This document shows, piece after piece, positions 1 through 64,000 of a stretch of 64,000 nucleotides of DNA (the stretch's first letter is position 1; each line of letters opens with the position of its first letter). The DNA lies in assembly GCF_029338255.1 (NCBI RefSeq), contig NZ_CP119787.1:992001-1056000 (forward strand). Reading direction: 5' to 3'. The notes beneath the pieces were generated by a model. That model saw only the letters and a list, made by a program, of their open reading frames with translations, searched no databases and was not told the DNA's origin. The position numbers and the translations under genes were made by a program. Source of the stretch: Haloarcula halobia (lineage in GTDB: Archaea > Halobacteriota > Halobacteria > Halobacteriales > Haloarculaceae).

Positions 1-1881
1 GGGGTCGGTTCGAGCCAATACGTCGTGTGCGGCGGCAAGGCCGGCCGGGAGCGGCGTCCGGTCGCCGGTCGGCAGGTCCTTGAGGTGGCGAGCGGCCCGC
101 GAGACGCTGTCGGTCGGTGGCAACACCACGTCCGCGTCCTCGCCCGCGAACGTGACGACCGACACCTCGTCGCGGGCCTGATAGGCGTCTTCGAGCAGTT
201 CGAGGACGGTTCCTTTCGCCGCTCGCATCGCCGGGCGCATCGACGCGCTGGCGTCCAGTGCGAACACGACCAGCGTCTCGGCGTCGCTGACGCGGACCGA
301 CTGTCGGAGGTCGCGCGCGTCGACGCGGCCGCGGCCCCGTCTCGCGGCTGCCCGAACCGACGCGGCCGCGTCGACCTCGTCGCCGGGACCGGCGCGCTGC
401 GTCCGGACTGTCGCTCCTCGAGCCGTGCCCGTCGCCTCTGCTCGTCCGCTGGCGGCGTCACTGTCGGTGTCGACGGCCGGCGCCCCTACCTCCGGTGCAG
501 TGCTGTCGCCGACCGCGACGCTGGACTGCCCGGGGAGGAGTGGGGTCGCGTCGTCGCCGTCGGTTTCCTCGTCGCCGTCGCGCGCCTGGGCATCGCTCTC
601 GTTGTCGGCGGTGTCTGCTCCAGCCTCGGCTGGCGACGGTGAATCACCGTCGCTGTCGTCGGGCGCGTCGCACCCGGGACCGTCGGCCTCCGGTGGTTCC
701 TGGTCGCCGTCGTCACCGCCTGGACCCGGCCCGGTCTCGGCCGTCTGGTCGTCTGCCCCGCCGGCTGAGTCGTCCGTAGCACCGTCCGGTGACGCAGCAT
801 CGGGGTCGTCGTCGCTCTCGGTGCGCTCGCTTCGTTCATCGCTGTCGGCGTCTCCGCCACCGGACTCGTCTCCGAAGTGGTCCGCCAGGACGTCGTCGAG
901 GTTGGGCGAGTCCTCGAACGGCGTGGACGCGAGCCGGTGGGGCAGCGCGAACTCGGCGGCGCGTTCGACGTCGGGTTCCAGGACCGTCGTCCGGCCGTCG
1001 AGCGCGGCGAAGACTCTGGCCGTGCGGGCCGTCGCGATGTCGCCCCGGTGCCCGTCGAGCCCGGCGTCCAGACAGAGCCGTGCGATCTGTTCGCGGAACT
1101 CGCGGGCGAGGTCGACCTCGTCGAGTCGGTCCCGGGCGGCCCGCAGGCGTTCGCCGGCCGGCCGTTCGTTCGACCGCCCCTCGGTTCCGTTCCCGTCGCC
1201 GAGCGCCCCGTCGATGATCGCCACGCGGTCGTCGACGTCCTCACACGCCGTCACCGTGGTCTGCAGGGCGAAGCGGTCCCGGAGCTGGGGTCGGAGGTCG
1301 CCCTCCTCGGGGTTCATGGTCCCGACGAGCGTGAACGTGGCGGGATGGGTCACGGTGACGCCGTCCCGTTCGACGCGGTTGATCCCGCTCGCGGCGGCGT
1401 CGAGCAGGACGTCGACCAGGTGGTCCTCGAGCAGGTTCACCTCGTCCACGTAGAGGATGCCGCGATTTGCCCGTGCGAGCAGTCCCGGGTCGAACTCGTG
1501 GTCCCCGGCCAGCGCGTCCGCGACCGAAAGCGTCCCGACCACCCGGTCCCGGGTCGCGCCGAGTGGGAGGGTCACGAGTGGCGCCGACCGCTCCTCGGCC
1601 GGCAGGCGCTCGCGACTGCGGCAGTCCGAGCACTGCCGACCGGGGTCGTCGGGTGGACACCCGTACGGACAGTCCGCGACCGCCCGCTGGGTCGGGAGAC
1701 ACTCGGCGAGTGCACGCACCGCCGTCGACTTGGCAGTCCCCTTCTCGCCGCGAATCAACAACCCGTCGAGCGAATCGTCCGCTGCGACGGCGAGGAGCGC
1801 GTCTTTGAGGTCGCGCTGCCTGACCACCGCCGCGAACGACGGTCCCTGCGAAGGTTTTTTGACCTCGCCGTATTCAACCAT
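1..1881 (-). CDS. Cobalt/magnesium chelatase ATPase with VWA domain (ChlI-ChlD fusion type), partial
   Basis: The reading frame is open from the ATG at 1881 to the left edge, so the C-terminus is outside the window (627 codons seen). An AAA+ module opens the protein with Walker A GEKGTAKS at residues 45-52, followed by a four-cysteine insert (Cys 71, 74, 83, 86). A VWA domain lies near residue 540, with MIDAS motif DASASM and a later TGDRTP stretch. This is the BchI plus BchD arrangement known for haloarchaeal chelatase partners. It should power metal insertion by CobN, which is transcribed divergently 35 bp away. Cobalt rather than magnesium is inferred from the cobalamin neighbours. Confidence 0.88.
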   Translation of the reverse strand, partial: MVEYGEVKKPSQGPSFAAVVRQRDLKDALLAVAADDSLDGLLIRGEKGTAKSTAVRALAECLPTQRAVADCPYGCPPDDPGRQCSDCRSRERLPAEERSAPLVTLPLGATRDRVVGTLSVADALAGDHEFDPGLLARANRGILYVDEVNLLEDHLVDVLLDAAASGINRVERDGVTVTHPATFTLVGTMNPEEGDLRPQLRDRFALQTTVTACEDVDDRVAIIDGALGDGNGTEGRSNERPAGERLRAARDRLDEVDLAREFREQIARLCLDAGLDGHRGDIATARTARVFAALDGRTTVLEPDVERAAEFALPHRLASTPFEDSPNLDDVLADHFGDESGGGDADSDERSERTESDDDPDAASPDGATDDSAGGADDQTAETGPGPGGDDGDQEPPEADGPGCDAPDDSDGDSPSPAEAGADTADNESDAQARDGDEETDGDDATPLLPGQSSVAVGDSTAPEVGAPAVDTDSDAASGRAEATGTARGATVRTQRAGPGDEVDAAASVRAAARRGRGRVDARDLRQSVRVSDAETLVVFALDASASMRPAMRAAKGTVLELLEDAYQARDEVSVVTFAGEDADVVLPPTDSVSRAARHLKDLPTGDRTPLPAGLAAAHDVLARTDP

Positions 1882-1916
1882 ACTTGCATTAGTACAAACG
1901 GAGATTTAATAACGTT
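1882..1916. promoter_or_regulatory. Compact divergent promoter between chelatase ATPase and cobN
   Basis: Only 35 bp separate the two divergent ATG codons. An AT-rich TTATTAAA-like box on the minus strand (about 1905-1912) sits about 25-30 nt before the ATPase start. TTAGTA (1888-1893) sits about 25 nt before the cobN start. This spacing implies two leaderless transcripts whose core promoters overlap. An imperfect inverted repeat TTGCATTAGTACAA (10 of 14 positions symmetric) covers the middle. Functional assignment is inference. Confidence 0.5.
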
Positions 1917-4900
1917 ATGCCACAGCTCGGACTCTACACCGCGACGGAGAACGAACTCGGGGCCGTCCAGCGCGCCGCCGGCGAGGTCGATGCCGACCTC
2001 GTCGTCCGCTCGGAGAGCGACCTCGACGACGAACCGGCGGTCGAGCGGTTCGTCGAGGCACTGACAGACGCGACGGCGGTCGTCCTCTGGCTCCACGGTG
2101 CCGAGGACAGCATGCCCGGCTACGAGCGGGCGGTCGAACGCCTGCGCGACGCGGGCGTCCCGCTCGTCGTGAAAGCCACCGGTGACGCATTCGCCCACGA
2201 GGACACGTCGGTCCCCGACGACCACCGCGAGACGGTCTCCGATTACCTGGATCGGGGCGGTGCGAGCAACGTCGCCAACTGCCTGCGCTACCTGGTGAGC
2301 CAGTACGGCGCGGCCGACCCCGCGTACGACGACCCCGTCGCGCTGCCCACCGAGGGAGTCTACCACCCGGACCACCCGGCCGCCAGCATCGAGGAGTTGC
2401 GGGCGACGTTCGACCCCGAGCGGCCGACCGTCGCCGTCTGGTTCTACGAGTCCCACTGGACCCACGAGAACACCCGCTACGTCGACGCACAGGTCCGGGC
2501 GATCGAGGAACAGGGAGCGAACGCACTGCCGATCTTCTGTGAACCGGCTACCGACGCCGATGGCCAGTGGAACGCCGAGCGCGTGACCGAGGAGTGGTTG
2601 CTCGACGACGACGGCACGCCGCTGGTCGACGCCGTCTGTTCCTCGTTCATGTTCTCGCTGTCGATGGACGAACGGGGCCGGAGCGCCGACGACGAGGGCC
2701 AGGACGCCGAGGAGGTCTTCCTCGACAGGCTGGGCGTGCCGGTCGTCCAGACCGTGACGACGATGCGCTCGCGGTCGCGATACGACGGCAGCGACACCGG
2801 CGTGATGGGCTTCGAACTCGCCCTGTCGGTCGCACTGCCCGAGTTCGACGGGAACGTCATCACCCACCCGATCTCCGGGAAAGAGCGCACTGACGACGCC
2901 GCGGACATCGGCAGCGCACCGAAACAGCACTTCCCCATCGACGACCGGGTCGACCACGCCGCCAGACTGGCGGTCAACTGGGCGCGGTTGCGCCACACGC
3001 CGAACGACGAGAAACGGGTCGCGGTCGTCCTCCACAACTACCCGCCGAGCGACGACGGCATCGGGACCGCCTTCGGGCTGGACTCGCCCGAGAGCACGGT
3101 GAGCCTGCTCGAGGAACTCGACGCGCGCGGCTACGAGACGGGCCCGTCGCTGCCCGCCAGCGGCCAATCGCTCGTAGAGCGGCTGACCGACCAGTTGACG
3201 CTCGACGACCGGTGGGTCGCGCCAGAGGACGTACGCGACCTGAGCGTCGACACGGTGTCGCCGACGCAGTACGCCGAGTGGTTCGACGCGCTGGACCCGG
3301 CGTTCCGCGAGCACGTCCTCGAGGAGTGGGGGGACCCGCCGGACCGCCCGTTCGCCATCCCCGGCGTGGCCTTTGGCAACGTGCTAGTCACCGTCCAGCC
3401 GCCCCGTGGCTTCGGCGTGGACCCCTCGAAGGTGTACCACGATTCAGCCCTCCAGCCGCCACACGACTACGTCGCCTTCTACCGGTGGCTCCGCGACGGC
3501 TACGAGGCCGACGCGGTCGTCCACCTTGGCACCCACGGCAGCCTGGAGTGGTTGCCCGGCAAGACCGTCGGCCTGGACGGCGAGAGCGCCCCCGACCAGT
3601 TGATCGACGACCTGCCGAACGTGTATCCCTACATCGTCAACAACCCCGGCGAGGGGACACAGGCCAAGCGGCGCTCGTACGCCGCCATCGTCGACTACCT
3701 GACGCCGGCGATGGCCAACGCCGGCACCTACGACGACCTGGCGGAACTGGAGGAACTGGCCACCCGCTACCGCGAAGCGGGGATGGAGGACGCCCGGACC
3801 GACGACGGCGACCATCTCGAAGCGAGGATTCGGGAGACCGTCGACGACCTGGACCTGGCCGTCGAACTCGGCATCGACGGCGAGATCGACGAGCGGGTCG
3901 AGGTTCGGGGACCAGACGAGGCGGGCTCGACGCTGGCCGAGGGGGGCGTCGCGGGCGACGACCTGGACATCGACGACCTGGTCGAACGCGTTCACGAGTA
4001 CCTCACCGACGTGAAGACGACCCAGATTCGCAAGGGACTGCACACGATGGGCGAACCGCCGGTCGAGGACCGTCTCGTCGACTACCTCGTCGCGCTCACC
4101 AGACTCGAAAATCCCGGCGCGCCGTCGCTCCGGGAGAGCGTCGCCGGCGTGCTCGGCGTCGACTACGACGCCCTCAGGAACGCCCCCGGCGCGTACGACG
4201 ACGCGCTCGGGATGACCTACGCCGAGGCCGCAGACCACGTCCACGAGACCAGCCGCGACCTGGTCCGGACGCTCGCCGACCACGACTTCGACGTCCCCGA
4301 GAGCGAGCTCGACGACGGCGAGTCGGCGGTGAACATGAACCTCCTCGTGGTCGACGTCGACCCGCTTGGCGACGCCCGGGCGAGGTCCGGCGCCCACGAC
4401 GACCTTCGCGAGGTCCTGGCGTACATCTGCGAGGAAGCCGCTCCACGAGTGGCGGGGGCGGCCGACGAGATCCCGCGCACCGCCGACGCCCTCGCGGGCG
4501 AGTACGTCCCACCCGGCGGGTCCGGCGCGCCGACCCGCGGCGGGGTCGACCTGCTCCCGACGGCGCGGAACTTCTACACGCTCGACCCCCGGAAGGTCCC
4601 CGCGAAGACCGCGTGGGACGTGGGCCGAGAGGTCGCCGCGGGTGTCCTGGAGCGCCACCGGCGAGACGAGGGGGGCTATCCCGAGGAGGTCGGCGTCGTG
4701 GTCTGGGGGACGCCGACGGTCCGGACCCGCGGCGAGACCATCGCGCAGGTGCTCGCGCTGCTGGGGGTCGAACCGGTCTGGAGCGACGCCGGCCGCGTCG
4801 AGGCCGTCGAACCCATCCCACTCGCGGAACTCGGCCGGCCGCGCATCGACGTGACGACGCGGGTCTCGGGGCTGTTCAGGGATGCGTTCCCGGCCGCGGC

Positions 4901-5801
4901 GAGCGTCGTCCACGACGCCGTCGACGCCGTGATCGACCTCGACGAACCCCACGAGATGAACTACGTCAAGAAGCACGTGGAGACTGAGACCGAGGACCTC
5001 GTGGCGGAGGGCATGGACGAGAGCGACGCCGAGAGCGCGGCGAGACACCGCGTGTTCACGACGCGGCCGGGCGGCTACGGCGCGGGGACGAACAAGGCCG
5101 TCGACGAGGGCAACTGGGACGACCGGTCGGACCTCGCGGCGGTGTACGTCCAGTGGGGCGGCTACGCGATGGGGTCCCGCGGTCGCGTCAGCGAGGCCCG
5201 CGGGTCCTTCGAGCGTCGCCTGGAGAGCGTCGAGGCGACGGTGAAAATCGAGGACACCGCCGAGCAAGACGAGTTCGACAGCTCGGACTGGTACGCGTTC
5301 CACGGCGGGTTCGTCACCGCCGTCTCGGAACTGGCCGGCGAGGAACCGGCCTCGTACGTCGGCGATTCGGCCGACCCCGACGACGTCTCGGTCTACACCA
5401 ACGAGGAGAAGGTCCGGAAGGCCCTGCGCGCTCGCGTCCTCAATCCGACCTGGCTCGACTCGATGGAAGCACACGACTACAAGGGCGCCGGCGACCTCTC
5501 GACGACCGTCGACGTCGTCCTCGGCTGGGACGCGACGACCGGCGTCGTCAGCGATACGCTCTGGAACGACGTCGCGGAGCGATACGCCTTCGACGACGAC
5601 CGGCAGGCGTGGCTCCGCGAGGTCAACCCGTGGGCGCTCGAGAGCATCACCGACACTCTGCTGGAGGCTGTCGAGCGGGGCCTGTGGGACGCCGACGACG
5701 AGGTGGTCGACCGCCTCAGGGACGTGAACCTCGAAGTGGACGGCGACATCGAGGCCCGCGCGGGCCAGGGAGCCACGGAGGTGCCCGGCGATGACGACTG
5801 A
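1917..5801 (+). CDS. cobN: Cobaltochelatase CobN-type large subunit
   Basis: This 1294-aa protein has the length and motifs of CobN/BchH large subunits. The family signature GTHGSLEWLPGK lies at about residues 537-549, and further conserved CobN segments lie near the C-terminus (QWGGYAMGSRG, then DSSDWYAFHGGF). CobN binds the corrinoid and receives cobalt in an ATP-dependent reaction driven by ChlI/ChlD-type partners. One such partner is encoded divergently next door. The ATG at 1917 fits a leaderless start. The next gene, cbiC, overlaps its end by 11 bp, so the genes are probably co-translated. Confidence is high on family and good on the cobalamin role. Confidence 0.95.
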   Translation: MPQLGLYTATENELGAVQRAAGEVDADLVVRSESDLDDEPAVERFVEALTDATAVVLWLHGAEDSMPGYERAVERLRDAGVPLVVKATGDAFAHEDTSVPDDHRETVSDYLDRGGASNVANCLRYLVSQYGAADPAYDDPVALPTEGVYHPDHPAASIEELRATFDPERPTVAVWFYESHWTHENTRYVDAQVRAIEEQGANALPIFCEPATDADGQWNAERVTEEWLLDDDGTPLVDAVCSSFMFSLSMDERGRSADDEGQDAEEVFLDRLGVPVVQTVTTMRSRSRYDGSDTGVMGFELALSVALPEFDGNVITHPISGKERTDDAADIGSAPKQHFPIDDRVDHAARLAVNWARLRHTPNDEKRVAVVLHNYPPSDDGIGTAFGLDSPESTVSLLEELDARGYETGPSLPASGQSLVERLTDQLTLDDRWVAPEDVRDLSVDTVSPTQYAEWFDALDPAFREHVLEEWGDPPDRPFAIPGVAFGNVLVTVQPPRGFGVDPSKVYHDSALQPPHDYVAFYRWLRDGYEADAVVHLGTHGSLEWLPGKTVGLDGESAPDQLIDDLPNVYPYIVNNPGEGTQAKRRSYAAIVDYLTPAMANAGTYDDLAELEELATRYREAGMEDARTDDGDHLEARIRETVDDLDLAVELGIDGEIDERVEVRGPDEAGSTLAEGGVAGDDLDIDDLVERVHEYLTDVKTTQIRKGLHTMGEPPVEDRLVDYLVALTRLENPGAPSLRESVAGVLGVDYDALRNAPGAYDDALGMTYAEAADHVHETSRDLVRTLADHDFDVPESELDDGESAVNMNLLVVDVDPLGDARARSGAHDDLREVLAYICEEAAPRVAGAADEIPRTADALAGEYVPPGGSGAPTRGGVDLLPTARNFYTLDPRKVPAKTAWDVGREVAAGVLERHRRDEGGYPEEVGVVVWGTPTVRTRGETIAQVLALLGVEPVWSDAGRVEAVEPIPLAELGRPRIDVTTRVSGLFRDAFPAAASVVHDAVDAVIDLDEPHEMNYVKKHVETETEDLVAEGMDESDAESAARHRVFTTRPGGYGAGTNKAVDEGNWDDRSDLAAVYVQWGGYAMGSRGRVSEARGSFERRLESVEATVKIEDTAEQDEFDSSDWYAFHGGFVTAVSELAGEEPASYVGDSADPDDVSVYTNEEKVRKALRARVLNPTWLDSMEAHDYKGAGDLSTTVDVVLGWDATTGVVSDTLWNDVAERYAFDDDRQAWLREVNPWALESITDTLLEAVERGLWDADDEVVDRLRDVNLEVDGDIEARAGQGATEVPGDDD

Positions 5802-6558
5802 CGGGGAAGCATCGGGGGAGGGCGGCGACTTCGAGGCGTACGCCGACCTGGGCGCGACCACCAGCGACGCGATGGCCATCGCCGAGACGAGCATGGACCG
5901 CGTCCGCGAACTCGTGCCCGACGAGACGCCGGCCGATCGCATCCGGCAGAAGTCCGTCCACGCGACGGGCGACCCGGAGTTCCAGCACCTCGTCCGGTTC
6001 ACCGGCGGCGACGATTCGGCACCGGTCCGCGCGGGGGCTCGTGCGGTCCTCGACGAGCGGCCAATCGTCACCGACATCACGATGGTAAAAGCGGGGATCA
6101 CCGGCCGCGGGCACGACTGTCCCGTGCGGAAGGCCATCGGCAACGGAGCCGAGTTAGCAGAGCGGACGGGGCTGACCCGGACGGCGGCGTCCGTGCTCGA
6201 ACTCGACCGCGAGGGCGTCTACGACGGTGCGATCGCCGTGGTCGGCAACGCGCCGACCGCCGCGCTCGCACTCGCGGACTGCATCGAGGACGGGACGCGC
6301 CCGGCCGTCGTCGTCGCGACGCCGGTCGGGTTCGTGAAGGCCGCCGAGAGTCGCACACGGGTACGCGAGGTCGCAGCGGCCTGCGACGTGCCCGCGATAA
6401 CGACGGTCGGTCGCCGCGGCGGGAGCGGACTGGCGGCCGGGCTGGCCAACGAGCTGGTGCACGTCGCGAGCGACGTGCGAGACGGGACCGTCTCGCTCGA
6501 CCCCGTCGAGTCGAGCGGGTCCCGGCCCCGACAGAGAGAAGTCGGTGACGACCCGTGA
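5791..6558 (+). CDS. cbiC: Precorrin-8X / cobalt-precorrin-8 methylmutase
   Basis: The 255-aa protein carries CbiC/CobH family features: SVHATGDPEF with a His at residue 57 in the place of the catalytic His of CobH, then a long conserved core ending in TMVKAGITGRG and CPVRKAIGNG. The enzyme moves a methyl group from C-11 to C-12 to make (cobalt-)hydrogenobyrinate in the corrin pathway. An N-terminal extension of about 15 Glu/Gly-rich residues is typical of acidic haloarchaeal proteins. It overlaps cobN by 11 bp and its stop overlaps the GTG of cbiE by 4 bp, giving a tight cobN-cbiC-cbiE operon. Confidence 0.93.
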   Translation: MTTDGEASGEGGDFEAYADLGATTSDAMAIAETSMDRVRELVPDETPADRIRQKSVHATGDPEFQHLVRFTGGDDSAPVRAGARAVLDERPIVTDITMVKAGITGRGHDCPVRKAIGNGAELAERTGLTRTAASVLELDREGVYDGAIAVVGNAPTAALALADCIEDGTRPAVVVATPVGFVKAAESRTRVREVAAACDVPAITTVGRRGGSGLAAGLANELVHVASDVRDGTVSLDPVESSGSRPRQREVGDDP

Positions 6559-7325
6559 GCGACGACTACGACCTCGAGGCCGGGCCGGATCCGGCGGCGA
6601 TCGCGTCGTCCAAGCCGGAACTGACCGGGACGACGACGGAACCGGTGTATGCAGTCGGTATCGGCCCGGGGAACCCGGAGTACCTGACCCCACGTGGGCG
6701 GCGAGCGATCAGGGAGGCCGACGTGGTCGTCGGCTTCGAGACGGTCGTCGAGTTCGTCGACGACCTGACCGACGCCGAGGTGCTCACCTGTGGCTACCGA
6801 GACGAGGCAACGATCCTCGCGACGTTCGCACGCCGCGTCGAACGGGGCGCAGCGGGGACAGCGGTACTGATGGGCGATCCGAACCACTCTGGCTACCAGT
6901 TCGTCGGGAAGGTGCAGGCAGCCGTCGACACTCCGGTTCGGGTGATTCCGGGGATCTCCTCGCTACAGGTCGCCGCGAGTCGGGCCCGGACGCCGATGGA
7001 GACGAGCCGGTTCGTGACACTCCACAAGAGCGGTGACGTCGGCCCGGACCTCCAGGCACTCCGCGAGACCGTCGGCGAGCGACACCTGCTGGTGCTCCCG
7101 CGGCCCTTCGACTGGATGCCGGAGGACGTGGCGGCCATGCTGCTCGACGCCGGTGCCGCTCCGTCGCTCGAGGCGCTCGTCTTCGAACGCCTCACCCACG
7201 ACGACGAGTCCGTGACGGCGACGACGCTCGACGAACTCGGCGAGCGAACCACGGAGACGGCGGCCCGGGACTCGCCGTTTTCCGACCTCTCAGTTCTGGT
7301 CGTCCGGGCCGGCTCCGTGGCGTGA
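6555..7325 (+). CDS. cbiE: Cobalt-precorrin-7 (C5)-methyltransferase
   Basis: This is a 256-aa tetrapyrrole methylase of the CbiE branch. It shows VGIGPGNPEYLT (residues 34-45), a GDP-type SAM loop (MGDPNHSGYQ) and PGISSLQVAASR. CbiE methylates C-5 in the corrin pathway using S-adenosylmethionine. The start is a GTG overlapping the cbiC stop (GTGA). About 30 residues before the methylase core form an acidic, Thr-rich extension. The CbiT decarboxylase domain is absent from this protein and from its neighbours in the window, so it must be encoded elsewhere if the pathway is complete. Confidence 0.87.
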   Translation: MSDDYDLEAGPDPAAIASSKPELTGTTTEPVYAVGIGPGNPEYLTPRGRRAIREADVVVGFETVVEFVDDLTDAEVLTCGYRDEATILATFARRVERGAAGTAVLMGDPNHSGYQFVGKVQAAVDTPVRVIPGISSLQVAASRARTPMETSRFVTLHKSGDVGPDLQALRETVGERHLLVLPRPFDWMPEDVAAMLLDAGAAPSLEALVFERLTHDDESVTATTLDELGERTTETAARDSPFSDLSVLVVRAGSVA

Positions 7326-7422
7326 GCCACACGGGCCGCACTGCCGCTCGCGGTGACGGTTATGGTCGACACGACACTCGATCGATAGCTGGTCGCACCG
7401 TCGGGATCCACCCTGACCACAA

Positions 7423-7430
7423 TTTATATT
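7423..7430 (+). promoter_or_regulatory. TATA box upstream of the CbiX-like gene
   Basis: TTTATATT stands out in a G+C-rich 177-bp gap. It predicts a transcript starting near 7455 and a leader of roughly 45-50 nt before the ATG at 7503. The gap suggests that the CbiX-like gene has its own promoter instead of relying on the cobN operon. Confidence 0.5.
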
Positions 7431-7502
7431 ACAGTCCGTTCCATGGGATTTGACAAGAACAATTGGGGTAGATAAAGTGAACTTTCATTACGTGGCCGAA
7501 CC

Positions 7503-8285
7503 ATGACAACGGAGACGATACTGCTCGTCGGCCGAGACGTCGGAAACCGGCAGGCGGTGCTGGAAACGCACGCGAGTCGGCTGGAACATCGTCGCGGCGT
7601 CGACGAGGTGCTGACTGCGACCTACGAGCAGGAACCGGTCCGCGAGCTGCGGGCGGCGTTCGAGCAGCTGTCGGCCGAATCGGTGTACGCAGTCCCGATG
7701 TGTGCGGCCCACGACCACCAGACCCTCACCGACGTCCCGGCTGCACTGTCGTATCTCTCCGGGACCGTCCACTACTGTGAGCCGATCGGACAGAGCGGGG
7801 CCGTCACCGACGTGATCGAGGAGCGCGCAGCCGACCTCGTCACACCTGGCGCAGACGCGACGCTCGTCATCGTCGGCTTCGGAAGCAGTTCGAAACCCTA
7901 CCAGCGTGAGACGGCACGGTACCACGCGGCGCGCCTCCGCGAGCAGTCGGCCTACGAATCGGTTCTGACCTGCTATCTCCTCCAGAACCCCGCCGTAGAG
8001 TGTGTCAGGTACAACGTCACGACGAACCGGGCAGTGGCGGTCCCGATGTTCGTCTCACGGACCGACGCGACCGGGAGTCACATTCCGGACGCACTCGAAC
8101 TCGAACGCGGGGGCATCGAGTACGGAGAGCCGTTCGGTGAGCATCCGCGGCTCACGGACGCCATCCACGCCGAAGTCGAGAAACAGCGGACGCTCGCGTC
8201 CGACGACGCCGGGCAGCCGACGTCGTTCGAGGGACAGCTGACGGAGGCCCGGCGTCCACTCTCGACCGACGGCGAGGGGGTGTAA
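7503..8285 (+). CDS. CbiX/SirB-like two-domain protein, metal-site residues altered
   Basis: The 260-aa protein looks like two tandem chelatase-fold repeats. Repeat 1 opens with LLVGRDVGNRQ and repeat 2 with VIVGFGSSSKPY, where CbiX proteins usually have GHGS. Matching second halves are VPMCAAHDHQTLTDVP and VPMFVSRTDATGSHIP, and each repeat ends in a C/G-EP-(I/F)-G segment followed by an amphipathic helix. The family inserts cobalt or iron into sirohydrochlorin. Here the first conserved His is missing in both repeats, while His residues remain in the second motif. Context is a cobalamin cluster. It may be a diverged chelatase, a metal carrier or a non-catalytic partner. Confidence 0.7.
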   Translation: MTTETILLVGRDVGNRQAVLETHASRLEHRRGVDEVLTATYEQEPVRELRAAFEQLSAESVYAVPMCAAHDHQTLTDVPAALSYLSGTVHYCEPIGQSGAVTDVIEERAADLVTPGADATLVIVGFGSSSKPYQRETARYHAARLREQSAYESVLTCYLLQNPAVECVRYNVTTNRAVAVPMFVSRTDATGSHIPDALELERGGIEYGEPFGEHPRLTDAIHAEVEKQRTLASDDAGQPTSFEGQLTEARRPLSTDGEGV

Positions 8286-8626
8286 GACGCCGATGCTGTT
8301 CATCCCGGCGTGGAAGACGGCGATTCACTCGGTCGTCCGACCCGTCGGCGGGTGGTGGCCCCGTCGACCCCACCGGGTGTCATCACCTGGACCTGAATCC
8401 CGATACCTCCTTTCCAGTCGCACTGTCGGCTAGCGTCAAGAGGTATGGGGCGTCCCCGTGTACAGACACCCGGCTGTGGACGCCGTCACACACCTGTCTC
8501 TCTGCGGACGTGTCCGAGCGAAAGCAGTGGTATCGGGATGCGAGCCCGGCACTATGCCGAGCCGTCCGCAATCGGGGCTCGGATAGGTCCCTAGAGGGAC
8601 ACTCGCGTCAAACGGTGCAGGCGACG
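8286..8626. other. Gap without a supported gene
   Basis: Between the CbiX-like gene and the TATA box at 8627 I see no frame with convincing haloarchaeal protein composition. The short frame from 8293 (46 codons, Trp/Pro/Arg-rich) does not look like a protein. G+C is slightly lower than in the flanking genes. The next features are the promoter and RNA candidate described separately. Confidence 0.5.
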
Positions 8627-8634
8627 TATATTTT
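8627..8634 (+). promoter_or_regulatory. TATA box not followed by an ORF for 220 nt
   Basis: TATATTTT in an otherwise G+C-rich stretch is a good archaeal box A. The expected start site is near 8655-8660. The first supported ORF begins only at 8855 and has its own Shine-Dalgarno sequence. The transcript would therefore be a long structured leader or a separate non-coding RNA. Confidence 0.5.
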
Positions 8635-8654
8635 CTGATAGACGCAATACTGAT

Positions 8655-8790
8655 CGGGGTGTATCTGCTGACAGCTCTGCGAGCAGCTTTGCGCTCTGTC
8701 CCGATACGGGTATTCTACCCGGGACTTGTGGGAGAAGCCCACACGGTGTCGGCTCGGTCCCCAAACTCTCGAGGCCGGGGGAGGCGGCAG
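8655..8790 (+). ncRNA. Candidate structured RNA (tandem hairpins)
   Basis: Two adjacent perfect hairpins follow the TATA box at 8627. The first has arms CGGGTA (8707-8712) and TACCCG (8716-8721), extended by GTCC (8698-8701) pairing GGAC (8722-8725). The second has arms TGTGGG (8727-8732) and CCCACA (8738-8743) around the loop AGAAG. Upstream, GCTC/GAGC pairs around 8675 offer a further stem. No known RNA family motif (SRP, RNase P, tRNA) was recognised. It could be a leader of the zinc mini-protein gene or an independent RNA. The boundaries are estimates. Confidence 0.35.
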
Positions 8791-8854
8791 TTCGACCGGG
8801 TTCGCGCTGGTGACCGGAGCCAGGCTTTTTCACGCAACTCCCGAAAGGGGTGAC

Positions 8855-8962
8855 ATGGGCGACTGCGTCTGCTATCGTGAGTACTGTCCCGACTGCGACG
8901 TGCAGGTGACGATAGTCGACGACACGTGCCCGGTGTGTGACAGGGACCTCGAGATCGCGTAG
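8855..8962 (+). CDS. 35-aa zinc-ribbon mini-protein
   Basis: The frame encodes 35 residues with Cys at 4, 6, 11, 14, 25 and 28, arranged as C-x-C, then CPDC and CPVC, ending in acidic residues. A strong Shine-Dalgarno run (GGGGTGA, 8847-8853) directly precedes the ATG, which supports real translation. Small CPxC-rich zinc finger proteins of 40-60 aa are a recognised group in haloarchaea. This one is at the small end. The cellular role is unknown; the two paired CxxC sites suggest one structural zinc and possible nucleic-acid or protein binding. Confidence 0.75.
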   Translation: MGDCVCYREYCPDCDVQVTIVDDTCPVCDRDLEIA

Positions 8963-9026
8963 CGCCGTGACCACTCGGTTGTCGCTCCCGGGGCCCCGCC
9001 TCCGGGACATCCTGCAGCCGAGCGGT

Positions 9027-9755
9027 TCACAGCTCGGCGACGCCCGACTGGTCGTCGCGCAGCTGCAGATAGGCGTCGGCGACGATGCCGTACCCGATAA
9101 TCGCGAGCGGGGCCGTCACCAGCAGGCTGACTATCTGTCCGAGCGTCGGACTCACGAACGACGCGAGCGAGCCGAGACTGCTGAGGACGCCGGTCACGAC
9201 GCCGACGAGCAGGAGCAGTGCCGCCAGTCGCAGGCGGTTCCCGCGAGCGATGTCCCAGCTCCGTCGCAGCGACGTCACGAGCCGCGCGTCTTCGACGGCG
9301 ACGGCGAACAGGACGAACGCGAAACTCACCATGAGGAAGATGCCGGGCAACACCAGCAGGACGAACCCCACGAGCGTGGCGATGCCGACGACGACGTTCG
9401 CGCCGACGGCCGAGAGCAGCGCCCGACCGATTCGTCGGGTGAACAGCGACCCGGTGACCGCCCCGCTGTCGGGCCCCTCGCGGGTGAACGCCCGGGCGGC
9501 GGCGATGTAGATTATCATGCCCAACAGGAGGGCCACGAGCACGAGCACCCCCGCCACGGCACTCGGCAGCGGCAGGGTCACACCGATCTGTGCCTCTTGC
9601 TGGGCGGCGGGCGGGAGCTGGTTGGCGACGATGGTGTTCACCGAACTGGTGAACAACCCCACGTAGAGGGCTGTGAGTGCCATCAGGGCGATACCGACCG
9701 GAGACAGGCTCCGGCGAATACCGTTGCTAATCGCACGGCCAAGTTGGAGGGCCAT
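9027..9755 (-). CDS. Integral membrane protein, five to six TM segments
   Basis: The 242-aa protein starts at the ATG at 9755; the open frame extends further upstream only through G+C-rich non-coding sequence. An amphipathic start (MALQLGRAISNGIRRSLSP) is followed by hydrophobic helices at about residues 20-37, 65-85, 115-145, 170-195 and 205-225. It resembles haloarchaeal DUF-type membrane proteins related to the glycerophosphodiester phosphodiesterase membrane domain, with internal repeat-like SLRRSWDIARGNRLRLA. Function is unknown. It lies divergent from the tungstate-binding protein gene, 172 bp away. Confidence 0.75.
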   Translation of the reverse strand: MALQLGRAISNGIRRSLSPVGIALMALTALYVGLFTSSVNTIVANQLPPAAQQEAQIGVTLPLPSAVAGVLVLVALLLGMIIYIAAARAFTREGPDSGAVTGSLFTRRIGRALLSAVGANVVVGIATLVGFVLLVLPGIFLMVSFAFVLFAVAVEDARLVTSLRRSWDIARGNRLRLAALLLLVGVVTGVLSSLGSLASFVSPTLGQIVSLLVTAPLAIIGYGIVADAYLQLRDDQSGVAEL

Positions 9756-9927
9756 ACCCCGATTGTTCAGGCCGGCGTAGAAAATCTTTCGCTTGAGGAC
9801 CGGGTGGAAATTACGCTCCGGTCGCGCCCCACACGCCCGACTGCCGCCCGCCGAGGCGCCGGTCCGGCCCTCGCTCCCGGCCGGTGGCGGCGAAACACCT
9901 ATCATCTGTTCCCGCATCGTTGTTTCT

Positions 9928-10872
9928 ATGCCGATACAACGGCGACAGTTCATCACGGTAGCCGGGGTCGGTGCGGTCGCGAGCATCGCGGGCTGTTCGC
10001 AGTCCAGGGGGCAGACTCAGGGGGAGAGCGCGCCACAGGACCAGCCCGGAGTCGCTGGGGAGACGCTGACGCTGACGACGACGACGAGCACGTACGACAC
10101 GGGGCTCCTCGATGCGATTCACCCCGACTTCGAGGCGATGTACGGCGTCACAGTCGACGCGGTGGCCCAGGGGACCGGAGCGGCCCTGGAGTCCGCCCGA
10201 AACGGCGACTCGGACGTGGTGCTGGTCCACGCCCGCGGTCTCGAGGACGAGTTCATGCGGAACGGGTACGGCATCAACCGCCGGGACCTCATGTTCAACG
10301 ACTTCGTCGTCGTCGGTCCGGACGACGACCCGGCGGGCATCCGGGGGATGGGTTCGGCCACCGAGGCGCTGACCGCCATCGCCGAGTCGGAGTCGACGTT
10401 CGTCTCCCGCGGGGACAACTCCGGGACCCACACGAAGGAACTGGCCCTCTGGGCGGCCGCCGGCACGGACCCCGGTGGCGACTGGTACCAGGAGACCGGG
10501 ACCGGGATGGGGGAGGCGCTGAACGTCGCCACCCAGCAGGGCGCCTACACGCTCTCGGACCGGGGCACGTTCATCTCCCAGCGCTCGGCGATCGACCTAG
10601 TCGTCCTCGTCCAGGGGCCCATCGAGGGCGGCCCGGCGACTCTGGCGAACCCCTACGGGGTCATGGCGGTCAACCCCGGCGTCCACGACACCGCGAACTA
10701 CGACCTCGCGATGGCCTACATCGGCTGGATAACCAGCCCCGGCGCCCAGGCGGCCATCGGGGAGTACCAGGTCAACGGGGAGCAGCTGTTCTTCCCCGAA
10801 GCAGTCTCCGAGGACCCCGACTTCCAGCAGTACGTTCCGCAAGGGTGGAGTAGCGAGTCCTCGAACGGGTGA
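9928..10872 (+). CDS. tupA: Tungstate-binding lipoprotein of ABC transporter (TupA-like)
   Basis: The protein is 314 aa. Residues 5-24 form a Tat-type signal (RRQF then a hydrophobic run) ending in the lipobox IAGC, so it is probably a membrane-anchored lipoprotein exported folded. The mature part has the TupA landmarks [11 protein letters not shown] and [12 protein letters not shown], which line the oxyanion pocket, and a DLVVLVQG segment. It would capture tungstate (or molybdate) for the permease and ATPase encoded next. The ATG at 9928 is chosen because the signal peptide begins there. The stop overlaps the GTG start of the permease gene. Confidence 0.9.
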
Positions 10873-11591
10873 GCGTGCCACTCGATTCACTCGTCGGCCT
10901 CCTGTCGGCTGTCGTCGACCTGCCGTTCAGGGAGGGGTACGTCTCGAGCATCATCTACGTCTCCCTGTACGTCAGCGGCACCGCCGTCGCGTTGAGCACG
11001 CTGTTCTCCCTCCCGGTCGCGCTCGCGATGGGCTTTACCGACTTCCCGGGGAAACGCGCCCTGAAGTCGGTCATCAACACCGGTATGGGCTTTCCGAGCG
11101 TCGTCGTCGGCCTGCTCGTGCTCTTTGCGGTCTCCAACCAGGGGCCCCTGGGGACCTTCGACCTCATCTTCACCAGGGAAGCGATGGTACTCTCGCAGTT
11201 CGTCCTCGCGACGCCACCCATCACGGCCATCAGTCTCGCGGCCGTCACCGGCGTGGACGACGACGTCCGCGACGCGGCCCACGTCCTCGGCGGGACGAGC
11301 CTCGACGTCGCGCTGGTCGTGATCAAGGAGGCCCGCTACGGCATCGCCACGGCGATTCTCGCGGGCTTCGGCCGGGCCATCAGCGAGGTCGGGTCCGTCC
11401 TCATCGTCGGGGGCAACATCACGAGTTCGGGGGGCATCTCGAAGACGCGGACGCTGACGACGGCCATCCAGCTTGAGGCCCGCCAGGGCCGGTACGAGAC
11501 GGCGATGATACTCGGCGCGGTCCTGCTGGTGCTCGTGCTGGCGGTCAACGCCGTCGTCGTCCAGCTCGGCGATTCGCGGGTGATGAGCTGA
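10869..11591 (+). CDS. tupB: Tungstate ABC transporter permease (TupB-like)
   Basis: The 240-aa permease has about six hydrophobic segments and the ABC permease EAA-type loop near [21 protein letters not shown], followed by VLIVGGNI as in TupB/WtpB proteins. Short size and sequence place it with tungstate permeases rather than the larger phosphate ones. The start is a GTG overlapping the tupA stop. The gene ends in TGATG, sharing one base with the ATG of the ATPase gene. The cassette is therefore almost certainly one transcript. Confidence 0.9.
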
Positions 11592-12355
11592 TGATCCGCC
11601 TGGCAGCTCTCTCACACGCCTACGGTGACGAGCGCGTCCTCGCGGACGTCTCGCTCACGGTCGACCCCGGAGAAGTGGTCGCTATCATCGGGCCCTCGGG
11701 GGTGGGAAAGACCACCCTGCTGCGCATCCTGGCGCTCAACCGCCGGCCGACCGAGGGTACCGTCGAACTGGACGGCCAGCGGGCGTGGTCGGTCGACGAA
11801 GGCCGCCGCCTGGAACTGCGCCGCCGCGTCGGGTTGGTGTTCCAGCGCGCGAGCCTGTTCGACGCCTCCGTCGCCCGGAACGTCGCGTACGGCCTCCGGG
11901 TGCGACGGTCCTGGCGACGGCGACTCGCGGATGGGCTGCGCTCGCTAGTCGGGTCGAAGGACCTGTCGGCGGCCGTCGAAGAGGCGCTCGAGGTCGTCGA
12001 GATGCGCGAGAAGGCCGATCAGGACGCGCGCTCGCTCTCGGGCGGCGAGGCCCAGCGGGTCTCTTTCGCGCGGGCGCTCGCCTACGAACCGGCGTACCTC
12101 CTGCTGGACGAACCGACCTCCGACCTCGACCCGCGGAACACGGGACTCATCGAGGCGGCTATCGGCGAGGCGCGCGACCGGGGCCTGGGTGTCGTCGTCG
12201 CGACTCACGACATGCACCAGGCCGAGCGCATCGCCGACCGCGTCGCCGTGTTGCTCGGCGACGGGTTGACCGAGGTGGGGCCGACGGAGCGAATCTTCGA
12301 GGACCCGACCGACGAGCGCACGCGGCAGTTCATCTCCGGGGAACTGGTGTACTGA
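11591..12355 (+). CDS. tupC: Tungstate ABC transporter ATP-binding protein (TupC-like)
   Basis: The 254-aa ATPase has Walker A GPSGVGKT (residues 34-41), Q-loop FQRASLF, signature LSGGEAQRV, Walker B LLLDEPTSDLD and the H-loop in VVATHD. An unusual Arg-rich insert (VRRSWRRRLADGLRSLVG) separates the Q-loop from the signature. It energises the TupB channel. Position and overlaps tie it to tupA and tupB. A Tfx-family regulator gene follows after 188 bp. Confidence 0.9.
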   Translation: MIRLAALSHAYGDERVLADVSLTVDPGEVVAIIGPSGVGKTTLLRILALNRRPTEGTVELDGQRAWSVDEGRRLELRRRVGLVFQRASLFDASVARNVAYGLRVRRSWRRRLADGLRSLVGSKDLSAAVEEALEVVEMREKADQDARSLSGGEAQRVSFARALAYEPAYLLLDEPTSDLDPRNTGLIEAAIGEARDRGLGVVVATHDMHQAERIADRVAVLLGDGLTEVGPTERIFEDPTDERTRQFISGELVY

Positions 12356-12543
12356 ACGGCGTCGCGGCGACCGGGGGTGGGCCGGCCGCTCACGCCTGGG
12401 TCGGGTCCCGGGGGGCACCGTCGGCGTAACTTGTCGTGGGGCCGTGACGGACCGGGTCCGTCCGCCGGGTCGTGACGGCGGCCCACCGACCGGGATAGCC
12501 AAGGGGGGCGGCCCGCTCTAGGCAACAGGAGGCCGATTCGACG

Positions 12544-13026
12544 ATGGAGACCGCAGACGACGAGGCGGACGCGAGCGCGCTGCTCGCAGCGCTCGGGTTC
12601 GACGCCGAGGAGAGCGCGCTCACAGAACGGCAGGCCCAGGTGCTGTTGCTACGGGAACGCGGGCACACGCAGACCGCCATCGCCGAGATGCTGGGGACCT
12701 CACGGGCGAACGTGGCCAACGTCGAGGCCAGCGCGAGAGCGAACGTCGCCAAGGCACGGGAGACCCTGCGGGTCGTCCGGGCGATGGAGGCTCCCGTGCG
12801 GGTCCCCGTCCCGGCGGGGGCCGACATCTACGAGGTCCCCGAGACGGTGTACGAGGCGTGCAACGACGCGGACATCAAGGTCGCCTACTCGGCGCCGGAG
12901 CTCGTCCGCCGACTCCTCGACGAAGCCGAGTCGGTCGTCGACGGGCGCACCATCGAGGTCTCGCTGACCCTGCACGTCACCGAGGACGGCGAGGTCGTCA
13001 TCCGCCGCACCGACCGGGACCGGTAG
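12544..13026 (+). CDS. Tfx family DNA-binding regulator
   Basis: The 160-aa protein has an N-terminal helix-turn-helix (about residues 20-55: ERQAQVLLLRERGHTQTAIAE then GTSRANVANVEASARAN) and a C-terminal domain matching the Tfx family. Tfx was first described as a protein binding the promoter of the molybdenum formylmethanofuran dehydrogenase operon in a methanogen. A Shine-Dalgarno GGAGG at 12528-12532 precedes the ATG by 11 nt. Sitting directly behind tupABC, it is a good candidate for oxyanion-responsive control of transport or of W/Mo enzymes. That role is inferred from context. Confidence 0.85.
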   Translation: METADDEADASALLAALGFDAEESALTERQAQVLLLRERGHTQTAIAEMLGTSRANVANVEASARANVAKARETLRVVRAMEAPVRVPVPAGADIYEVPETVYEACNDADIKVAYSAPELVRRLLDEAESVVDGRTIEVSLTLHVTEDGEVVIRRTDRDR

Positions 13027-13170
13027 CCGGCCCTCCGGACGGACGAATCGCGGCTGCCGTTCGCAAATCGCGAAATACTCTTATCCCCCTGTTGCTGATA
13101 GAATCTCCCAGAAACCTCTCCGGGCGACTCCGGGATATCATGTTCTCATAATCTTGGAACTGATGCACAA

Positions 13171-13178
13171 TATTATAT
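13171..13178 (+). promoter_or_regulatory. TATA box of the sulfur operon
   Basis: TATTATAT lies 38-45 nt before the DsrE start codon. A GGTGTATACTCACC inverted arrangement (about 13187-13200) follows at the expected start site and could be an operator. A GGTGA Shine-Dalgarno (13204-13208) lies 7 nt before the ATG at 13216, so this mRNA has a short leader. Confidence 0.55.
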
Positions 13179-13215
13179 CCCTGTAGGGTGTATACTCACC
13201 TGTGGTGAACAAGAC

Positions 13216-13614
13216 ATGACAGGATATGCAATCGTCCTTGCCTCGGGCAAGCTAGAGCGGTTACAGGCAGTAGCGAACATCGCGTCGGTCGCCGGGGCGT
13301 CGGACGTCCCCATCGACATCTTCGCGACGATGGACGGCCTCGAGGCCTTCGACCTCGAGACCATCGAGAACGGCAACTTCGAGATGGGTGCCGTCGCCCA
13401 GGCGATGATGGAGTCGGAGTCGACGAAGATGCCGATGTTCTACGAGTCCATCGGCCAGGCCAAGGAGATCGGTCCCGTGACCCTCTATGCCTGCGAGCTG
13501 TCGATGGACATGCTCGACAAGGGCCTCGAGGACTACGCCGACCTGTTCGACGACGTACTCGGCGTCTCCGGGTTCCTGACGATGGCCGAAGACAAACAAG
13601 TGATGTTCATCTGA
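13216..13614 (+). CDS. DsrE/DsrF-like family protein
   Basis: The 132-aa protein belongs to the DsrE/F-like (peroxiredoxin-like DsrE family) group, typified by an N-terminal Rossmann-like strand (GYAIVLASGKLERLQ), an FATMDGLEAF segment, and a Cys in TLYACELSMDMLG-like context (here LYACELSMDML). Such proteins carry persulfide or oligomerise with TusA and Sqr-type flavoproteins. The Cys at about residue 95 is the likely persulfide site. It is the first gene of a four-gene cluster with tusA, an SQR-like protein and a DUF1641 protein. Confidence 0.85.
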   Translation: MTGYAIVLASGKLERLQAVANIASVAGASDVPIDIFATMDGLEAFDLETIENGNFEMGAVAQAMMESESTKMPMFYESIGQAKEIGPVTLYACELSMDMLDKGLEDYADLFDDVLGVSGFLTMAEDKQVMFI

Positions 13615-13624
13615 GGTGACAACA

Positions 13625-13873
13625 ATGAGTGAATCTATTTCCCCAGACGTGACGGTCGATTCGCGCGGCGCCGCCTGCCCGGGTCCGCTGATGGACCTCA
13701 TCGGCAAGATCAAACAGGCCGATGCAGGCACGGTGTTCGAACTACAGACCAACGACAGCTCCTCGAGCCACGACGTCCCCGAGTGGGTCGAGAAGGCCGG
13801 CCACGAGCTGCTCGACGTCGTCGAACACGGCGACGGGGAGTACTGGTCCATCTTCGTCGAGACGAGGGAGTGA
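13625..13873 (+). CDS. tusA: TusA-like sulfur carrier
   Basis: The 82-aa protein has the TusA/SirA signature CPGPLMDL preceded by VDSRGAA, with the single conserved Cys that carries persulfide sulfur. The frame is open from a GTG at 13616, but GAGGTGA at 13613-13619 is a proper Shine-Dalgarno for the ATG at 13625, so that start is chosen. TusA passes sulfur between proteins in sulfur oxidation and in thio-cofactor synthesis. The 10-bp gap to the dsrE-like gene and 7-bp gap to the flavoprotein gene mark one operon. Confidence 0.9.
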   Translation: MSESISPDVTVDSRGAACPGPLMDLIGKIKQADAGTVFELQTNDSSSSHDVPEWVEKAGHELLDVVEHGDGEYWSIFVETRE

Positions 13874-13880
13874 CCACGGC

Positions 13881-15020
13881 ATGACCCGCATCGTCATCGT
13901 CGGTGGCGGCACGGGCGGGACGGTTCTCGCGAACCGCCTCGCCGACAAGCTCGCCCCCGACCTGAAACGTGGCGACGTCGAGGTGACGCTCGTCAACGAC
14001 GGGCCCGACCAGGTGTACAAGCCGACGTTCCTGTATGTCCCTTTCGGCGAGGCGACCGTCGAGGAGGCGCGCCACCCCATCGTCGACCTCGTCGATCGGA
14101 CGGTCGACTTCCGCGTCGACCGGGTGACGAGCATCGACACCGACGCCAAGCGCCTCTCGCTCCAGCGCGACGGCGCCCTCGAGTACGACTACCTCGTGCT
14201 CGCGACCGGGGCGAACCTCGCGCCCGACGAGGTTCCGGGACTCGTCGAGGGCGGCCACCACTTCTACGGCGCCGCAGGTGCCGAGAAGCTGCGCGACGCC
14301 CTCGCCGAGTTCGAGGCGGGCCACCTCGTCCTGTCGGTCATCGGCGTCCCGCACATGTGTCCGGCCGCACCGGTAGAGTTCGTGATGATGGCCGACCAGT
14401 GGCTCCGCGAGCGCGGCCGCCGCGAGGACGTGGACATCACGTACACGTACCCCATCCAGCGCATCCACGGGCTCGAACCCGTCGCGGAGTGGGCCCAGCC
14501 GCTGTTCGACGAACGGGGTATCGAGGCCGAGACGTTCTTCAACCCCGAGTCTGTCGACCCCGACGAGCGGGTCATCGAGACGATGGAGGGGACGGAACTG
14601 GACTACGACCTCCTCGTGGCCATCCCGCCACACAGCGGGTCGCCGCTGGTCGAGGAGGCAGGTCTGGGCGATGGCGGCTGGGTCGCCGTGGACAACCGGA
14701 CGCTCGAAGCCGAACACGCCGACGACGTCTACGCCATCGGCGACGTGGCCGACGTCGCGACGAGCAAGGCCGGCAGCGTCGCCCACTACCAGGCCGGCGC
14801 CGTCGCCGACCGACTTGCAAGCCAGGCCCGCGGGCAGGTCCCGACCGCCGAGTACGACGGCAAGACGATGTGTTTCGTCGAGTCCGGCACCGACGAGGCG
14901 GCGTTCATCGAGTTCAGTTACGAGCGCCAGCCCGAACCCCGCGACCCGAACCAGTTCGTCCACTGGGGGAAACTGGCCTACAACGAGGCCTACTGGCTGA
15001 CCGCCAGGGGGCTCCTGTGA
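13881..15020 (+). CDS. Sulfide:quinone oxidoreductase-like FAD flavoprotein
   Basis: This 379-aa flavoprotein has an N-terminal FAD-binding GGGTGG motif (IVIVGGGTGGTVLANRLA), a second nucleotide-binding region, ATGANLAPDEVPG, and the C-terminal FAD segment VYAIGDVAD. Cys in GVPHMCPAAPVE and Cys in KTMCFVESG are candidates for the redox pair of SQR enzymes. It would oxidise sulfide or a protein persulfide and reduce membrane quinone. Context with DsrE and TusA supports sulfur chemistry. The exact substrate is inferred. Confidence 0.85.
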   Translation: MTRIVIVGGGTGGTVLANRLADKLAPDLKRGDVEVTLVNDGPDQVYKPTFLYVPFGEATVEEARHPIVDLVDRTVDFRVDRVTSIDTDAKRLSLQRDGALEYDYLVLATGANLAPDEVPGLVEGGHHFYGAAGAEKLRDALAEFEAGHLVLSVIGVPHMCPAAPVEFVMMADQWLRERGRREDVDITYTYPIQRIHGLEPVAEWAQPLFDERGIEAETFFNPESVDPDERVIETMEGTELDYDLLVAIPPHSGSPLVEEAGLGDGGWVAVDNRTLEAEHADDVYAIGDVADVATSKAGSVAHYQAGAVADRLASQARGQVPTAEYDGKTMCFVESGTDEAAFIEFSYERQPEPRDPNQFVHWGKLAYNEAYWLTARGLL

Positions 15021-15029
15021 GGTGGTACG

Positions 15030-15512
15030 ATGAGTGAACAGGAACAACAGGACGTCGAGGCCGGAGACGACGCCCCGGCCGACCCGTCCACCGACCTCGA
15101 CCAGCTGACCGAACTCGCCGACGCGGTCGAGGGCAACGAGGCCGAGGTGGCCGAACTGCTCGATCGGGTCGACGAGGTCAACGACCTGCTTGACGTCCTC
15201 GCGCTTGGCACCCAGGCGATGGACGACGAGATGGTACAGAAACTCGCCGACACCGGCGGCAACCTCGGGGCGCTGGCGGACGCTGCCGCCGAACCGGCGA
15301 CCGTCCGGGGCGCCGAGTCGCTGCTCCACGCCGTCGGCGACGCGACCGGCGATCTCGAGGAACCGCCCGAGCGGGTCGGCGTCGTCGGCCTCCTGCGCGC
15401 CCTGCGTGACCCCGAGGTCCAGGCCGGACTGGGCTATCTCGTAGCCGTCTCCAGGCACCTCGGGCGTGACCTCACCCGTCGGTCCGAGCTCCGTCAGGAG
15501 CTTGAGGACTGA
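15030..15512 (+). CDS. DUF1641 family protein
   Basis: The 160-aa acidic protein has the DUF1641 core at its C-terminus (VGLLRALRDPEVQAGLGYLVAVSRHLG) after a helical region rich in Asp, Glu and Leu. DUF1641 proteins commonly travel with SQR-type or formate-dehydrogenase-type genes, and their biochemical role is not settled. It follows the flavoprotein by 9 bp and closes the sulfur operon. No membrane segment is evident. Confidence 0.85.
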   Translation: MSEQEQQDVEAGDDAPADPSTDLDQLTELADAVEGNEAEVAELLDRVDEVNDLLDVLALGTQAMDDEMVQKLADTGGNLGALADAAAEPATVRGAESLLHAVGDATGDLEEPPERVGVVGLLRALRDPEVQAGLGYLVAVSRHLGRDLTRRSELRQELED

Positions 15513-15652
15513 GCGCGTCGGCGGCGCCGCGCTCGCCGGCGGCGAGCATCGTCGTCACCTCCGTTCTCGTCGCCGCCCTCGCGATGGCTGGCGTCTTCGA
15601 GTCGACGGTGTGGGTCCCGCGCCCCGACGCCGGCCGGTCGCCCGGTCTCCGT

Positions 15653-16642
15653 TCAGTCGTCGGCTTCCATCGACCCGGCCTGCGGCACCGTCACGTCGGT
15701 GAGTTGCGCTTCGATCTCCTCGCGGCGGTCCTCGAACTTCCCGGGGAGGACCAGGCGGCCACCGAGCTCAGAGAGCGGTTCGTCGCTGGTGTAGCCCGGC
15801 CCGCTGGTCGCCAGTTCGAAGAGGACGCCGTTGAACTCCCGCACGTAGACCGACCGGAACCAGTGGCGGTCGATCTGGTTCGTCGGACGCAGGCCCAGCG
15901 ACTGGATGGCCTCGCGCGTCGCGGCCTGGTCCTCGTCGGTCGGTGTCTGGAAGGCGACGTGGTGGACGGTGCCGTGGCCCTGGCGCCCGCCCTGGATGGT
16001 CGGGAGCACGTCGACGTACTTGCCTACCGGCCCGGCCGCGGCGAAGCGGGTCCGCTCGTCGCCCGGTGTGTCTCCCTCTGCCTGTTCGGTACCGACCTCC
16101 TCGAAGCCCACCGTCTCCAGGACGTCTATCGTGCGGTCGGGGTCGGCCAGCCAGAGCGTCACCGAGTGAAAGCCCCGGATGGCGTGTTCGGCGGGGACGA
16201 ACTCGGTCCACGGGACCGTCGGGTCGTCGTCGGGGATCTCGACTTCGACCAGCTCGACCGGGAGGCCGTCCGGGTCGCGGAAGGGCAGGACCACCTGGTC
16301 AAACCGCTCGACCCGGTCGTCGTAGTCGACGCCGAACTCGTCGAAGCGGTCCTCCCAGAACTCCAGGCTCCCCTCGGGGACCCGGAACGCGGTCCGGGAG
16401 ACCTGGCCCGAACCGACCTCCCCCTGTCGCATGCTCTCCCAGGGGAAGAACGTCATGCTCGTGCCGGGGGTGCCCTCGGCGTCGGCGAAGAAGAAGTGGT
16501 AGGTGCCGGGGTCGTCCTGGTTGATAGAGCGTTTGACGAGGCGGAGGCCGAGCGTCTCCGCCCAGAAGTCCATGTTCCGCTGCGGGTCGCCGGCGATGCA
16601 GGTGACGTGGTGGATGCCCGGTGTGGGGCTCGGGTCGGTCAT
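15653..16642 (-). CDS. Ring-cleaving dioxygenase, VOC superfamily (MhqO-like)
   Basis: The 329-aa protein contains paired vicinal-oxygen-chelate modules. The N-terminal one begins GIHHVTCIAGDPQRNMDFW and the C-terminal one begins FHSVTLWLAD. Metal ligand candidates are the His in HHVT, the His in TVHHVAFQT and the Glu in GVLFELAT. The MhqO/LinE group opens quinol-type rings using Fe or Mn. Expression is probably controlled at the palindrome just upstream of its start. The transcript appears leaderless, since the TATA box lies about 29 nt before the ATG. Confidence 0.87.
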   Translation of the reverse strand: MTDPSPTPGIHHVTCIAGDPQRNMDFWAETLGLRLVKRSINQDDPGTYHFFFADAEGTPGTSMTFFPWESMRQGEVGSGQVSRTAFRVPEGSLEFWEDRFDEFGVDYDDRVERFDQVVLPFRDPDGLPVELVEVEIPDDDPTVPWTEFVPAEHAIRGFHSVTLWLADPDRTIDVLETVGFEEVGTEQAEGDTPGDERTRFAAAGPVGKYVDVLPTIQGGRQGHGTVHHVAFQTPTDEDQAATREAIQSLGLRPTNQIDRHWFRSVYVREFNGVLFELATSGPGYTSDEPLSELGGRLVLPGKFEDRREEIEAQLTDVTVPQAGSMEADD

Positions 16643-16643
16643 A

Positions 16644-16655
16644 CCTACCGGTAGG
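16644..16655. promoter_or_regulatory. Perfect 12-bp palindrome at dioxygenase start, candidate operator
   Basis: CCTACCGGTAGG is a perfect palindrome placed one base upstream of the ATG at 16642 and downstream of the TATA box. A repressor bound here would block transcription initiation. Bacterial mhqO genes are controlled by MarR-type quinone sensors, so quinone-responsive repression is a reasonable guess. No regulator gene is adjacent. Confidence 0.5.
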
Positions 16656-16666
16656 GGACGGACGGA

Positions 16667-16674
16667 CTTTAATT
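16667..16674 (-). promoter_or_regulatory. TATA box of the dioxygenase gene
   Basis: On the minus strand the sequence reads AATTAAAG, centred about 29 nt before the start codon, which is the distance expected for a leaderless haloarchaeal message. Confidence 0.55.
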
Positions 16675-16739
16675 GGTGCTGACATCGGTGTTACCGGGCT
16701 ATCACGACCGCCGGGTGTTCGCCCCGCAGCGCCGAAAAA

Positions 16740-16895
16740 TCAGTCCGCAGTCTGTACGACGTTGCGCTTCGCGTCGGCCGCTCGGCGTCGTGCCATCGCC
16801 TCGCGGCGCAGTGCTTCCCGGTGGTCGTCCCAGGTCGCGTATTTGGGGACGGGCGTCGCACCGACAGGAACGCGGTTCTTCCTCGTCTTTTGCAT
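16740..16895 (-). CDS. Small basic protein, 51 aa
   Basis: The protein is Arg/Lys-rich (MQKTRKNRVPVGATPVPKY, then DDHREALRREAMARRRAADA) and probably helical in its second half. A textbook Shine-Dalgarno GGAGGT lies about 6 nt before the ATG at 16895, on the minus strand. Its positive charge is unusual in a haloarchaeal proteome and suggests nucleic acid or ribosome binding. I do not recognise a family. Confidence 0.6.
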   Translation of the reverse strand: MQKTRKNRVPVGATPVPKYATWDDHREALRREAMARRRAADAKRNVVQTAD

Positions 16896-16993
16896 GTCTC
16901 TACCTCCACCAGTCCCGTCGCGCGGCACGGAGATAACCCTCGTCGCCAGTTTCGACTCAGTTGCTCGCCGCCACGTCACAGAACAGTCGCGGC

Positions 16994-17131
16994 TCAGGTC
17001 TGGTCGGCTTCGGGGTTGTTCGTCCGCCGGTAGGACCCGACCATCTTCCAGAGGGTGTCGTTGAGGTCGCCGCCGTTCGCTTCGTTCTCGAGCTGCCGGT
17101 ACAGGTTCTCCGGGACGTCGATTCGGGGCAT
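16994..17131 (-). CDS. Small ribbon-helix-helix-like protein, 45 aa
   Basis: The protein opens MPRIDVPENLYRQLENEA, a strand-helix pattern typical of RHH/antitoxin-type N-termini, followed by GGDLNDTLWKMVGSYRRTN. Comparable short proteins are frequent in haloarchaea, where some are annotated as antitoxin-like. No toxin gene is adjacent. An AT-rich upstream stretch (ATAAAAT-like on the opposite strand near 17157-17164) could supply the promoter about 25-30 nt before the start. Confidence 0.6.
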   Translation of the reverse strand: MPRIDVPENLYRQLENEANGGDLNDTLWKMVGSYRRTNNPEADQT

Positions 17132-17270
17132 CACCTGTGCATACTGGCTGCGGATACATAAAATTCGTCTGACACGGAATCGAGTAAACGCTTCGACGCT
17201 GCGTGACCGTGACAGCGCTATCTGTCGATTCCGTCCGGGAAACAGTTCACTCAGTTCCGTGTACTTCCTG

Positions 17271-17459
17271 TCAGTTCGCCCGGTAGAGCCACTTCGCGCC
17301 GTAGGCGACGAACCAGGCCATCCAGACACAGAAGATGGTCAGCCAGGCAGCGTACTGGACCGTCGGATCCGGGACGAGGACGTACGCGACGACGAGCAGG
17401 GCGACGACGCTCGCGGCGGCCGCGTAGTCGTACCGACCCGGACCCGGCGGCGCGACCAT
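17271..17459 (-). CDS. Small membrane protein, two TM segments
   Basis: The 62-aa protein has hydrophobic stretches at about residues 11-30 and 37-56, with a Gly/Pro-rich N-terminus and a C-terminal KWLYRAN. The ATG at 17459 follows the preceding small gene's stop by two bases, implying translational coupling. The family was not recognised. Aromatic-rich second helix (AAWLTIFCVWMAWFVAYG) is distinctive. Confidence 0.65.
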   Translation of the reverse strand: MVAPPGPGRYDYAAAASVVALLVVAYVLVPDPTVQYAAWLTIFCVWMAWFVAYGAKWLYRAN

Positions 17460-17461
17460 CG

Positions 17462-17626
17462 CTACCGGGAGCTGCCGTCGATTCGCCGGTCGTCCTCGTC
17501 GTCACGTTCCCGGTCGAGGTCGGCATCGGTGGCGGCTGTGACCGTCTCGCCGCCGCCGTTCCCCGTGCCGAGACCGACCACCGGGTATCCGTCACCGCTC
17601 GGGAGCGTTACCGTCGGTCGTGTCAT
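17462..17626 (-). CDS. Hypothetical protein, 54 aa, coupled to small membrane protein gene
   Basis: The frame reads MTRPTVTLPSGDGYPVVGLGT, then a Gly-rich turn and a highly acidic, charged tail (DADLDRERDDEDDRR). The start at 17626 is preferred over a further upstream codon because the sequence before it has non-coding character. The 2-bp gap to the 62-aa membrane protein gene suggests they act together. No domain recognised. Confidence 0.5.
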   Translation of the reverse strand: MTRPTVTLPSGDGYPVVGLGTGNGGGETVTAATDADLDRERDDEDDRRIDGSSR

Positions 17627-17788
17627 GTCCGTGGCAACACCCCCCGGGGTCAAAACCGTTGGGCCGCGCGCCGTCATTTTGCCGCCGTACGACGGTATCG
17701 GTCGCTCGGCGCCGATGCCGGTCTACTTTCACTTCCGCTCTCCACCCGTGGCTCGGCTTTAGTGCCGTCCGGGCGAAAGCGGTCGGCC

Positions 17789-18421
17789 ATGGAGACGCCA
17801 CCACTCGAACCGGGACTGACGTTCGTCGCCCAGCCCGACGGGCGCGGGGGGGTCGCGGCGCTCGCCCGGCACGCCGACGCCACCGAGACGCTGTGGGTCG
17901 ACACGCGCGGGGCGGCGTCCACTTACGCGCTGACCGCCGACGCCGACCGGAGCGCGCTCCGCGGGCTCCGGATCGCTCGCGCGTTCACGGCCCACCAGCA
18001 CCACGCACTCGTCCGCCGGGCCGTCGACGCCGCCACGGCGCGGACCGACCTCGTCGTCGCCCCGAACCTCGCGGCGCTGTACGAGGCGGCCGACGGCCCC
18101 GACGCCGAACTCGACCGCCTGTACGCGGCCACCTGCTCGCTGCTCTCCGCCCTGGCCGAGTCGACCGGGGTCCCGGTCCTGGCCGGCGCGCCCGACGCCA
18201 CAGACGCCCACCGCCAGACGCTCCGCGAGGCGGCCGCCCGCGAGGTGACCTGTCGACCGACCGACTTCGGCTACGCCGTCGACGCGCCGGGGTTCACCCA
18301 GTCGGGCTACTGGGGCGAGGGCTGGTGGCAGACGACCATCCCCTACTGGGTCGAGGTGTGTGGCGCCGCCGGGACGCCCGCACCGGCCACGGCCGACCCC
18401 GTGGCAGTCGCCGTCGAGTGA
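17789..18421 (+). CDS. RecA-fold-like protein lacking Walker A, in PolB2 operon
   Basis: The 210-aa protein has the flow of a RecA/RadA core: an early Gly-rich turn (PDGRGGVAAL) where a Walker A would be but without GKT/S, RIARAFTAHQHHAL, then a Walker-B-like strand (TDLVVAPNLAALYEA) and LSALAESTGVPVLAGA. This suggests an inactivated RecA-superfamily ATPase. It is the first gene of a tight operon (2-bp gap) with a small helical protein and a PolB2-type polymerase. Inactivated RecA paralogs paired with polymerases recall bacterial ImuA. The assignment is inference from pattern, not a database match. Confidence 0.6.
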   Translation: METPPLEPGLTFVAQPDGRGGVAALARHADATETLWVDTRGAASTYALTADADRSALRGLRIARAFTAHQHHALVRRAVDAATARTDLVVAPNLAALYEAADGPDAELDRLYAATCSLLSALAESTGVPVLAGAPDATDAHRQTLREAAAREVTCRPTDFGYAVDAPGFTQSGYWGEGWWQTTIPYWVEVCGAAGTPAPATADPVAVAVE

Positions 18422-18423
18422 CG

Positions 18424-18732
18424 ATGGGCCGGACGAACCCCACCTACCGCGACTTCCTCACCGACTACGAGGGGCGCTGGCGCGACTTCCGCCGGGCGCT
18501 GCGCCACGAGGCGGGTGAGGACTTCGACCGCCTGTTCGCCCGCGCCCGGCGCCACGCCGACGCGGCGGGTTACGCCAACGACCCCGACCGAGAACTGCTC
18601 GTCGTCGTGTCGATGCTGCTGGCCCACGAGACGGAACTCCGGCGGCTCCGGGAGCGCGTCGAGACCCTCGAGGCGGCCGCCGAGCGCGACGGGGCTCCCG
18701 AGATAGCCGCAGAGACCGACGAAGAGGCGTAA
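18424..18732 (+). CDS. Small helical protein in PolB2 operon
   Basis: The 102-aa protein is mostly alpha-helical, with an aromatic N-terminal motif (NPTYRDFLTDYEGRWRDFRRALR) and a C-terminal leucine/charged segment able to form a coiled coil (LLAHETELRRLRERVETLEAAAERD). It follows the RecA-like gene by 2 bp and precedes the polymerase gene by 6 bp. A linker or scaffold role between the two is plausible. I do not recognise a named family. Confidence 0.65.
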   Translation: MGRTNPTYRDFLTDYEGRWRDFRRALRHEAGEDFDRLFARARRHADAAGYANDPDRELLVVVSMLLAHETELRRLRERVETLEAAAERDGAPEIAAETDEEA

Positions 18733-18738
18733 TCGCCG

Positions 18739-20871
18739 ATGGCGTTCGCCTTCGACGTGACCGGCGACGGCGTCCGCGTCTGGCGCCGCGAATCCGACGC
18801 GGACGCCACCGTCCGGACCGACCGCGAGTTCCGCCCGTCGCTGTACGCCGCCGGCCCGGACGCGGCGCTCGCGACGCTCGACGAGCGCCTGGCCCGCGAC
18901 CCGAAGGTCGAGGCCACGGGCGTCGCCTCGCGGTTCACGTCGCTCCGGGACGACGCGCCCCGCGACGTCCTCCGGGTCGACACCGTTCCGGGGGCCGTCC
19001 GACAGGTCGCCCGCGAGATTCGCTGTGTCCACGAACCAGACCGATGGGCGCCCGGGACCGTCCGCCTGTTCAACGTGGACCTGGACCCCACGGCCCGCTA
19101 CTGCCTCGATACCGGGACGAGTCCGGTACCCGAGGCCGACCTCCGCTCGCTCTCGCTGTCGCTGCCGACCGCCGCGCTGGCCGACGGGGACCTGACGGCG
19201 CTGACCTGCGAGGGCGCCCCGCTCGTCGCCGAGTCCACCCGCACCGACGACACCGAACGGCGCGTCCTGCGGGCGCTCGGCGACCGCCTCGCCGCTGCGG
19301 ACCCCGACGTGCTGGTGCTCTCGAGTGCCGACCTCGTGCCCCTGCTCGCCGACCGGGCCGCCGACCTGGGCGTCGACTGCTCGCTCGGTCGGGAACCGGG
19401 CTATCGCAAGCTCGCCGGCGCGAACACCTACCAGAGCTACGGCCGGGTCGGTCACTCCCCCGCGAGATACGCGGTCCCGGGCCGGGCTATCGTCGACCGC
19501 TCGAACAGCTTCCTCTGGGACGAGGGCGGCCTCCCGGGCCTGCTGGACCTCGTCGAGCGCTCCTGGCTCCCCCTGCAGGCGCTCTCGCGGGCCTCCATCG
19601 GGACGGTGTTCACGGGCATCCAGATCCGCGAGGCGTTCGAGCGCGACGTGCTGGTCCCCTGGCGGGCCTGGGAACCCGAGGCGTTCAAGGCCGCCCGGAC
19701 GCTCCACGACGCCGACCGCGGCGGGTTCACGTTCGAACCAACGGTTGGGTTCCACGAGGACGTCGTCGAGGTGGACTTCGCCTCGCTGTACCCCCGCATC
19801 ATGTGCGAGCACAACCTCAGCCCCGAGACGGTTCGGTGTGACTGCCACGACACCGACGACGTGCCGGGCCTGGGCTACAGCGTCTGTGACACGCCGGGGT
19901 TCGTCCCCGCGGTCCTCCGTCCCATCCTCGACGACCGGGCCGAGATCAAGGCCCACCTCGCAGAGGCCGACCCCGACTCGGCCGAGGCCGACCGACTGGA
20001 GGCCCGCTCGGGCGCGCTGAAGTGGATTCTCGTGACCTGTTTCGGCTACCAGGGCTACCGCAACAGCAAGTTCGGGCGCATCGAGTGCCACGAGGCGATC
20101 AACGCCCACGCCCGGGAGATACTGCTGGACGCGAAAGACGCCCTCGAGGCCGGCGGCTGGCGCGTGCTCCACGGCATCGTCGACAGCCTCTGGGTGACGC
20201 CGCGCGTCGACGACCCGACCCCCATCGAGGCGCTCTGTGAGCGCATTTCTGCCGACGCCGGCATCCCGCTGGAACACGAGGACGACTTCACCTGGGTGTC
20301 GTTCGTCCCCCGGCAGGACGGCCGCGGCGGGTCGCTCACCAGCTACGTCGGGAAGGTCGCCGACCGCGACGCGTTCAAGATTCGCGGCCTCGCCGCCCGC
20401 CGGCGCTCGACGTGTCCGTTCGTCGAGGCCGCCCAGCGCGACCTCCTCCGGGTGCTCGACCGCACCCGCGACCCGAGCACGGTGTGTGACCGCCTCGCCC
20501 GTCACGTCGCTCGACTCGAAGCGGGGGCCGTCGACCCGGCCGACCTCGTCGTCCGGACGCGCATCTCGAAGTCGCTCGAGGGGTACGATCAGCGCTCTCG
20601 CCCGGTCGCGGCGCTGGAACGCTACCGCGACCACGGTATCGAGCGCCACCCCGGCCAGGACGTCCGGTACGTGGTCGTCGACGACGCCGTCCGCTCGCGC
20701 GAGCGGGTCCGTCTGGACTTCGAGGCCACCGACGACTACGACGTTACCTTCTACCGCGAGCGCCTCGTCCGGGCGGCCGGCGAAGTGGTCTCGCCGCTCG
20801 GGTGGGACCGCGACCGGGTTCGGGCCGCTCTTCGAGACACGCGCGATACGACGCTCGGGGCGTTCGAGTGA
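18739..20871 (+). CDS. polB2: PolB2-type family B DNA polymerase, motif C degenerate
   Basis: The 710-aa protein has family B landmarks: motif A VDFASLYPR (residues 345-353), motif B region ending GYQGYRNSKFG (436-446), and a palm/thumb C-terminus. In motif C, the usual YGDTDS reads HGIVDS (478-483), so the first of the two metal-binding aspartates is replaced by Ile. The exonuclease motif I region is also weak (NVDLDPTAR). PolB2 polymerases of archaea are described as having disrupted catalytic motifs. The gene closes a three-gene operon. It may act as a scaffold or accessory in DNA damage tolerance, or have unusual catalysis. Confidence 0.88.
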   Translation: MAFAFDVTGDGVRVWRRESDADATVRTDREFRPSLYAAGPDAALATLDERLARDPKVEATGVASRFTSLRDDAPRDVLRVDTVPGAVRQVAREIRCVHEPDRWAPGTVRLFNVDLDPTARYCLDTGTSPVPEADLRSLSLSLPTAALADGDLTALTCEGAPLVAESTRTDDTERRVLRALGDRLAAADPDVLVLSSADLVPLLADRAADLGVDCSLGREPGYRKLAGANTYQSYGRVGHSPARYAVPGRAIVDRSNSFLWDEGGLPGLLDLVERSWLPLQALSRASIGTVFTGIQIREAFERDVLVPWRAWEPEAFKAARTLHDADRGGFTFEPTVGFHEDVVEVDFASLYPRIMCEHNLSPETVRCDCHDTDDVPGLGYSVCDTPGFVPAVLRPILDDRAEIKAHLAEADPDSAEADRLEARSGALKWILVTCFGYQGYRNSKFGRIECHEAINAHAREILLDAKDALEAGGWRVLHGIVDSLWVTPRVDDPTPIEALCERISADAGIPLEHEDDFTWVSFVPRQDGRGGSLTSYVGKVADRDAFKIRGLAARRRSTCPFVEAAQRDLLRVLDRTRDPSTVCDRLARHVARLEAGAVDPADLVVRTRISKSLEGYDQRSRPVAALERYRDHGIERHPGQDVRYVVVDDAVRSRERVRLDFEATDDYDVTFYRERLVRAAGEVVSPLGWDRDRVRAALRDTRDTTLGAFE

Positions 20872-20930
20872 CTCAAAACCGAATCTGAGCGTTCGCTGTC
20901 TCTTTTGGGTGTCCTCGAGACGGGACGTGT

Positions 20931-21563
20931 ATGAAAACCGAACACGCCCTCCTCGGCGTCGTCGCGCTCCTCCTGCTCGGTGGGCTGGCCACCGCTGCCG
21001 TCGGGGCGGCGGTCCTCACCGACTTCGGCCAGGACCCGGCCTTCGAGGAGACGTCGATCCGCTCGGTCGACATGACCGACCCGCACTGCAGCGACCCGCG
21101 CACGTCGAACAGTTCCACCCGGAGCCACCCGGTCCCCGGCGGCCGCGTCATGACGATCAACGACACCATCGCCGTCGACGCCCGCGACTCGTCAGTTTCG
21201 GTTCGCCTCGACGAGTTCGGGCCCGGAAGGTACGTCCTCGCGTTCGACCGCGAACCGGGTACGGAGACGGCCGACTGTCACCTCGAGGTCCGCTACAACG
21301 TGTCGCTGAACCTCTCGCAACCCCAGGACTACACCCTCCTCATCACCCACGACGACCGACTGGTCGGCGCGTACTTCGGCGACGAGAACAGCGGCGGCGG
21401 GTTCAGCACGTCGGGGGTGTCGGCTGCCGGGGGCAGTGCGAGTGGCGGATCGTCGAGCAGCGCGGCCGGCGGGTCCGACAGCGCGAGCGACGGCGGTGGT
21501 GAAGCGACGACTGCTGAGGCTCCGGTCGGCACGTCCGTAACCGACGACGGGGGGACCGGCTGA
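20931..21563 (+). CDS. Secreted or membrane-anchored protein with Ser/Gly-rich tail
   Basis: The 210-aa protein has an N-terminal hydrophobic helix (about residues 7-28), an extracellular-like domain with two Cys (DPHCSDP and TADCHLEV) that may form a disulfide, and several N-x-S/T sites. The last 60 residues are low-complexity Ser/Gly/Ala. No domain was recognised. No PGF-CTERM or membrane segment is present at the C-terminus. Own promoter likely, as 59 bp separate it from polB2. Confidence 0.65.
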   Translation: MKTEHALLGVVALLLLGGLATAAVGAAVLTDFGQDPAFEETSIRSVDMTDPHCSDPRTSNSSTRSHPVPGGRVMTINDTIAVDARDSSVSVRLDEFGPGRYVLAFDREPGTETADCHLEVRYNVSLNLSQPQDYTLLITHDDRLVGAYFGDENSGGGFSTSGVSAAGGSASGGSSSSAAGGSDSASDGGGEATTAEAPVGTSVTDDGGTG

Positions 21564-21572
21564 CCGCGCCGC

Positions 21573-22556
21573 TCAGTTCGGGCCGGCGACGTCGACGGGT
21601 TCGCCACGTTCGGCGCTCCGGGCGAGCGCGTCGATAGCGCGCATGTTCCCCACCGTCTCGGCCCGGTCGACCGGCGGTTCCTCGCCCGCCGCGACGGCGT
21701 CGGCAAAGGCCTCGGCCTGCAGGGTGTAGTGGTCGACGGCGTCGAACGTCTCGGTGACCTCGCGGCCGTCGACGCTGTAGGTCAGCGACACCGACTGGTC
21801 GGGCCCGGGCCCGAAGCAGTCCCGCGCCTCGAGCCACCCGTCCGTCGTCTCGACCCGGTAGCGCTCGACGTGGGGGCCGTCGAGGCCACAGCCGATCTGC
21901 CCGACGCGGCCGTCGTCGAACTCCAGCGTGCCGGCGAGGTTCGTGTCCACGCCTGCGTCGCGGGTATCGGCGGCGTACGCGTAGGCCCGGTTCGGTTCAC
22001 CCAGGAAGCCACGGACCGCGCTGACGGCGTAACAGCCGACGTCCATCAGGCCGCCGCCGGCCAGTTCCGGGCTGAGGCGGATGTCGTCGGGGTCGTCCAG
22101 CCGGAACTTGAACGACGCCTCGACGGTCCGGACCTCGCCCAGTTCCTCGGCGACGAGTTCGCGGGCCCGGACGGTCCGCGGGTGGAACTGGTACATGAAC
22201 GCCTCCATCAGCGTCACACCGCGCTCCTCGACGTAGGTAAAGAGGTCGGCGGCCTGCGCGGCGTCGACGGTCAGGGGCTTCTCACAGAGGACGTGGTGGC
22301 CGTGGTCGGCCGCCGTCTGGGTCCACTCGGCGTGGAGGGCGTTGGGCAGCGGGTTGTAGACGGCGTCGACGTCGGCCTCGGCGAGCATCGTCTCGTAGTC
22401 GCCGTACGAGGCCGCGATGCCGAGGTCGTCGGCCGCCCGGCGGGCCGCGTCGGCGTCGCGCGACGCGATGGCGGTGACCTCGTGGTCGCTTCGCTGGATG
22501 GCGGGAATGACGGATTCGCGCCCGATTCTGGCCGTCGAGAGGACTCCAAAGCGCAT
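21573..22556 (-). CDS. Gfo/Idh/MocA family NAD(P)-dependent oxidoreductase
   Basis: The 327-aa protein begins with a Rossmann strand (MRFGVLSTARIGRE) and has the family motif CEKPLTVD near residue 94, where the Lys contacts substrate. A C-terminal alpha/beta domain carries GGGLMDVGCY and FRLDD. Family members oxidise sugars or inositols. The substrate here cannot be read from sequence. It is convergent with the preceding secreted protein gene and stands alone. Confidence 0.88.
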   Translation of the reverse strand: MRFGVLSTARIGRESVIPAIQRSDHEVTAIASRDADAARRAADDLGIAASYGDYETMLAEADVDAVYNPLPNALHAEWTQTAADHGHHVLCEKPLTVDAAQAADLFTYVEERGVTLMEAFMYQFHPRTVRARELVAEELGEVRTVEASFKFRLDDPDDIRLSPELAGGGLMDVGCYAVSAVRGFLGEPNRAYAYAADTRDAGVDTNLAGTLEFDDGRVGQIGCGLDGPHVERYRVETTDGWLEARDCFGPGPDQSVSLTYSVDGREVTETFDAVDHYTLQAEAFADAVAAGEEPPVDRAETVGNMRAIDALARSAERGEPVDVAGPN

Positions 22557-22602
22557 GGCGCGGGAAACGGCGGGGTCGCACCTAAAAGTGTCTGCCCCCG
22601 GG

Positions 22603-22884
22603 TCAGTGTGGCTGTCCCTGCTCGATCTGTGGCCGCTGTGTGGTCCGGGTGCTGAGGTCCGAGACGCACTGCTTGCAGAACCGATACCCCGACCGGTTCG
22701 TCACGCCACAGTGCGGGCATGTCACGCGCTCCTCGTCGCGTGTCTCGTTGACCGGCGGGGGCGGCTCGGCCTGCACGCTCGCGCCCGCCGGGTCGCTGTT
22801 TCGCCGGTAGGCATACAGCATGGTCAGTATATGGATACCCACGAGGAGTGCGATTGCCCCGTATAACCATTCGCTCACCATCAT
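22603..22884 (-). CDS. Membrane-anchored zinc-ribbon protein
   Basis: The 93-aa protein has one N-terminal TM helix (about residues 5-25), a Pro-rich linker, then a zinc ribbon CPHCGVTNRSGYRFCKQC, and a Gln-rich end. Two adjacent ATG codons offer starts at 22884 or 22881. Such single-TM zinc-ribbon proteins (DUF7577-like, from memory) are frequent in haloarchaea. Function unknown. The ribbon would face the cytoplasm if the N-terminus is outside. Confidence 0.75.
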   Translation of the reverse strand: MMVSEWLYGAIALLVGIHILTMLYAYRRNSDPAGASVQAEPPPPVNETRDEERVTCPHCGVTNRSGYRFCKQCVSDLSTRTTQRPQIEQGQPH

Positions 22885-23045
22885 ACGTGACGCTACGGTG
22901 ACGAATTACTTGAGGGTTGTGCCGTGGTATCACGACGTGGGCGACCGGTCGTGAGCGCTCAGTCTCCGTCACCGTCCGAGCGTTCAAGTAGGGTGACGGG
23001 ACCAGGGCCGCGTATGCTCGTCCGAGAGACGTCCGGTGGTCACTG

Positions 23046-23477
23046 ATGGGGGCGCGGACGCTCGTCGTCGTTGCACGCGACGACGACCGGTTCGACTGCC
23101 GACTCGCCCACTGGGGCGTCGACGCCGACCCGCTCGCCCAGTCGCGCCCGCTCGCGGCCGGCCTGACCCCGGCGGAGGTCCGTGACGTGCTGGACGCGAC
23201 GGTGGAGACGCTGGTCGTCCTCGACGGGGCCGTGTGCACCTACTGCGTCTGCTGGCTCGATCCGACGCTGTCCGACCCCGACGACGTCGCGGTGGCCCGC
23301 ACCGGCGATCCCGGCGCCCTGCGGGACTGGTGGACCGGCGCCAAGAGCCACGCCTCCGGTGCCGTCGCCGCGGGCCTGCCGCCGCCCCTCGTCCGCGCCG
23401 GGTTGCTCGGGGCGCTCTACCGGCGGGCCGAGGTTGTCCACGTCGACGACGCGTCCTTTTTACGGGACGACCGCTAA
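23046..23477 (+). CDS. Conserved haloarchaeal hypothetical upstream of nucS
   Basis: The 143-aa protein shows RTLVVVARDDDRFDCRLAHWG and VCTYCVCWLDP and looks like a compact alpha/beta domain. It resembles DUF6735-like haloarchaeal proteins from memory, which I cannot verify. It precedes nucS by 9 bp and is probably co-transcribed with it, so a link to DNA repair is possible. No catalytic motif recognised. Confidence 0.65.
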   Translation: MGARTLVVVARDDDRFDCRLAHWGVDADPLAQSRPLAAGLTPAEVRDVLDATVETLVVLDGAVCTYCVCWLDPTLSDPDDVAVARTGDPGALRDWWTGAKSHASGAVAAGLPPPLVRAGLLGALYRRAEVVHVDDASFLRDDR

Positions 23478-23486
23478 CCGCCAGCC

Positions 23487-24221
23487 GTGACCGCCGAACG
23501 CGCCGTCGAGACGCTCTCGTACCCCACCCCAGCGACGGCGCTGGACCTCGTCGAACGCGGCCTCGAGCGCGGCGCGCTGGTGACGCTCTTTGGCACCTGC
23601 GCCGTCGAGTACGAGGGTCGCGCGAGCAGTTCGCTGGGGCCGGGCGACCGCCACGTGATGCTCAAGTCAGACGGCACGGCGCTGGTCCACACCGACGAGG
23701 GTCACCAGCCGGTCAACTGGCAACCGCCGGGGTGTGACCACGAGGCCACGGTCGTCGACGACGCGCTCGTCGTCACCTCCGACCGGTCGACCCCCGACGA
23801 GCACCTGGAGGTGGTCTTCGAGACGGTCGCCCACGCCGCTGCCTTCGACGGTACCGACCCCGAGGACCTCGCGCTGACCGGGACCGAGGCGGACCTGAAA
23901 GACCGTCTCCTCGCGGACCCCGAACTCGTCGAGGCCGGGTTCACGCCGCTGGCGACCGAACGGGAGACGCCAGCGGGCGCCGTCGACATCTACGGCGAGG
24001 ACGACGCCGGCCGGGCCGTCGTCGTCGAGCTGAAGCGCCGGCGGGTCGGGCCGGACGCCGTGGGCCAGCTCGACCGGTACGTGGGCGCGCTCCGGCGTGA
24101 CCTCCACGCCGACACGGAGGTCCGGGGCATCCTGGCCGCGCCGTCGGTCACCGACCGGGCGCGACAGCTGCTCGCCGAGAAGGGACTGGAGTTCGTGCCC
24201 GTGGAACCGCCGAGCGAGTAG
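23487..24221 (+). CDS. nucS: Endonuclease NucS / EndoMS
   Basis: The 244-aa protein has the N-terminal DNA-binding half and the C-terminal RecB-like nuclease domain of NucS. Active-site candidates are Asp167 (VDIYGEDD) and Glu181-Leu-Lys183 (VVELKRRRVG), forming the D-(D/E)xK arrangement. In archaea the enzyme cleaves both strands at mismatches (EndoMS) or flap-like ends. GTG start at 23487. It is convergent with a mutS gene, only 16 bp apart, so two independent mismatch systems meet at this point. Confidence 0.93.
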   Translation: MTAERAVETLSYPTPATALDLVERGLERGALVTLFGTCAVEYEGRASSSLGPGDRHVMLKSDGTALVHTDEGHQPVNWQPPGCDHEATVVDDALVVTSDRSTPDEHLEVVFETVAHAAAFDGTDPEDLALTGTEADLKDRLLADPELVEAGFTPLATERETPAGAVDIYGEDDAGRAVVVELKRRRVGPDAVGQLDRYVGALRRDLHADTEVRGILAAPSVTDRARQLLAEKGLEFVPVEPPSE

Positions 24222-24237
24222 CGACCGGAACGACCGC

Positions 24238-26916
24238 TCACTCGATCCGATCTTTGAGCGTCGCCAGCGTGTTCAGCGCCTCCAGGGGCGTCATCGTCGC
24301 CACGTCGGCCTCGCGGATGGCGGCCTCGACGCCGCTGTCCCCCTCGGCCGCCACGGCGTCTGTGGTCGGGTCGTGGCCGTTCGTGCCGGGGTCGGGTTCG
24401 GCATCGCCGGCCGCCGTCCCGCCGGCATCCAGCAGGTCACGCGAACGCTCGACGACCGAGTCCGGGACACCGGCCATGCTCGCCACCTCGACGCCATAGG
24501 AGGCCGCGGCCGGACCGGGCGCGACCTCGTGGTCGAAGACGACCCGGCCGTCCTCGCGACTCGTCTCGAAGTGGCGGTTGGTCACGCCCGGCAGCGCCGC
24601 TGCCGCGTCGGTCAGGTCGTGGTGGTGGGTCGCAAAGAGCGTGTACGCGCCCACCTCGTCGTGGAGGTACTCGGTGACCGCCCGGGCGATGGCCAGTCCG
24701 TCGGCCGTCGAGGTACCCCGTCCCACCTCGTCGAGCAGGACCAGCGAGTCGGCCGTCGCCCCCTCGAGTATCGTCGCCAGTTCGGTCATCTCTATCATGA
24801 ACGTCGACCGGCCGCCGGCGATGTCGTCGCTGGCACCGACGCGGGTGAAGATGCGGTCCAGGATGGGGAGGTCGGCCGACCGGGCGGGGACGAAACTGCC
24901 TGCCTGGGCCAGCAGGCATAGCAACGCCACCTGGCGCATGTACGTCGACTTCCCGCTCATGTTGGGGCCGGTGACGACGGCGAAGTAGGGCGCGGTGACC
25001 TCGCTCGCGCCGTCGACGGGGCCGCTCCCGAGATGGGTGTCGTTGGGGACGAACGCGTCCTGGGTGCGCTCGACGACCGGATGCCGGCCCGCCGTGACGT
25101 CGATGCCGTCGGTCCCGACGGTCGGCCGGCAGTAGTCGTAGCGGGCGGCCACCTCGGCGAACGAGACGAGCACGTCCAGGCGGGCCAGGCGAGCGGCCAG
25201 TGCCTGCACCCGTTCGGCCTCGGCCGCGACGTCGTCGCGCACCGCACAGAACAGGTCGTACTCCAGGTCGTCGGCGGCCGTCTCGGCCCGCAGGATCTCC
25301 TCTTCGCGCTCCTTGAGCTCGGGCGTGTAGTAGCGTTCGCTGTTCTTCAGGGTCTGGCGGCGCTGGTAGTCCTCGGGCACCGAATCGAGGTTCGCGTCGG
25401 TCACCTCGATGTAGTAGCCGTGGACGCTGTTGTGGCCCACCTTCAGCGAGTCGATGCCGGTGCGCTCGCGCTCGCTTTCCTCCAGGTCGGCGATCCACTG
25501 CTTGCCCGACCGTTCGGTCGAACGCAAGGCGTCGAGGTCGTCGTCGTAGCCCTCGCGGACGACCCCGCCTTCGGTCACCTGCTGTGGCGGGTCCGGGCGG
25601 ATGGCCGCCGCGATCTCCTCGCGGGTCTCGGTCAGGGGGTCCAGCGTCGCGCCCAGGTCTGCGAGCAGTCGCGCATCGGCGTCTTCGAGCGCCTCGCGCA
25701 CGTCGGGCACGACGGCGAGCGTCGACGCAAGCGAGCGCAGGTCCCTGGCGTTGGCCCGGCCCCGCGACACCCGAGAGATGAGTCGCTCGACGTCGTAGAC
25801 CTCTGACAGCAGGTCGTGGAGGCGCTCGCGGGTCGCCGGGTCGCACTGGAGTTCCGCGACCGCTTCGTGGCGGGCCTCGATGCGTTGCTCGTCGAGCAGC
25901 GGCCGGCGGAGCCAGTCGGTGAGCTTCCGGCGGCCGAGCGCACAGGCGGTCTCGTCCAGCGTCTCGACGAGCGTCAGGTTCTCGTGGCCCCGCACCGACC
26001 GGCGCTCGAACAGCTCTAGGCTCTCGACGGCGACGGCGTCCAGTAGCATGTACTCCCGTGGGTCGTAGCGCGTGAGATGATTGAGGTAGTCGAGCGTCCG
26101 CTCCGGGTCCGCGTCCGGGTCGACCGGTTCGCCGTCCGGTCCGACCGCCCCCGCGCTCCCGCGGGTGTACTCGGCGTAGGCCAGCAGCGCGCCAGTGGCG
26201 CGGATCTCGCTGTCGCCGGCCAGCAACCGGTCGGGCGGGCCGAAGTACCGCTCGACGCGCTCGCCGGCCCGGTCGACTTCGAAGGTCGCCGCGTCGTACT
26301 CGGTCACCAGACAGGCCGGGCCGAAGACGGCGTCTGCGTCGACGTCGACCCCAGGCCCGACGATGGCCTCGGCGGGGCCGAAGCGGCTCAGTTCGTCGCC
26401 CACGGCAGTCTCGCTTCCGACGCTGGTCGCGTAGCAGTCGCCCGTCGAGATGTCTAGGAGCGCGAGGCCGTAGTCCGCCCCCTGGGTGAGTGCGGCGACG
26501 TAGTTGTTGTCCGCCCCGCCCAGCAGTTCGGCCTCGGTGAGCGTCCCGGGCGTGACGATGCGGGTCACCGCGCGCTCGACGACGCCGCTTACCTCGTCGG
26601 GGTCCTCCACCTGGTCGGCGACGGCCACCCGGTAGCCCGCCTCCAGCAGCGTCTCGATGTACGACTCGGCGTTGTCGATGGGGATGCCCGCCATCGGGTA
26701 CTCGCCGGTCGAGTCCGTCCGCTGGGTGAGCGTGATCTCACACAGCCGGGCGACCCGCTCGGCGGCGTCACAGAACGCCTCGTAGAAGTCCCCGACCTGA
26801 AAGAGCAGGAGGGACTCGTCGTACTGCCGGCACAGCTCGAAGTACTGTGCCATCATCGGCGTCAGGTCGTCCTCGAGCTCGGCCATCTGGTCGGGCGGGC
26901 CAAGCGCTGCGTCCAT
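24238..26916 (-). CDS. mutS: DNA mismatch repair protein MutS (paralog 1)
   Basis: The 892-aa protein has the mismatch-reading motif F-Y-E at residues 44-46 (VGDFYEAF), connector, lever and clamp regions, and a C-terminal ABC ATPase with Walker [10 protein letters not shown] near residue 649, Walker [10 protein letters not shown] and THHHDL. It recognises mispairs and recruits MutL. The C-terminal tail holds an acidic linker ([15 protein letters not shown] region) and the MutS dimer-like end [14 protein letters not shown] second MutS is encoded at 44286 and MutL at 50958. Confidence 0.96.
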
Positions 26917-27002
26917 GGGCGGTCACAGCACCCGGGCCCTGATAGGCGCTCCGCTCCGGGTCCGGCGAGGGGTTCTTGACACCCGGCGTCCTACCTTCGC
27001 CT

Positions 27003-27332
27003 GTGTCTACAGACGTCTCAGACCGTGCCGTGACCATCGAAACCCGAACCGAACTCGACGAGATACTCGCCGCCCGCGAGCGCGTGCTGGTGATGGTCCG
27101 GACCGCCGGCTGTGCCATCTGCAAGTCGATGGACCCCATCATCGACAACGTCGCCCGCGCGACGGACGTGGCCGTGGTGGACTTCAACCCGAAATCCGAC
27201 CTCGACGCCGTCGCCGAGTTCGACGTGCGTAGCGTCCCGACCTTCCTGCTGTTCGAGGACGGCGCGGTCGTCGACCGGGTCGCCGACGGGTTCGTCCCGA
27301 CCGAGGACCTCGTCGCGTTCGTCGAGCGCTAG
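27003..27332 (+). CDS. Thioredoxin-fold protein with CAIC motif
   Basis: The 109-aa protein has the thioredoxin fold, with VLVMVRTAGCAICKSMDP in place of the WCGPC region and the cis-Pro loop VRSVPTFLLFEDG. The Cys pair CAIC should be redox-active, but lack of Trp and Gly-Pro changes its potential. The start is uncertain: the GTG at 27003 is preferred over the TTG at 26976. It stands divergent from mutS; no partner is evident. Confidence 0.85.
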   Translation: MSTDVSDRAVTIETRTELDEILAARERVLVMVRTAGCAICKSMDPIIDNVARATDVAVVDFNPKSDLDAVAEFDVRSVPTFLLFEDGAVVDRVADGFVPTEDLVAFVER

Positions 27333-27389
27333 AACCGTCCGCCGTCGTCTCCGGCTGTCGCCATCCACGACGGGTTGGACGACGCCCAC

Positions 27390-28100
27390 TCACCCGCCGA
27401 GGTAGAGCTTCGAGACGTCGTCGTTGTCGAGCAGCGCCGACGCTTCGTCCTCGAAGCGGACGGTCCCCTGGTCTAAGACGTAGCCGCGGTCGGAGATGCC
27501 CAGCCCCTTCGTGGCGTTCTGTTCGACCATCAGGATGGCCGTATCCAGGTCGTTGACCGCCTGGACGTGGCCGAACACCTCGTCGGCGGTGTTCGGTGCC
27601 AGGCCGGCCGAGGGCTCGTCGATGAGCAACACGTCCGGTTCCATCACCAGCGCGCGGGCGAACGCGAGCACCTGGCGCTGGCCGCCCGAGAGGGTCGACG
27701 CGTTCGCCGACCGCTTCTCGTCGAGCAGCGGGAACCGGTCGTAGAGGCGGTTGATGACCTCGTCGAGGCCGCCCTCGCGGGCGACACCGCCCATCCGGAG
27801 GTTCTCCTCGATGGTCAGGCTCCCGAACACGTTGTCCGTCTGTGGGACGTAGCCGATGCCCTCGCGGACGATGTCCTCGGGCGCCATCCCGCCGATCTCG
27901 TCGCCGTGGTAGGTGACGGTCCCCTCCCACGGGGTCAGCATGCCGAAGGCCGTCTTCAGCACCGTCGACTTTCCGGCGCCGTTCGGGCCGATGAGACAGA
28001 CGATCTCCTCGGGGTTCAGATGCAGCGTCAGGTCGTCGAGCACCTGGACCTCGCCGTACCCGCTGTCGACGTGGGTCAGTTCCAGCACCGGGTCGGTCAT
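27390..28100 (-). CDS. livF: Amino-acid ABC transporter ATP-binding protein (LivF-type)
   Basis: The 236-aa ATPase has Walker A GPNGAGKS (38-45), signature LSGGQRQVL and Walker B VLLIDEPSAGL, in the LivF branch. It is the last gene of a livKHMGF-type operon read from 32441 downward, overlapping livG by 4 bp. Substrate may be branched-chain amino acids, or proline given the neighbouring catabolic genes. The substrate is inference. Confidence 0.9.
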   Translation of the reverse strand: MTDPVLELTHVDSGYGEVQVLDDLTLHLNPEEIVCLIGPNGAGKSTVLKTAFGMLTPWEGTVTYHGDEIGGMAPEDIVREGIGYVPQTDNVFGSLTIEENLRMGGVAREGGLDEVINRLYDRFPLLDEKRSANASTLSGGQRQVLAFARALVMEPDVLLIDEPSAGLAPNTADEVFGHVQAVNDLDTAILMVEQNATKGLGISDRGYVLDQGTVRFEDEASALLDNDDVSKLYLGG

Positions 28101-28918
28101 ACGTTCCCTCCCAGGTAGGCGTCGATGACGCGCTGGTCGGTCTGGACCGCCTTCGGCGCCCCCTCCATGAGCACGTGGCCCTGGTCGAGGACGATGACTG
28201 GGTCGGCGAGTTTCATCACGAAGTCCATGTCGTGCTCGATGAGCAAGAACGTCGTGCCCTGCTCGTGCAGCCGGCGGATCTGGTCTGCGAGCTTGTTCCG
28301 GAGCGTCGGGTTGACCCCGGCCGCCGGTTCGTCCAGCAAGAGGAGTTCCGGTTCGGCCAGCATCGCCCGCGCCAGCTCGACGAGTTTCATCTGCCCGCCC
28401 GAGATCTGTGTCGCGGGCTGGGTCGCGAGGTGGTCGATCTCGAACTCCTCTAAGATGCGCTCGGCCTCCTCGAGGTTGGCCGCCTCCCGCTCTCCGACCG
28501 TCCCCGGCCGGAAGAACAGGTTCAGGAACGACTCGCCGGGCTGTTCGCGCGGGCCGACGAGCATCGCCTCGCGGACAGTCATCCCCTCCAGCTTGCGGGG
28601 GGTCTGGAACGTCCGGATGAGGCCGTGATCGGCTACCTCGTAGGGTTCCATGCCCGTCACGTCGGTGCCGTTGACCTCGACGCGGCCGCCGTCCGGTTCG
28701 TAGAAGCCCGAGACGAGGTTGAACAGCGTCGACTTCCCGGCACCGTTGGGGCCGATGAGGCCCGTGATGGTGCCGCGTTCGACGGCGAACGTCGCGTGGT
28801 CGGTCGCCGTCAGCGCGCCGAAGGACTTCTGGAGGTCCTCGACGCGCAGGACGACGTCCTCTTTCTGGTCGGGGTCGGTCGCCCCGCGGGCCTGGTCGCC
28901 CCCCGTCTGTTCACTCAT
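28097..28918 (-). CDS. livG: Amino-acid ABC transporter ATP-binding protein (LivG-type)
   Basis: The protein has about 273 aa with Walker A GPNGAGKS, signature ISGGQMKLVELARA and Walker B LLLLDEPAAGVNP, followed by an H-loop in LLIEHDMDFVMKLAD. The ATG at 28918 is chosen. A GTG three codons earlier is also in frame. The gene overlaps livM by 8 bp and livF by 4 bp. It pairs with LivF as the nucleotide-binding heterodimer. Confidence 0.9.
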   Translation of the reverse strand: MSEQTGGDQARGATDPDQKEDVVLRVEDLQKSFGALTATDHATFAVERGTITGLIGPNGAGKSTLFNLVSGFYEPDGGRVEVNGTDVTGMEPYEVADHGLIRTFQTPRKLEGMTVREAMLVGPREQPGESFLNLFFRPGTVGEREAANLEEAERILEEFEIDHLATQPATQISGGQMKLVELARAMLAEPELLLLDEPAAGVNPTLRNKLADQIRRLHEQGTTFLLIEHDMDFVMKLADPVIVLDQGHVLMEGAPKAVQTDQRVIDAYLGGNV

Positions 28919-30137
28919 CGGACTCACCCGCCTTGACGCCGCGGACGCCGGAATCGAGTTTCGACGGCGGGTCGTCGACCACGCTGGGCCAGATGAGCTC
29001 GCGCTGTGGCGGCAGGATGCCCTGTGGCCGGTACCGCATCAGGACCACGATGAGCACGCCGATGAGCAGGAAGCGAAGCGGCGCGACGTTCGACGAGATG
29101 AAGCTCAGGTCGAACTGGAGCGCCACGACGCCCAGGTCGAGGACGAACCCCGAGAGGCCGCTGAGAAAGCGCGTGCCCTCGCGGATGGTGACGATGACGA
29201 CGCCGCCGAACAGCGCCCCGCGGTTCGACCCGCTGCCGCCGAGGATGACCGCCACCCAGACGTAGAACGTCGTCACCGGATCCAGGTCGCCCGGGCTCAC
29301 GAACAGGTTCAGGTGCGCGTAGAACACGCCGGCCAGCGCCATGATGAGGCTGCCCAGCACGAACGACTGCATCTTGAACGCGTAGGTGTTCTTCCCGAGC
29401 GCCCGTGCCAGGTCCTCGTCGGCCCGGATGGTGCGCAGGACGCGCCCCCACGGCGAGCGGTGGGCCCGCCTGAGGATGCCGTAGCTGATGCCGACGAACG
29501 CCACGACGATCGCGACGTTCAACAGCGCCCCCCAGAACGGCGTCTCCAAGACGAGTTCGGTCCCCGGCAACGGCCGTATCACCAGCCCCGGCAGCTGCTG
29601 TGGGAGCGTCGCCAGGACGGGCCACCCCTCGAAGAACGGCGGGATGCCCCGGACGCCGGCGCTCCCGTTGGTGATCTGGCGCTCGTTGAGGACGACGAGT
29701 CGGACGACCTCCGCGAGGCCGAGCGACGCGATGGCGAGGTAGTCCGCGCGCAGTCGCAACGTCGGGATGCCGATCGCCAGTGCGATGACAGCGGCGACGG
29801 CGAGCGCCACGAACAGCCCCACTATCGGGAGGACTCCACCCGCTATGGGCGAGGAGTCGGCGCTCATCAGCGCCGTCCCGTAGGCACCGATGCCGAAGAA
29901 CGCGGCCACGCTGAAGTTGATGAGGCCGCTGAACCCCCACTGGGAGTTCAGTCCGAACGACAGCAGGGCGTACATCCCCGCGATGCCGACGAGAAACAGG
30001 AAGTACGTCGGCGAGAGTGCCCCGGTCAGCAGGCCCGCGAGCAGGAGGACGGCGAAGCCCACTATGAAGCCGACGACGCCGCGCTCGGCCCGCGTGAGGT
30101 CCGCCCAGTACCCCTTCGGGTCGGAGAGGGCGCCCAT
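28911..30137 (-). CDS. livM: Amino-acid ABC transporter permease (LivM-type)
   Basis: The 408-aa permease has about nine to ten hydrophobic helices and the LivM motif region WGRVLRTIRADEDLARALGKN, the coupling loop to the ATPases. It forms the channel with LivH. The C-terminus carries a short cytoplasmic tail ending SGVRGVKAGESDE. One base separates it from the livH stop. Confidence 0.9.
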   Translation of the reverse strand: MGALSDPKGYWADLTRAERGVVGFIVGFAVLLLAGLLTGALSPTYFLFLVGIAGMYALLSFGLNSQWGFSGLINFSVAAFFGIGAYGTALMSADSSPIAGGVLPIVGLFVALAVAAVIALAIGIPTLRLRADYLAIASLGLAEVVRLVVLNERQITNGSAGVRGIPPFFEGWPVLATLPQQLPGLVIRPLPGTELVLETPFWGALLNVAIVVAFVGISYGILRRAHRSPWGRVLRTIRADEDLARALGKNTYAFKMQSFVLGSLIMALAGVFYAHLNLFVSPGDLDPVTTFYVWVAVILGGSGSNRGALFGGVVIVTIREGTRFLSGLSGFVLDLGVVALQFDLSFISSNVAPLRFLLIGVLIVVLMRYRPQGILPPQRELIWPSVVDDPPSKLDSGVRGVKAGESDE

Positions 30138-30138
30138 C

Positions 30139-31098
30139 TCAGACCGCCTCCCCGGCGATGCCGTTCGGTCTGACGAGCAACACGGCCACCATGATGACGA
30201 AGGCGATGGCGTTGGCGTACTCGATGCCGATGACGATGCCGAAGCTGTCGGGCACCAGCGGCAGCATGGTCCCCATCTCGGTGAGGAACCGGATGTCCGA
30301 GAGCACGGGCGTCAGCTGGTTGATGACTCCGATGAGGAGCCCGCCGAGCATCGCCCCGTAGACGGAGCCGATGCCGCCCAGGATGACGGCGGCGAAGATG
30401 AGCAAGAGGAGGTTGAATCCCATCCGGGGCGACAGCTGGTTGTACAGGCCCAGGAAGACGCCGCCCGACCCGGCCAGGCCGGCGCCGATGATCCAGGTCC
30501 ACAGCTTGACCCGGTCGGTCCGGATGCCGCTCACGCGGGCGAGGTCGGGGTTGTCCGCCATCGCCCGCATCTTCCGTCCGAGGTCGGTGTACTGGAGCAG
30601 CGTGTGCAGGCTCCCGACCAGCACGACCGCCGAGACGACGATGGCCACGTCGTGTTGTGTGACGCGGACGCCGTACGGCAACAGCGCCTCGATGGGACGC
30701 TGGGTCTGGACGTCGAACCGCGTGAAGTCCGCACCGAAGCTCATCTGGATGATCGCGCGGTAGATGAACGCGATCCCGATCGAGGTGATGAGCAACTGGA
30801 TCGAACTGGCGTTCATCCCGTCGTAGACGACCTTCTCCGTGACGACGGCCACGACGGCCGCGGCGACGATGCCGACCACGAGCGCCACGAAAAAGCCGAG
30901 CGGGAGGCCGAGAATCCCGAACCCGAGCCCGCCGACGGCCCCGAAGGTGACGAACGCCGCGTACGCGCCGACCGTCATGGTGTCCCCGTGCGCGAAGTTC
31001 GCGAAGTTCGCGATGCTGTAGATCAGCGACAGCCCGATGCTGCCCAGCACGATGATGCTGCTGAACACGAGGCCACTGGCGAGTAAGTCAAGGACCAT
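30139..31098 (-). CDS. livH: Amino-acid ABC transporter permease (LivH-type)
   Basis: The 319-aa permease shows the LivH start pattern (SLIYSIANFANFAHGDTMTVGAYAAF) and the coupling segment RKMRAMADNPDLARVSGI. About eight TM helices. It follows the binding-protein gene by 8 bp. As one of two distinct permeases it forms the heterodimeric pore. Confidence 0.9.
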   Translation of the reverse strand: MVLDLLASGLVFSSIIVLGSIGLSLIYSIANFANFAHGDTMTVGAYAAFVTFGAVGGLGFGILGLPLGFFVALVVGIVAAAVVAVVTEKVVYDGMNASSIQLLITSIGIAFIYRAIIQMSFGADFTRFDVQTQRPIEALLPYGVRVTQHDVAIVVSAVVLVGSLHTLLQYTDLGRKMRAMADNPDLARVSGIRTDRVKLWTWIIGAGLAGSGGVFLGLYNQLSPRMGFNLLLLIFAAVILGGIGSVYGAMLGGLLIGVINQLTPVLSDIRFLTEMGTMLPLVPDSFGIVIGIEYANAIAFVIMVAVLLVRPNGIAGEAV

Positions 31099-31106
31099 TG
31101 TCGGGA

Positions 31107-32441
31107 TTACGACGTGATGAAGTCGGTTCCGACGTACTCGTGTTCCTGGACGGTAAACACTTGCAGGAAGCCCTTGGGATCACCGTTCTCGTCGAAGTCG
31201 ATCGGGCCGCTGACGCCCTGGTAGTCGACGTCGCTGGGGCTGCCACCGTCTGCGAGGATCTCGGCCGCGGCCTCATAGGTGGTGACCTGCTCTCCTTCCG
31301 GACGGGTCACCTCGCGGATCGTCTCCTGCAGGGCCACACCAGTGAATTCGTCGGCGGCGAGAATCGACAGCGCGGCGGTTACGACACAGTCGTACGCAAA
31401 CGCCGACCACGCGGTCGGCGACTCGCCGTATTCGGATTCGAACTCCGAGGCGAACTGCTTGTAGTTCTCTTCCTCTACCGGAGCAGACGGCGCGACGACC
31501 TTCATGCCGTCCATGCTGCCCTCGGGCGTGTTCTCGATGACATTGCTACCCTTGGCGGAGTCCGCACCGTAGAGAGGGGCCTCGTATCCGCTGGAATATA
31601 TCTCGTTGACCATCGTCGCGAACTCGGCCTGATAGGCGATGAACAGCCACGCGTCGGCGCCCGAATCGTTCATCTCGGAAACGAGACTCGAATAGGACTG
31701 CTGTTCCTGGTCGTGCGGGGTGTTGTAGGCGATATCGCCGTCATACGAATTGACGAACGCGTCGGCCAGACTCTGTCCGTAGTCGTTGTTGACGTAGGTG
31801 AGCGCCACGGAGTCGTGGCCGTCTTCCGCGATTATATTCGCCAGTGCGACTGACTGGGTGCGCCCCGACGGTGACATCCGGAGCAGTCCAGGGAACTCGG
31901 TCAGGCCCAGTCCGGTCGAGTTCTGGCTGAGCTGGACGACGTCGGTGCCCTGGACGACACTCTCGTAGATCGCCAGTGAGACGCCGGACCCGACTGCGCC
32001 GATGAGGAACGGGACCTCGTCCTGGTTGACGAGCTTCTGGGCCGCGGAGACGCCGCCCTGACTCTCGCTCTCGGAGTCCTCTTCGATAATCGAGAGCTCG
32101 CGGCCCCCGACGCCGACCGAATTGACGGCCTCCAGGGCGAGTTCCTTCCCGCGCTGGTTGCGCTGCCCGAACGCCGACAGCGACCCGGTCAGGGAGTTGA
32201 CCATCCCGATCTCGTACGGCCCGGAAGCGCCGCCGTCGCCGCCCGATTCGGTGTCCGTGTCCTCGCTGCCGCCGTCGCTGGAGCCGCCGTCGCTGGAGCC
32301 GCCGTCGCTGGAGCCGTCGCTGCCGCCGTCGCCACCGTCGTCCGTCGTGCTGACACAGCCGGCCAGGCCCGCGAGTCCCGCGAGGCCCGCCGCTTTGAGT
32401 ACCCGTCGTCGGTCGAACGTGTATTCTGAATCGTCTTTCAT
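31107..32441 (-). CDS. livK: Amino-acid ABC transporter substrate-binding lipoprotein (LivK-like)
   Basis: The protein has about 444 aa with a Tat signal (DRRRVLKAAG, hydrophobic run, lipobox LAGC) and a Ser/Gly/Asp-rich linker. Its periplasmic-binding domain starts IGMVNSLTGSLSAFGQRNQRG, typical for type I amino-acid receptors. ATG at 32441 is preferred; an ATG at 32456 is also in frame. A TTAATG-like box at about 32470-32478 on the minus strand fits a near-leaderless start at 32441. A palindromic operator candidate lies at 32483-32498. It delivers substrate to LivHM. Confidence 0.9.
   Translation of the reverse strand: MKDDSEYTFDRRRVLKAAGLAGLAGLAGCVSTTDDGGDGGSDGSSDGGSSDGGSSDGGSEDTDTESGGDGGASGPYEIGMVNSLTGSLSAFGQRNQRGKELALEAVNSVGVGGRELSIIEEDSESESQGGVSAAQKLVNQDEVPFLIGAVGSGVSLAIYESVVQGTDVVQLSQNSTGLGLTEFPGLLRMSPSGRTQSVALANIIAEDGHDSVALTYVNNDYGQSLADAFVNSYDGDIAYNTPHDQEQQSYSSLVSEMNDSGADAWLFIAYQAEFATMVNEIYSSGYEAPLYGADSAKGSNVIENTPEGSMDGMKVVAPSAPVEEENYKQFASEFESEYGESPTAWSAFAYDCVVTAALSILAADEFTGVALQETIREVTRPEGEQVTTYEAAAEILADGGSPSDVDYQGVSGPIDFDENGDPKGFLQVFTVQEHEYVGTDFITS
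32281..32322. repeat. 15-bp tandem repeat in the livK linker
   Basis: GAGCCGCCGTCGCTG occurs twice in full (32281-32295 and 32296-32310) and once shortened by three bases (32311-32322). On the minus strand it encodes a repeated Ser-Ser-Asp-Gly-Gly linker just after the lipobox. Such repeats expand and contract by slippage, so linker length may vary between strains. Confidence 0.85.
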
Positions 32442-32482
32442 GGCTATGCCCCACATGGCACAAGGACCATCATTAACCGCGC

Positions 32483-32498
32483 CCCGACCATGGACGGG
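32483..32498. promoter_or_regulatory. Palindromic operator candidate between livK and proline dehydrogenase
   Basis: The sequence CCCGACCATGGACGGG contains a 14-bp match to CCGWCCATGGWCGG. It sits 42-57 bp before the livK start, just upstream of that gene's TATA region, and 113-128 bp before the proline dehydrogenase start. The same motif occurs twice at 34207 and 34265. Its position upstream of the core promoter favours activator binding. Confidence 0.6.
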
Positions 32499-32580
32499 AA
32501 GCCGGGAACTGGCGTCTCGAGACGGGGACTGCAAGTATAATTTCGATACGAACAATCCGGAATTTTTGGTCGGGGGGACC

Positions 32581-32586
32581 TATATA
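32581..32586 (+). promoter_or_regulatory. TATA box of proline dehydrogenase gene
   Basis: TATATA lies 25-30 nt before the ATG at 32611. This spacing implies a leaderless transcript and decides for the ATG rather than the GTG at 32605. Confidence 0.6.
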
Positions 32587-32610
32587 CCGCGGTAGGACCA
32601 GCTGGTGGGT

Positions 32611-33438
32611 ATGCTACCACCTATCGCGAGAAACTTCGTCGCGGGCGAGACACAGGGGGCGGCGATGGACCACGTCGACGACCTGAACGACCGGGGCGTC
32701 GGGGGGATACTGAACCTGCTGGGCGAACACTACGACGACCGGGCGGATGCGGACGCGGACACCCAGGCCTACGTCGACCTCGTGACCGCGCTGGCGGACC
32801 GCGATACCCGGTCGTGTATCTCGGTCAAACCCAGCCAGATCGGTCTCGACATCGGCGAGGACGTCTTCCGGGAGAACCTCGCGCGAATCGTCGAGGCCGC
32901 CGACTGTCTGGTCTGGATCGACATGGAAGACCACACGACGACCGACGTCACCCTCGACGCCTTCGAGCACCACGCCCGGGAGACCGACGGCAACGTGGGC
33001 GTCTGCGTCCAGGCCAACCTCAAGCGCACGCGCGAGGACCTCGAGCGACTGGCCGACCTCCCGGGGAAGGTCCGGCTGGTCAAGGGCGCCTACGACGAAC
33101 CGAAGGAGATCGCCTACAAGAAGAAGGCAGAGGTCGACGAGGCGTACCGGGAGTACCTCGAGTACATGTTCGAGCACTTCGAGGACGGCATCGCCGTCGG
33201 GAGCCACGACCCCGAGATGATCTCGCTGGCCGCCGACCTCCACGCCGAGTACGGCACCCCCTACGAGGTCCAGATGCTCATGGGCGTGCGCGAGGACGAA
33301 CAGACCCGTCTCGCCCCCGACGTCGACGTCTACCAGTACATCCCCTACGGCGAGAAGTGGTTCTCGTATTTCTACCGCCGCGTCAGAGAGCGCAAGTCCA
33401 ACGCCCTGTTCGCGCTGCGGGCCGTCGTCGGTATTTAG
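32611..33438 (+). CDS. Proline dehydrogenase
   Basis: The 275-aa protein has the PRODH-domain landmarks: CVQANLKRTREDL, LVKGAYDEP and the substrate-binding C-terminal motif YIPYGEKWFSYFYRRVRER. It oxidises L-proline to pyrroline-5-carboxylate with FAD and passes electrons to the respiratory chain. Size matches the monofunctional archaeal and Gram-positive enzymes. The convergent HTH regulator gene overlaps its end by 4 bp, and a P5C-dehydrogenase-like gene lies at 34317. Confidence 0.92.
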   Translation: MLPPIARNFVAGETQGAAMDHVDDLNDRGVGGILNLLGEHYDDRADADADTQAYVDLVTALADRDTRSCISVKPSQIGLDIGEDVFRENLARIVEAADCLVWIDMEDHTTTDVTLDAFEHHARETDGNVGVCVQANLKRTREDLERLADLPGKVRLVKGAYDEPKEIAYKKKAEVDEAYREYLEYMFEHFEDGIAVGSHDPEMISLAADLHAEYGTPYEVQMLMGVREDEQTRLAPDVDVYQYIPYGEKWFSYFYRRVRERKSNALFALRAVVGI

Positions 33439-34154
33439 GGGTCAAGGAGTTTCGCCTCGGCCTTCCGCAGGTGTTCTAACAGCGTGGTCTTCGAGACGTC
33501 CAGGTCGGCCGCCAGTTCGCGGGTCGACGTCGCGCGCGGCCACTCGTAGTAACCCGACTCCCGGGCGTGCTCGAAGACGTCGCGCTGGGCCGCGGTGAGC
33601 GAATCGAGACGGCCCTCGCGGGCCGACAACGGCGAGTCCGATGTGGTTATCGACGCCACGTCCACGTCGGCACCGGCGGCCGATTCGACGTCGTCGAGTG
33701 CCGGTTCGATACGCGAGCGCTCGCCGGCGAAACAGACCTGCCACTCCTCGCGGCCGTCCTCGATGCGGACGGGAGCGCTGTGGACGAACCCGTGTTCGAG
33801 CAGCGTCGGACAGACCATGTCCGCGGGGTCGTACTCGAGGAAGAACTCGCGGACGACGTTGCCGGGGGCGTTGCGCTGGCGGCCGAACCGCTCTTGTAGC
33901 TCCTGGAGCTCCCCGGCCCGACTGGACTCGCTGATGGTCTGGAGCAGTCTGTCGACTTCGTCTTCGGAGTCCCCGAAGGCCGTGAACAGCCCGTTGACCG
34001 ACGAGACCCCCGCCTCGCTCGTCGCCGGCGAGTTGTAGACGGCGTGGGCCAGGACGCCGCCGCCTACCTGTTCGGTCGCCTCGATGGCCCAGCAGTTCGG
34101 ATGCCACAGGTCCAGTGTGAGCCGGGTTCCCGATACCGGAATGTCGACACTCAT
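33435..34154 (-). CDS. Bacterio-opsin-activator-type HTH regulator (HTH_10)
   Basis: The 239-aa protein has a bat-like N-terminal domain and a C-terminal HTH_10 (about residues 190-239: TSTRELAADLDVSKTTLLEHLRKAE region). It is sandwiched between proline dehydrogenase and a P5C-dehydrogenase-like gene. It is divergent from the latter. Two palindromes in that gap, and one near livK, are natural targets. A PutR-like activator role in proline catabolism is inferred from this arrangement. The N-terminal domain may bind an effector. Confidence 0.87.
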   Translation of the reverse strand: MSVDIPVSGTRLTLDLWHPNCWAIEATEQVGGGVLAHAVYNSPATSEAGVSSVNGLFTAFGDSEDEVDRLLQTISESSRAGELQELQERFGRQRNAPGNVVREFFLEYDPADMVCPTLLEHGFVHSAPVRIEDGREEWQVCFAGERSRIEPALDDVESAAGADVDVASITTSDSPLSAREGRLDSLTAAQRDVFEHARESGYYEWPRATSTRELAADLDVSKTTLLEHLRKAEAKLLDP

Positions 34155-34206
34155 AGGTTCTGTATCCCTTAGACGCGTTTGTACGTGACGGTTTCACAAA
34201 CCCCGG

Positions 34207-34220
34207 CCGACCATGGTCGG
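34207..34220. promoter_or_regulatory. Perfect 14-bp palindrome, operator candidate 1
   Basis: CCGACCATGGTCGG is a perfect inverted repeat 53-66 bp upstream of the HTH regulator start. It matches the site at 34265 and the one at 32483. It could serve autoregulation of the HTH gene. Confidence 0.6.
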
Positions 34221-34264
34221 GTGGGATCCAGCCACCCGCCTCGGCCACCTGTCGTCGCTCCGAC

Positions 34265-34278
34265 CCGTCCATGGTCGG
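34265..34278. promoter_or_regulatory. Palindromic operator candidate 2
   Basis: CCGTCCATGGTCGG lies 39-52 bp before the ATG of the P5C-dehydrogenase-like gene, immediately upstream of the TATA-like CTATTGGC (about 34285-34292). Placement just upstream of box A is typical of archaeal activator sites. Extended flanks (CCGTCC and GGACGG, 34265-34282) add symmetry. Confidence 0.6.
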
Positions 34279-34316
34279 ACGGGGCTATTGGCTACCTGGC
34301 GTGATATGTCGACGCA

Positions 34317-35840
34317 ATGGGAGCGACACATCAACACTACATCGACGGTGAATGGACGGACGGAACCGGTTCGGACTCGTTTTCGAGCGAGAACCCGGCG
34401 ACTGGGGAGCCCCTCGGCGAGTTCCCCCGTGGGACGCCCGAGGACGTAGAGCGCGCAGTCGCGGCCGCCGAGGACGCCTACGACGACTGGCGCGCGCTCT
34501 CTCGCATCGACCGCGCGGAGTACCTCTGGAACGTCTTCCACGCCCTGAAGACAAACGTCGACGAGTACGCCGAAATCGTCACCCGCGAGTGCGGGAAGGA
34601 GATCAGCGAGGGGCGGGCCGACGTCGTCGAGGCCGCCCACATGGTCGAGTGGGCCGCGGGCGACGCCCGCCATCCCAGCGGCGACGTCGTCCCCTCGGAG
34701 GTCGCGGCGAAAGACGCCTACATGCGCCGCAAGCCCCGCGGCGTCGTCGGCTGTATCACGCCCTGGAACTTCCCCATCGCCATCCCCTACTGGCACATGG
34801 CCGTCGCGCTGGTCGAGGGTAACACCGTGGTGTTCAAGCCCGCCGAGCAGACGCCCAAGTGCGCCGACGTCATCGCCCAGCTGTTCGTCGACGCCGGCCT
34901 GCCCGACGGCGTGTTCAACATGGTCCACGGCTTCGGCGACGCCGGCAACGCCATCGTCGAGTCCGACACCGTCGAGACGGTGCTGTTTACCGGCTCGGCG
35001 GAGGTCGGCCACAAGATCGCCGACGCGGTCGGCGGCGTCCCCGGCAAGCGGGCCGCCTGCGAGATGGGCGGGAAGAACGCCGTGGTCATCACCGAACACG
35101 CCGACATGGACATCGCGGTCCACTCGGCGGTGATGTCCTCGTTCAAGACGACCGGCCAGCGCTGTGTCTCCTCGGAGCGCCTCATCGTCCACACGGACGT
35201 CTACGAGGAGTTCAGGGAACGCTTCGTCGACGTCGCCTCGACGGTTGCCGTCGGCGACCCCCTCTCCGAGGACACGTTCATGGGCCCGCTCATCGAGGCC
35301 GACCACAGAGAGAAGGTCACCGGCTACGCCGACGTCGCCCGCAAGGAGGGCGTGAACGTCCTCGTCGACCGCACCGAACTCGACGCCGACGAGATCCCCG
35401 ACGGCCACGAGGACGGCCACTGGGTCGGTCCCTTCGTCTACGAGGCCGACCCCGACGCCGACCTGCGCTGTACGCACGAGGAGGTCTTCGGCCCCCACGT
35501 CGCGCTCATGGAGTACGACGGCGACATCGAGCGGGCCGTCGAGATTCAAAACGACACCGACTACGGCCTGGCCGGCGCCATCGTCTCCGAAGACTACCGC
35601 CAGATCAACTACTACCGCGACCACGCCGAGCTTGGCCTGGCCTACGGCAACCTCCCGTGTATCGGCGCGGAGGTCCAGCTGCCCTTCGGCGGCGTCAAGA
35701 AGTCCGGCAACGGCTTCCCCTCGGCCCGCGAGATAATCGAGGCCGTCACCGACCGGACCGCGTGGACGCTCAACAACTCGACGGACATCCAGATGGCACA
35801 GGGCCTGTCGGCGGACATCGTCACGAGCGACGATGACTGA
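34317..35840 (+). CDS. Aldehyde dehydrogenase, probable P5C (glutamate semialdehyde) dehydrogenase
   Basis: The 507-aa protein is a standard NAD(P)+ aldehyde dehydrogenase. It has PWNFP, nucleotide-binding FTGSAEVG, catalytic Glu in CEMGGKNAV and catalytic Cys283 in TTGQRCVSS. Sequence alone does not separate P5C dehydrogenase from other ALDH types. Position beside proline dehydrogenase and a shared operator make glutamate-semialdehyde oxidation to glutamate the best guess. An 8-bp overlap joins it to a tiny zinc protein gene. Confidence 0.88.
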   Translation: MGATHQHYIDGEWTDGTGSDSFSSENPATGEPLGEFPRGTPEDVERAVAAAEDAYDDWRALSRIDRAEYLWNVFHALKTNVDEYAEIVTRECGKEISEGRADVVEAAHMVEWAAGDARHPSGDVVPSEVAAKDAYMRRKPRGVVGCITPWNFPIAIPYWHMAVALVEGNTVVFKPAEQTPKCADVIAQLFVDAGLPDGVFNMVHGFGDAGNAIVESDTVETVLFTGSAEVGHKIADAVGGVPGKRAACEMGGKNAVVITEHADMDIAVHSAVMSSFKTTGQRCVSSERLIVHTDVYEEFRERFVDVASTVAVGDPLSEDTFMGPLIEADHREKVTGYADVARKEGVNVLVDRTELDADEIPDGHEDGHWVGPFVYEADPDADLRCTHEEVFGPHVALMEYDGDIERAVEIQNDTDYGLAGAIVSEDYRQINYYRDHAELGLAYGNLPCIGAEVQLPFGGVKKSGNGFPSAREIIEAVTDRTAWTLNNSTDIQMAQGLSADIVTSDDD

Positions 35841-35961
35841 TGCGACGCGGACCGCCGAACTGACCGAGCGCTGTCCGGCCTGTAGCGGCCCGCTGACCGG
35901 AACGCTCGGGCTGGTGCGCTGTGAGATTTGCTGCTGGAGCCCGCGACAGGGCGCCGACTGA
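35833..35961 (+). CDS. 42-aa zinc-finger mini-protein overlapping ALDH
   Basis: The frame starts at an ATG within the last codons of the aldehyde dehydrogenase gene and encodes CPAC (Cys 14, 17) and CEICC (Cys 30, 33, 34), a compact two-knuckle zinc ribbon. The 8-bp overlap implies translational coupling. Haloarchaea use many such small zinc proteins. A regulatory or chaperone role toward the proline pathway is possible but not shown. Confidence 0.7.
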   Translation: MTDATRTAELTERCPACSGPLTGTLGLVRCEICCWSPRQGAD

Positions 35962-35974
35962 GCGACCGCAGGCG

Positions 35975-36310
35975 ACGTTTTCGCCGCACACGAACGACGA
36001 GTACCGCTCCGGTCGTCGCGTCTCCGACCACGCCGGACGCCATCGGAAAGAGCGCGACGGCGATGACCGCAACGAGGACGCCGACGCCCGTCTCGATGAG
36101 GCCGGTGTCCAGGGTCGCAGGGACGTAGGGCGCTATCTGCACGCCGGTGACCGTCGCGAGGACGGTCCAGACGACCACGTTCCACGGGGTCGACGCGGGG
36201 TCGATGCTGTGAGCGCCGGGGACGAGTTCGCCACCGAAGCCGTGGGCCAGCGAGGCGAGGACGGCTCCCAGCCCGACGACGATGTGATTACTGTCGATGT
36301 CGATGGCGAC
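35975..36310 (-). pseudogene. Possible remnant of a small membrane-protein gene
   Basis: Read on the minus strand, the frame gives protein-like hydrophobic sequence (NHIVVGLGAVLASLAHGFGGE, then VVWTVLATVTGVQIAPYVP and LVAVIAVALFPMA) with about three TM segments. No start codon lies at the expected N-terminus; the first in-frame GTG is mid-domain at 36178. The frame also runs on without a stop into the complement of the ALDH gene. It looks like a gene that has lost both ends. Confidence 0.35.
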
Positions 36311-36522
36311 GTGGCCAGGGGGTCCCCGCCGCCCCGCTGTACACCTACGAGAATCCGGACTACGCGTCCGAGACGGCCGACGGACGACTCCGGGCAGCCG
36401 AGACGAGGTGGGGCCCGGTCACCGTCGAGAGCGCCGACGGGCGGCCATGGGGCGAGTCCCGACCCACACGCTCTTTGTGTTCGACTGGCAGGGCGACCAC
36501 GGGCTGGGACCTTCTACGCCTG
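36304..36522 (+). pseudogene. Possible frameshifted gene fragment
   Basis: In one forward frame the stretch reads PLYTYENPDYASETADG and then WGPVTVESADGRPWGESRP. Protein-like sequence then continues in another frame as THTLFVFDWQGDHGLG, and a third frame closes with FYA and a stop at 36523. A frameshifted C-terminal fragment is the simplest reading. I recall similar ends in secreted haloarchaeal proteins of the DUF3179 type but cannot confirm. Together with the neighbouring remnant it fills a 560-bp gap. Confidence 0.3.
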
Positions 36523-36524
36523 AG

Positions 36525-37157
36525 TCAAGTCCCCTCGACGAGGCGTTCGAGGTGTTCGGGCGGCACCGCGCCGCGGGCGGCGTGCCCGTCGTAGGCGAAC
36601 GTGGGGACGCCCGTGACGCCCTCTCGCCGGGCGGCGTCGAACTGCTCGCGGACCTCGGCCCGGAGCGCGTCGTCGTCGAGCGCCGACCGCACCGCCCCGC
36701 CGTCGACGCCGGCCTCGGTCGCCAGGTCGACGAGCAGGTCCGTCGCCCCGATGTCCGCGCCGTCCTGCCACAGCGCGTCGAAGATGGCCCGGTCGAACGC
36801 CAGCCACGTCTCGTAGTCGTAGTACTCGGCGACGTAGTACGAGGCGACCTGCGCCGGCAGCGAGTCGACGTCGGTGGCGATGTCCAGCGTCATCTCCACG
36901 CCGTATCTGTCCTGGAGCTTTCGGACGTTCTGTTTGGCCTGCTCGTAGTAGTCCTCGCCCTTGCCGTCGTCGACGGAGTGGTCGATGGTGCCGTCGGGGT
37001 TGCGCTGCTGACTCCGCAGGTCGAACGGATGCCAGTCTATCTCGAGGGGTTCCTCACGCCGGTCCTGGTACTGACGCAGCGACTCGCGGCCGAGGTAACA
37101 GAATGGACAGACGTAGTCCGAGTACACCGTGATGGTCTCGTCCGACTCCTGTGTCAT
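36525..37157 (-). CDS. DsbA-family oxidoreductase, FrnE-like
   Basis: The 210-aa protein has a thioredoxin-like N-terminus with active site CPFC (VYSDYVCPFCYLGRES), a helical insert and a C-terminal GVTGVPTFAYDG cis-Pro loop. This is the DsbA/FrnE (2-hydroxychromene-carboxylate-isomerase-like) group. It probably catalyses thiol-disulfide exchange in the cytoplasm, as no signal peptide is present. The ATG at 37157 is chosen since the upstream open frame has non-coding composition. Confidence 0.88.
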   Translation of the reverse strand: MTQESDETITVYSDYVCPFCYLGRESLRQYQDRREEPLEIDWHPFDLRSQQRNPDGTIDHSVDDGKGEDYYEQAKQNVRKLQDRYGVEMTLDIATDVDSLPAQVASYYVAEYYDYETWLAFDRAIFDALWQDGADIGATDLLVDLATEAGVDGGAVRSALDDDALRAEVREQFDAARREGVTGVPTFAYDGHAARGAVPPEHLERLVEGT

Positions 37158-37299
37158 GGTGGCCCTACTCGCTCGAGGGTTAAGAGTCCGTCTCGGTCGT
37201 CCCGCCTCGCGACACGACGGGCGCGACGGATCGTCTCCTCCACGCCGTGTCACCGCTCGACCGAGTACGCGCCGATCGCCCGCACTCTCCGGGAACAGT

Positions 37300-37307
37300 T
37301 TGATATA
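37300..37307 (+). promoter_or_regulatory. TATA-like box upstream of fructose-bisphosphatase
   Basis: TTGATATA is the only AT-rich element in the gap between the divergent DsbA-like and FBPase genes. It predicts a start near 37330 and a leader of about 55 nt to the ATG at 37384. If the GTG at 37312 is used instead, the box is too close. Confidence 0.4.
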
Positions 37308-37383
37308 GGGTGTGGGCGAACCCGGACTCGATGACCACGACGCACACGTCGGAGCCGCGCTCGCCAGGGAGGCCGATGGTGGC

Positions 37384-38244
37384 ATGACGCAGTTCGACTC
37401 GGAGAGCACGGTCGACGAGATCGTCTCGGCTATCGCGGACACGTCCGAGAACGTCCGCGAGGGCCTCGTCGAGGACCGGACCGTCTCCGCGGAGACCAAT
37501 CCCAGCGGCGAGACGCAGATGGCCGCCGACATCCGCGCCGACGAACTGTTCGAGGACGTCATCCTGTCCATCGACGGCGTCGGCACCTACGCCAGCGAGG
37601 AGCGCGCGGACCCGATCGAGCGCGACGACGGTGAGTACCACGTCGCGATGGACCCGCTCGACGGCTCCTCGAACCTGCGGTCGAACAACGCCATGGGCAC
37701 CATCTTCGGCGTCTACACCGAGCGCCCGCCCGCGCTGGGGCGCGACCTCGTCGCCTCGGGCTTTGTCCTCTATGGCCCCATCACGACGATGATCGTCGCC
37801 CGGGACGGCGAGGTCACCGACTACCTCCTCGAGGGAGACGAGCCACAGGTGCTCGCCGAGGACGTGACCCTGCCCGACGACCCCAACATCTACGGCTTCG
37901 GCGGGGACGTCCCGAACTGGCCCGACGACTTCCTCGCGTTCGCCCGCGAGATAGAACAGGAGCTCAAACTCCGCTACGGGGGCGCGATGATAGCCGACAT
38001 CAACCAGCTGCTCACCTACGGCGGCATCTTCGCGTACCCCGCGCTCGAGGGAAAGCCCGACAGCAAACTCCGCCTGCAGTTCGAGGGCAATCCCATCGCC
38101 CACGTCTTCGAGGCCGCGGGTGGGGCGTCCTCGACCGGCGACGGCTCGATACTCGACGCCGAGCCCGAGTCGCTCCACCAGTGTGCGCCGATGCACGTCG
38201 GCAACGTCGCCCTCATCGACCGACTCGAGGCGGCGCTCGACTGA
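37384..38244 (+). CDS. fbp: Class I fructose-1,6-bisphosphatase
   Basis: The 286-aa enzyme has the metal-binding motif DPLDGSSN (residues 90-97) and the later GGASSTGDG segment of FBPase class I. It hydrolyses fructose-1,6-bisphosphate to fructose-6-phosphate in gluconeogenesis. Length is shorter than bacterial FBPases (about 330 aa) as usual for haloarchaea. It is convergent with thiDN, 3 bp apart. Confidence 0.92.
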   Translation: MTQFDSESTVDEIVSAIADTSENVREGLVEDRTVSAETNPSGETQMAADIRADELFEDVILSIDGVGTYASEERADPIERDDGEYHVAMDPLDGSSNLRSNNAMGTIFGVYTERPPALGRDLVASGFVLYGPITTMIVARDGEVTDYLLEGDEPQVLAEDVTLPDDPNIYGFGGDVPNWPDDFLAFAREIEQELKLRYGGAMIADINQLLTYGGIFAYPALEGKPDSKLRLQFEGNPIAHVFEAAGGASSTGDGSILDAEPESLHQCAPMHVGNVALIDRLEAALD

Positions 38245-38247
38245 GTC

Positions 38248-39603
38248 TCAGGGCTCGACCGCGTCCAGCACCCGGGTGGTCCGCTCGACGAGCGTCCCGG
38301 CGTCCGTCGCGAGCAGCGTCGCGCTCGCTTCGACGCCGAGTTCGCCCCGGTCGACGACGGCCACGGGCGTCTCCTCGCTCGCCTCGAACGCCTCGCCGAC
38401 GCCCCACGCTGCCGTCTCGTCGGCCCCGACGTCCGGGGGTCGGTCTTCGGGGTCGTAGGCGGGCACCGACCCGGCCAGGTCGGCCAGCGCGTCCTCGACG
38501 GCGTCGTCGAGGCGGCAGTTGACCGCGAAGCGAAGCGCCGGGTCGTGCTCGCGGGCCGCGAGCAGGACGCGGGCGACGGTGGTCGACGCCCCGAAGCGGA
38601 CGCCGCGGTTGGGTCGCACCCCCGAGAGCGTGCGGGTGATTCGCCCCTCGACAGCGGCCGTCTCGGCCGGCGTCTCCGCGTAGGGCGTCGCGCCGACGAC
38701 GGTCATCCCCACCTCCGGGACCAGGCGGGAGACGTCGCGGTCGACGAGCGTCTCGACGGCGTGCTCGACGGCCTCGCTCGTCTCGTAGCGCGCGGCCTCG
38801 TTGCGCCTCTCGACCAGGTGGTGGACCGCGCCGGGCCCCTCGCCGACGTCGAGATTGTACCGGACCGCTCGCGAGAGCAGGTCGATGCCCGACGCCACGG
38901 CCGTCGACAGGTCGTCGCCGTGGGCCAGTCGGGTGGCGATGGCCGACGAGAGCGTACACCCGGACCCGTGGGTCGCCGCTGTGTCGACCCGGTCGTGGCG
39001 GAACGTCGTCACCGAGTCCGCGGTCACCAGCGTGTCCACGACTTCGTCGCCGGGGACGTGCCCGCCTTTGACGAGCGCAGCCTCGGCCCCCATCTCGACC
39101 AGGTCGTGGCCGGCCGCCTCGGCGGCGTCGGGGTCGTCGACGTCGCGACCGGTGAGTACCTCGGCCTCGTCGGCGTTGGGCGTGACGACCGCCGACTCGG
39201 CGACGAGGCGCTCGTAGGCGTCCTCGGCGTCCGGGTCGAGCAGTCGGTCCCCCGAAGCGGCGACCATCACCGGGTCGACGACGAGGTTCGGCAGGTCCCC
39301 GGCGTGTTCGACGACGAGGTCGACGACCTCCCCCGTCGCGAGCATCCCGGTCTTGACCGCCGCGAGGTCGAAGTCCTCGCGGACGGCCCGGATCTGTGCC
39401 TCGATGTCCTCGACGGGGAGCAGGTGCTGTCCCTGGACACCGGTGGTGTTCTGTGCGGTGACGCTCGTGATGGCGCTGGTGCCGAAGGCACCGCCGGCCT
39501 CGATGGTCTTGAGGTCGGCCTGGATGCCGGCACCGCCGCCCGAGTCGCTCCCGGCGACGGTCAAGACGACCGGCGGGGAGACTGGCGCGTCGGCTCGGTT
39601 CAT
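38248..39603 (-). CDS. ThiD-ThiN bifunctional thiamine synthesis enzyme
   Basis: The 451-aa protein joins an N-terminal HMP/HMP-P kinase ([29 protein letters not shown], and [12 protein letters not shown]) to a C-terminal ThiN-type thiamine phosphate synthase (about residues 280-445, with [15 protein letters not shown] and [12 protein letters not shown]). It makes HMP-PP and couples it to thiazole phosphate. Archaea lacking ThiE commonly use this fusion. The ATG at 39603 is chosen because the frame before it is G+C-rich and non-protein-like. Confidence 0.92.
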
Positions 39604-39750
39604 GTCCGGCCACTCGGCCGGTGTCCCCAAAGCGGTGGTGGTCTCGGGACGTAACCACCGGCCGGCGGCCATCCTAGTATGCTAATAATACTTGAAACCA
39701 GACCCGAGAAAAGCTTATGTGCCTCAGTCCCACAAAACCGGTGTACGACA

Positions 39751-39946
<196 letters not shown>

Positions 39947-40368
39947 ACGAAGTGGAGTTTGAGGTTCCGTGTTTCCTCGGGGTTCAAAGACGCTTTCGCG
40001 TGACCCTTCAACGGTAGCCGTCCAATTATGACCGAGGACGTGCATTGCAACGGGTACAGCCCTGTCAACAGGGCCTTCCCATCCACACTTGGTGGACGCT
40101 TCAACGGGAATGCCGCATCCCTCCACGACAGGGTATTCAGCCTGTTGGGTACCGCCATTCGCGTCTCCATTACGAGGACGTGGCGGAATGGTTCTGGTTT
40201 TGTCACCCATCACGGTGGCTGGTCGAAGACCAGTGGACGGTGAAACCGTCGTACCGTGCGTGGGGAAGACCATCACCATAGAGTACGATCAAACACTAGA
40301 TAAAATTGAGGGTTCCAAACTCTGACTGGCCATCGTCGGTGGTTTGTGTCATCGTCTGTCGGATTCAT

Positions 40369-40388
40369 CCCCGCGCTGAAGCACGGGG
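40369..40388. repeat. Terminal hairpin, right copy
   Basis: CCCCGCGCT pairs with AGCACGGGG with one mismatch. It is a direct repeat of the hairpin at 39922 and is followed by CTTTCTCCTCG, a frequent flank of haloarchaeal IS605-group ends. Confidence 0.55.
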
Positions 40389-40479
40389 CTTTCTCCTCGA
40401 ACTTCCGTAAGCGGGTCCTTCTCCCGGCAACCCGACATCGCCACCGAGCGACGGCGCCGCCGGCCGACGGTCAGGCGCT

Positions 40480-41508
40480 TCAGTCCCGGGCCTCGAGCCT
40501 GCCCATGTACTCCTCGAAGGTACCCCAGAAGGGATCGACGCCGGGGTGGTCCATCGGGTCGCCGTCGACGACGAGGCCCGACCCCTCGGTGACCTCGCCC
40601 ACCTCGGCAGCCGGGATGCCCTCGTCGTCGAGCGCGTCGAGCACGTCGTCGACACCCTCGGCCGGCACCGAGGCCAGCAGCGTTCCCTCGCTGATAGAGA
40701 TCCACGGGTCGATGCCGAAGAAGTCACACGCCGCCTCGACCCCGGGCTGGACCGGGACGCGGTCGGTCGCCAGTTCGATGCCGACGCCGGCGGCCCGGGC
40801 CATCTCGTAGAGACCGCCGAAGATACCACACTCGGTGGCGTCGTGCATGGCCGTCACCGGGCCGGCAGCCGCCGCGACCAGGGCGTCGCGGACCGGGCTC
40901 ATGTCGTAGAAGCGGTCTTTCGCGTCCTGGATCGTCCCCGGATCGAGTTCCCCGTCCATCAGGGGCTCGAACTGGATGGAGAGCAGGCCCGTGGCCTCGA
41001 TGGCCGGGCCCTTCGTGACGACGACCCGGTCACCGACCTGTGCGCCGTCGGGGCGCACCAGCCGGTCGTAGTCGCCGACGGAGACGGCCGTCGCGCCGCC
41101 CACCATCGGGTAGTTACACCCAGCGTACCGCGCGGTGTGGCCGGTGACGACCGAGACGTCCAGCTTCCGGGCCTCCTCGTCGAACGTCTCCCAGACGGTG
41201 CTGAACTGCTCGTCGGTGATCTCCGGCGGGAGGTTGAAGTCGATGGAGAGGTGCGTCGGCGGCAGCCCGGAGACGGCCACGTCGCTCATCAGGACGTGGA
41301 ACGCGAACCAGGCCGCCCGCTCGAACCCGAGCGAGGGCATCACGAACACGGGATCGGTCGCCATGGCGACGGCCTTCCCGTCGACGTCCACGACGCCGAA
41401 GTCGACGCCGTGTTGCGGCCCGAGCGTCACGTCGTCGCGGTCGGCGCCCAGGTGCGGGTAGATGTACTCGTCGAAGAACTCGCGGTCGACTTTGCCGAGG
41501 TCGGACAT
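40480..41508 (-). CDS. AIR synthase-related (PurM/HypE-like) protein
   Basis: The 342-aa protein has the PurM-like two-domain architecture, with GVDFGVVDVDGKAVAMATDPVF, MSDVAVSGLPPTHL and the C-terminal MHDATECGIFGGLYEM and ISEGTLLASVPAEG. These resemble HypE and other AIR-synthase-like ATP-binding enzymes. No hydrogenase genes are nearby, so a HypE role is unlikely. An ATP-dependent activation function is inferred. Substrate unknown. Confidence 0.85.
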   Translation of the reverse strand: MSDLGKVDREFFDEYIYPHLGADRDDVTLGPQHGVDFGVVDVDGKAVAMATDPVFVMPSLGFERAAWFAFHVLMSDVAVSGLPPTHLSIDFNLPPEITDEQFSTVWETFDEEARKLDVSVVTGHTARYAGCNYPMVGGATAVSVGDYDRLVRPDGAQVGDRVVVTKGPAIEATGLLSIQFEPLMDGELDPGTIQDAKDRFYDMSPVRDALVAAAAGPVTAMHDATECGIFGGLYEMARAAGVGIELATDRVPVQPGVEAACDFFGIDPWISISEGTLLASVPAEGVDDVLDALDDEGIPAAEVGEVTEGSGLVVDGDPMDHPGVDPFWGTFEEYMGRLEARD

Positions 41509-41559
41509 ACCCGGTGATATCTTGCGGTGGTACTAATCAGTGGCTATCTGCCGGGGTTC

Positions 41560-43638
41560 CTAGCGTCGCCGTGCCAGCAGTGTCGCCAGCACGAGCGCGA
41601 CAACCGCGAGTGCCGCGGTAAAGCCCGGTGCGCTCCCGCCGGTCGTCTCGCTCGCCGTGGTGGTGGTGGTCGACGTCGACGTCGACGCCGTCGTCGTCCG
41701 CGTCGGCGTCTCGGCGGGCGTGACCGTCACCCTGACCGCCCTGGCCCCGCCGGCCGAGAGCAGTACCTCGCCGGCTTCGGGCACCGTCACGCCCGTCGAG
41801 ACCTCCGTCGTGTTCTCGGGCGGGAGGTAGACCTGGCGTTCCGCGACCGACTGGAAGTCCCTGGTGAACACGACCAGGATCTCGCCGGGTATCTCGGCTT
41901 CGTTGACCACCGAGGCGGTGACGACGACGATGTCGCCCTGGTCGGCCGCGCGCGTGTCGACCTCGACGTCGGTGACGCTGGCCCGCGCCGGCCGTTCGAC
42001 GCGGACGGTCACGTTGTCGCCGTCGACGTTCATCTGGTACCGTCCCGGCGTGACGAACCGGTGGGAGAGGGGAACGAGCACCTCCTCCCCGGGCTCGATG
42101 CGCCCGCGCTGGCTCGCCACCTCGGTCCCGTTTATGTCGAGGGTGGCGTTGTACTGGCCCTCGGTCCCGCCCGCGTTGCTGACGACGGCCTCCAGCGTGA
42201 GCGTCTCGCCGGTCGCCAGCCGAATCGGCCCGCCTCCGTCGAGGTTCGTCTCGCGATACGGGCCGGTCACGTTGTACGTCGCCGGCTCGCCCGTCGACGG
42301 GAGGCCGTAGCCGATGCGGGCCGGCAGCTGCTCGAAGACGGCGGCGTGGCGGGACTGGTCCCACATCGTCACGTCCGTCCGCTGCTCGGTCAGGTCGGCG
42401 GCCGCCGCCCGGACCGACTCGTTGCCCGCACGCTCGACGGCCGCGAGGAACGCCGCCTGCGTGACCGCCTGGCCGCGGCCGTTCAGCAGGCGGAACGTGT
42501 CCTGGAGCGTCCGTTCGCTGTCGCTCGCCACGCGAACGCGCTCGTCGACCCGCCCCGCGACCAGCGCCCCGCGGTGGTAGTCGGGGTTTTGCTCCCAAGT
42601 GCTCGGATCGGTCAGGACGACGCTGTCGTACACCTCCCGCTCGCCCTCGCTCATGCGGGCCTCGAACGCTCCGAAGTCGATGCGGTCCTGTTCGAGCGTC
42701 AGCAGGGCGGCGTAGTACACCGCGCTCGCCTCGGTGAACCAGCGGCTCTCGGCCGTCGTCCGGAACCGCTGTCTCGAGTGGACGTACTCGTGTATCCAGA
42801 CGTTCTCGGCGGTATCGAGGCGCTCGCCGTCCTGGACCCACATGTCGGCGTCGCCGGTCTGGAGACCGCGGACGGCCCACTCGATGTCGCCGGTCGGGGC
42901 CGCGACGACGAACACCGACGTGTCCCTGTCGCCGACCCGGAGCGCGTCGGAGGCGTTGGCGATCGAGTCCAGGATGGCCGTCCGGTTCTCCGCGAGCGAC
43001 GACGCCGCGGGGACGACCAGGCGGACGGTCTGCCCGTGGGTGGTCCGGCTGACGCTCTCTTGCTCGCCGAGGTAGACCAGGTCGTCGCCGGCCGCACCCG
43101 CCCCCGCCGTCGTCACCCCGCGCTCGAAGCGCACCGGCTCGGTCCCGGTGTACTGCCACCGCGTGGGCGTCCGCGAGCGCTGGAACAGTGCCCACTCGCC
43201 GGCGTCGACGCTGATGTAGGTCCCCGAGTCCGCCTCGGGCCCCGTCGTCTCGAGGGTCTCGTTGGGGTTCATCCGGTACTCGATGGTCGCCTCCGGGGTC
43301 GTCCCGTCCCACTCGAAGGTGGACTCGTTGACCTGGTCGAACCCGTCGGCGTCGGCCACGGTCACGCTGGTGGGCACCTGCGTCTCGAGGCTGACCACCC
43401 GGTCGGGTATCTCGTAGGTCAGCGTCACCCGGACCTCGCCGGGGCGCGAGGGCGTCAGCGCGTACGTCTGGGTCTGCCGGATGCTGTCGCCGTCGGTGAC
43501 CTGCGCTGCGCTCGCGCTGGTCGCGTACCGCGTCGGCTCCGCAGTCGTCCCGCCGGCAACTCCGACGAGTGGCGTGACCGCGGCGAGCACGACGAGGACG
43601 GTGAGTGTGGCCACCACTCCCCGGCGGGCCCCGTGCAT
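41560..43638 (-). CDS. Surface protein with gluzincin-like HExxH and PGF-CTERM tail
   Basis: The 692-aa protein has a signal peptide (hydrophobic segment about residues 9-28) and an extracellular region. HEYVH, followed 15 residues later by Glu in WFTEASA, resembles M1/M61-type zinc peptidases. Two beta-rich domains follow, then a Thr-rich stalk and a PGF-CTERM end (PGFTAALAVVALVLATLLARRR region), which archaeosortase A removes and lipidates. It is probably an anchored cell-surface peptidase-like protein. Spacing of 15 instead of 18 residues to the second Glu makes activity uncertain. Confidence 0.78.
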   Translation of the reverse strand: MHGARRGVVATLTVLVVLAAVTPLVGVAGGTTAEPTRYATSASAAQVTDGDSIRQTQTYALTPSRPGEVRVTLTYEIPDRVVSLETQVPTSVTVADADGFDQVNESTFEWDGTTPEATIEYRMNPNETLETTGPEADSGTYISVDAGEWALFQRSRTPTRWQYTGTEPVRFERGVTTAGAGAAGDDLVYLGEQESVSRTTHGQTVRLVVPAASSLAENRTAILDSIANASDALRVGDRDTSVFVVAAPTGDIEWAVRGLQTGDADMWVQDGERLDTAENVWIHEYVHSRQRFRTTAESRWFTEASAVYYAALLTLEQDRIDFGAFEARMSEGEREVYDSVVLTDPSTWEQNPDYHRGALVAGRVDERVRVASDSERTLQDTFRLLNGRGQAVTQAAFLAAVERAGNESVRAAAADLTEQRTDVTMWDQSRHAAVFEQLPARIGYGLPSTGEPATYNVTGPYRETNLDGGGPIRLATGETLTLEAVVSNAGGTEGQYNATLDINGTEVASQRGRIEPGEEVLVPLSHRFVTPGRYQMNVDGDNVTVRVERPARASVTDVEVDTRAADQGDIVVVTASVVNEAEIPGEILVVFTRDFQSVAERQVYLPPENTTEVSTGVTVPEAGEVLLSAGGARAVRVTVTPAETPTRTTTASTSTSTTTTTASETTGGSAPGFTAALAVVALVLATLLARRR

Positions 43639-43678
43639 ACGCACTTTCTAACAGGGCCCCAATGAAATAACTGCCCCG

Positions 43679-44110
43679 TTATGCGGCCGTTTCGAGTCGC
43701 GCCTCGATGTCGTCGAAGACGTCGGCGACGCGCTCGCGGATCTCCTCGCGGATCTCCCGCACCGTCTCGGCGTCCTGCCCGTCCGGGTCGGCAAGCGCCC
43801 AGTCGCGGATCTCGACGTCGGCGTCGAGTTCCAGCGTCGAACACCCCATCGTCGCGACCAGGTCACACGCGTTGAGCTCCTCGTCGGTGACCGTCCGCGG
43901 GACGCGGTCCGAGAGGTCGATATCCAGCTCCCGCATGGTCTCGACCACCTCGCCGTGAACGTGGTCGGCGGGGTGGGTCCCGCCGGTGACGACCTCGACG
44001 CGGTCCTCGAGGCCGCGCTCGGCAACCTCTCGCTCGGCGAAGGCGGTCGACATCTGCGAGCGACCGGCGTTCTGTACACAGACGAAGGCGACGCGGAATG
44101 TCTCGGTCAT
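43679..44110 (-). CDS. Low-molecular-weight phosphatase / arsenate reductase (ArsC-like)
   Basis: The 143-aa protein begins with the P-loop CVQNAGRSQM (Cys11 to Arg17) and ends with an acidic helix. A DPDG segment (DWALADPDGQDAE) replaces the usual DPY/DPF of the general acid loop. Such proteins act as arsenate reductases or tyrosine phosphatases. A Cys in MGCSTLE and one in LNACDLV may support thiol-coupled arsenate reduction. No ars transport genes are adjacent. Confidence 0.88.
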   Translation of the reverse strand: MTETFRVAFVCVQNAGRSQMSTAFAEREVAERGLEDRVEVVTGGTHPADHVHGEVVETMRELDIDLSDRVPRTVTDEELNACDLVATMGCSTLELDADVEIRDWALADPDGQDAETVREIREEIRERVADVFDDIEARLETAA

Positions 44111-44189
44111 GCTGTGTCCACGGAATCGCTCCGCGATAGGGAGGATTCGCCCACCGGATATATGTCGATTTCGGTGCCTTCAGACTTCA

Positions 44190-44209
44190 ATACTACTATT
44201 TAGTGGTAT
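44190..44209. promoter_or_regulatory. AT-rich inverted repeat in the arsC-mutS gap
   Basis: ATACTAC (44190-44196) and GTGGTAT (44203-44209) form arms with one mismatch around TATTTA. The right arm runs into a GGTATATT box, 70-80 nt before the mutS ATG. It may be an operator for the divergent phosphatase/arsenate reductase and mutS genes. Confidence 0.4.
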
Positions 44210-44285
44210 ATTCCGGTCCGGGGATCGGTCCCGCGTCCGCGTCGCTCCCGCAACCCTTACCCCGGGGACACGCACAGAAGTGGAT

Positions 44286-46961
44286 ATGACCGAGGCGACG
44301 GGCATCGTCGGGGAGTTCCTCACGCTCAAGGAGGGCACCGACGCGGACCTGCTGGCGATGCAGTGTGGCGACTTCTACGAGTTCTTCGGCGAGGACGCCG
44401 AGGTCGTCGCCGACGAACTCGATCTGAAGGTGAGCCAGAAGTCCTCCCACGGGTCCTCGTACCCGATGGCGGGCGTCCCCGTCGACGACCTCACGCCGTA
44501 CGTCGCCGCGCTGGTCGAGCGGGGCTACCGCGTGGCCGTCGCCGACCAGCACGAGACTACCGACGGCCACGCTCGCGAGATAACCCGCGTGGTAACGCCC
44601 GGCACGCACCTGGAGACGGGCGACGCCGCCGCGCAGTACCTCGCGGCGGTCGTCCGCCACCGCGAGGGTGACATTGACACCTACGGACTGGCCGTCGCGG
44701 ACGTGACGACCGGCCAGTTCCAGGTCACGCAACTCGACGGCGCCACCGCCGGCGAGGTGCTCTCGGAGCTGTACACGTTCGACCCCGCGGAGGTGCTCCC
44801 GGGGCCGGACCTGCGTGCCGACGACGACTTCCTCGAGAGCCTCCGCGAGCGGACCGACGCGGCGCTGACCCTGCACGCTACGGAGTCGTTCGCCCCCGGG
44901 CGAGCACGCCACCGGGTCCGCCAGCAGTTCGGCGCCGAGACGCTCGAGAGCGTCGGCATCGACGCCGACGACGCGGCTATCGCCGCCGCCGGGGCCGTCC
45001 TCTCGTACGTCGAGGAGACGGGCGTGGGGACGCTCGCGGCCGTCACGCGCCTGCAGGCCTACGGCGCCCGCGAGCACGTCGACCTGGACGCGACCACCCA
45101 GCGCAACCTCGAGCTCACCGAGACGATGCAGGGCGACAAGTCGGGGTCGCTGTTCGACACCATCGACCACACGGTGACCGCGGCCGGCCGGCGCCGCCTC
45201 CGGGAGTGGATTCAGCGGCCGCGGCGGGACCGCGGCGAGATTCGCCGCCGGCAGTCCTCGGTCGCCGCCTTCTCCCGGGCGGCGATGGCTCGCGAGGCCA
45301 TCCGCGAGACCCTCTCTGACGCCTACGACCTGGAGCGACTGGGCGCCCGCGCCATCTCCGGGAGCGCCGACGCCCGCGACCTGCGGGCGGTCCAGGAGAC
45401 GCTGGCGCTGCTGCCCGCGGTGGCCAGCGCCGTCGACGAGACCGAACGCCTCGCGGAGTCGCCGGTCGCCGACGCGCTCGCCGGCGCAGACCGCGAGGCC
45501 GCCGCCTCGCTCGCGGCGGAACTCGACGCGGCGCTCGTCGAGGACCCGCCCGGGACGGTCACGCAGGGCAGCCTCTTTCGCCGAGGCTACGACGACGAAC
45601 TCGACGATCTAGTCGAGGAACACGAGGCCGCCCTGGAGTGGCTCGACACCCTCCCCGAGCGCGAGAAGTCGCGGACCGGCATCACGCACCTCTCGGTCGA
45701 CCGGAACAAGACCGACGGCTACTACATCCAGGTCGGCAAGAGCGAGACCGACGCGGTCCCCGACGAGTACGAGGAGATCAAGACGCTGAAGAACTCGAAG
45801 CGCTACACCATCCCCGAACTCGACGAGCGCGAGCGGGACGTCCTCCGCCTGGAGGAACGGCGCCACGACCTCGAGTACGAGCTGTTCGAGGGGTTGCGCG
45901 ACCGGGTCGCCGAGCGGGCGACGCTCTTACAGGACGTCGGCCGCGCGCTCGCCGAGGTGGACGCGCTGGCCTCGCTCGCGGTCCACGCCGTCGAGAACGA
46001 CTGGACCCGCCCCGAGGTCCTCGAGGGGCGCGAACTCACCATCGAGGCGGGTCGTCACCCGGTCGTCGAACAGACCACCGAGTTCGTGCCCAACGACCTC
46101 GCGATGGACGACCAGCGCCAGTTCCTCGTCGTCACGGGGCCCAACATGAGCGGGAAGTCGACCTACATGCGCCAGACGGCGCTCATCACGCTGCTGGCGC
46201 AGGTCGGGAGTTTCGTCCCCGCGCGGTCGGCCCGCGTCGGCGTGGTCGACGGCATCTACACTCGCGTCGGCGCGCTGGACGAGCTCGCCCAGGGCCGCTC
46301 GACGTTCATGGTCGAGATGCAGGAACTCTCGAATATCCTCCACTCGGCGACCGACGAGTCGCTCGTCATCTTAGACGAGGTCGGCCGCGGGACCGCGACC
46401 TTCGACGGCATCTCCATCGCCTGGGCGGCCACCGAGTACCTGCACAACGAGGTGCGCGCGAAGACGCTCTTTGCCACGCACTACCACGAACTGACGACGC
46501 TGGCCGACCACCTCGAACGGGTCGAGAACGTCCACGTCGCGGCCGACGAGACGGACGGGGACGTCACCTTCCTCCGGACGGTCCGGGACGGCCCCACGGA
46601 CCGCTCGTATGGCATCCACGTCGCGGACCTGGCGGGCGTCCCCGGGCCGGTCGTCGAGCGCTCCCGGGAGGTGCTGGACCGCCTCCGCGAGGAGAAGGCC
46701 ATCGAAGCGAAGGGCAGCGGTGGCGGCGGGACCACGCAGGCCGTCTTCGACCTCTCCTCGGGGACGTTCGGCGGCGCCACGGAGTCGCCCACGAGCGCCG
46801 ACGGCGGCTCGGCCCAGCAGGATCCGACGCTGGAAGACCGGTTCGGCCCCGGGGCCGAGGACGTCCTGCGGGCCCTCTCGGAGCTGGACGTCAACGAGAC
46901 GCCGCCGGTCGAACTGCTGGCGACGGTCCAGGCCTGGCAGGAGGACCTAGCAGACGACTGA
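44286..46961 (+). CDS. mutS: DNA mismatch repair protein MutS (paralog 2)
   Basis: The 891-aa protein has the mismatch motif F-Y-E at residues 30-32 (CGDFYEFF), the MutS core and the ATPase with GPNMSGKST near residue 618, DEVGRGTAT and THYHEL. The open frame extends far upstream but the ATG at 44286 matches the family N-terminus. The tail has a Gly/Ser linker and the helical end ELLATVQAWQEDLADD. It differs clearly from the MutS at 24238, so this is an old paralog pair and not a recent duplication. Confidence 0.96.
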   Translation: MTEATGIVGEFLTLKEGTDADLLAMQCGDFYEFFGEDAEVVADELDLKVSQKSSHGSSYPMAGVPVDDLTPYVAALVERGYRVAVADQHETTDGHAREITRVVTPGTHLETGDAAAQYLAAVVRHREGDIDTYGLAVADVTTGQFQVTQLDGATAGEVLSELYTFDPAEVLPGPDLRADDDFLESLRERTDAALTLHATESFAPGRARHRVRQQFGAETLESVGIDADDAAIAAAGAVLSYVEETGVGTLAAVTRLQAYGAREHVDLDATTQRNLELTETMQGDKSGSLFDTIDHTVTAAGRRRLREWIQRPRRDRGEIRRRQSSVAAFSRAAMAREAIRETLSDAYDLERLGARAISGSADARDLRAVQETLALLPAVASAVDETERLAESPVADALAGADREAAASLAAELDAALVEDPPGTVTQGSLFRRGYDDELDDLVEEHEAALEWLDTLPEREKSRTGITHLSVDRNKTDGYYIQVGKSETDAVPDEYEEIKTLKNSKRYTIPELDERERDVLRLEERRHDLEYELFEGLRDRVAERATLLQDVGRALAEVDALASLAVHAVENDWTRPEVLEGRELTIEAGRHPVVEQTTEFVPNDLAMDDQRQFLVVTGPNMSGKSTYMRQTALITLLAQVGSFVPARSARVGVVDGIYTRVGALDELAQGRSTFMVEMQELSNILHSATDESLVILDEVGRGTATFDGISIAWAATEYLHNEVRAKTLFATHYHELTTLADHLERVENVHVAADETDGDVTFLRTVRDGPTDRSYGIHVADLAGVPGPVVERSREVLDRLREEKAIEAKGSGGGGTTQAVFDLSSGTFGGATESPTSADGGSAQQDPTLEDRFGPGAEDVLRALSELDVNETPPVELLATVQAWQEDLADD

Positions 46962-46976
46962 CCCGGTCGCCGGCGC

Positions 46977-47531
46977 TCAGCGCCGGGTGTCGTCGCCCAG
47001 TGGGTCTCTCGTGGGTTCCTCCGTCGGTTCCTCGCCCGGGTTCGCTCCCCGGACGCGTTCCGGTTCCGCGTCGAACTCGGACTCCGGGGCCTCGTCGTCG
47101 AAGAACCCGAAGGTCTCGTCGTCGCGGGGCAGGTAGTCGTTCTCGAGCATCTCCGAGACCACCCGCCCGAGCGCGTCGAGTTCGAGCGCTATCTCGTCGG
47201 CGTCGCCGACGGCCAGGTCGCGCTCGACGGTCTCGGGCAGCGTCGGCGCCCGGTACCCCACCTCGTCGGTCGCGGGGTCCCAGTAGAAGTCGAACTCGTC
47301 GACCAGGTCGTGCTCGACGACGAGTTCGAAGTCGGCCGGCACCAGGCTGGTCTGGGCGGACCACTCCTCGAAGCCGTCGTGCCAGGCGCCCGCCTCGAGG
47401 ATTTCGGCGATCTCCTCGCGGCGGTAGTCGTCCGCCTGTTCGTCGGTCGAGGCGCCGATGGCGTCGTACTCGCCCCGCGGTTGGGGGCCACGGAGTGCCG
47501 GCGGGTCCGGGACGGGAACGTCGAGTGACAT
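46977..47531 (-). CDS. Conserved acidic hypothetical protein, 184 aa
   Basis: The protein has a helical/charged composition with WHDGFEEWSAQTSLVPADFEL and HDLVDEFDFYWDPATDEVGYRAP. The last 40 residues are a low-complexity acidic, Pro/Glu/Thr-rich tail. It is convergent with mutS, 15 bp apart. I do not recognise a family. The start at 47531 is chosen because the residues upstream have non-coding style. Confidence 0.65.
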   Translation of the reverse strand: MSLDVPVPDPPALRGPQPRGEYDAIGASTDEQADDYRREEIAEILEAGAWHDGFEEWSAQTSLVPADFELVVEHDLVDEFDFYWDPATDEVGYRAPTLPETVERDLAVGDADEIALELDALGRVVSEMLENDYLPRDDETFGFFDDEAPESEFDAEPERVRGANPGEEPTEEPTRDPLGDDTRR

Positions 47532-47661
47532 ACCCGAATCTTCGTCGGTCAGACGGAAATACGCACCGCTGGTCACTGTAGCAGCAATCGGTTCAGAGAG
47601 CCAGAACGCCCCCGGGCTGTTCACGATCTGTATCTCTCAACTACACACTACCGTCGTTGGG

Positions 47662-48258
47662 TCACCCCAGGCGCGCGAAGGCGAACTCCGTCGAGGTCCC
47701 GAGCGGGTCGTCGGCCACCTCGGTCCACACCTCGTCGAACCCGGCGTCGCGCAGCTGGTCCAGGGTGGCCTGCCGACCGGGTGCCGAGAAGAACATCGAC
47801 CCGCCCATCCAGCCCCGCCGGACGGTCTCGAACCGGCCGCCGGGGAGCGACAGCAGGACGAGGCCGCCCGGGCGTAGCACGCGGGCGAACTCGCGGTAGA
47901 CGGCGGGGTGGCGCTTGCGAGACACGTGGAACACGGCGTGGTACGCGGTGACGGCGTCGACGCTGTCGTCGGCGACCGGCAGGGCGGTCATCTCGCCCTG
48001 GACGAGTCGGGCCGCCTGGACCCGCTCGGTGGCCAGTTCGAGGCTCCGGCGGGAGACATCCAGGCCGACGGTGCCGGGCGGGAGGTTCGCCAGCGTCCGC
48101 GCGCCGTCCCCACACCCGACGTCGAGCACCGTCGGGGAGGCGGGGAGCATGGCCAGTAGGTCGTCGATGAGCGCCGCGTCCGAGCCGGTCGGGTCGCGTC
48201 GCTCGGCGTACGTCTCGGCGACGTCGTCCCACGCCCGCCGCACGTCGTCCGGGTCCAT
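47662..48258 (-). CDS. Class I SAM-dependent methyltransferase
   Basis: The 198-aa protein has motif I VLDVGCGDGART, acidic motif II region, VDAVTAYHAVFHVSRK and RVLRPGGLVLLSLPGGRF. It is a small UbiE/COQ5-like methyltransferase fold. The substrate cannot be read from sequence. Confidence 0.87.
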   Translation of the reverse strand: MDPDDVRRAWDDVAETYAERRDPTGSDAALIDDLLAMLPASPTVLDVGCGDGARTLANLPPGTVGLDVSRRSLELATERVQAARLVQGEMTALPVADDSVDAVTAYHAVFHVSRKRHPAVYREFARVLRPGGLVLLSLPGGRFETVRRGWMGGSMFFSAPGRQATLDQLRDAGFDEVWTEVADDPLGTSTEFAFARLG

Positions 48259-48306
48259 GGGCTCGCTACGGCGGACAGCGACAAGAATCCTCGCCGGTGC
48301 TCTCGC

Positions 48307-48438
48307 TCACTCCGGGACGAGGCACTGCTCGACGAGTTCGCTCTTTCGGTGGTGGACGTGGAGGTGGGCCCGGAGCTGGCCGGGGCCGTCGCAGTCCTGG
48401 CCACACAGCGGGCAGCCCGTCTCGAGGCGTAGACTCAT
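48307..48438 (-). CDS. 43-aa C2H2-like zinc-finger mini-protein
   Basis: The frame has CPLC (Cys 9, 12), Cys16, then RAHLHVHH (His 25, 27, 29, 30) and a final Cys39. This is a compact Cys2His2-like knuckle. It lies 48 bp behind the methyltransferase gene's start region, on the same strand and upstream of it. Coding support comes from composition and from the zinc-ligand pattern. Role unknown. Confidence 0.65.
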   Translation of the reverse strand: MSLRLETGCPLCGQDCDGPGQLRAHLHVHHRKSELVEQCLVPE

Positions 48439-48502
48439 AGGTTCCCTGACGCGACGGCGACGGGTGACGCCGCTGCCGGACTGTTCCGGTACGGACGAGA
48501 CC

Positions 48503-48706
48503 TCAGAGCAGGCCCAGGTCCTTCGCCACGTGGTCGGTCAGCGCCTCGAGCACGTCGGGGTCGACCTCGGCGACGGCCTCGCCGCCGTGGAGCTGCTCGT
48601 TGTGCCGCCTGACGGCCCGTTCCACCTCGTCGAAGGCGACCTTCGTCCGGGTGTCACACTCGGGACAGACGACCGGAATCTCCGGGAGTTCGTCGTCGCT
48701 GGCCAT
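48503..48706 (-). CDS. Small protein with N-terminal CPEC zinc site, 67 aa
   Basis: The protein has VVCPECDTRTKVAFDEVERAV near its start and a helical acidic C-terminus (VDPDVLEALTDHVAKDLGLL). A single CxxC could pair with another chain to bind zinc, or be thiol-active. A GTG three codons earlier is in frame but the ATG at 48706 is preferred. Conserved-looking in haloarchaea, no assigned function. Confidence 0.7.
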   Translation of the reverse strand: MASDDELPEIPVVCPECDTRTKVAFDEVERAVRRHNEQLHGGEAVAEVDPDVLEALTDHVAKDLGLL

Positions 48707-48758
48707 ACCCGTCACTCTCGGCGCGGGCGTGAAATACGGACCGATTCCGCCCGGCAGC

Positions 48759-49265
48759 TCACTCGAGCACCGACTTCGGCCGCTTCAGGTAGAACTCCTG
48801 GTCGGTGACGCGCTCGTAGACGTCGTAGAGCGTCTCGATGGCCGCCGCAGGCGGGTCGAACCGGACGTGCGGGGCGACGTGGTAGGCCTTGCAGCTGGTC
48901 AGGAAGAAATACAGCGTCCGGTGGTGGGCCGGCGTGGCGTCGACGACGCCCATCGACGCACCCCCGAGGTCCTCCGAGAAGTCGTTGAGCATCGTCGCGA
49001 TGTCGTCGTGGAGCCGCTCGTCGGGCCGCTTGAGCGGGGTTCCGAAGGTCTGTTCGAGGAAGTCGCTGGTCGCCTGAACGAACGGGTTCGAGCCCATCCC
49101 GCTGGGATCGACGCCGGCGAACTGCTCGTAGAGGTCGAGCAGCGCCGTCAGCTCCGCCGCGGTGACGGCGACCGGTCGAACCGGGTCGCCCTGCGGGAGC
49201 GAGTAGTCCGGGAAGGTGTACGACGCGGGGTCCGGGACCTTCCCGAACACGTTCTCGAGTGACAT
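48759..49265 (-). CDS. Conserved haloarchaeal hypothetical, 168 aa
   Basis: The protein begins MSLENVFGKVPDPASYTFPDY and continues with helical sequence and TPAHHRTLYFFLTSCKAYHVAPHVRF. Conserved His/Cys residues (AHHRTL, SCKAYH) may bind metal but no family is recognised. It is soluble, acidic and lies in a run of same-strand genes between the methyltransferase and the HAD hydrolase. Confidence 0.7.
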   Translation of the reverse strand: MSLENVFGKVPDPASYTFPDYSLPQGDPVRPVAVTAAELTALLDLYEQFAGVDPSGMGSNPFVQATSDFLEQTFGTPLKRPDERLHDDIATMLNDFSEDLGGASMGVVDATPAHHRTLYFFLTSCKAYHVAPHVRFDPPAAAIETLYDVYERVTDQEFYLKRPKSVLE

Positions 49266-49335
49266 GCCTCCGCGTTGGGTCGCGACCCGTCTAACTGTTG
49301 TGCCGGGTCGTGGAGTACCGGGGCGACGGAGACGG

Positions 49336-50592
49336 TCAGGACCGGCGTTCGTCGAGGTCGGCGAGCAGGTTCAACCCGTAGACGACGTGGAGGATCGAAC
49401 TCGCCTCGCCAGGCTCGTAGACCAGGTCGTCGTGGGCCCGGACGTGGTCGAGGACGGCCTGCGAGGCGTGTTCCGGGGCCGCGGCGATGCCGGCGTCGGC
49501 CCCGGCCACCCACTCCATCACGCGCAGGTCGCTCTTGCTGTCGCCCATCACGATGCCGAAGGGGTCCTCGATGCCCAGCACGTCGAAGGCTTCCTGGACC
49601 CCGGTTGCCTTGTCCAGTTCCAGACTGACCAGCTCGACGGCGTCGGCCTCGTAGTAGCCCAGGTCGATACGCTCGAAGACCGCCAGCACGGACTCGGGGG
49701 CACCGCCGAGCTCCGCGTCGGTCGACGCGCCGGCGTCGGCGAACACGCGGGCCAGTTCCGGGTCGCTCGCGAAGTACGTCCGGGCGAGCGCCGCGGGGTC
49801 GTCGACCGGCTCGTCGACTGCCTCGACCACTGCCTCGCCGACGAGCGCACAGAGGTGACAGACCGCCGCGTCGATGACCGCCGCGGCGGCCTCGCTCCCT
49901 ACCTCGGCGTTGGGCTTGAGCGTGACGTTGAACTCGTTGCCCTGGAGGTGACAGCCGCGGCGAATCGAGTCGGGTGCCTCCGAGAGGACCCGCCCGCGCA
50001 CCGTCTCGAAGACGCTGCCGATCTCGGGATCGAGGCGCTCGTAGAGCAACCGCTTCGTGTCGGGGCCGTGGCCCGGCGTGAAGACGGCGTTGCCCGTCTC
50101 GTAGACGATGCTCACGTCCCCCGAGGAGACGACTTCGTTGCCCAGACCCTGTATCATGAACCCCTTGACGTTCTCTAAGGTCTGGCCGGTGACGACGACG
50201 ATGGGGACGCCCCGCTCGTGGAACTCCGTCAGGAGGTGGAGCGTGCTCCGGGGGATCTCGTTGTCCGTGTCGCCGGCCGACCGCAGCGTCTCGTCGACGT
50301 CGAGCACGAGGACGTTCACCGGCCGGTCGTACTTCGAGTAGAGGTCCAGCGCGGTGAACGCCTCCTCGCGGGTCAGGCGCGCGGCGAGCTCGGCGTAGGT
50401 CTCTCCGGTCGTCGGGAACTCCTCGGCGATGGCCGCCTTGCGCTCGTCGAGTTCAGCCCGCACGGCGTCCCACTGGTCGAGGGCGACCGTCGACCGCAAC
50501 GGGGGAAAGAGGTCCACGAACTCCTGGTAGGCCCGCAGCGTCTCGGTGTCGGTCGTCCGGTAGAGGTGATAGAGCTGGTCGTATTTCTCCAT
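49336..50592 (-). CDS. HAD superfamily hydrolase, 418 aa
   Basis: The protein carries HAD motif 1 DVDETL (Asp98, Asp100), motif II VVTGQT, and motif IV MGDSKSD (Asp350, Asp354). About 90 N-terminal helical residues precede the catalytic core. A long cap region inserts between motifs II and IV. It is a phosphatase-type enzyme of unknown substrate. The start is set at the ATG at 50592. Confidence 0.83.
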   Translation of the reverse strand: MEKYDQLYHLYRTTDTETLRAYQEFVDLFPPLRSTVALDQWDAVRAELDERKAAIAEEFPTTGETYAELAARLTREEAFTALDLYSKYDRPVNVLVLDVDETLRSAGDTDNEIPRSTLHLLTEFHERGVPIVVVTGQTLENVKGFMIQGLGNEVVSSGDVSIVYETGNAVFTPGHGPDTKRLLYERLDPEIGSVFETVRGRVLSEAPDSIRRGCHLQGNEFNVTLKPNAEVGSEAAAAVIDAAVCHLCALVGEAVVEAVDEPVDDPAALARTYFASDPELARVFADAGASTDAELGGAPESVLAVFERIDLGYYEADAVELVSLELDKATGVQEAFDVLGIEDPFGIVMGDSKSDLRVMEWVAGADAGIAAAPEHASQAVLDHVRAHDDLVYEPGEASSILHVVYGLNLLADLDERRS

Positions 50593-50688
50593 TGACTCTC
50601 GATGGTCGGTGTGTCGACGCCGGCGCACTTCACTGTAGGGCCCGGACGGTGACGGAAAAAACGGGCGTCCTGCCGGCCGGTCGCCGGC

Positions 50689-50796
50689 TCAACCGCTCTC
50701 GTCGCCGCCGTCGGTCAGTACTTCGACCTCGTCGTCCTCGTTTGCCTCGTTGAGGAACGATGGCAGGTCGTCGTCGGCCGTCTCGCTGTCGTCCAT
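50689..50796 (-). CDS. Acidic mini-protein, 35 aa
   Basis: The frame encodes a highly acidic peptide (MDDSETADDDLPSFLNEANE, then DDEVEVLTDGGDESG) with a good Shine-Dalgarno (GGAG, 5 nt before ATG at 50796). Very short acidic proteins are often missed in annotation. I saw no family match. Support is the ribosome-binding site and haloarchaeal composition. Confidence 0.45.
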   Translation of the reverse strand: MDDSETADDDLPSFLNEANEDDEVEVLTDGGDESG

Positions 50797-50957
50797 TCTC
50801 TCCTGGTCGCGGTTCCACGGTGGTATCCGTCCTCTGTCGTGGCACATGGGACTCCACCGTGTACAGCTGAGGACTGTTCCATGTTAACACTTTGCTCGCA
50901 CACGGGACACGCTCAAGTCGCCCCGGCCGCTATCACCGACGACATGCGGGGGACGTC

Positions 50958-52976
<2,019 letters not shown>

Positions 52977-53013
52977 CCGGTTGAACTAAGCCCCAGTCTC
53001 TCGATGGGGGGAT

Positions 53014-53958
53014 ATGACACTCGTCACGGTCGGCGAGACGGCCCTCCGCTTCTCGCCACCGGCCGGTCACAGATTCGAAACCGCCGACGAGGTGACCCTC
53101 CACACGGACGGGATGGCCAGCACCGCCGCCGCCACCGCCCACCGCCTCGGTGGCGACGCCGTCTGGGTCTCGAAGCTCCCCGACTCGCCGCTCGGGCGCC
53201 GCGTCGTCGCCGAACTCCACGAACACGGGCTGGAGACGGACGTCGTCTGGGCCGACCCGGCGGGCGGCCGTCAGGGCCTGTCCTTCCACGAGGACGCCGC
53301 GCCCCCGCGGGAGACCCGCCTCCTCCAGGACCGGCACGGCGCCGCCATGGCGACGCTCACACCCGGCGAGCTCCCGATGGACCGCCTCCGGGCCGCCGAC
53401 GCGCTGTTCGTCGCCGGGTCGATGGCCGCGCTGTCAGAGACGGCCGCCGACACGGCGGGCGCCTTGCTGCGGGCCATGCCGGGAACGACGGCGCTGGACC
53501 TGGACTTTCACCCCGGACTGTGGACCACAGAACGGGCCTTCGAGACGCTGTCCGGCCTCTTCGACGCCGTCGACGTCCTCTTTGCGGGCGAGAGCCAGGC
53601 CGAGGCCCTGTTCGATACGAACGGCCGCCCGCGCGAGATGGCCCACGCCATCGCCGCGGACTACGGCTTCGAGACGGTGGTCCTGACGCGAAACGAGTAC
53701 GGTGCCGTCGCCTTCCACGACAACGTCATCCACGAACGGGACGCTGTCGAGACGGAGCCGGTCGACGACACCGGCCAGCACGCTGCCTTCGTGGGCGCCG
53801 TCCTCGAACGCCTCGTCGCGGACGTCCCGCTCGACGAGGCCCTGTCCCACGGCGTCGCGGCCGCCGCGCTCACGCGGACGATGCCGGGGGCGCTGACGCC
53901 GATAGAGCCCACCGAGGTGGAGCGACTCGTCGCGGCCCAGTCCGACGACCGCCCCTGA
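53014..53958 (+). CDS. PfkB-family sugar kinase, catalytic aspartate lost
   Basis: The 314-aa protein closely follows the haloarchaeal KDG kinase pattern (TVGETALRFSPPAG, KLPDSPLGRRVV). At the anion-hole/catalytic motif, PfkB enzymes have GAGDAF; here residues 254-259 read GQHAAF. The catalytic base position is Ala257. The N-terminal GGA-x-N sugar-binding motif is also altered (DGMAST). A pseudo-kinase with a regulatory or sugar-sensing role, or a kinase with a shifted mechanism, are both possible. The ATP-binding surface cannot be judged from sequence alone. Confidence 0.82.
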   Translation: MTLVTVGETALRFSPPAGHRFETADEVTLHTDGMASTAAATAHRLGGDAVWVSKLPDSPLGRRVVAELHEHGLETDVVWADPAGGRQGLSFHEDAAPPRETRLLQDRHGAAMATLTPGELPMDRLRAADALFVAGSMAALSETAADTAGALLRAMPGTTALDLDFHPGLWTTERAFETLSGLFDAVDVLFAGESQAEALFDTNGRPREMAHAIAADYGFETVVLTRNEYGAVAFHDNVIHERDAVETEPVDDTGQHAAFVGAVLERLVADVPLDEALSHGVAAAALTRTMPGALTPIEPTEVERLVAAQSDDRP

Positions 53959-54032
53959 CCCCCAGGCCCCGCTGTCTCTCACCCCGGTAATACGACCATA
54001 CTGTTAAAGGCTCCCGCGAGAAGTGTCCGTAT

Positions 54033-55268
54033 ATGCTCAAGAATCGGAGTCGAGCCGCGACACTGCTCGTCCTCTTTCTGGTCGTGGCCGGCAGTACGGT
54101 GGTGCTGTCGGGGGCCGCGACGGCACAGTCACAGGTGACGCTTACGGTCACCGTCGTCGATCAGGACGGCGACCCGCTGAGCAACATGGACATCTCGGCG
54201 CGGTGGGACGGCGGCGGCCCGGTCAACGAGACGACCAGTGCCAACGGCCAGGCGCTCGTCGACGTCCCCGAGGGCGCTGACGTCCGGATATCCGTCCACG
54301 ACGACGAGTACGTCCGCAACGTCCCGCTGACCGTCGAGGACGCCTCGACCCGCAGCGTCGACGTCGACGTCTCGCCCGCGGCCACCGCGACGGTGTCCGT
54401 CGTCGGGACCGACGACAGCCCCGTCGAGGACGCCCACGTCCGGCTGTACACCGACGGGAACTACGTGACCGACCAGCGCACCGGCAGCGACGGGACGGTC
54501 ACCACCGCGCCTATCGAGGAGGGAACCTACACCGTCATCGCGACCAAGGCGGGGTACTTCCGGAACACGACCCGCTCCACCTTCGTCGGCGAGAACGAGA
54601 CGTCGCTCACGCTGACCGAGGGGTCGGTCCTCGTCACGTTCTCAGTGGTCGACGACCACTTCGACCCGGCCGAACCGATGCGCGGGGCACGGATACGCGT
54701 CGGCGACGTGGGCTCCATCCAGACCCTCTCGGACGGCGGGGCGACGATCTCGGTACCGGTCAACGACCGCTACGACGTCCGGATCACCAAGGACGGCTAC
54801 CAGACATACGAACAGCGTCTCGCCATCCAGGAGTCCGAGACGACGGTCAACGTTTCCATCTCGCGGACGCCCCGCATCGACCTGACGTCGGCCAACGAAC
54901 GCGTGGTGGTCGACGAGTCGGTCCGCCTGATGGTCACCGACGAGTACGGTGAGGCGGTGCCCAACGCGACGGTCCGCCGGGGCGAGGAGGTGGTCGGCAC
55001 TACCGACGCGGACGGCGAGATAACCGCCACCGTCCCGACGGCCGGGAACGTGACCTTCTCCGCCGAGAACGGGTCGCTGACGGCGACCGTCACCGTCGAG
55101 GGTGTCCAGTCCGGCGGCGGGACGGAGTCGCCGACCGAGACGGCCACACCGACGGCCACCGACCAGCCCACGACGGACTCGACGGGCATAGCGGGCCCCG
55201 GATTCACCCCCGTCGCCGCGCTGGTCGCAGTGGCCCTCGCGGCGGCCTTCCTGGCACGGCGCCGCTAA
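54033..55268 (+). CDS. PGF-CTERM surface protein with repeated beta-sandwich domains
   Basis: The 411-aa protein has a signal peptide (about residues 1-31) and at least three carboxypeptidase-regulatory/Ig-like repeats. These are recognised by the pattern D-x-D-G-x-(P/V) with A(T/D)VRI turns, for instance VVDQDGDPLSNMDI, VVGTDDSPVEDAHV and VTDEYGEAVPNATV. A Thr/Pro-rich stalk and GPGFTPVAALVAVALAAAFLARRR-type PGF-CTERM end follow. It should be cleaved and lipid-anchored by archaeosortase. Function is probably structural or adhesive. Confidence 0.8.
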   Translation: MLKNRSRAATLLVLFLVVAGSTVVLSGAATAQSQVTLTVTVVDQDGDPLSNMDISARWDGGGPVNETTSANGQALVDVPEGADVRISVHDDEYVRNVPLTVEDASTRSVDVDVSPAATATVSVVGTDDSPVEDAHVRLYTDGNYVTDQRTGSDGTVTTAPIEEGTYTVIATKAGYFRNTTRSTFVGENETSLTLTEGSVLVTFSVVDDHFDPAEPMRGARIRVGDVGSIQTLSDGGATISVPVNDRYDVRITKDGYQTYEQRLAIQESETTVNVSISRTPRIDLTSANERVVVDESVRLMVTDEYGEAVPNATVRRGEEVVGTTDADGEITATVPTAGNVTFSAENGSLTATVTVEGVQSGGGTESPTETATPTATDQPTTDSTGIAGPGFTPVAALVAVALAAAFLARRR

Positions 55269-55306
55269 CGGGACGCTTTTCCCCGCGAAGGCCCCACCGG
55301 TGTACA

Positions 55307-56392
55307 ATGACCGTTCTCGAGGCTGTCCACGAGGCTCACAACGCGACGTTCCGCGAGGTGGGGGGTCGGCGCGTCGTCGACAACTACGGCCGCCCCGAGC
55401 GGACCCACCGCGCAGTTCGGAACGTCGTCGGCGTCTGCGAGTTCGGCTACGGCGTCGTCGTCGTCACTGGCGAGGACCGGGTCGAGTACGTCGACAACGC
55501 CGTCTCGAACCGCGTCCCCGACGCCGACGGACAGGGGACCTACGCGCTCTTGCTCGACCCACAGGGCCGGGTCGAGACCGACATGTACGTCTACAACGCC
55601 GGCGAGCGTCTACTGGTCTTCACCCCGCCACAGACGGCCGAGTCCCTGGCCGAGGCGTGGGCCGAGAAGACGTTCATCCAGGACGTCGCGTTCGAGGTCG
55701 CGACCGACGACTTCGCCACCTTCGGCGTCCACGGGCCGAAGTCAACCGAGAAGATCGCGAGCGTGCTCCACCAGGCGGCCTCGCCCGAGGCGCCGCTCAC
55801 GTTCGACCGGGGCGAACTGGGCGACGCGGGCGTGACCGTCGTCCGGACCGACAACCTCGCCGGCGAGGAGAGCTACGACGTCATCTGTCGCGCCGACGAC
55901 GCCGAGCGGGTGTTCGACACGCTCGTCAACCGCGGGCTCAACGCCGTCCCGTTCGGGTACACGACCTGGGAGACGCTGACGCTGGAGGCGGGGACGCCGC
56001 TGTTCGACACCGAGATCGAGGGGGCCCTCCCGAACGACCTGGGCCTGCGCAACGCGCTTGACTTCGAGAAGGGGTGTTACGTCGGCCAGGAAGTCGTCTC
56101 CCGGGTCGAGAACCGCGGGCACCCGAGCACGCGACTCGCCGGCCTGGCCGTCGAGGCCCTGCCCGAACCGGGCGCGGCCGTCTTCGCCGGCGACGAGCAC
56201 GTCGGCGAGGTGACTCGCGCCGTCGACAGTCCGATGCGCGCGGCCCCCATCGCCATGGCGACCCTGGACTGGGATTTGCCCGCGGACGCGCTGACCGTCC
56301 GCGTCGACGACGACCCGGTCGGGGCCCAGCGGGTGTCCCTGCCCTTCGTCGAGGGCTCTGCGACGTCGGCGCGACTGCCGACCTACGAGTAA
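55307..56392 (+). CDS. YgfZ/GcvT-domain folate-binding protein
   Basis: The 361-aa protein has the YgfZ signature KGCYVGQE (residues 255-262) and a GcvT-like fold. YgfZ-type proteins support Fe-S cluster repair or synthesis through a folate-dependent step. It lacks the glycine-cleavage T-protein features as a full enzyme, and no gcv genes are adjacent. Its end overlaps the convergent membrane protein gene by 10 bp. Confidence 0.87.
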   Translation: MTVLEAVHEAHNATFREVGGRRVVDNYGRPERTHRAVRNVVGVCEFGYGVVVVTGEDRVEYVDNAVSNRVPDADGQGTYALLLDPQGRVETDMYVYNAGERLLVFTPPQTAESLAEAWAEKTFIQDVAFEVATDDFATFGVHGPKSTEKIASVLHQAASPEAPLTFDRGELGDAGVTVVRTDNLAGEESYDVICRADDAERVFDTLVNRGLNAVPFGYTTWETLTLEAGTPLFDTEIEGALPNDLGLRNALDFEKGCYVGQEVVSRVENRGHPSTRLAGLAVEALPEPGAAVFAGDEHVGEVTRAVDSPMRAAPIAMATLDWDLPADALTVRVDDDPVGAQRVSLPFVEGSATSARLPTYE

Positions 56393-56778
56393 CCCGCGTC
56401 GTCGGCCGCCAGGTCCGACTCGCCCAGATAGTACTCGACGGCGACCAGCGCCGTGTACGCCGAGAACGCCGCGAGACTCATCCCGCCGAACTGCGTGACT
56501 GCGGTCAACGCCGGTCGCACGTTCCCGTACTGGAGCGGTGCGAGGATGAGCCACACGCCGACGGCCGTCGCCATGACGCCCGCGGCGAGGCGGGGGCGGC
56601 CGCGGCCGCGAATCGTCAGGAGGTTCTTGGCGGCGAAGACGGCACCCACCACCGCCGAGAGCGTCACGCTCCCGCGGATGCCCGGGTTCGCACCGAGCGC
56701 GAGTGGTCCGACGAACGCGACGACACACCCCAGCAGGGCGACCACTGCCGATGCCGTAGTGAAGCGAGCGGCTTCCAT
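56383..56778 (-). CDS. Four-TM membrane protein, 131 aa
   Basis: The protein has hydrophobic segments at about residues 7-27, 36-55, 63-82 and 90-115. Short loops with GRGRPR and GESDLAADD. No family recognised. It is convergent with the YgfZ-like gene and its frame ends inside that gene's last codons. Confidence 0.68.
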   Translation of the reverse strand: MEAARFTTASAVVALLGCVVAFVGPLALGANPGIRGSVTLSAVVGAVFAAKNLLTIRGRGRPRLAAGVMATAVGVWLILAPLQYGNVRPALTAVTQFGGMSLAAFSAYTALVAVEYYLGESDLAADDAGYS

Positions 56779-56836
56779 ACGGCAGAGAGTCGCCGGCGCC
56801 CCGTAAATAGGTTGTACCTGGTTCGACCGCCGTCGA

Positions 56837-57064
56837 TCACTCGACGAGCGGCAGCACGATGCCGAAGACGAGCGGCGAGAACAGCGCGAGGAGGATGCCG
56901 AACCCTTCCATGTCGGTCAACAGCATGTCGCCCCAGGCCGGCAGCGGGCCGACGAGGGCGGGCCCGGAGGCCTCGCCGAGCACGCCGAGCGCGAAGAGGC
57001 CGACGCCGAGCAGGAAGCCGCGTTTGGCGAGCGTCGCGTGGTCCATCTGACGCGTGTGTCCCAT
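56837..57064 (-). CDS. Small two-TM haloarchaeal protein (DUF7860-like)
   Basis: The 75-aa protein reads MGHTRQMDHATLAKRGFLLG and GPLPAWGDMLLTDMEGFGILLALFSPLVFGIVLPLVE, with two TM helices. I recall this as a conserved haloarchaeal small membrane family (DUF7860-like). Function unknown. Confidence 0.7.
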   Translation of the reverse strand: MGHTRQMDHATLAKRGFLLGVGLFALGVLGEASGPALVGPLPAWGDMLLTDMEGFGILLALFSPLVFGIVLPLVE

Positions 57065-57145
57065 ACCAGTCGTCTCTCACGGGGGGCGACACGTGTGTTT
57101 CGGTTTCAGAAAGGCCTATAGTCGAAAGCGGCGTTGGCGTGAGTG

Positions 57146-57376
57146 ATGAACGCTATCGTCACCGAACTGGCCGACCTGCTGCTCTCGCTCGTCGCCGCCG
57201 GCCTGCTGACCGTCGTGGGGGCGCTGACCGAGAGCGCGGGCCTCGCGAACCTGCTTGCGGGCCAGTCGATGCTCGGCCTGTGGGAGCTGTGGATGGGCGC
57301 CATCGCGCTCTACGCCGGCGTCTACCTGCTCGGCTACAAGCGAATCGTGGCGCGGGTCACATCCCCGTCGAACTGA
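57146..57376 (+). CDS. Small membrane protein, 76 aa, two TM segments
   Basis: The protein has helices at about residues 10-30 and 44-65 and a C-terminal basic RIVARV. The ATG at 57146 is preferred over a GTG three bases earlier. Resembles a DUF8151-like haloarchaeal family from memory, which I cannot verify. It is convergent with the reductase gene that follows. Confidence 0.68.
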   Translation: MNAIVTELADLLLSLVAAGLLTVVGALTESAGLANLLAGQSMLGLWELWMGAIALYAGVYLLGYKRIVARVTSPSN

Positions 57377-57382
57377 CCACCC

Positions 57383-58465
57383 TCAGGGCCGCGTGAGCAG
57401 CGCCCGCAGCTGCTCGCGCGAGAACAGCGTCGTCGGCCGGTCCATGTGGACCCCGATTTCCCCCTCGAAGGCGCGCATGCCGAGTTTCTGGACCGGTTCG
57501 GGCATCGAGTAGCCGGCGCGAACGGCATGCCCCAGGCGAATCTCCGAGCGGAGGTCCGCCCGCCACGCCCGCTCGTAGTCGCCCAGCGTCCCCGGGTCGT
57601 CGGGGTCGATCTCGCGGGCCGCGTGGTCCGCCGCGGTCATGCCATAGAGGATGCCGCCGCCGGTGAACGGTTTGGTCTGGGCGGCGGCGTCCCCGACGAG
57701 GAACGACCGGCGGCCGGTGACTCGCCTGGGCGGGCCGACGGGGATGAGGCCCGAGCAGCGGTGGTCCGTCTCGACGCCGTAGCCCGCACAGAACGCCTCG
57801 AAACGACCGCGGGCGTCGTCGCCCGGCGGCACGGCGAGGCCGTACTCGACGCCCGCCTCGCCGCGCGGGATGCGCCAGGCGAAAAAGCGCGGGACGGTGA
57901 GGTGGACGTCGACGAAGTCGCCGTCGTCGACCTCGTCGGTGAACCCGAGCACGCCGTGGAGCAGTTCGCCGGGGTCGGGCATGTCCAGTTCCCGCCGGAC
58001 GCGGCTCTTGGGACCGTCACAGCCGGCGACCAGCTTCGCCCGGTGGGTCTCGACGCCGTCCGGGCCGCGAACCTTGACGCGGACGCCGTCGCGGTCCTCG
58101 CTGACCCCGACGACGGTGTGGCCTTCGCGGACGTCCGCGCCGGCTTCCCGCGCCAGGTCCGCCAGGTGGCGGTCCAGGCCGACGCGGTCGATGACGTTCG
58201 AGATGACCTCGTCCCGGTAGAACGGGTGGTCGGCGCTGCCCGGTCCGCCGGTGTGGAACCGCGCGCCCGAGATCGCGTTCTGGAACAGCTCGTCGCGGGC
58301 GTCCTCGGTGTACTCCCAGATGTCGGTGCTGACGTGGCCCGAACAGGCCAGCGGCTCGCCCACCGTCCCCTGTTCGAAGACGAGCACGTCGAGCCCTCGC
58401 TGGGCGGCCCGGCGGGCGTAGCGCGACCCGGCCGGTCCGGCCCCGACCACGACGACGTCGTGCAT
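57383..58465 (-). CDS. Geranylgeranyl reductase family flavoprotein
   Basis: The 360-aa protein begins with the FAD motif VVVVGAGPAGSRYARRAA (GAGPAG at residues 8-13), then CSGHVSTDIWEYT, and RSFLVGDAAAQTKPFTGGGILYGM. This family saturates geranylgeranyl chains of archaeal lipids (digeranylgeranylglycerophospholipid reductase) or quinones. Start is the ATG at 58465. The exact substrate among paralogs in haloarchaea cannot be set here. Confidence 0.85.
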   Translation of the reverse strand: MHDVVVVGAGPAGSRYARRAAQRGLDVLVFEQGTVGEPLACSGHVSTDIWEYTEDARDELFQNAISGARFHTGGPGSADHPFYRDEVISNVIDRVGLDRHLADLAREAGADVREGHTVVGVSEDRDGVRVKVRGPDGVETHRAKLVAGCDGPKSRVRRELDMPDPGELLHGVLGFTDEVDDGDFVDVHLTVPRFFAWRIPRGEAGVEYGLAVPPGDDARGRFEAFCAGYGVETDHRCSGLIPVGPPRRVTGRRSFLVGDAAAQTKPFTGGGILYGMTAADHAAREIDPDDPGTLGDYERAWRADLRSEIRLGHAVRAGYSMPEPVQKLGMRAFEGEIGVHMDRPTTLFSREQLRALLTRP

Positions 58466-58510
58466 ACCTCCGGTGTGGGTGTCACGCGTCAAATATGTTC
58501 CCGATTCCGG

Positions 58511-58948
58511 TCAGCGCCCGGCGGTCGACGGCCGACGGCCGCCGAACCGTTCGACGAACCAGGCGCCGAGACGGCCGCCGAGCGAGCCAAGCAGCGCACC
58601 CAGCCCGAACAGTGCCGCGACGAGGACGACCAGAACGACGACCTGCACCGCGCGAAACCACGCCGGTTCGGCGAGGCCGGCGACGAAGCCGCCCAGGTCG
58701 GCCCCCATCCAGAGCGCGGGCAGCGAGCCGACCAGGCCGGCCCGGAACCCGGTCCGAGTGCCAGAGAGCCCCTGCCGCCGGGCGAGTGTGCCGGCCAGCA
58801 GGCCGCCGAGAAACACGACGTTGAGGCTCAGTTCGGTGCCGGTCTGCCAGTAGGCGGCCGCCGTGACCGGGAGCGAGACGAGGCCGCCGACGAGCGCGTA
58901 CGTCCAGACGGCGCGTGTGGTCCGGGTGGAGGGGTCGGTCGGGGACAT
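58511..58948 (-). CDS. Membrane protein, DUF5518-like
   Basis: The 145-aa protein has four TM segments and the pattern YALVGGLVSLPVTA, NVVFLGGLLAGTLARR and RAGLVGSLPAL common to DUF5518 haloarchaeal proteins. Function unknown. Co-directional with the reductase gene, 45 bp apart. Confidence 0.72.
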   Translation of the reverse strand: MSPTDPSTRTTRAVWTYALVGGLVSLPVTAAAYWQTGTELSLNVVFLGGLLAGTLARRQGLSGTRTGFRAGLVGSLPALWMGADLGGFVAGLAEPAWFRAVQVVVLVVLVAALFGLGALLGSLGGRLGAWFVERFGGRRPSTAGR

Positions 58949-59071
58949 CGCCGGACGTACACACCGAAATCACAAAAACGCAGGTGCTGCCGATCCGGGT
59001 GTGAGCGGTGTCGACCGCGGGTGGCCGGTTCGGTCCCGAGTCGATTTATCCCCGGCCCTCCAATCGGTGCC

Positions 59072-59458
59072 ATGGTCGAGTACCAGCCGGGGGTCTGTAA
59101 CATCGGGGCCGACCAGCGTCGGGCACGCCGGCTCTCCGGTGTCGGGTCGTTCGGTGTCGCGGCGGCAATCGTCATCGCGGTGGCGCTCGGGCAGCTGCCC
59201 GACACCGCGCTGTGGGCGACCGCGCCCTTCCTCTTTGGCGGGTGGGTCGGCGTCCTCCAGGACTACTTCCAGTTTTGCGTCGCCTTCGGGGCGCTTGCCC
59301 GCTACGACCTCTCCGGGTCGGGCGGGTCCAGCGGCGCCGTCGCGGAACGCGAGGCGGTCAGGGCCGACCGGAAGCGCGCCCTCCGGATTCTCGCCGTCGC
59401 CGGGGTCCTGGCCGTGGCGACCACCGGCGCCGTCGTCCTCCTCGACGGCGCGCTCTAG
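59072..59458 (+). CDS. Conserved haloarchaeal membrane protein, 128 aa
   Basis: The protein starts with YQPGVCNIGADQRRARR, a motif repeated in haloarchaeal small membrane proteins, then three TM segments. The Cys in PGVCNIG is followed by basic residues. Its end overlaps the BNR-repeat protein gene by 4 bp, convergent. Function not known. Confidence 0.72.
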   Translation: MVEYQPGVCNIGADQRRARRLSGVGSFGVAAAIVIAVALGQLPDTALWATAPFLFGGWVGVLQDYFQFCVAFGALARYDLSGSGGSSGAVAEREAVRADRKRALRILAVAGVLAVATTGAVVLLDGAL

Positions 59459-60408
59459 ACGACTGCCAGTCCCCGGGGCACCTGGTCGGAGGCGTCTCGC
59501 CAGGGGCCAACCGCGTCCCACTCGCGGCCGTCGGCCGACCGGAAGAGGCCGTGGTTGGTGAGCGCGTAGAAGGCCTCGTCGTCGGTCGCGAGCACCGCCC
59601 GGGCGAGTCCGTCGGGGGCGGGCAGGCCCGCCATCGACCGCGTCCACGCCCCGCCCGTCCGGCGGTAGAGGTAACTCTCGCCGGTCGTGCTGTGGGCCGC
59701 GTACGGACCGCTCGCGGCGGCGACGACGACCACGTCCGGGTCCTCGGGGTGGACGGCGACGCTCCAGACGTACTGGTGGTCCAGCCCCGTCTGCGGGGCC
59801 GTCCACGTCTCGCCACGGTCGTCCGAGCGCGCGTAGCCGTCGCCCGCGGCGGTGTAGACCCGGTCGGGGGCGTCAGGGTGGGTCGCGAGCGTGTGGTTGT
59901 CCCGCCGGGCGCCGTCGGGGTGGTCGACCCACGTCGCACCGCCGTCGGGAGAGCGGACGAACGCCCCGGCCTCGATGGCGACGTACAGCTGCTCGGGGTC
60001 GTCCGGGGCGACCGCCATCCAGCGGACGTGATGCGTGTGGGGGCGGGGCGGGAACGACCAGCGCGGGGCCGACGGCAGCTCTGTCAGCCCCTCGCGCCCG
60101 GTCCAGGACCTGCCGCCGTCCGTCGACCGGTAGACCGCGCTGGGTTCGGTCCCCGCCCACACCACCTCGGGGTCGTGGGGACTGACGGTGACGCCAGTGA
60201 CCCGGTCGCCGGCCTCGAGCGCAGCGGTCCACGTCTCGCCGCCGTCCGCCGTCCGCTGGAGGCCCGCCTCGACGGTGCCGACGAACGCCCGTTCGGGGGC
60301 CGCCGCGTCGGCCGCGACGCACTCGACGGTCCGGCCCCGGAGCCGGTCGGTCCACTCCGTGCCGTCGCCGACCAGCACGCGGTCCGTGAGTCCGCCGTAG
60401 ACGTACAT
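59455..60408 (-). CDS. BNR/Asp-box beta-propeller protein
   Basis: The 317-aa protein has at least four Asp-box-like repeats (TADGGETWT, STDGGRSWT, SPDGGATWV, SDDRGETWT), which mark a beta-propeller of sialidase/photosystem-assembly (YCF48) type. No signal peptide is present, so it is cytoplasmic. No catalytic residues for sialidase are evident. A scaffolding or binding role is likely. Confidence 0.8.
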   Translation of the reverse strand: MYVYGGLTDRVLVGDGTEWTDRLRGRTVECVAADAAAPERAFVGTVEAGLQRTADGGETWTAALEAGDRVTGVTVSPHDPEVVWAGTEPSAVYRSTDGGRSWTGREGLTELPSAPRWSFPPRPHTHHVRWMAVAPDDPEQLYVAIEAGAFVRSPDGGATWVDHPDGARRDNHTLATHPDAPDRVYTAAGDGYARSDDRGETWTAPQTGLDHQYVWSVAVHPEDPDVVVVAAASGPYAAHSTTGESYLYRRTGGAWTRSMAGLPAPDGLARAVLATDDEAFYALTNHGLFRSADGREWDAVGPWRDASDQVPRGLAVV

Positions 60409-60458
60409 GACCCACCGTTGGCGTCGGCGCGACAGAAATCTGTTGGCGGCGCGACCGG

Positions 60459-62315
60459 TCAGAGCCGCCGGTCGAGGAAGTCCGCGAGCAGGCGAAAGCG
60501 GCGTTTCTTCTGTTCGACGTCCGAGGGGACGTGACTCTCCCCGCCGAGTTCGACGTACTCGTAGTCGCCCTCCTCGGCCTCCGTGTAGCCGTAGGTGTCG
60601 AGTGCCCGGCGGAACCGGCGGGCCTGCGAGCCCGGGACGCCCCGGTCGGTGACGTCGTGGAGCACCAACAGCGGGGCCGAGAGGTTGCTGACGTAGTCGA
60701 CCGGCGAGCGCTCCCGGTACTGGTCGGGGGTGTCCGCGGGCGTCTCGAGGGTCTTCTCCAGCAGTTCCGTCCGGTAGTGTGGCATCGTCGTCTCGTACAT
60801 ACGCGGCCGGTCGGTCAGCCCGGTCCAGGCGACCCCCGCGTCGTAGAGGTCCGGGTACTGGACCAGCTGCCAGTACGTCGAGTCCCCGCCGTAGGACGCG
60901 CCGAAGACGGCGACGCGGTCGGGGTCGATCCAGATGCGCTCCGCGACGACGTGTTCGGTCACCGTCGCCACGTCGCCCTGTTCGGCCCCGCCCCGATCGT
61001 CGTACAGCTCGCGGACGAACGACCGGCCGCGACCGGACGACCCGCGGTAGTTCACCTGGAGAACGCTGTAACCCTGCTGGACGAGGAACTGTGCGTACCG
61101 GTCGAACGCCTTCGTGTTCATCGTCCGCGGCCCGCCGTGGGGGGTGACGACGAGCGGCGACGGCCGCGCCCCCGAGTCGTACAGTAGCGCCCCGATCTCC
61201 AGGGACGCGGCCGGTTCGTGTTCGACGGCCGCCTGGCGCGTCGCCGGGACGCCGTCGGACTCGACGGTGACGTACTCCGCCTCGGCGAAATCAGACGGGC
61301 TGAACGGACCGTACTCCGCGCCCAGTACCGTCGAGGCCTCCTTGGTGGCGAGGTCGTAGACGAGGACCTCCGGCCGCTGTGTCGGCGTCGTGTGGGTCAA
61401 CAGGAGACGGTCGTCGCCCAGGGTGGCGGTTCGCCCGAACGAACTGACCCCCTCCGGCAGGTAGACCGGCTCCTCGCCGCGTCCCCCGACGTCGTAGACG
61501 ACCGGCAGCGTCGTCGCTTCGCGGGTCCGGAGCGCGACGACTCGCTCGCCGTCTGGCAGAAAACAGTGTGGCTCCTCCTCGTACCCACTGCCGAACCAGT
61601 GAACGCCGCCCGTCTCGAGGTCGTAGACGGCGCTCCGCATCAGGTCGGCGCTGTTGTCCGCGACGAGCAGACGATTGCCCCCGGGCCCCCAGTCGACGGG
61701 CACCGTCTCCGCGCCCGTCTCGCCGATGGGCAGGACCCGCGGGTCCGACCCGTCGGCCGCGGCGACGTAGACGTCGAGGTTCTCGAAGTCCGCCGTCTCG
61801 TTGGTTGCGTAGGCGACGTGCTCGCAGTCCGGGGAGAGTTCCGCATTCCGGACGGGCCGTTCGTACTCAGTGAGTTTCGTCGTCTCGCCGGTCCGCAGGT
61901 CGTGGCAGTAGAGGTTCCGCTGGCCGTCGCGGGTCCCGCCCAGGAGGAGCGTCCGCCCGTCCGCGCCGACGTCCTCGACGGTCACCTGGCCGTCCATCCG
62001 GACCACCGGTTCGACGCGGCCCTCGGCGTCGATGGCGTAGACGTCGTTTTGCTCGTCGCCGGCCTCGTCGCGGTGGAAGAACACCCGGTCGCCGTCGGCG
62101 CTCCACTCGACGTGCCAGCGTGGGTCCCCGGGTACCTCGCCGTCGCTCCACTGGGTCAGTGTGCCCGTCTCGACGTCGACGACGTGGAGTTCGTTGCGCC
62201 CGGTCCCGTCGTAGTACAGGGCGACGGCCTCGCCGTCGGGCGACGCGGTGGGATGAGCGATGGTCGGGAGCTCGGCCAGCGCCTCGAGCGAGTCTCCACC
62301 GTCGAGTAATGTCAT
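60459..62315 (-). CDS. S9 family prolyl oligopeptidase / acylaminoacyl-peptidase
   Basis: The 618-aa protein has an N-terminal beta-propeller and a C-terminal alpha/beta hydrolase. The nucleophile Ser lies in FGASYGGDS (about residue 473), Asp in HDVTDRGVP (about 555) and His in GESHVPS (about 593). It hydrolyses short peptides or acylated peptides. The start at the ATG 62315 is chosen; a GTG four codons earlier is in frame. Confidence 0.9.
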   Translation of the reverse strand: MTLLDGGDSLEALAELPTIAHPTASPDGEAVALYYDGTGRNELHVVDVETGTLTQWSDGEVPGDPRWHVEWSADGDRVFFHRDEAGDEQNDVYAIDAEGRVEPVVRMDGQVTVEDVGADGRTLLLGGTRDGQRNLYCHDLRTGETTKLTEYERPVRNAELSPDCEHVAYATNETADFENLDVYVAAADGSDPRVLPIGETGAETVPVDWGPGGNRLLVADNSADLMRSAVYDLETGGVHWFGSGYEEEPHCFLPDGERVVALRTREATTLPVVYDVGGRGEEPVYLPEGVSSFGRTATLGDDRLLLTHTTPTQRPEVLVYDLATKEASTVLGAEYGPFSPSDFAEAEYVTVESDGVPATRQAAVEHEPAASLEIGALLYDSGARPSPLVVTPHGGPRTMNTKAFDRYAQFLVQQGYSVLQVNYRGSSGRGRSFVRELYDDRGGAEQGDVATVTEHVVAERIWIDPDRVAVFGASYGGDSTYWQLVQYPDLYDAGVAWTGLTDRPRMYETTMPHYRTELLEKTLETPADTPDQYRERSPVDYVSNLSAPLLVLHDVTDRGVPGSQARRFRRALDTYGYTEAEEGDYEYVELGGESHVPSDVEQKKRRFRLLADFLDRRL

Positions 62316-62358
62316 TCTATCTGACACCTTGTGCGAGTCCCAGATAACGTTTCGGTTA

Positions 62359-63120
62359 TCACGTCCACCGGATGCCGACCATCACGAAGACGATAGCCAG
62401 CTGCATCAGGCCCTGGATACCGCCCAGCTTGGCGTTTCGCATCCCGATGTCCGATATGAGGTCGACGTCGGGGTCCGCCGAGACCACCTGCCGGTAGATG
62501 CGTATCTCGCCGGGGAGGATGACGCCGAAGCCCTGCACCGACAGCAGCGTGACGATCGCCAGCGCCGCGACGATCCACGGCGAGGTCATCGCGAACTCCG
62601 GCAGGGTCGTCACCAGATACGCCCCCGACCCGACCACTGCCACGCCGAGCGCCACGAGCGTCTTCGGGTCGGTCAGCGCGTCGAACTGGTACCCGATGAG
62701 CACCACCACGGGGATCAGCGTCGCCGCCGTCATGAGCGCCAGCCACGGGTCGGCGTTGGGGAACTTCCCGAGTCTGAGCGCCAGCACGATGCCGCCGACG
62801 ATGGTCACCACCGCCAGCGCCGGCATCAGGAAGGTCATCTTCGGCGTGAACGTCGTGAAGAACGCCGCCCGCTGTTCGGGTTCCTGGCTGCCCAGCACCG
62901 GCCCCAGCACCAGCCCCATGAACAGGTCGATGCCGGTCCACAGCACCCCGGCCATCACGTGGACGTACGTGAGCGACCTGAGGTTCCCGGTCACCAGCGC
63001 GGCCGCGAGCGCCAGGAGCGGCACCGCCACCGCCCCCACCGCGAACGCCGGGTTCGCCTGTTGCGCGAGTCCCCCGAGACCCCGTTTCCGTTGCACCTGG
63101 TCAGATGTCGCACCTGCCAT
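62359..63120 (-). CDS. Multi-pass membrane protein, 253 aa
   Basis: The protein has about seven TM helices and resembles haloarchaeal membrane proteins related to CopD/DUF2269-like folds. Motifs YVHVMAGVLWTGIDLFMG and FFTTFTPKMTFLMPALAVVTI are distinctive; the conserved His in VHVM could bind heme or metal. No catalytic role is known. ATG at 63120. Confidence 0.75.
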   Translation of the reverse strand: MAGATSDQVQRKRGLGGLAQQANPAFAVGAVAVPLLALAAALVTGNLRSLTYVHVMAGVLWTGIDLFMGLVLGPVLGSQEPEQRAAFFTTFTPKMTFLMPALAVVTIVGGIVLALRLGKFPNADPWLALMTAATLIPVVVLIGYQFDALTDPKTLVALGVAVVGSGAYLVTTLPEFAMTSPWIVAALAIVTLLSVQGFGVILPGEIRIYRQVVSADPDVDLISDIGMRNAKLGGIQGLMQLAIVFVMVGIRWT

Positions 63121-63190
63121 GTCCGCGGCCTCAATCGCCGAAAACAAAAACGTTGGTCCGCAGTCGGCCAGGGGGTCGACCCACCCTGTC

Positions 63191-64000
63191 TCAGTCGTCG
63201 TCGGCGGCCGGCTGGGCCACCTCGCGGTCGGCCCGTGGCCCCTCCAGGTCGACGCTGGGCAGCAGGTCGCGGAGGTACTGGCCGGTGTAGGACTCCTCGG
63301 TCCGTGCGACCTCCTCCGGGGTACCCGCGGCAACGAGCGTCCCGCCGTTCTCCCCGCCCTCCGGTCCGAGGTCGAGGATGTGGTCGGCGTTCTTCACCAG
63401 GTCCAGCTCGTGCTCGATGACCACCACGGTGTTGCCGTCGTCGGTCAGGCGGTGGAGCACGTCGATGAGCTTTCGCTCGTCCTCGGGGTGGAGCCCGGTG
63501 GTGGGCTCGTCCAGCAGATAGAGCGTCTCGCCGGAATCTTTCTTGCCCAGTTCCTCTGCGAGTTTGACGCGCTGTGCCTCCCCGCCCGAGAGGGTGGTCG
63601 AGGGCTGGCCGAGTTTCATGTAGTCCAGCCCGACGTCCTTCAGGAGCTGGAGGCGCCGCCGGATGCCGCTGTGGCTCTCGAAGAAGTCGTAGGCCTCCTC
63701 GACGGTCATCTCCAGGACGTCGGCGATGGTCGCGCCCTTGTACGTGACGTCCAGCGTCTCGTCGTTGTAGCGGGCGCCGCCACACTCCTCGCAGGGCACC
63801 TCCACGTCCGAGAGGAAGTTCATGTCGATGGTGACGGTGCCCTGGCCGCCACACCCCTCACAGCGGCCGCCCTTGACGTTGAAGGAGAACCGCCCTTTCT
63901 CGTAGCCCCGCTGTTTCGAGAGGCTGGTCTCGGCGAACAGCTCGCGGATGTGGTCGAAGACGTTGGTGTAGGTCGCGGGGTTCGACCGGGGCGTGCGGCC
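63191..64000 (-). CDS. uvrA: Excinuclease ABC subunit A, C-terminal part
   Basis: The frame is open to the right edge, giving the last 270 codons. It shows the zinc module (CEGCGGQG then [11 protein letters not shown]), signature [12 protein letters not shown], Walker [14 protein letters not shown], and [16 protein letters not shown], all hallmarks of UvrA's second ATPase. UvrA recognises DNA lesions with UvrB. The first part of the gene lies outside the window. Confidence 0.96.

Follow-up and report, generated by a model that had tools for sequence, protein, structure and literature searches.

An iRadA-PPB2-PolB2 mutasome operon in Haloarcula halobia and two promoter forms among its haloarchaeal relatives

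The operon and its genomic setting

We analyzed a 64,000-nt stretch of the Haloarcula halobia contig NZ_CP119787.1 (the window; positions 992,001 to 1,056,000). Three adjoining genes lie in it on the same strand, and the spacers of 2 and 6 bp given by the first-pass annotation match the ORF coordinates exactly. The features of the locus, in window coordinates, are as follows.

17724..17736, + strand: UV-B-box-like promoter element TACTTTCACTTCC, starting 65 nt before the iRadA start codon and resembling the element in PMC2556686
17757..17762, + strand: TATA-like CTTTAG, ending 26 nt before the start codon, identified by eye
17789..18421, + strand: iRadA, 210 aa, a RadA/Rad51 paralogue without N-terminal domain and without Walker A
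18424..18732, + strand: PPB2 (arCOG07300-like), 102 aa, N-terminus MGRTNPTYR, a motif described in PMC11791011
18739..20871, + strand: PolB2 family B DNA polymerase, 710 aa (NF004418, 886 bits; cut-off 692)
20170..20187, + strand: codons of motif C HGIVDS (residues 478-483), placed by alignment with Pyrococcus abyssi PolB and relatives
20851..20868, + strand: weak clamp-binding-like LxxF/Y motif in the PolB2 C-terminal TLGAFE, assessed by counting LxxF/Y in relatives

The cluster is an intact, ordinary representative of the iRadA-PPB2-PolB2 operon known from earlier work (Makarova 2014; Timinskas 2025), which was reported for archaea, haloarchaea included, in 2014 (PMC4104785) and whose products constitute the PolB2 mutasome (PMC11791011). 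The order iRadA-PPB2-PolB2 on a single strand is kept in nearly all haloarchaeal loci with sufficient flank, and this rules out that the three genes are not neighbors elsewhere. Of 391 genomes of the class, 381 gave a family B match, a figure that is not a PolB2 count because its weak matches include PolB3; iRadA-like genes were found in 219/391, with RadA-family genes possibly among the weak matches. The genome of the window encodes one intact PolB2, one Y-family polymerase, and, in a frame of 1045 codons, another family B polymerase that we take to be PolB3; no second iRadA was found in it.

Several further observations concern the surroundings of these genes. A NucS/EndoMS mismatch endonuclease gene lies 2.6 kb downstream of the operon (window 23487-24221). 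On the second contig of the same genome lies a decayed piece of PolB2 interrupted by stop codons (G000:C2:71502-71948, L051) and, ~5 kb past it, a relative of the stand-alone exonuclease described below (G000:C2:76429-77061). In another genome, a PolB2 without detectable iRadA or PPB2 neighbors (G138:C2:281563-286659; L006, L049) is accompanied by a complete operon on another contig.

Conserved motifs of PolB2, iRadA, and PPB2

The 710-aa protein scores 886.5 bits against the NCBIfam PolB2 model NF004418 and is assigned to family B by Pfam. Its HGIVDS, in which the first-pass annotation had noticed that Ile replaces a catalytic Asp, indeed aligns with YIDTDG of P. abyssi PolB, and the replaced residue is the first Asp of motif C. 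This replacement is the rule in the family: the first Asp is missing in all 118 distinct haloarchaeal PolB2 sequences surveyed (HGIVDS in 111, HAIVDS in 5, QAIVDS in 1, and HGVVDS in 1), so that a single damaged copy is ruled out. All 118 retain the Asp of motif A and the second Asp of motif C, 117/118 have the His, and an alignment of 23 PolB2 sequences shows no variation in the motif B Lys or across much of the palm. The exonuclease region can be aligned with its P. abyssi PolB counterpart, from which it differs in lacking the residues of DIET and NGDNF (Exo I and II). The D(K/R) motif, in a loop facing iRadA and PPB2, is D253-R254 in the window protein; in other haloarchaea its Asp is nearly invariant and is frequently followed by E, T, or G.

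The closest functional reference is Sulfolobus Dpo2, which likewise carries Ile at the position of the first Asp of motif C, lacks proofreading residues, and has the same partners; the window protein differs in being larger, in being haloarchaeal, and in being known here from sequence alone. With IID at this place in motif C, Dpo2 has about the activity of the replicase, does not proofread (PMC8764526), and is proficient at extending mismatches and lesion-opposed ends (PMC8764526, PMC11791011). Its authors suggested the invariant His or the Asp of D(K/R) as a substitute for the missing Asp (PMC8764526), and a later structural model assigned D(K/R) to PPB2 binding (PMC11791011). In S. islandicus, targeted mutagenesis was reported to depend on Dpo2 alone (PMC7390963). 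Even this model case is mixed, since another study of the same polymerase reports different phenotypes, its abstract giving 4-NQO sensitivity only for PolB3 loss (PMC8100216). Among haloarchaea, polB2 is dispensable in Halobacterium (PMC1906834) and was reported, in an unpublished note with the damage phenotype not stated, to be deletable in Haloferax (PMC7776575). We found no assay of any haloarchaeal PolB2 in the literature; judged by its homology, the enzyme is probably active.

These data bear on whether the polymerase is dead, as the first-pass annotation had it in describing a broken polymerase and hypothesizing a non-catalytic complex. Under such a reading PolB2 would bind primer-template and recruit or regulate other polymerases without synthesis of its own, as a damage-tolerance scaffold, which would suit the loss of the first motif C Asp, of the exonuclease residues, and of the ATP-binding motif of iRadA, and which agrees with the literature view of 2014, when inactivation was predicted (Makarova 2014; PMC4104785). 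However, a scaffold could do without the Asp of motif A, the Lys of motif B, and the second Asp of motif C, all of which are invariant, and Dpo2 polymerizes robustly with Ile at the same place. Because the Asp loss is moreover family-wide, we regard a non-catalytic complex as improbable, and the word "broken" does not suit a replacement that is found throughout a family whose other catalytic motifs are strongly constrained.

The C-terminus of PolB2 was also considered. LxxF/Y occurs in the last 14 residues of 110/118 PolB2 sequences, against 18 expected after shuffling, and clamp-binding motifs have been noted in a small fraction of PolB2 proteins (PMC11791011). No QxxLxxFF was found in the window PolB2 or iRadA. 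Clamp binding by the PolB2 C-terminus is only a possibility because that of the window protein lacks the Gln and the second aromatic residue of the canonical PIP box.

The 210-aa product had been described as a RecA-like protein lacking Walker A, and this description holds. On its own it returns nothing significant in Pfam and a sub-threshold match to NCBIfam RadB, and a search of the PDB with a profile built from 27 relatives recovers RAD51/RadA (E = 5e-10). Structure prediction (pLDDT 87.8) gives a fold that matches DMC1, RadA, and RAD51 (TM ~0.6); a lack of RecA similarity is thereby ruled out. GK[TS] is present in none of the 27 aligned iRadA sequences, the window copy included. The small helical protein of the earlier description is PPB2, whose N-terminal MGRT is invariant in 26/26 sequences.

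A stand-alone RNase H-fold protein is encoded between PPB2 and PolB2 in 8/32 loci of the plasmid-type clade (L040, L098, L114, L120, L128, L129, L130, and L131, with L040 and L130 being the same locus). These proteins carry DIET and mostly also YNG..FDLP exonuclease motifs, and proofreading in trans for a PolB2 with a dead exonuclease of its own is possible.

Promoter elements and linkage to orc1/cdc6

In Halobacterium, TTTCACTTTCA is located ~50 nt upstream of the UV-B-induced genes radA1, top6B, vng17, and vng280 (PMC2556686). The window element resembles this motif, which is common to radA and top6B, in sequence and in position (~50-65 nt before the start codon), but deviates from it at 2/11 positions, and the PolB2 operon was not named among the Halobacterium targets (Boubriak 2008, PMC2556686). 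It also contains ACTTTC, matching the hexamer ANTTTC of the Sulfolobus Orc1-2 damage element, DDRE (PMC9738581). Such a UV-response element suggests how the operon may be switched on.

Exact YACTTTCACTTYC sites number 10 in the genome of the window, some of them overlapping; the reversed-pattern control for this search was unusable because the pattern read backwards is nearly identical to itself. When a single mismatch is tolerated, each of the following genes has a site beginning 52-62 nt upstream of its start codon.

RadA
an Orc1/Cdc6
an HATPase protein, assigned to Top6B on the basis of its N-terminus
a DUF5790 protein
a small ORF upstream of DUF371 and endonuclease III (nth) genes

A strict match before the chromosomal Orc gene (L145) was found in only 3/30 loci, so we do not claim conservation of its UV box. 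Elsewhere in the genome, UV-box elements, one of them tandem, precede similar ORFs of 66-69 aa without Pfam match (G000:C1:2193512 and 2673068; L140, L141), and the sequence around the UV box is identical near both ends of the first contig (G000:C1:50263 and 3335329; L134, L143), representing a repeat or an assembly overlap.

Two elements recur just upstream of the TATA region of haloarchaeal PolB2 operons (L052-L131). TTTCA[CG]TT[CT]C, the UV-box form, occurs in 21/76 distinct operon promoters (shuffled mean 0.01), and [CT]GGAA-N3-5-[CT]GGAA, the GGAA form, in 39/76 (shuffled mean 0.6). The two were never found together (0/76), and 15 promoters have neither; plasmid-type operons have a close variant of the GGAA form. 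The window copy thus departs from other haloarchaeal PolB2 operons, among which the GGAA repeat is common, in having the UV-B-box-like element instead. We did not find the two elements or their exclusivity described in the open-access literature.

The promoter form goes together with the neighborhood of the operon. Where flanks allow, a same-strand orc1/cdc6 lies upstream of 23/29 distinct GGAA-form operons vs. 0/12 of the UV-box form (24/32 vs. 0/13 with near-duplicates included; Fisher's exact test, P = 2.8e-6). Linkage of orc1/cdc6 to PolB2 operons was known before (PMC4104785, PMC1906834). The window copy has no linked orc1/cdc6 within ~8 kb of the operon, in which it differs from the PolB2 mutasome as described in the literature. 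Shared ancestry weakens the association: the PolB2 tree contains only 3 to 5 independent promoter switches, at which orc linkage mostly follows the expected direction (sign test, P = 0.25), so that the relationship between promoter form and orc1/cdc6 is suggestive only.

Upstream of the linked orc genes themselves, the GGAA repeat was present in 24/50 (shuffled 0.18) and the UV box in 4; the repeat is often seen in promoters of the orc1/cdc6 genes that lie upstream of GGAA-type operons (L168, L171, L172; L043-L126). Being shared by the orc gene and the operon, it suggests that orc1/cdc6 near GGAA-type operons may be a co-regulated local regulator. One GGAA repeat (G230:C14:2448-2462, L152) lies 61 nt before a gene with WDIETTGF near the start of its product, which by this motif looks exonuclease-like and has no match in Pfam.

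The linkage to orc1/cdc6 also bears on a different origin for the locus, in which the operon would be a plasmid-derived or selfish module that mainly replicates an element and resides on the chromosome by chance. Many haloarchaeal PolB2 operons do occur on plasmids or small contigs with linked orc1/cdc6, polB2 is non-essential in Halobacterium (PMC1906834), and the second contig of this genome has the PolB2 relic and related exonuclease genes mentioned above. Yet the window copy sits on a 3.35 Mb contig without a linked orc, shares its promoter element with chromosomal repair genes, and has its polymerase retained in a close relative (the nearest named copy, from Halomicroarcula sp. SYNS111, with 92% identity). 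We consider such an origin very improbable.

A proposed mechanism and its regulation

We interpret the locus, with a probability of about 0.85, as an intact archaeal PolB2 mutasome operon with an active, proofreading-deficient extender PolB2, an iRadA that docks on it, and a bridging PPB2. The operon has all three parts of the mutasome in the order iRadA-PPB2-PolB2, the HxxxD motif C, the degenerate exonuclease, MGRT, and the Walker-less RadA; gene content, order, motifs, conservation, and RadA ancestry were all read from the haloarchaeal sequences. Relative to the mutasome as described, the window copy differs in the weak LxxF motif at its PolB2 C-terminus. Activity, the extension role, damage induction, and the requirement for targeted mutagenesis come from the Sulfolobus literature, and by homology the haloarchaeal protein would behave like its Sulfolobus counterpart.

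In the proposed mechanism, another polymerase would first insert opposite the lesion, the Y-family polymerase encoded in the same genome being a candidate, and PolB2 would then extend the mismatched or lesion-paired primer end. As a non-ATPase, RadA-like subunit, iRadA would dock onto PolB2 in the manner of successive RadA subunits in a filament, with a trimer of PPB2 bridging the two through its MGRT arm, as in the 1:1:3 model of the PolB2-iRadA-PPB2 complex (PMC11791011). The UV-B-box-like element would tie the window copy to the radA damage response. Damage tolerance, the role originally suggested for the three genes, is their likely role.

The likeness to bacterial ImuA-ImuB-DnaE2, also pointed out at first with the remark that the parts are unrelated, stands as an analogy between multi-subunit mutasomes and not as homology. 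Both are multi-protein systems with a RecA-like partner, and ImuA-ImuB-DnaE2 has a role in induced mutagenesis. In that system, however, the active polymerase belongs to the C family and is supported by an inactive Y-family protein, whereas in the window we expect activity of the polymerase itself. Membership in ImuAB-DnaE2 is ruled out, the polymerase being of family B and the other two proteins matching neither DnaE2 nor ImuB.

The crippled-looking motif C is a rule of the haloarchaeal family, and annotation of these proteins as dead polymerases is therefore unwarranted. What is added to the known operon is the dichotomy of its promoters. Tentatively, and with somewhat more doubt than confidence, we propose two exclusive regulatory forms: a GGAA form with an Orc1/Cdc6-type gene of its own, and an orc-less form, that of the window, in which a TTTCACTTYC box similar to the Orc1-2 element of Sulfolobus would have brought the operon into the chromosomal UV regulon of radA and top6B. 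To our knowledge, no LexA-like damage regulator has been identified in haloarchaea. Since a single conserved mutasome operon has two kinds of promoter element, of which one is common to radA and top6B, the question of the regulator becomes testable; the proposal, if true, would point to an Orc1/Cdc6-based damage response common to archaea and would offer a direct route to the haloarchaeal regulator.

Follow-up and report, generated by a model that had tools for sequence, protein, structure and literature searches.

A KDG kinase relative without the catalytic motif, probably a pseudokinase, is maintained by selection in Haloarculaceae

Results

Genes and features of the locus

The window (the whole stretch of DNA analyzed, 64,000 nucleotides of the Haloarcula halobia genome) contains an open reading frame at 53014-53958 (+ strand) that starts with ATG and encodes 314 amino acids with no internal stops. 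Based on Pfam, NCBIfam, and AlphaFold2, it was classified as a candidate pseudokinase gene, with a product of the PfkB or KDG kinase fold that carries no GxGD motif. The gene follows mutL (50958-52976, +; 539 bits against NCBIfam TIGR00585, cut-off 180) after a gap of 37 nt. Within this gap (52977-53013), a TATA-like element, AACTAA (52984-52989, +), is located 30 nt 5' of the ATG at a conserved distance, and the sequence from there to the start codon (around ...CGATG...) likewise looks conserved across the genus. Downstream are a predicted surface protein (54033-55268, +) with a PGF-CTERM-like end (21.8 bits against TIGR04126, cut-off 24.5) and carboxypeptidase-regulatory-like domains, and a GcvT/YgfZ-like gene (55307-56392, +). 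Elsewhere in the window, the mutS reading frame (43986-46961, +), as listed from its first GTG, encodes a long N-terminal segment that does not resemble MutS, whereas a complete MutS (964 bits) is encoded from approximately position 44286 onward; the true start is therefore probably farther downstream than listed.

The arrangement around the gene was compared among 57 distinct loci of the clade described below. The mutL gene was directly upstream in 41 of them and no more than three genes away in 45, the PGF-CTERM-like surface protein was at position +1 in 39, and the GcvT/YgfZ-like gene was at +1 or +2 in 27. The latter two neighbors were absent from the six canonical loci compared, five of which had been selected for following mutL. 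In four of these six, an FAD-type oxidoreductase was found at +1, and the one tested resembled dihydrolipoyl dehydrogenases and MerA, with all scores under the cut-offs. The neighbors were rejected as proof of function, since their conservation may be plain synteny and five of the six comparison loci were picked for mutL linkage; they are a lead and not evidence of partnership. In other families, five canonical genes (L042, L044, L045, L048, and L051) lie less than 500 nt after mutL, of which the three tested scored 519-538 bits against the KDG kinase model, and HVO_0549 of Haloferax volcanii is presumably near mutL too. The mutL-kdgK order was read as ancestral, with the kinase having turned into a pseudokinase in Haloarculaceae.

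Family assignment and canonical paralog

The protein scored 97.8 bits against the Pfam PfkB family (PF00294), above the gathering cut-off of 25.8, and 314.3 bits against NCBIfam NF041332 (haloarchaeal KDG/KDGal kinase), below the equivalog cut-off of 440. The first-pass annotation had described a KDG kinase pattern outside the active site, and both of the stretches it named, TVGETALRFSPPAG and KLPDSPLGRRVV, were found in the protein. An AlphaFold2 run on a 16-sequence alignment gave a best model with a pLDDT of 87.1 and a pTM of 0.88, while the other four of the five models had pLDDT values of 64-71. The solved structures nearest to the best model were the KDG kinases of Sulfolobus, Thermotoga, and Thermus. 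The model matched 2afb with a Z score of 40.0 and KDG kinases and ribokinases with Z scores of 34-40, which places it in the ribokinase-like fold.

Five further PfkB matches were identified in the window genome. A canonical paralog (G000:C1:1942976-1943932) carries a GSGD motif, scored about 473.5-476.0 bits against the cut-off of 440, and adjoins genes for pyruvate kinase and a ROK-family kinase on the same strand. An intact second copy elsewhere in the genome, envisaged at first pass, is therefore present, and because this GSGD paralog exceeds the cut-off in the same genome, the protein encoded at 53014-53958 is not the true KDG kinase.

Phylogeny and distribution

Of the 125 homologs aligned, 43 contained GxGD and 82 did not, the latter being one gene per genome. 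A single branch with a support of 100 divided the two groups in the tree of all 125 rows. A second tree of 85 rows, for which six GAGD-type sugar kinases served as the root, grouped the 53 non-canonical rows in one clade (100/100) nested among 26 canonical haloarchaeal KDG kinase rows; the fork that put the root inside the canonical group had only moderate support (85/76). Loci had been fetched across the family and order from 60 places, picked by score with one or two per genome, and short or distant matches were left out (L181-L183 and L185-L190). The substitutions are thus common to a clade, one of the outcomes foreseen at first pass. A single-strain mutation or a sequencing error was rejected, as a gene with 95% identity in another species also encodes GQHA and the 82 and 43 homologs were split by one branch.

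A second haloarchaeal PfkB group (L202-L211), with GAGDGF and DPNLR motifs and 27-32% identity to the window protein, occurred in genera g5 and g29 and in genome G039, and served as the outgroup.

The motif-less gene was present in 30 of the 32 own-genus genomes searched, and the two genomes where it was missing were 71% (G011) and 80% (G024) complete. It was found in 20 of the 22 sampled genera of Haloarculaceae (exceptions g5 and g33), with carriers including Haloarcula, Halomicroarcula, Halosimplex, Halorientalis, Halapricum, Halorhabdus, Halomicrobium, Salinibaculum, Salinirussus, Halovenus, and Halomarina. Outside Haloarculaceae, one clade gene with the motif GAFD was identified in G039 of family f5. 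Some near-complete Haloarculaceae genomes from other genera than these two exceptions, for example G147 and G148, yielded no copy at the thresholds used. As some complete genomes have no copy, the gene is not essential and is dispensable in places.

Changes in the active site

At residues 254-257 (53773-53784, +), the sequence GQHA replaces the anion hole and catalytic Asp of the G-[T/S]-G-D motif in the 125-homolog alignment. The initial reading of GQHA as the catalytic motif, with Ala257 in place of the catalytic Asp, agreed with this alignment: GQHA lay under the G-[T/S/A]-G-D of 43 of 43 canonical haloarchaeal homologs, and under the GAGD of the Thermotoga (2afb) and Thermus (1v19) KDG kinases. 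The DTxGAGD-type anion hole and catalytic Asp, a feature of the PfkB/ribokinase superfamily, is therefore absent from the window protein. The same reading had named GAGD as the motif replaced. The loss itself was upheld, but the canonical haloarchaeal motif is GTGD in 33, GSGD in nine, and GAGD in only one of the 43 homologs.

Three other stretches differ from the canonical proteins. DGMAST at residues 32-37 (53107-53124, +) replaces the [A/G]GAESN found in most canonical rows, consistent with the N-terminal change noted earlier; DLDFHP at residues 162-167 (53497-53514, +) replaces DxNYRS; and TRNEYG at residues 225-230 (53686-53703, +) has Asn at position 227, where all 43 canonical rows have Gly. 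With the KDG-site columns aligned to 2afb and 1v19, we take Tyr90, Tyr105, Arg107, Arg166, and Asp257 to line the KDG site, following the Thermus and Sulfolobus structures. The first four of these positions are Ser, Gln, Arg, and His in the window protein, which leaves Arg107 alone. As most KDG-site positions are changed, KDG is an unlikely ligand of this protein.

Across the 82 clade genes, the anion-hole Gly256 was missing from every one. Position 257 was Glu in 25, Ala in 23, Asp in 23, Gly in six, and Ser in five, so an acidic residue (Asp or Glu) remained in 48; such a split means that the catalytic base is free of constraint in the clade. The 30 own-genus genes encoded GQHE (14), GQHA (12), GQHD (2), GQHG (1), and RQHD (1), and the other 52 encoded GQHD (14), GQHE (9), GQHA (5), GAAD (3), GQHG (2), GGHA (2), GTHS (2), and 15 single motifs. 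The pattern xQHx was shared by 60 of the 82, while the motifs of more divergent members added later included GAVD, GGAD, GATE, GARS, GGYG, and GSHD. In the most divergent members (L197-L201 of genus g37, with GAVD and GGAD), the DxDYRP stretch was gone too, as if the constraint on the cleft were weaker in this genus.

The KDG site showed a similar range of changes. Position 90 was Thr in 36 genes, Ser in 10, Val in nine, and other residues in the rest, with no Tyr as far as listed; position 105 was Gln in 47, His in 14, and Asp in 12, with Tyr retained in three. Arg166 was retained in 25 and replaced by His in 27 and Gln in 13; the change to His was found in 27 of the 30 own-genus genes, including that of the window. 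Asp293 was replaced by Pro in 67 of 82 and was absent as far as listed. By contrast with these losses, Gly33 was retained in all 82 genes and Arg107 in 77, and across the fold 42 positions were conserved in both classes and 29 were newly conserved (85% level).

The first-pass annotation had proposed that the catalytic and N-terminal sites, as two independent sites, were lost together. This did not hold: the anion-hole change is clade-wide, while Asn37 is still found in 53 of the 82 clade genes and in nine of the 30 own-genus genes. On that alignment evidence, the N-terminal change is later and patchy.

KDG kinase and dehydratase across genomes

Of the 146 family genomes, 85 had a KDG kinase over the cut-off. 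As the marker of the pathway, a single dehydratase ortholog was chosen, MR_MLE_C alone being too broad for this purpose. The ortholog is named a gluconate dehydratase on the basis of family similarity, with all models below cut-off, and of its location near a canonical KDG kinase in G095 and G098. DHDPS-family aldolases were tried as a marker as well and were dropped, as the members in the window genome were indistinguishable.

The dehydratase ortholog was present in 11 of 11 tested genomes with the canonical kinase, compared with two (G064 and G071) of 19 genomes that contained the motif-less gene and in which no KDG kinase exceeded the cut-off (Fisher's p = 1.4e-6, relatedness ignored). The kinase of G095, at 420 bits just below the cut-off, was counted as canonical by score and place and not by motif. 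Outside the 19, genomes of the same kind included G077, G091, G156, and several incomplete ones. In eight of the 19, position 257 of the non-canonical protein was Ala, Ser, or Gly. The gene persists in 17 genomes that have neither a KDG kinase over the cut-off nor the dehydratase, and this speaks against a function linked to the phosphorylation of KDG or to the KDG kinase. In G064, a weak match of 128.5 bits with one internal TGA was also observed (locus L212).

Selection and promoter

In seven close own-genus pairs, three of which have genomes in common, the dN/dS of the motif-less gene was 0.24, 0.066, 0.155, 0.19, 0.173, 0.196, and 0.162, and that of the canonical paralog in the same order was 0.136, 0.054, 0.118, 0.138, 0.126, 0.282, and 0.118. 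In two wider pairs, the values were 0.184 and 0.368 for the motif-less gene and 0.275 and 0.379 for the paralog. Among 251 own-genus pairs with a dS of 0.05-1, the median was 0.196 and the maximum 0.447, and the reading frame was open in all 82 clade genes used. The gene is under strong purifying selection, and the constraint on it may be slightly weaker than that on the canonical enzyme, with a slightly higher dN/dS in six of the seven close pairs. The earlier suggestion that selection keeps the frame intact was thus supported by the low ratios in the close pairs.

The word HTAW, starting at -27 to -30 from the ATG, occurred in 78 of the 82 clade genes, including all 30 from the own genus and 48 of the remaining 52. 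Control bins contained 0-1 occurrences in the own genus, apart from one bin of 14 that adjoins the element, and 0-3 in the others; the word was also found in 25 of 43 canonical genes. AACTAA is probably the gene's own promoter, of the leaderless type. That the gene is kept merely through the mutL transcript was judged unlikely, given the fixed distance of the element from the ATG and the 12 of 57 distinct loci without mutL within three upstream genes, an upper figure as some loci end at contig ends.

Discussion

The clade combines a conserved fold with catalytic residues lost under selection, the combination that characterizes a PfkB-fold pseudokinase. We infer from these patterns that kinase activity has been lost and that the protein now has a binding role; an ancient pseudokinase that acts by binding and not by catalysis is the reading we prefer, at a probability of about 0.65. 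The first-pass annotation had proposed retention for a non-catalytic job. Selection and the existence of a clade bear out the retention, and a role that is non-catalytic or at least changed also fits, while the form of the idea in which the protein partners the true kinase does not fit as a general role. The other form that it named, a sensor of sugar, may or may not hold.

The gene would have descended from a haloarchaeal gene for KDG kinase linked to mutL. The anion hole G-x-G, now mostly G-Q-H, would have been lost from its product in the common ancestor of Haloarculaceae and their close relatives, after which the position of the catalytic Asp would have been free to become Glu, Ala, Asp, Gly, or Ser. 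Where the pathway exists, KDG would be phosphorylated by the other canonical kinase, here the one encoded beside pyruvate kinase. The fold would have been retained, and the protein would have been kept for a function independent of KDG phosphorylation, most likely binding of a non-KDG ligand, a protein, or both, through a rebuilt cleft and the retained lid residues. Some clade members may still bind sugar acids or keep residual activity, given the acidic residue at position 257 in 48 of 82 genes, Arg107 in 77, and Arg166 in 25.

It is possible, though we consider it unlikely, that the kinase site was rebuilt in the family ancestor around Asp164 and His256, with His240, for a new reaction or for binding of a new effector. 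If true, these archaea would have a dedicated enzyme or regulator, and in several genera it would have persisted beyond the KDG pathway. The narrower proposal that the protein is still an enzyme, with Asp164, His256, and perhaps His240 catalyzing another reaction or phosphorylating another substrate, seems improbable to us. Selection is strong, and the newly conserved residues stand out against an otherwise variable old site (His240 in 80, Asp in place of Asn164 in 70, and His256 in 69 of the 82 genes). However, the nucleotide side has largely gone, with Gly227 retained in only 14 genes (Ser in 53) and Lys287 replaced by Ala (39), Thr (17), Ser (17), or other residues and absent as far as listed; position 257 varies freely, and several subclades have no His256.

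Set against loss of catalysis with a binding role, a regulatory or stabilizing partnership with the canonical KDG kinase appears quite improbable. Both genes occur in the window genome and belong to the same fold family, and the lid residues Asp106-Arg107 are kept; the genes are nevertheless far apart (1.045 and 1.943 Mb), and as a general role the partnership fails in the 19 tested genomes in which no KDG kinase exceeds the cut-off; of these, 17 have no dehydratase either. It is very improbable that the protein, or at least its GQHD versions, still works as a KDG or sugar-acid kinase despite the altered motif: Asp257 in 23 of 82 genes and the presence of the dehydratase in G064 (GQHD) and G071 with no KDG kinase over the cut-off would fit it, but position 257 is Ala in the proteins of both the window and G071, Gly256 is lost in all 82, and Lys287 and Asp293 are lost as far as listed. 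A decaying relic heading to loss is the least probable of all, as the variable active-site letters among genera, the genera or genomes without the gene, and the slightly raised dN/dS in six of seven close pairs are outweighed by 82 open frames, fold-wide conservation (42 and 29 positions), low dN/dS, and the conserved TATA-like element; random decay had been doubted at first pass, and the low ratios and this element make it unlikely.

For the preferred reading of a binding pseudokinase, two consequences follow. Clade proteins match the curated KDG kinase model well under its cut-off, so careless annotation would yield a false KDG kinase, and with it a false part of the Entner-Doudoroff pathway, in genomes of which 17 of the 19 tested are also without the dehydratase. 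Additionally, the graded series of active sites (GTGD, GQHD, GQHE, GQHA, GQHG, and others) in culturable archaea would make the transition from a metabolic kinase to a non-enzyme testable.

To our knowledge, an archaeal PfkB pseudokinase clade has not been described before. The titles and opening parts of abstracts of the open-access papers searched contained nothing on such a clade, and in one paper KDG kinase occurred in a reference alone (PMC10267330). Among known systems, the closest are the haloarchaeal KDG/KDGal kinases of NF041332, for which HVO_0549 of H. volcanii is cited as a KDG kinase (PMC8551123). The clade protein shares their fold and length, keeps their N-terminal and lid motifs, and is nested among them in the tree, and its gene follows mutL, as five canonical genes do in other families. 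It differs in its 314 bits against a cut-off of 440 and in the loss of GxGD, the KDG-site Tyr, Lys287, and Asp293.

The plant FRUCTOKINASE-LIKE proteins FLN1 and FLN2 are PfkB-type proteins that form part of the plastid RNA polymerase complex (PMC3409070). They serve within a complex and are not known to be kept for sugar phosphorylation, and the haloarchaeal protein may be likened to them as a PfkB-fold protein maintained for a role other than phosphorylating sugars. Unlike the haloarchaeal clade, they belong to the plant plastid and the fructokinase branch, and their partner is known. Yeast Gal3 is not known to be homologous to the PfkB-fold clade protein and belongs to another sugar kinase family, with ligand and partner known. 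The same source presents it as a galactokinase-like sensor (PMC3409070). By analogy, the clade protein might act as a sensor in the manner of Gal3, a sugar kinase relative without catalysis that signals by binding a ligand and a partner, or as a subunit of a complex in the manner of FLN1 and FLN2.
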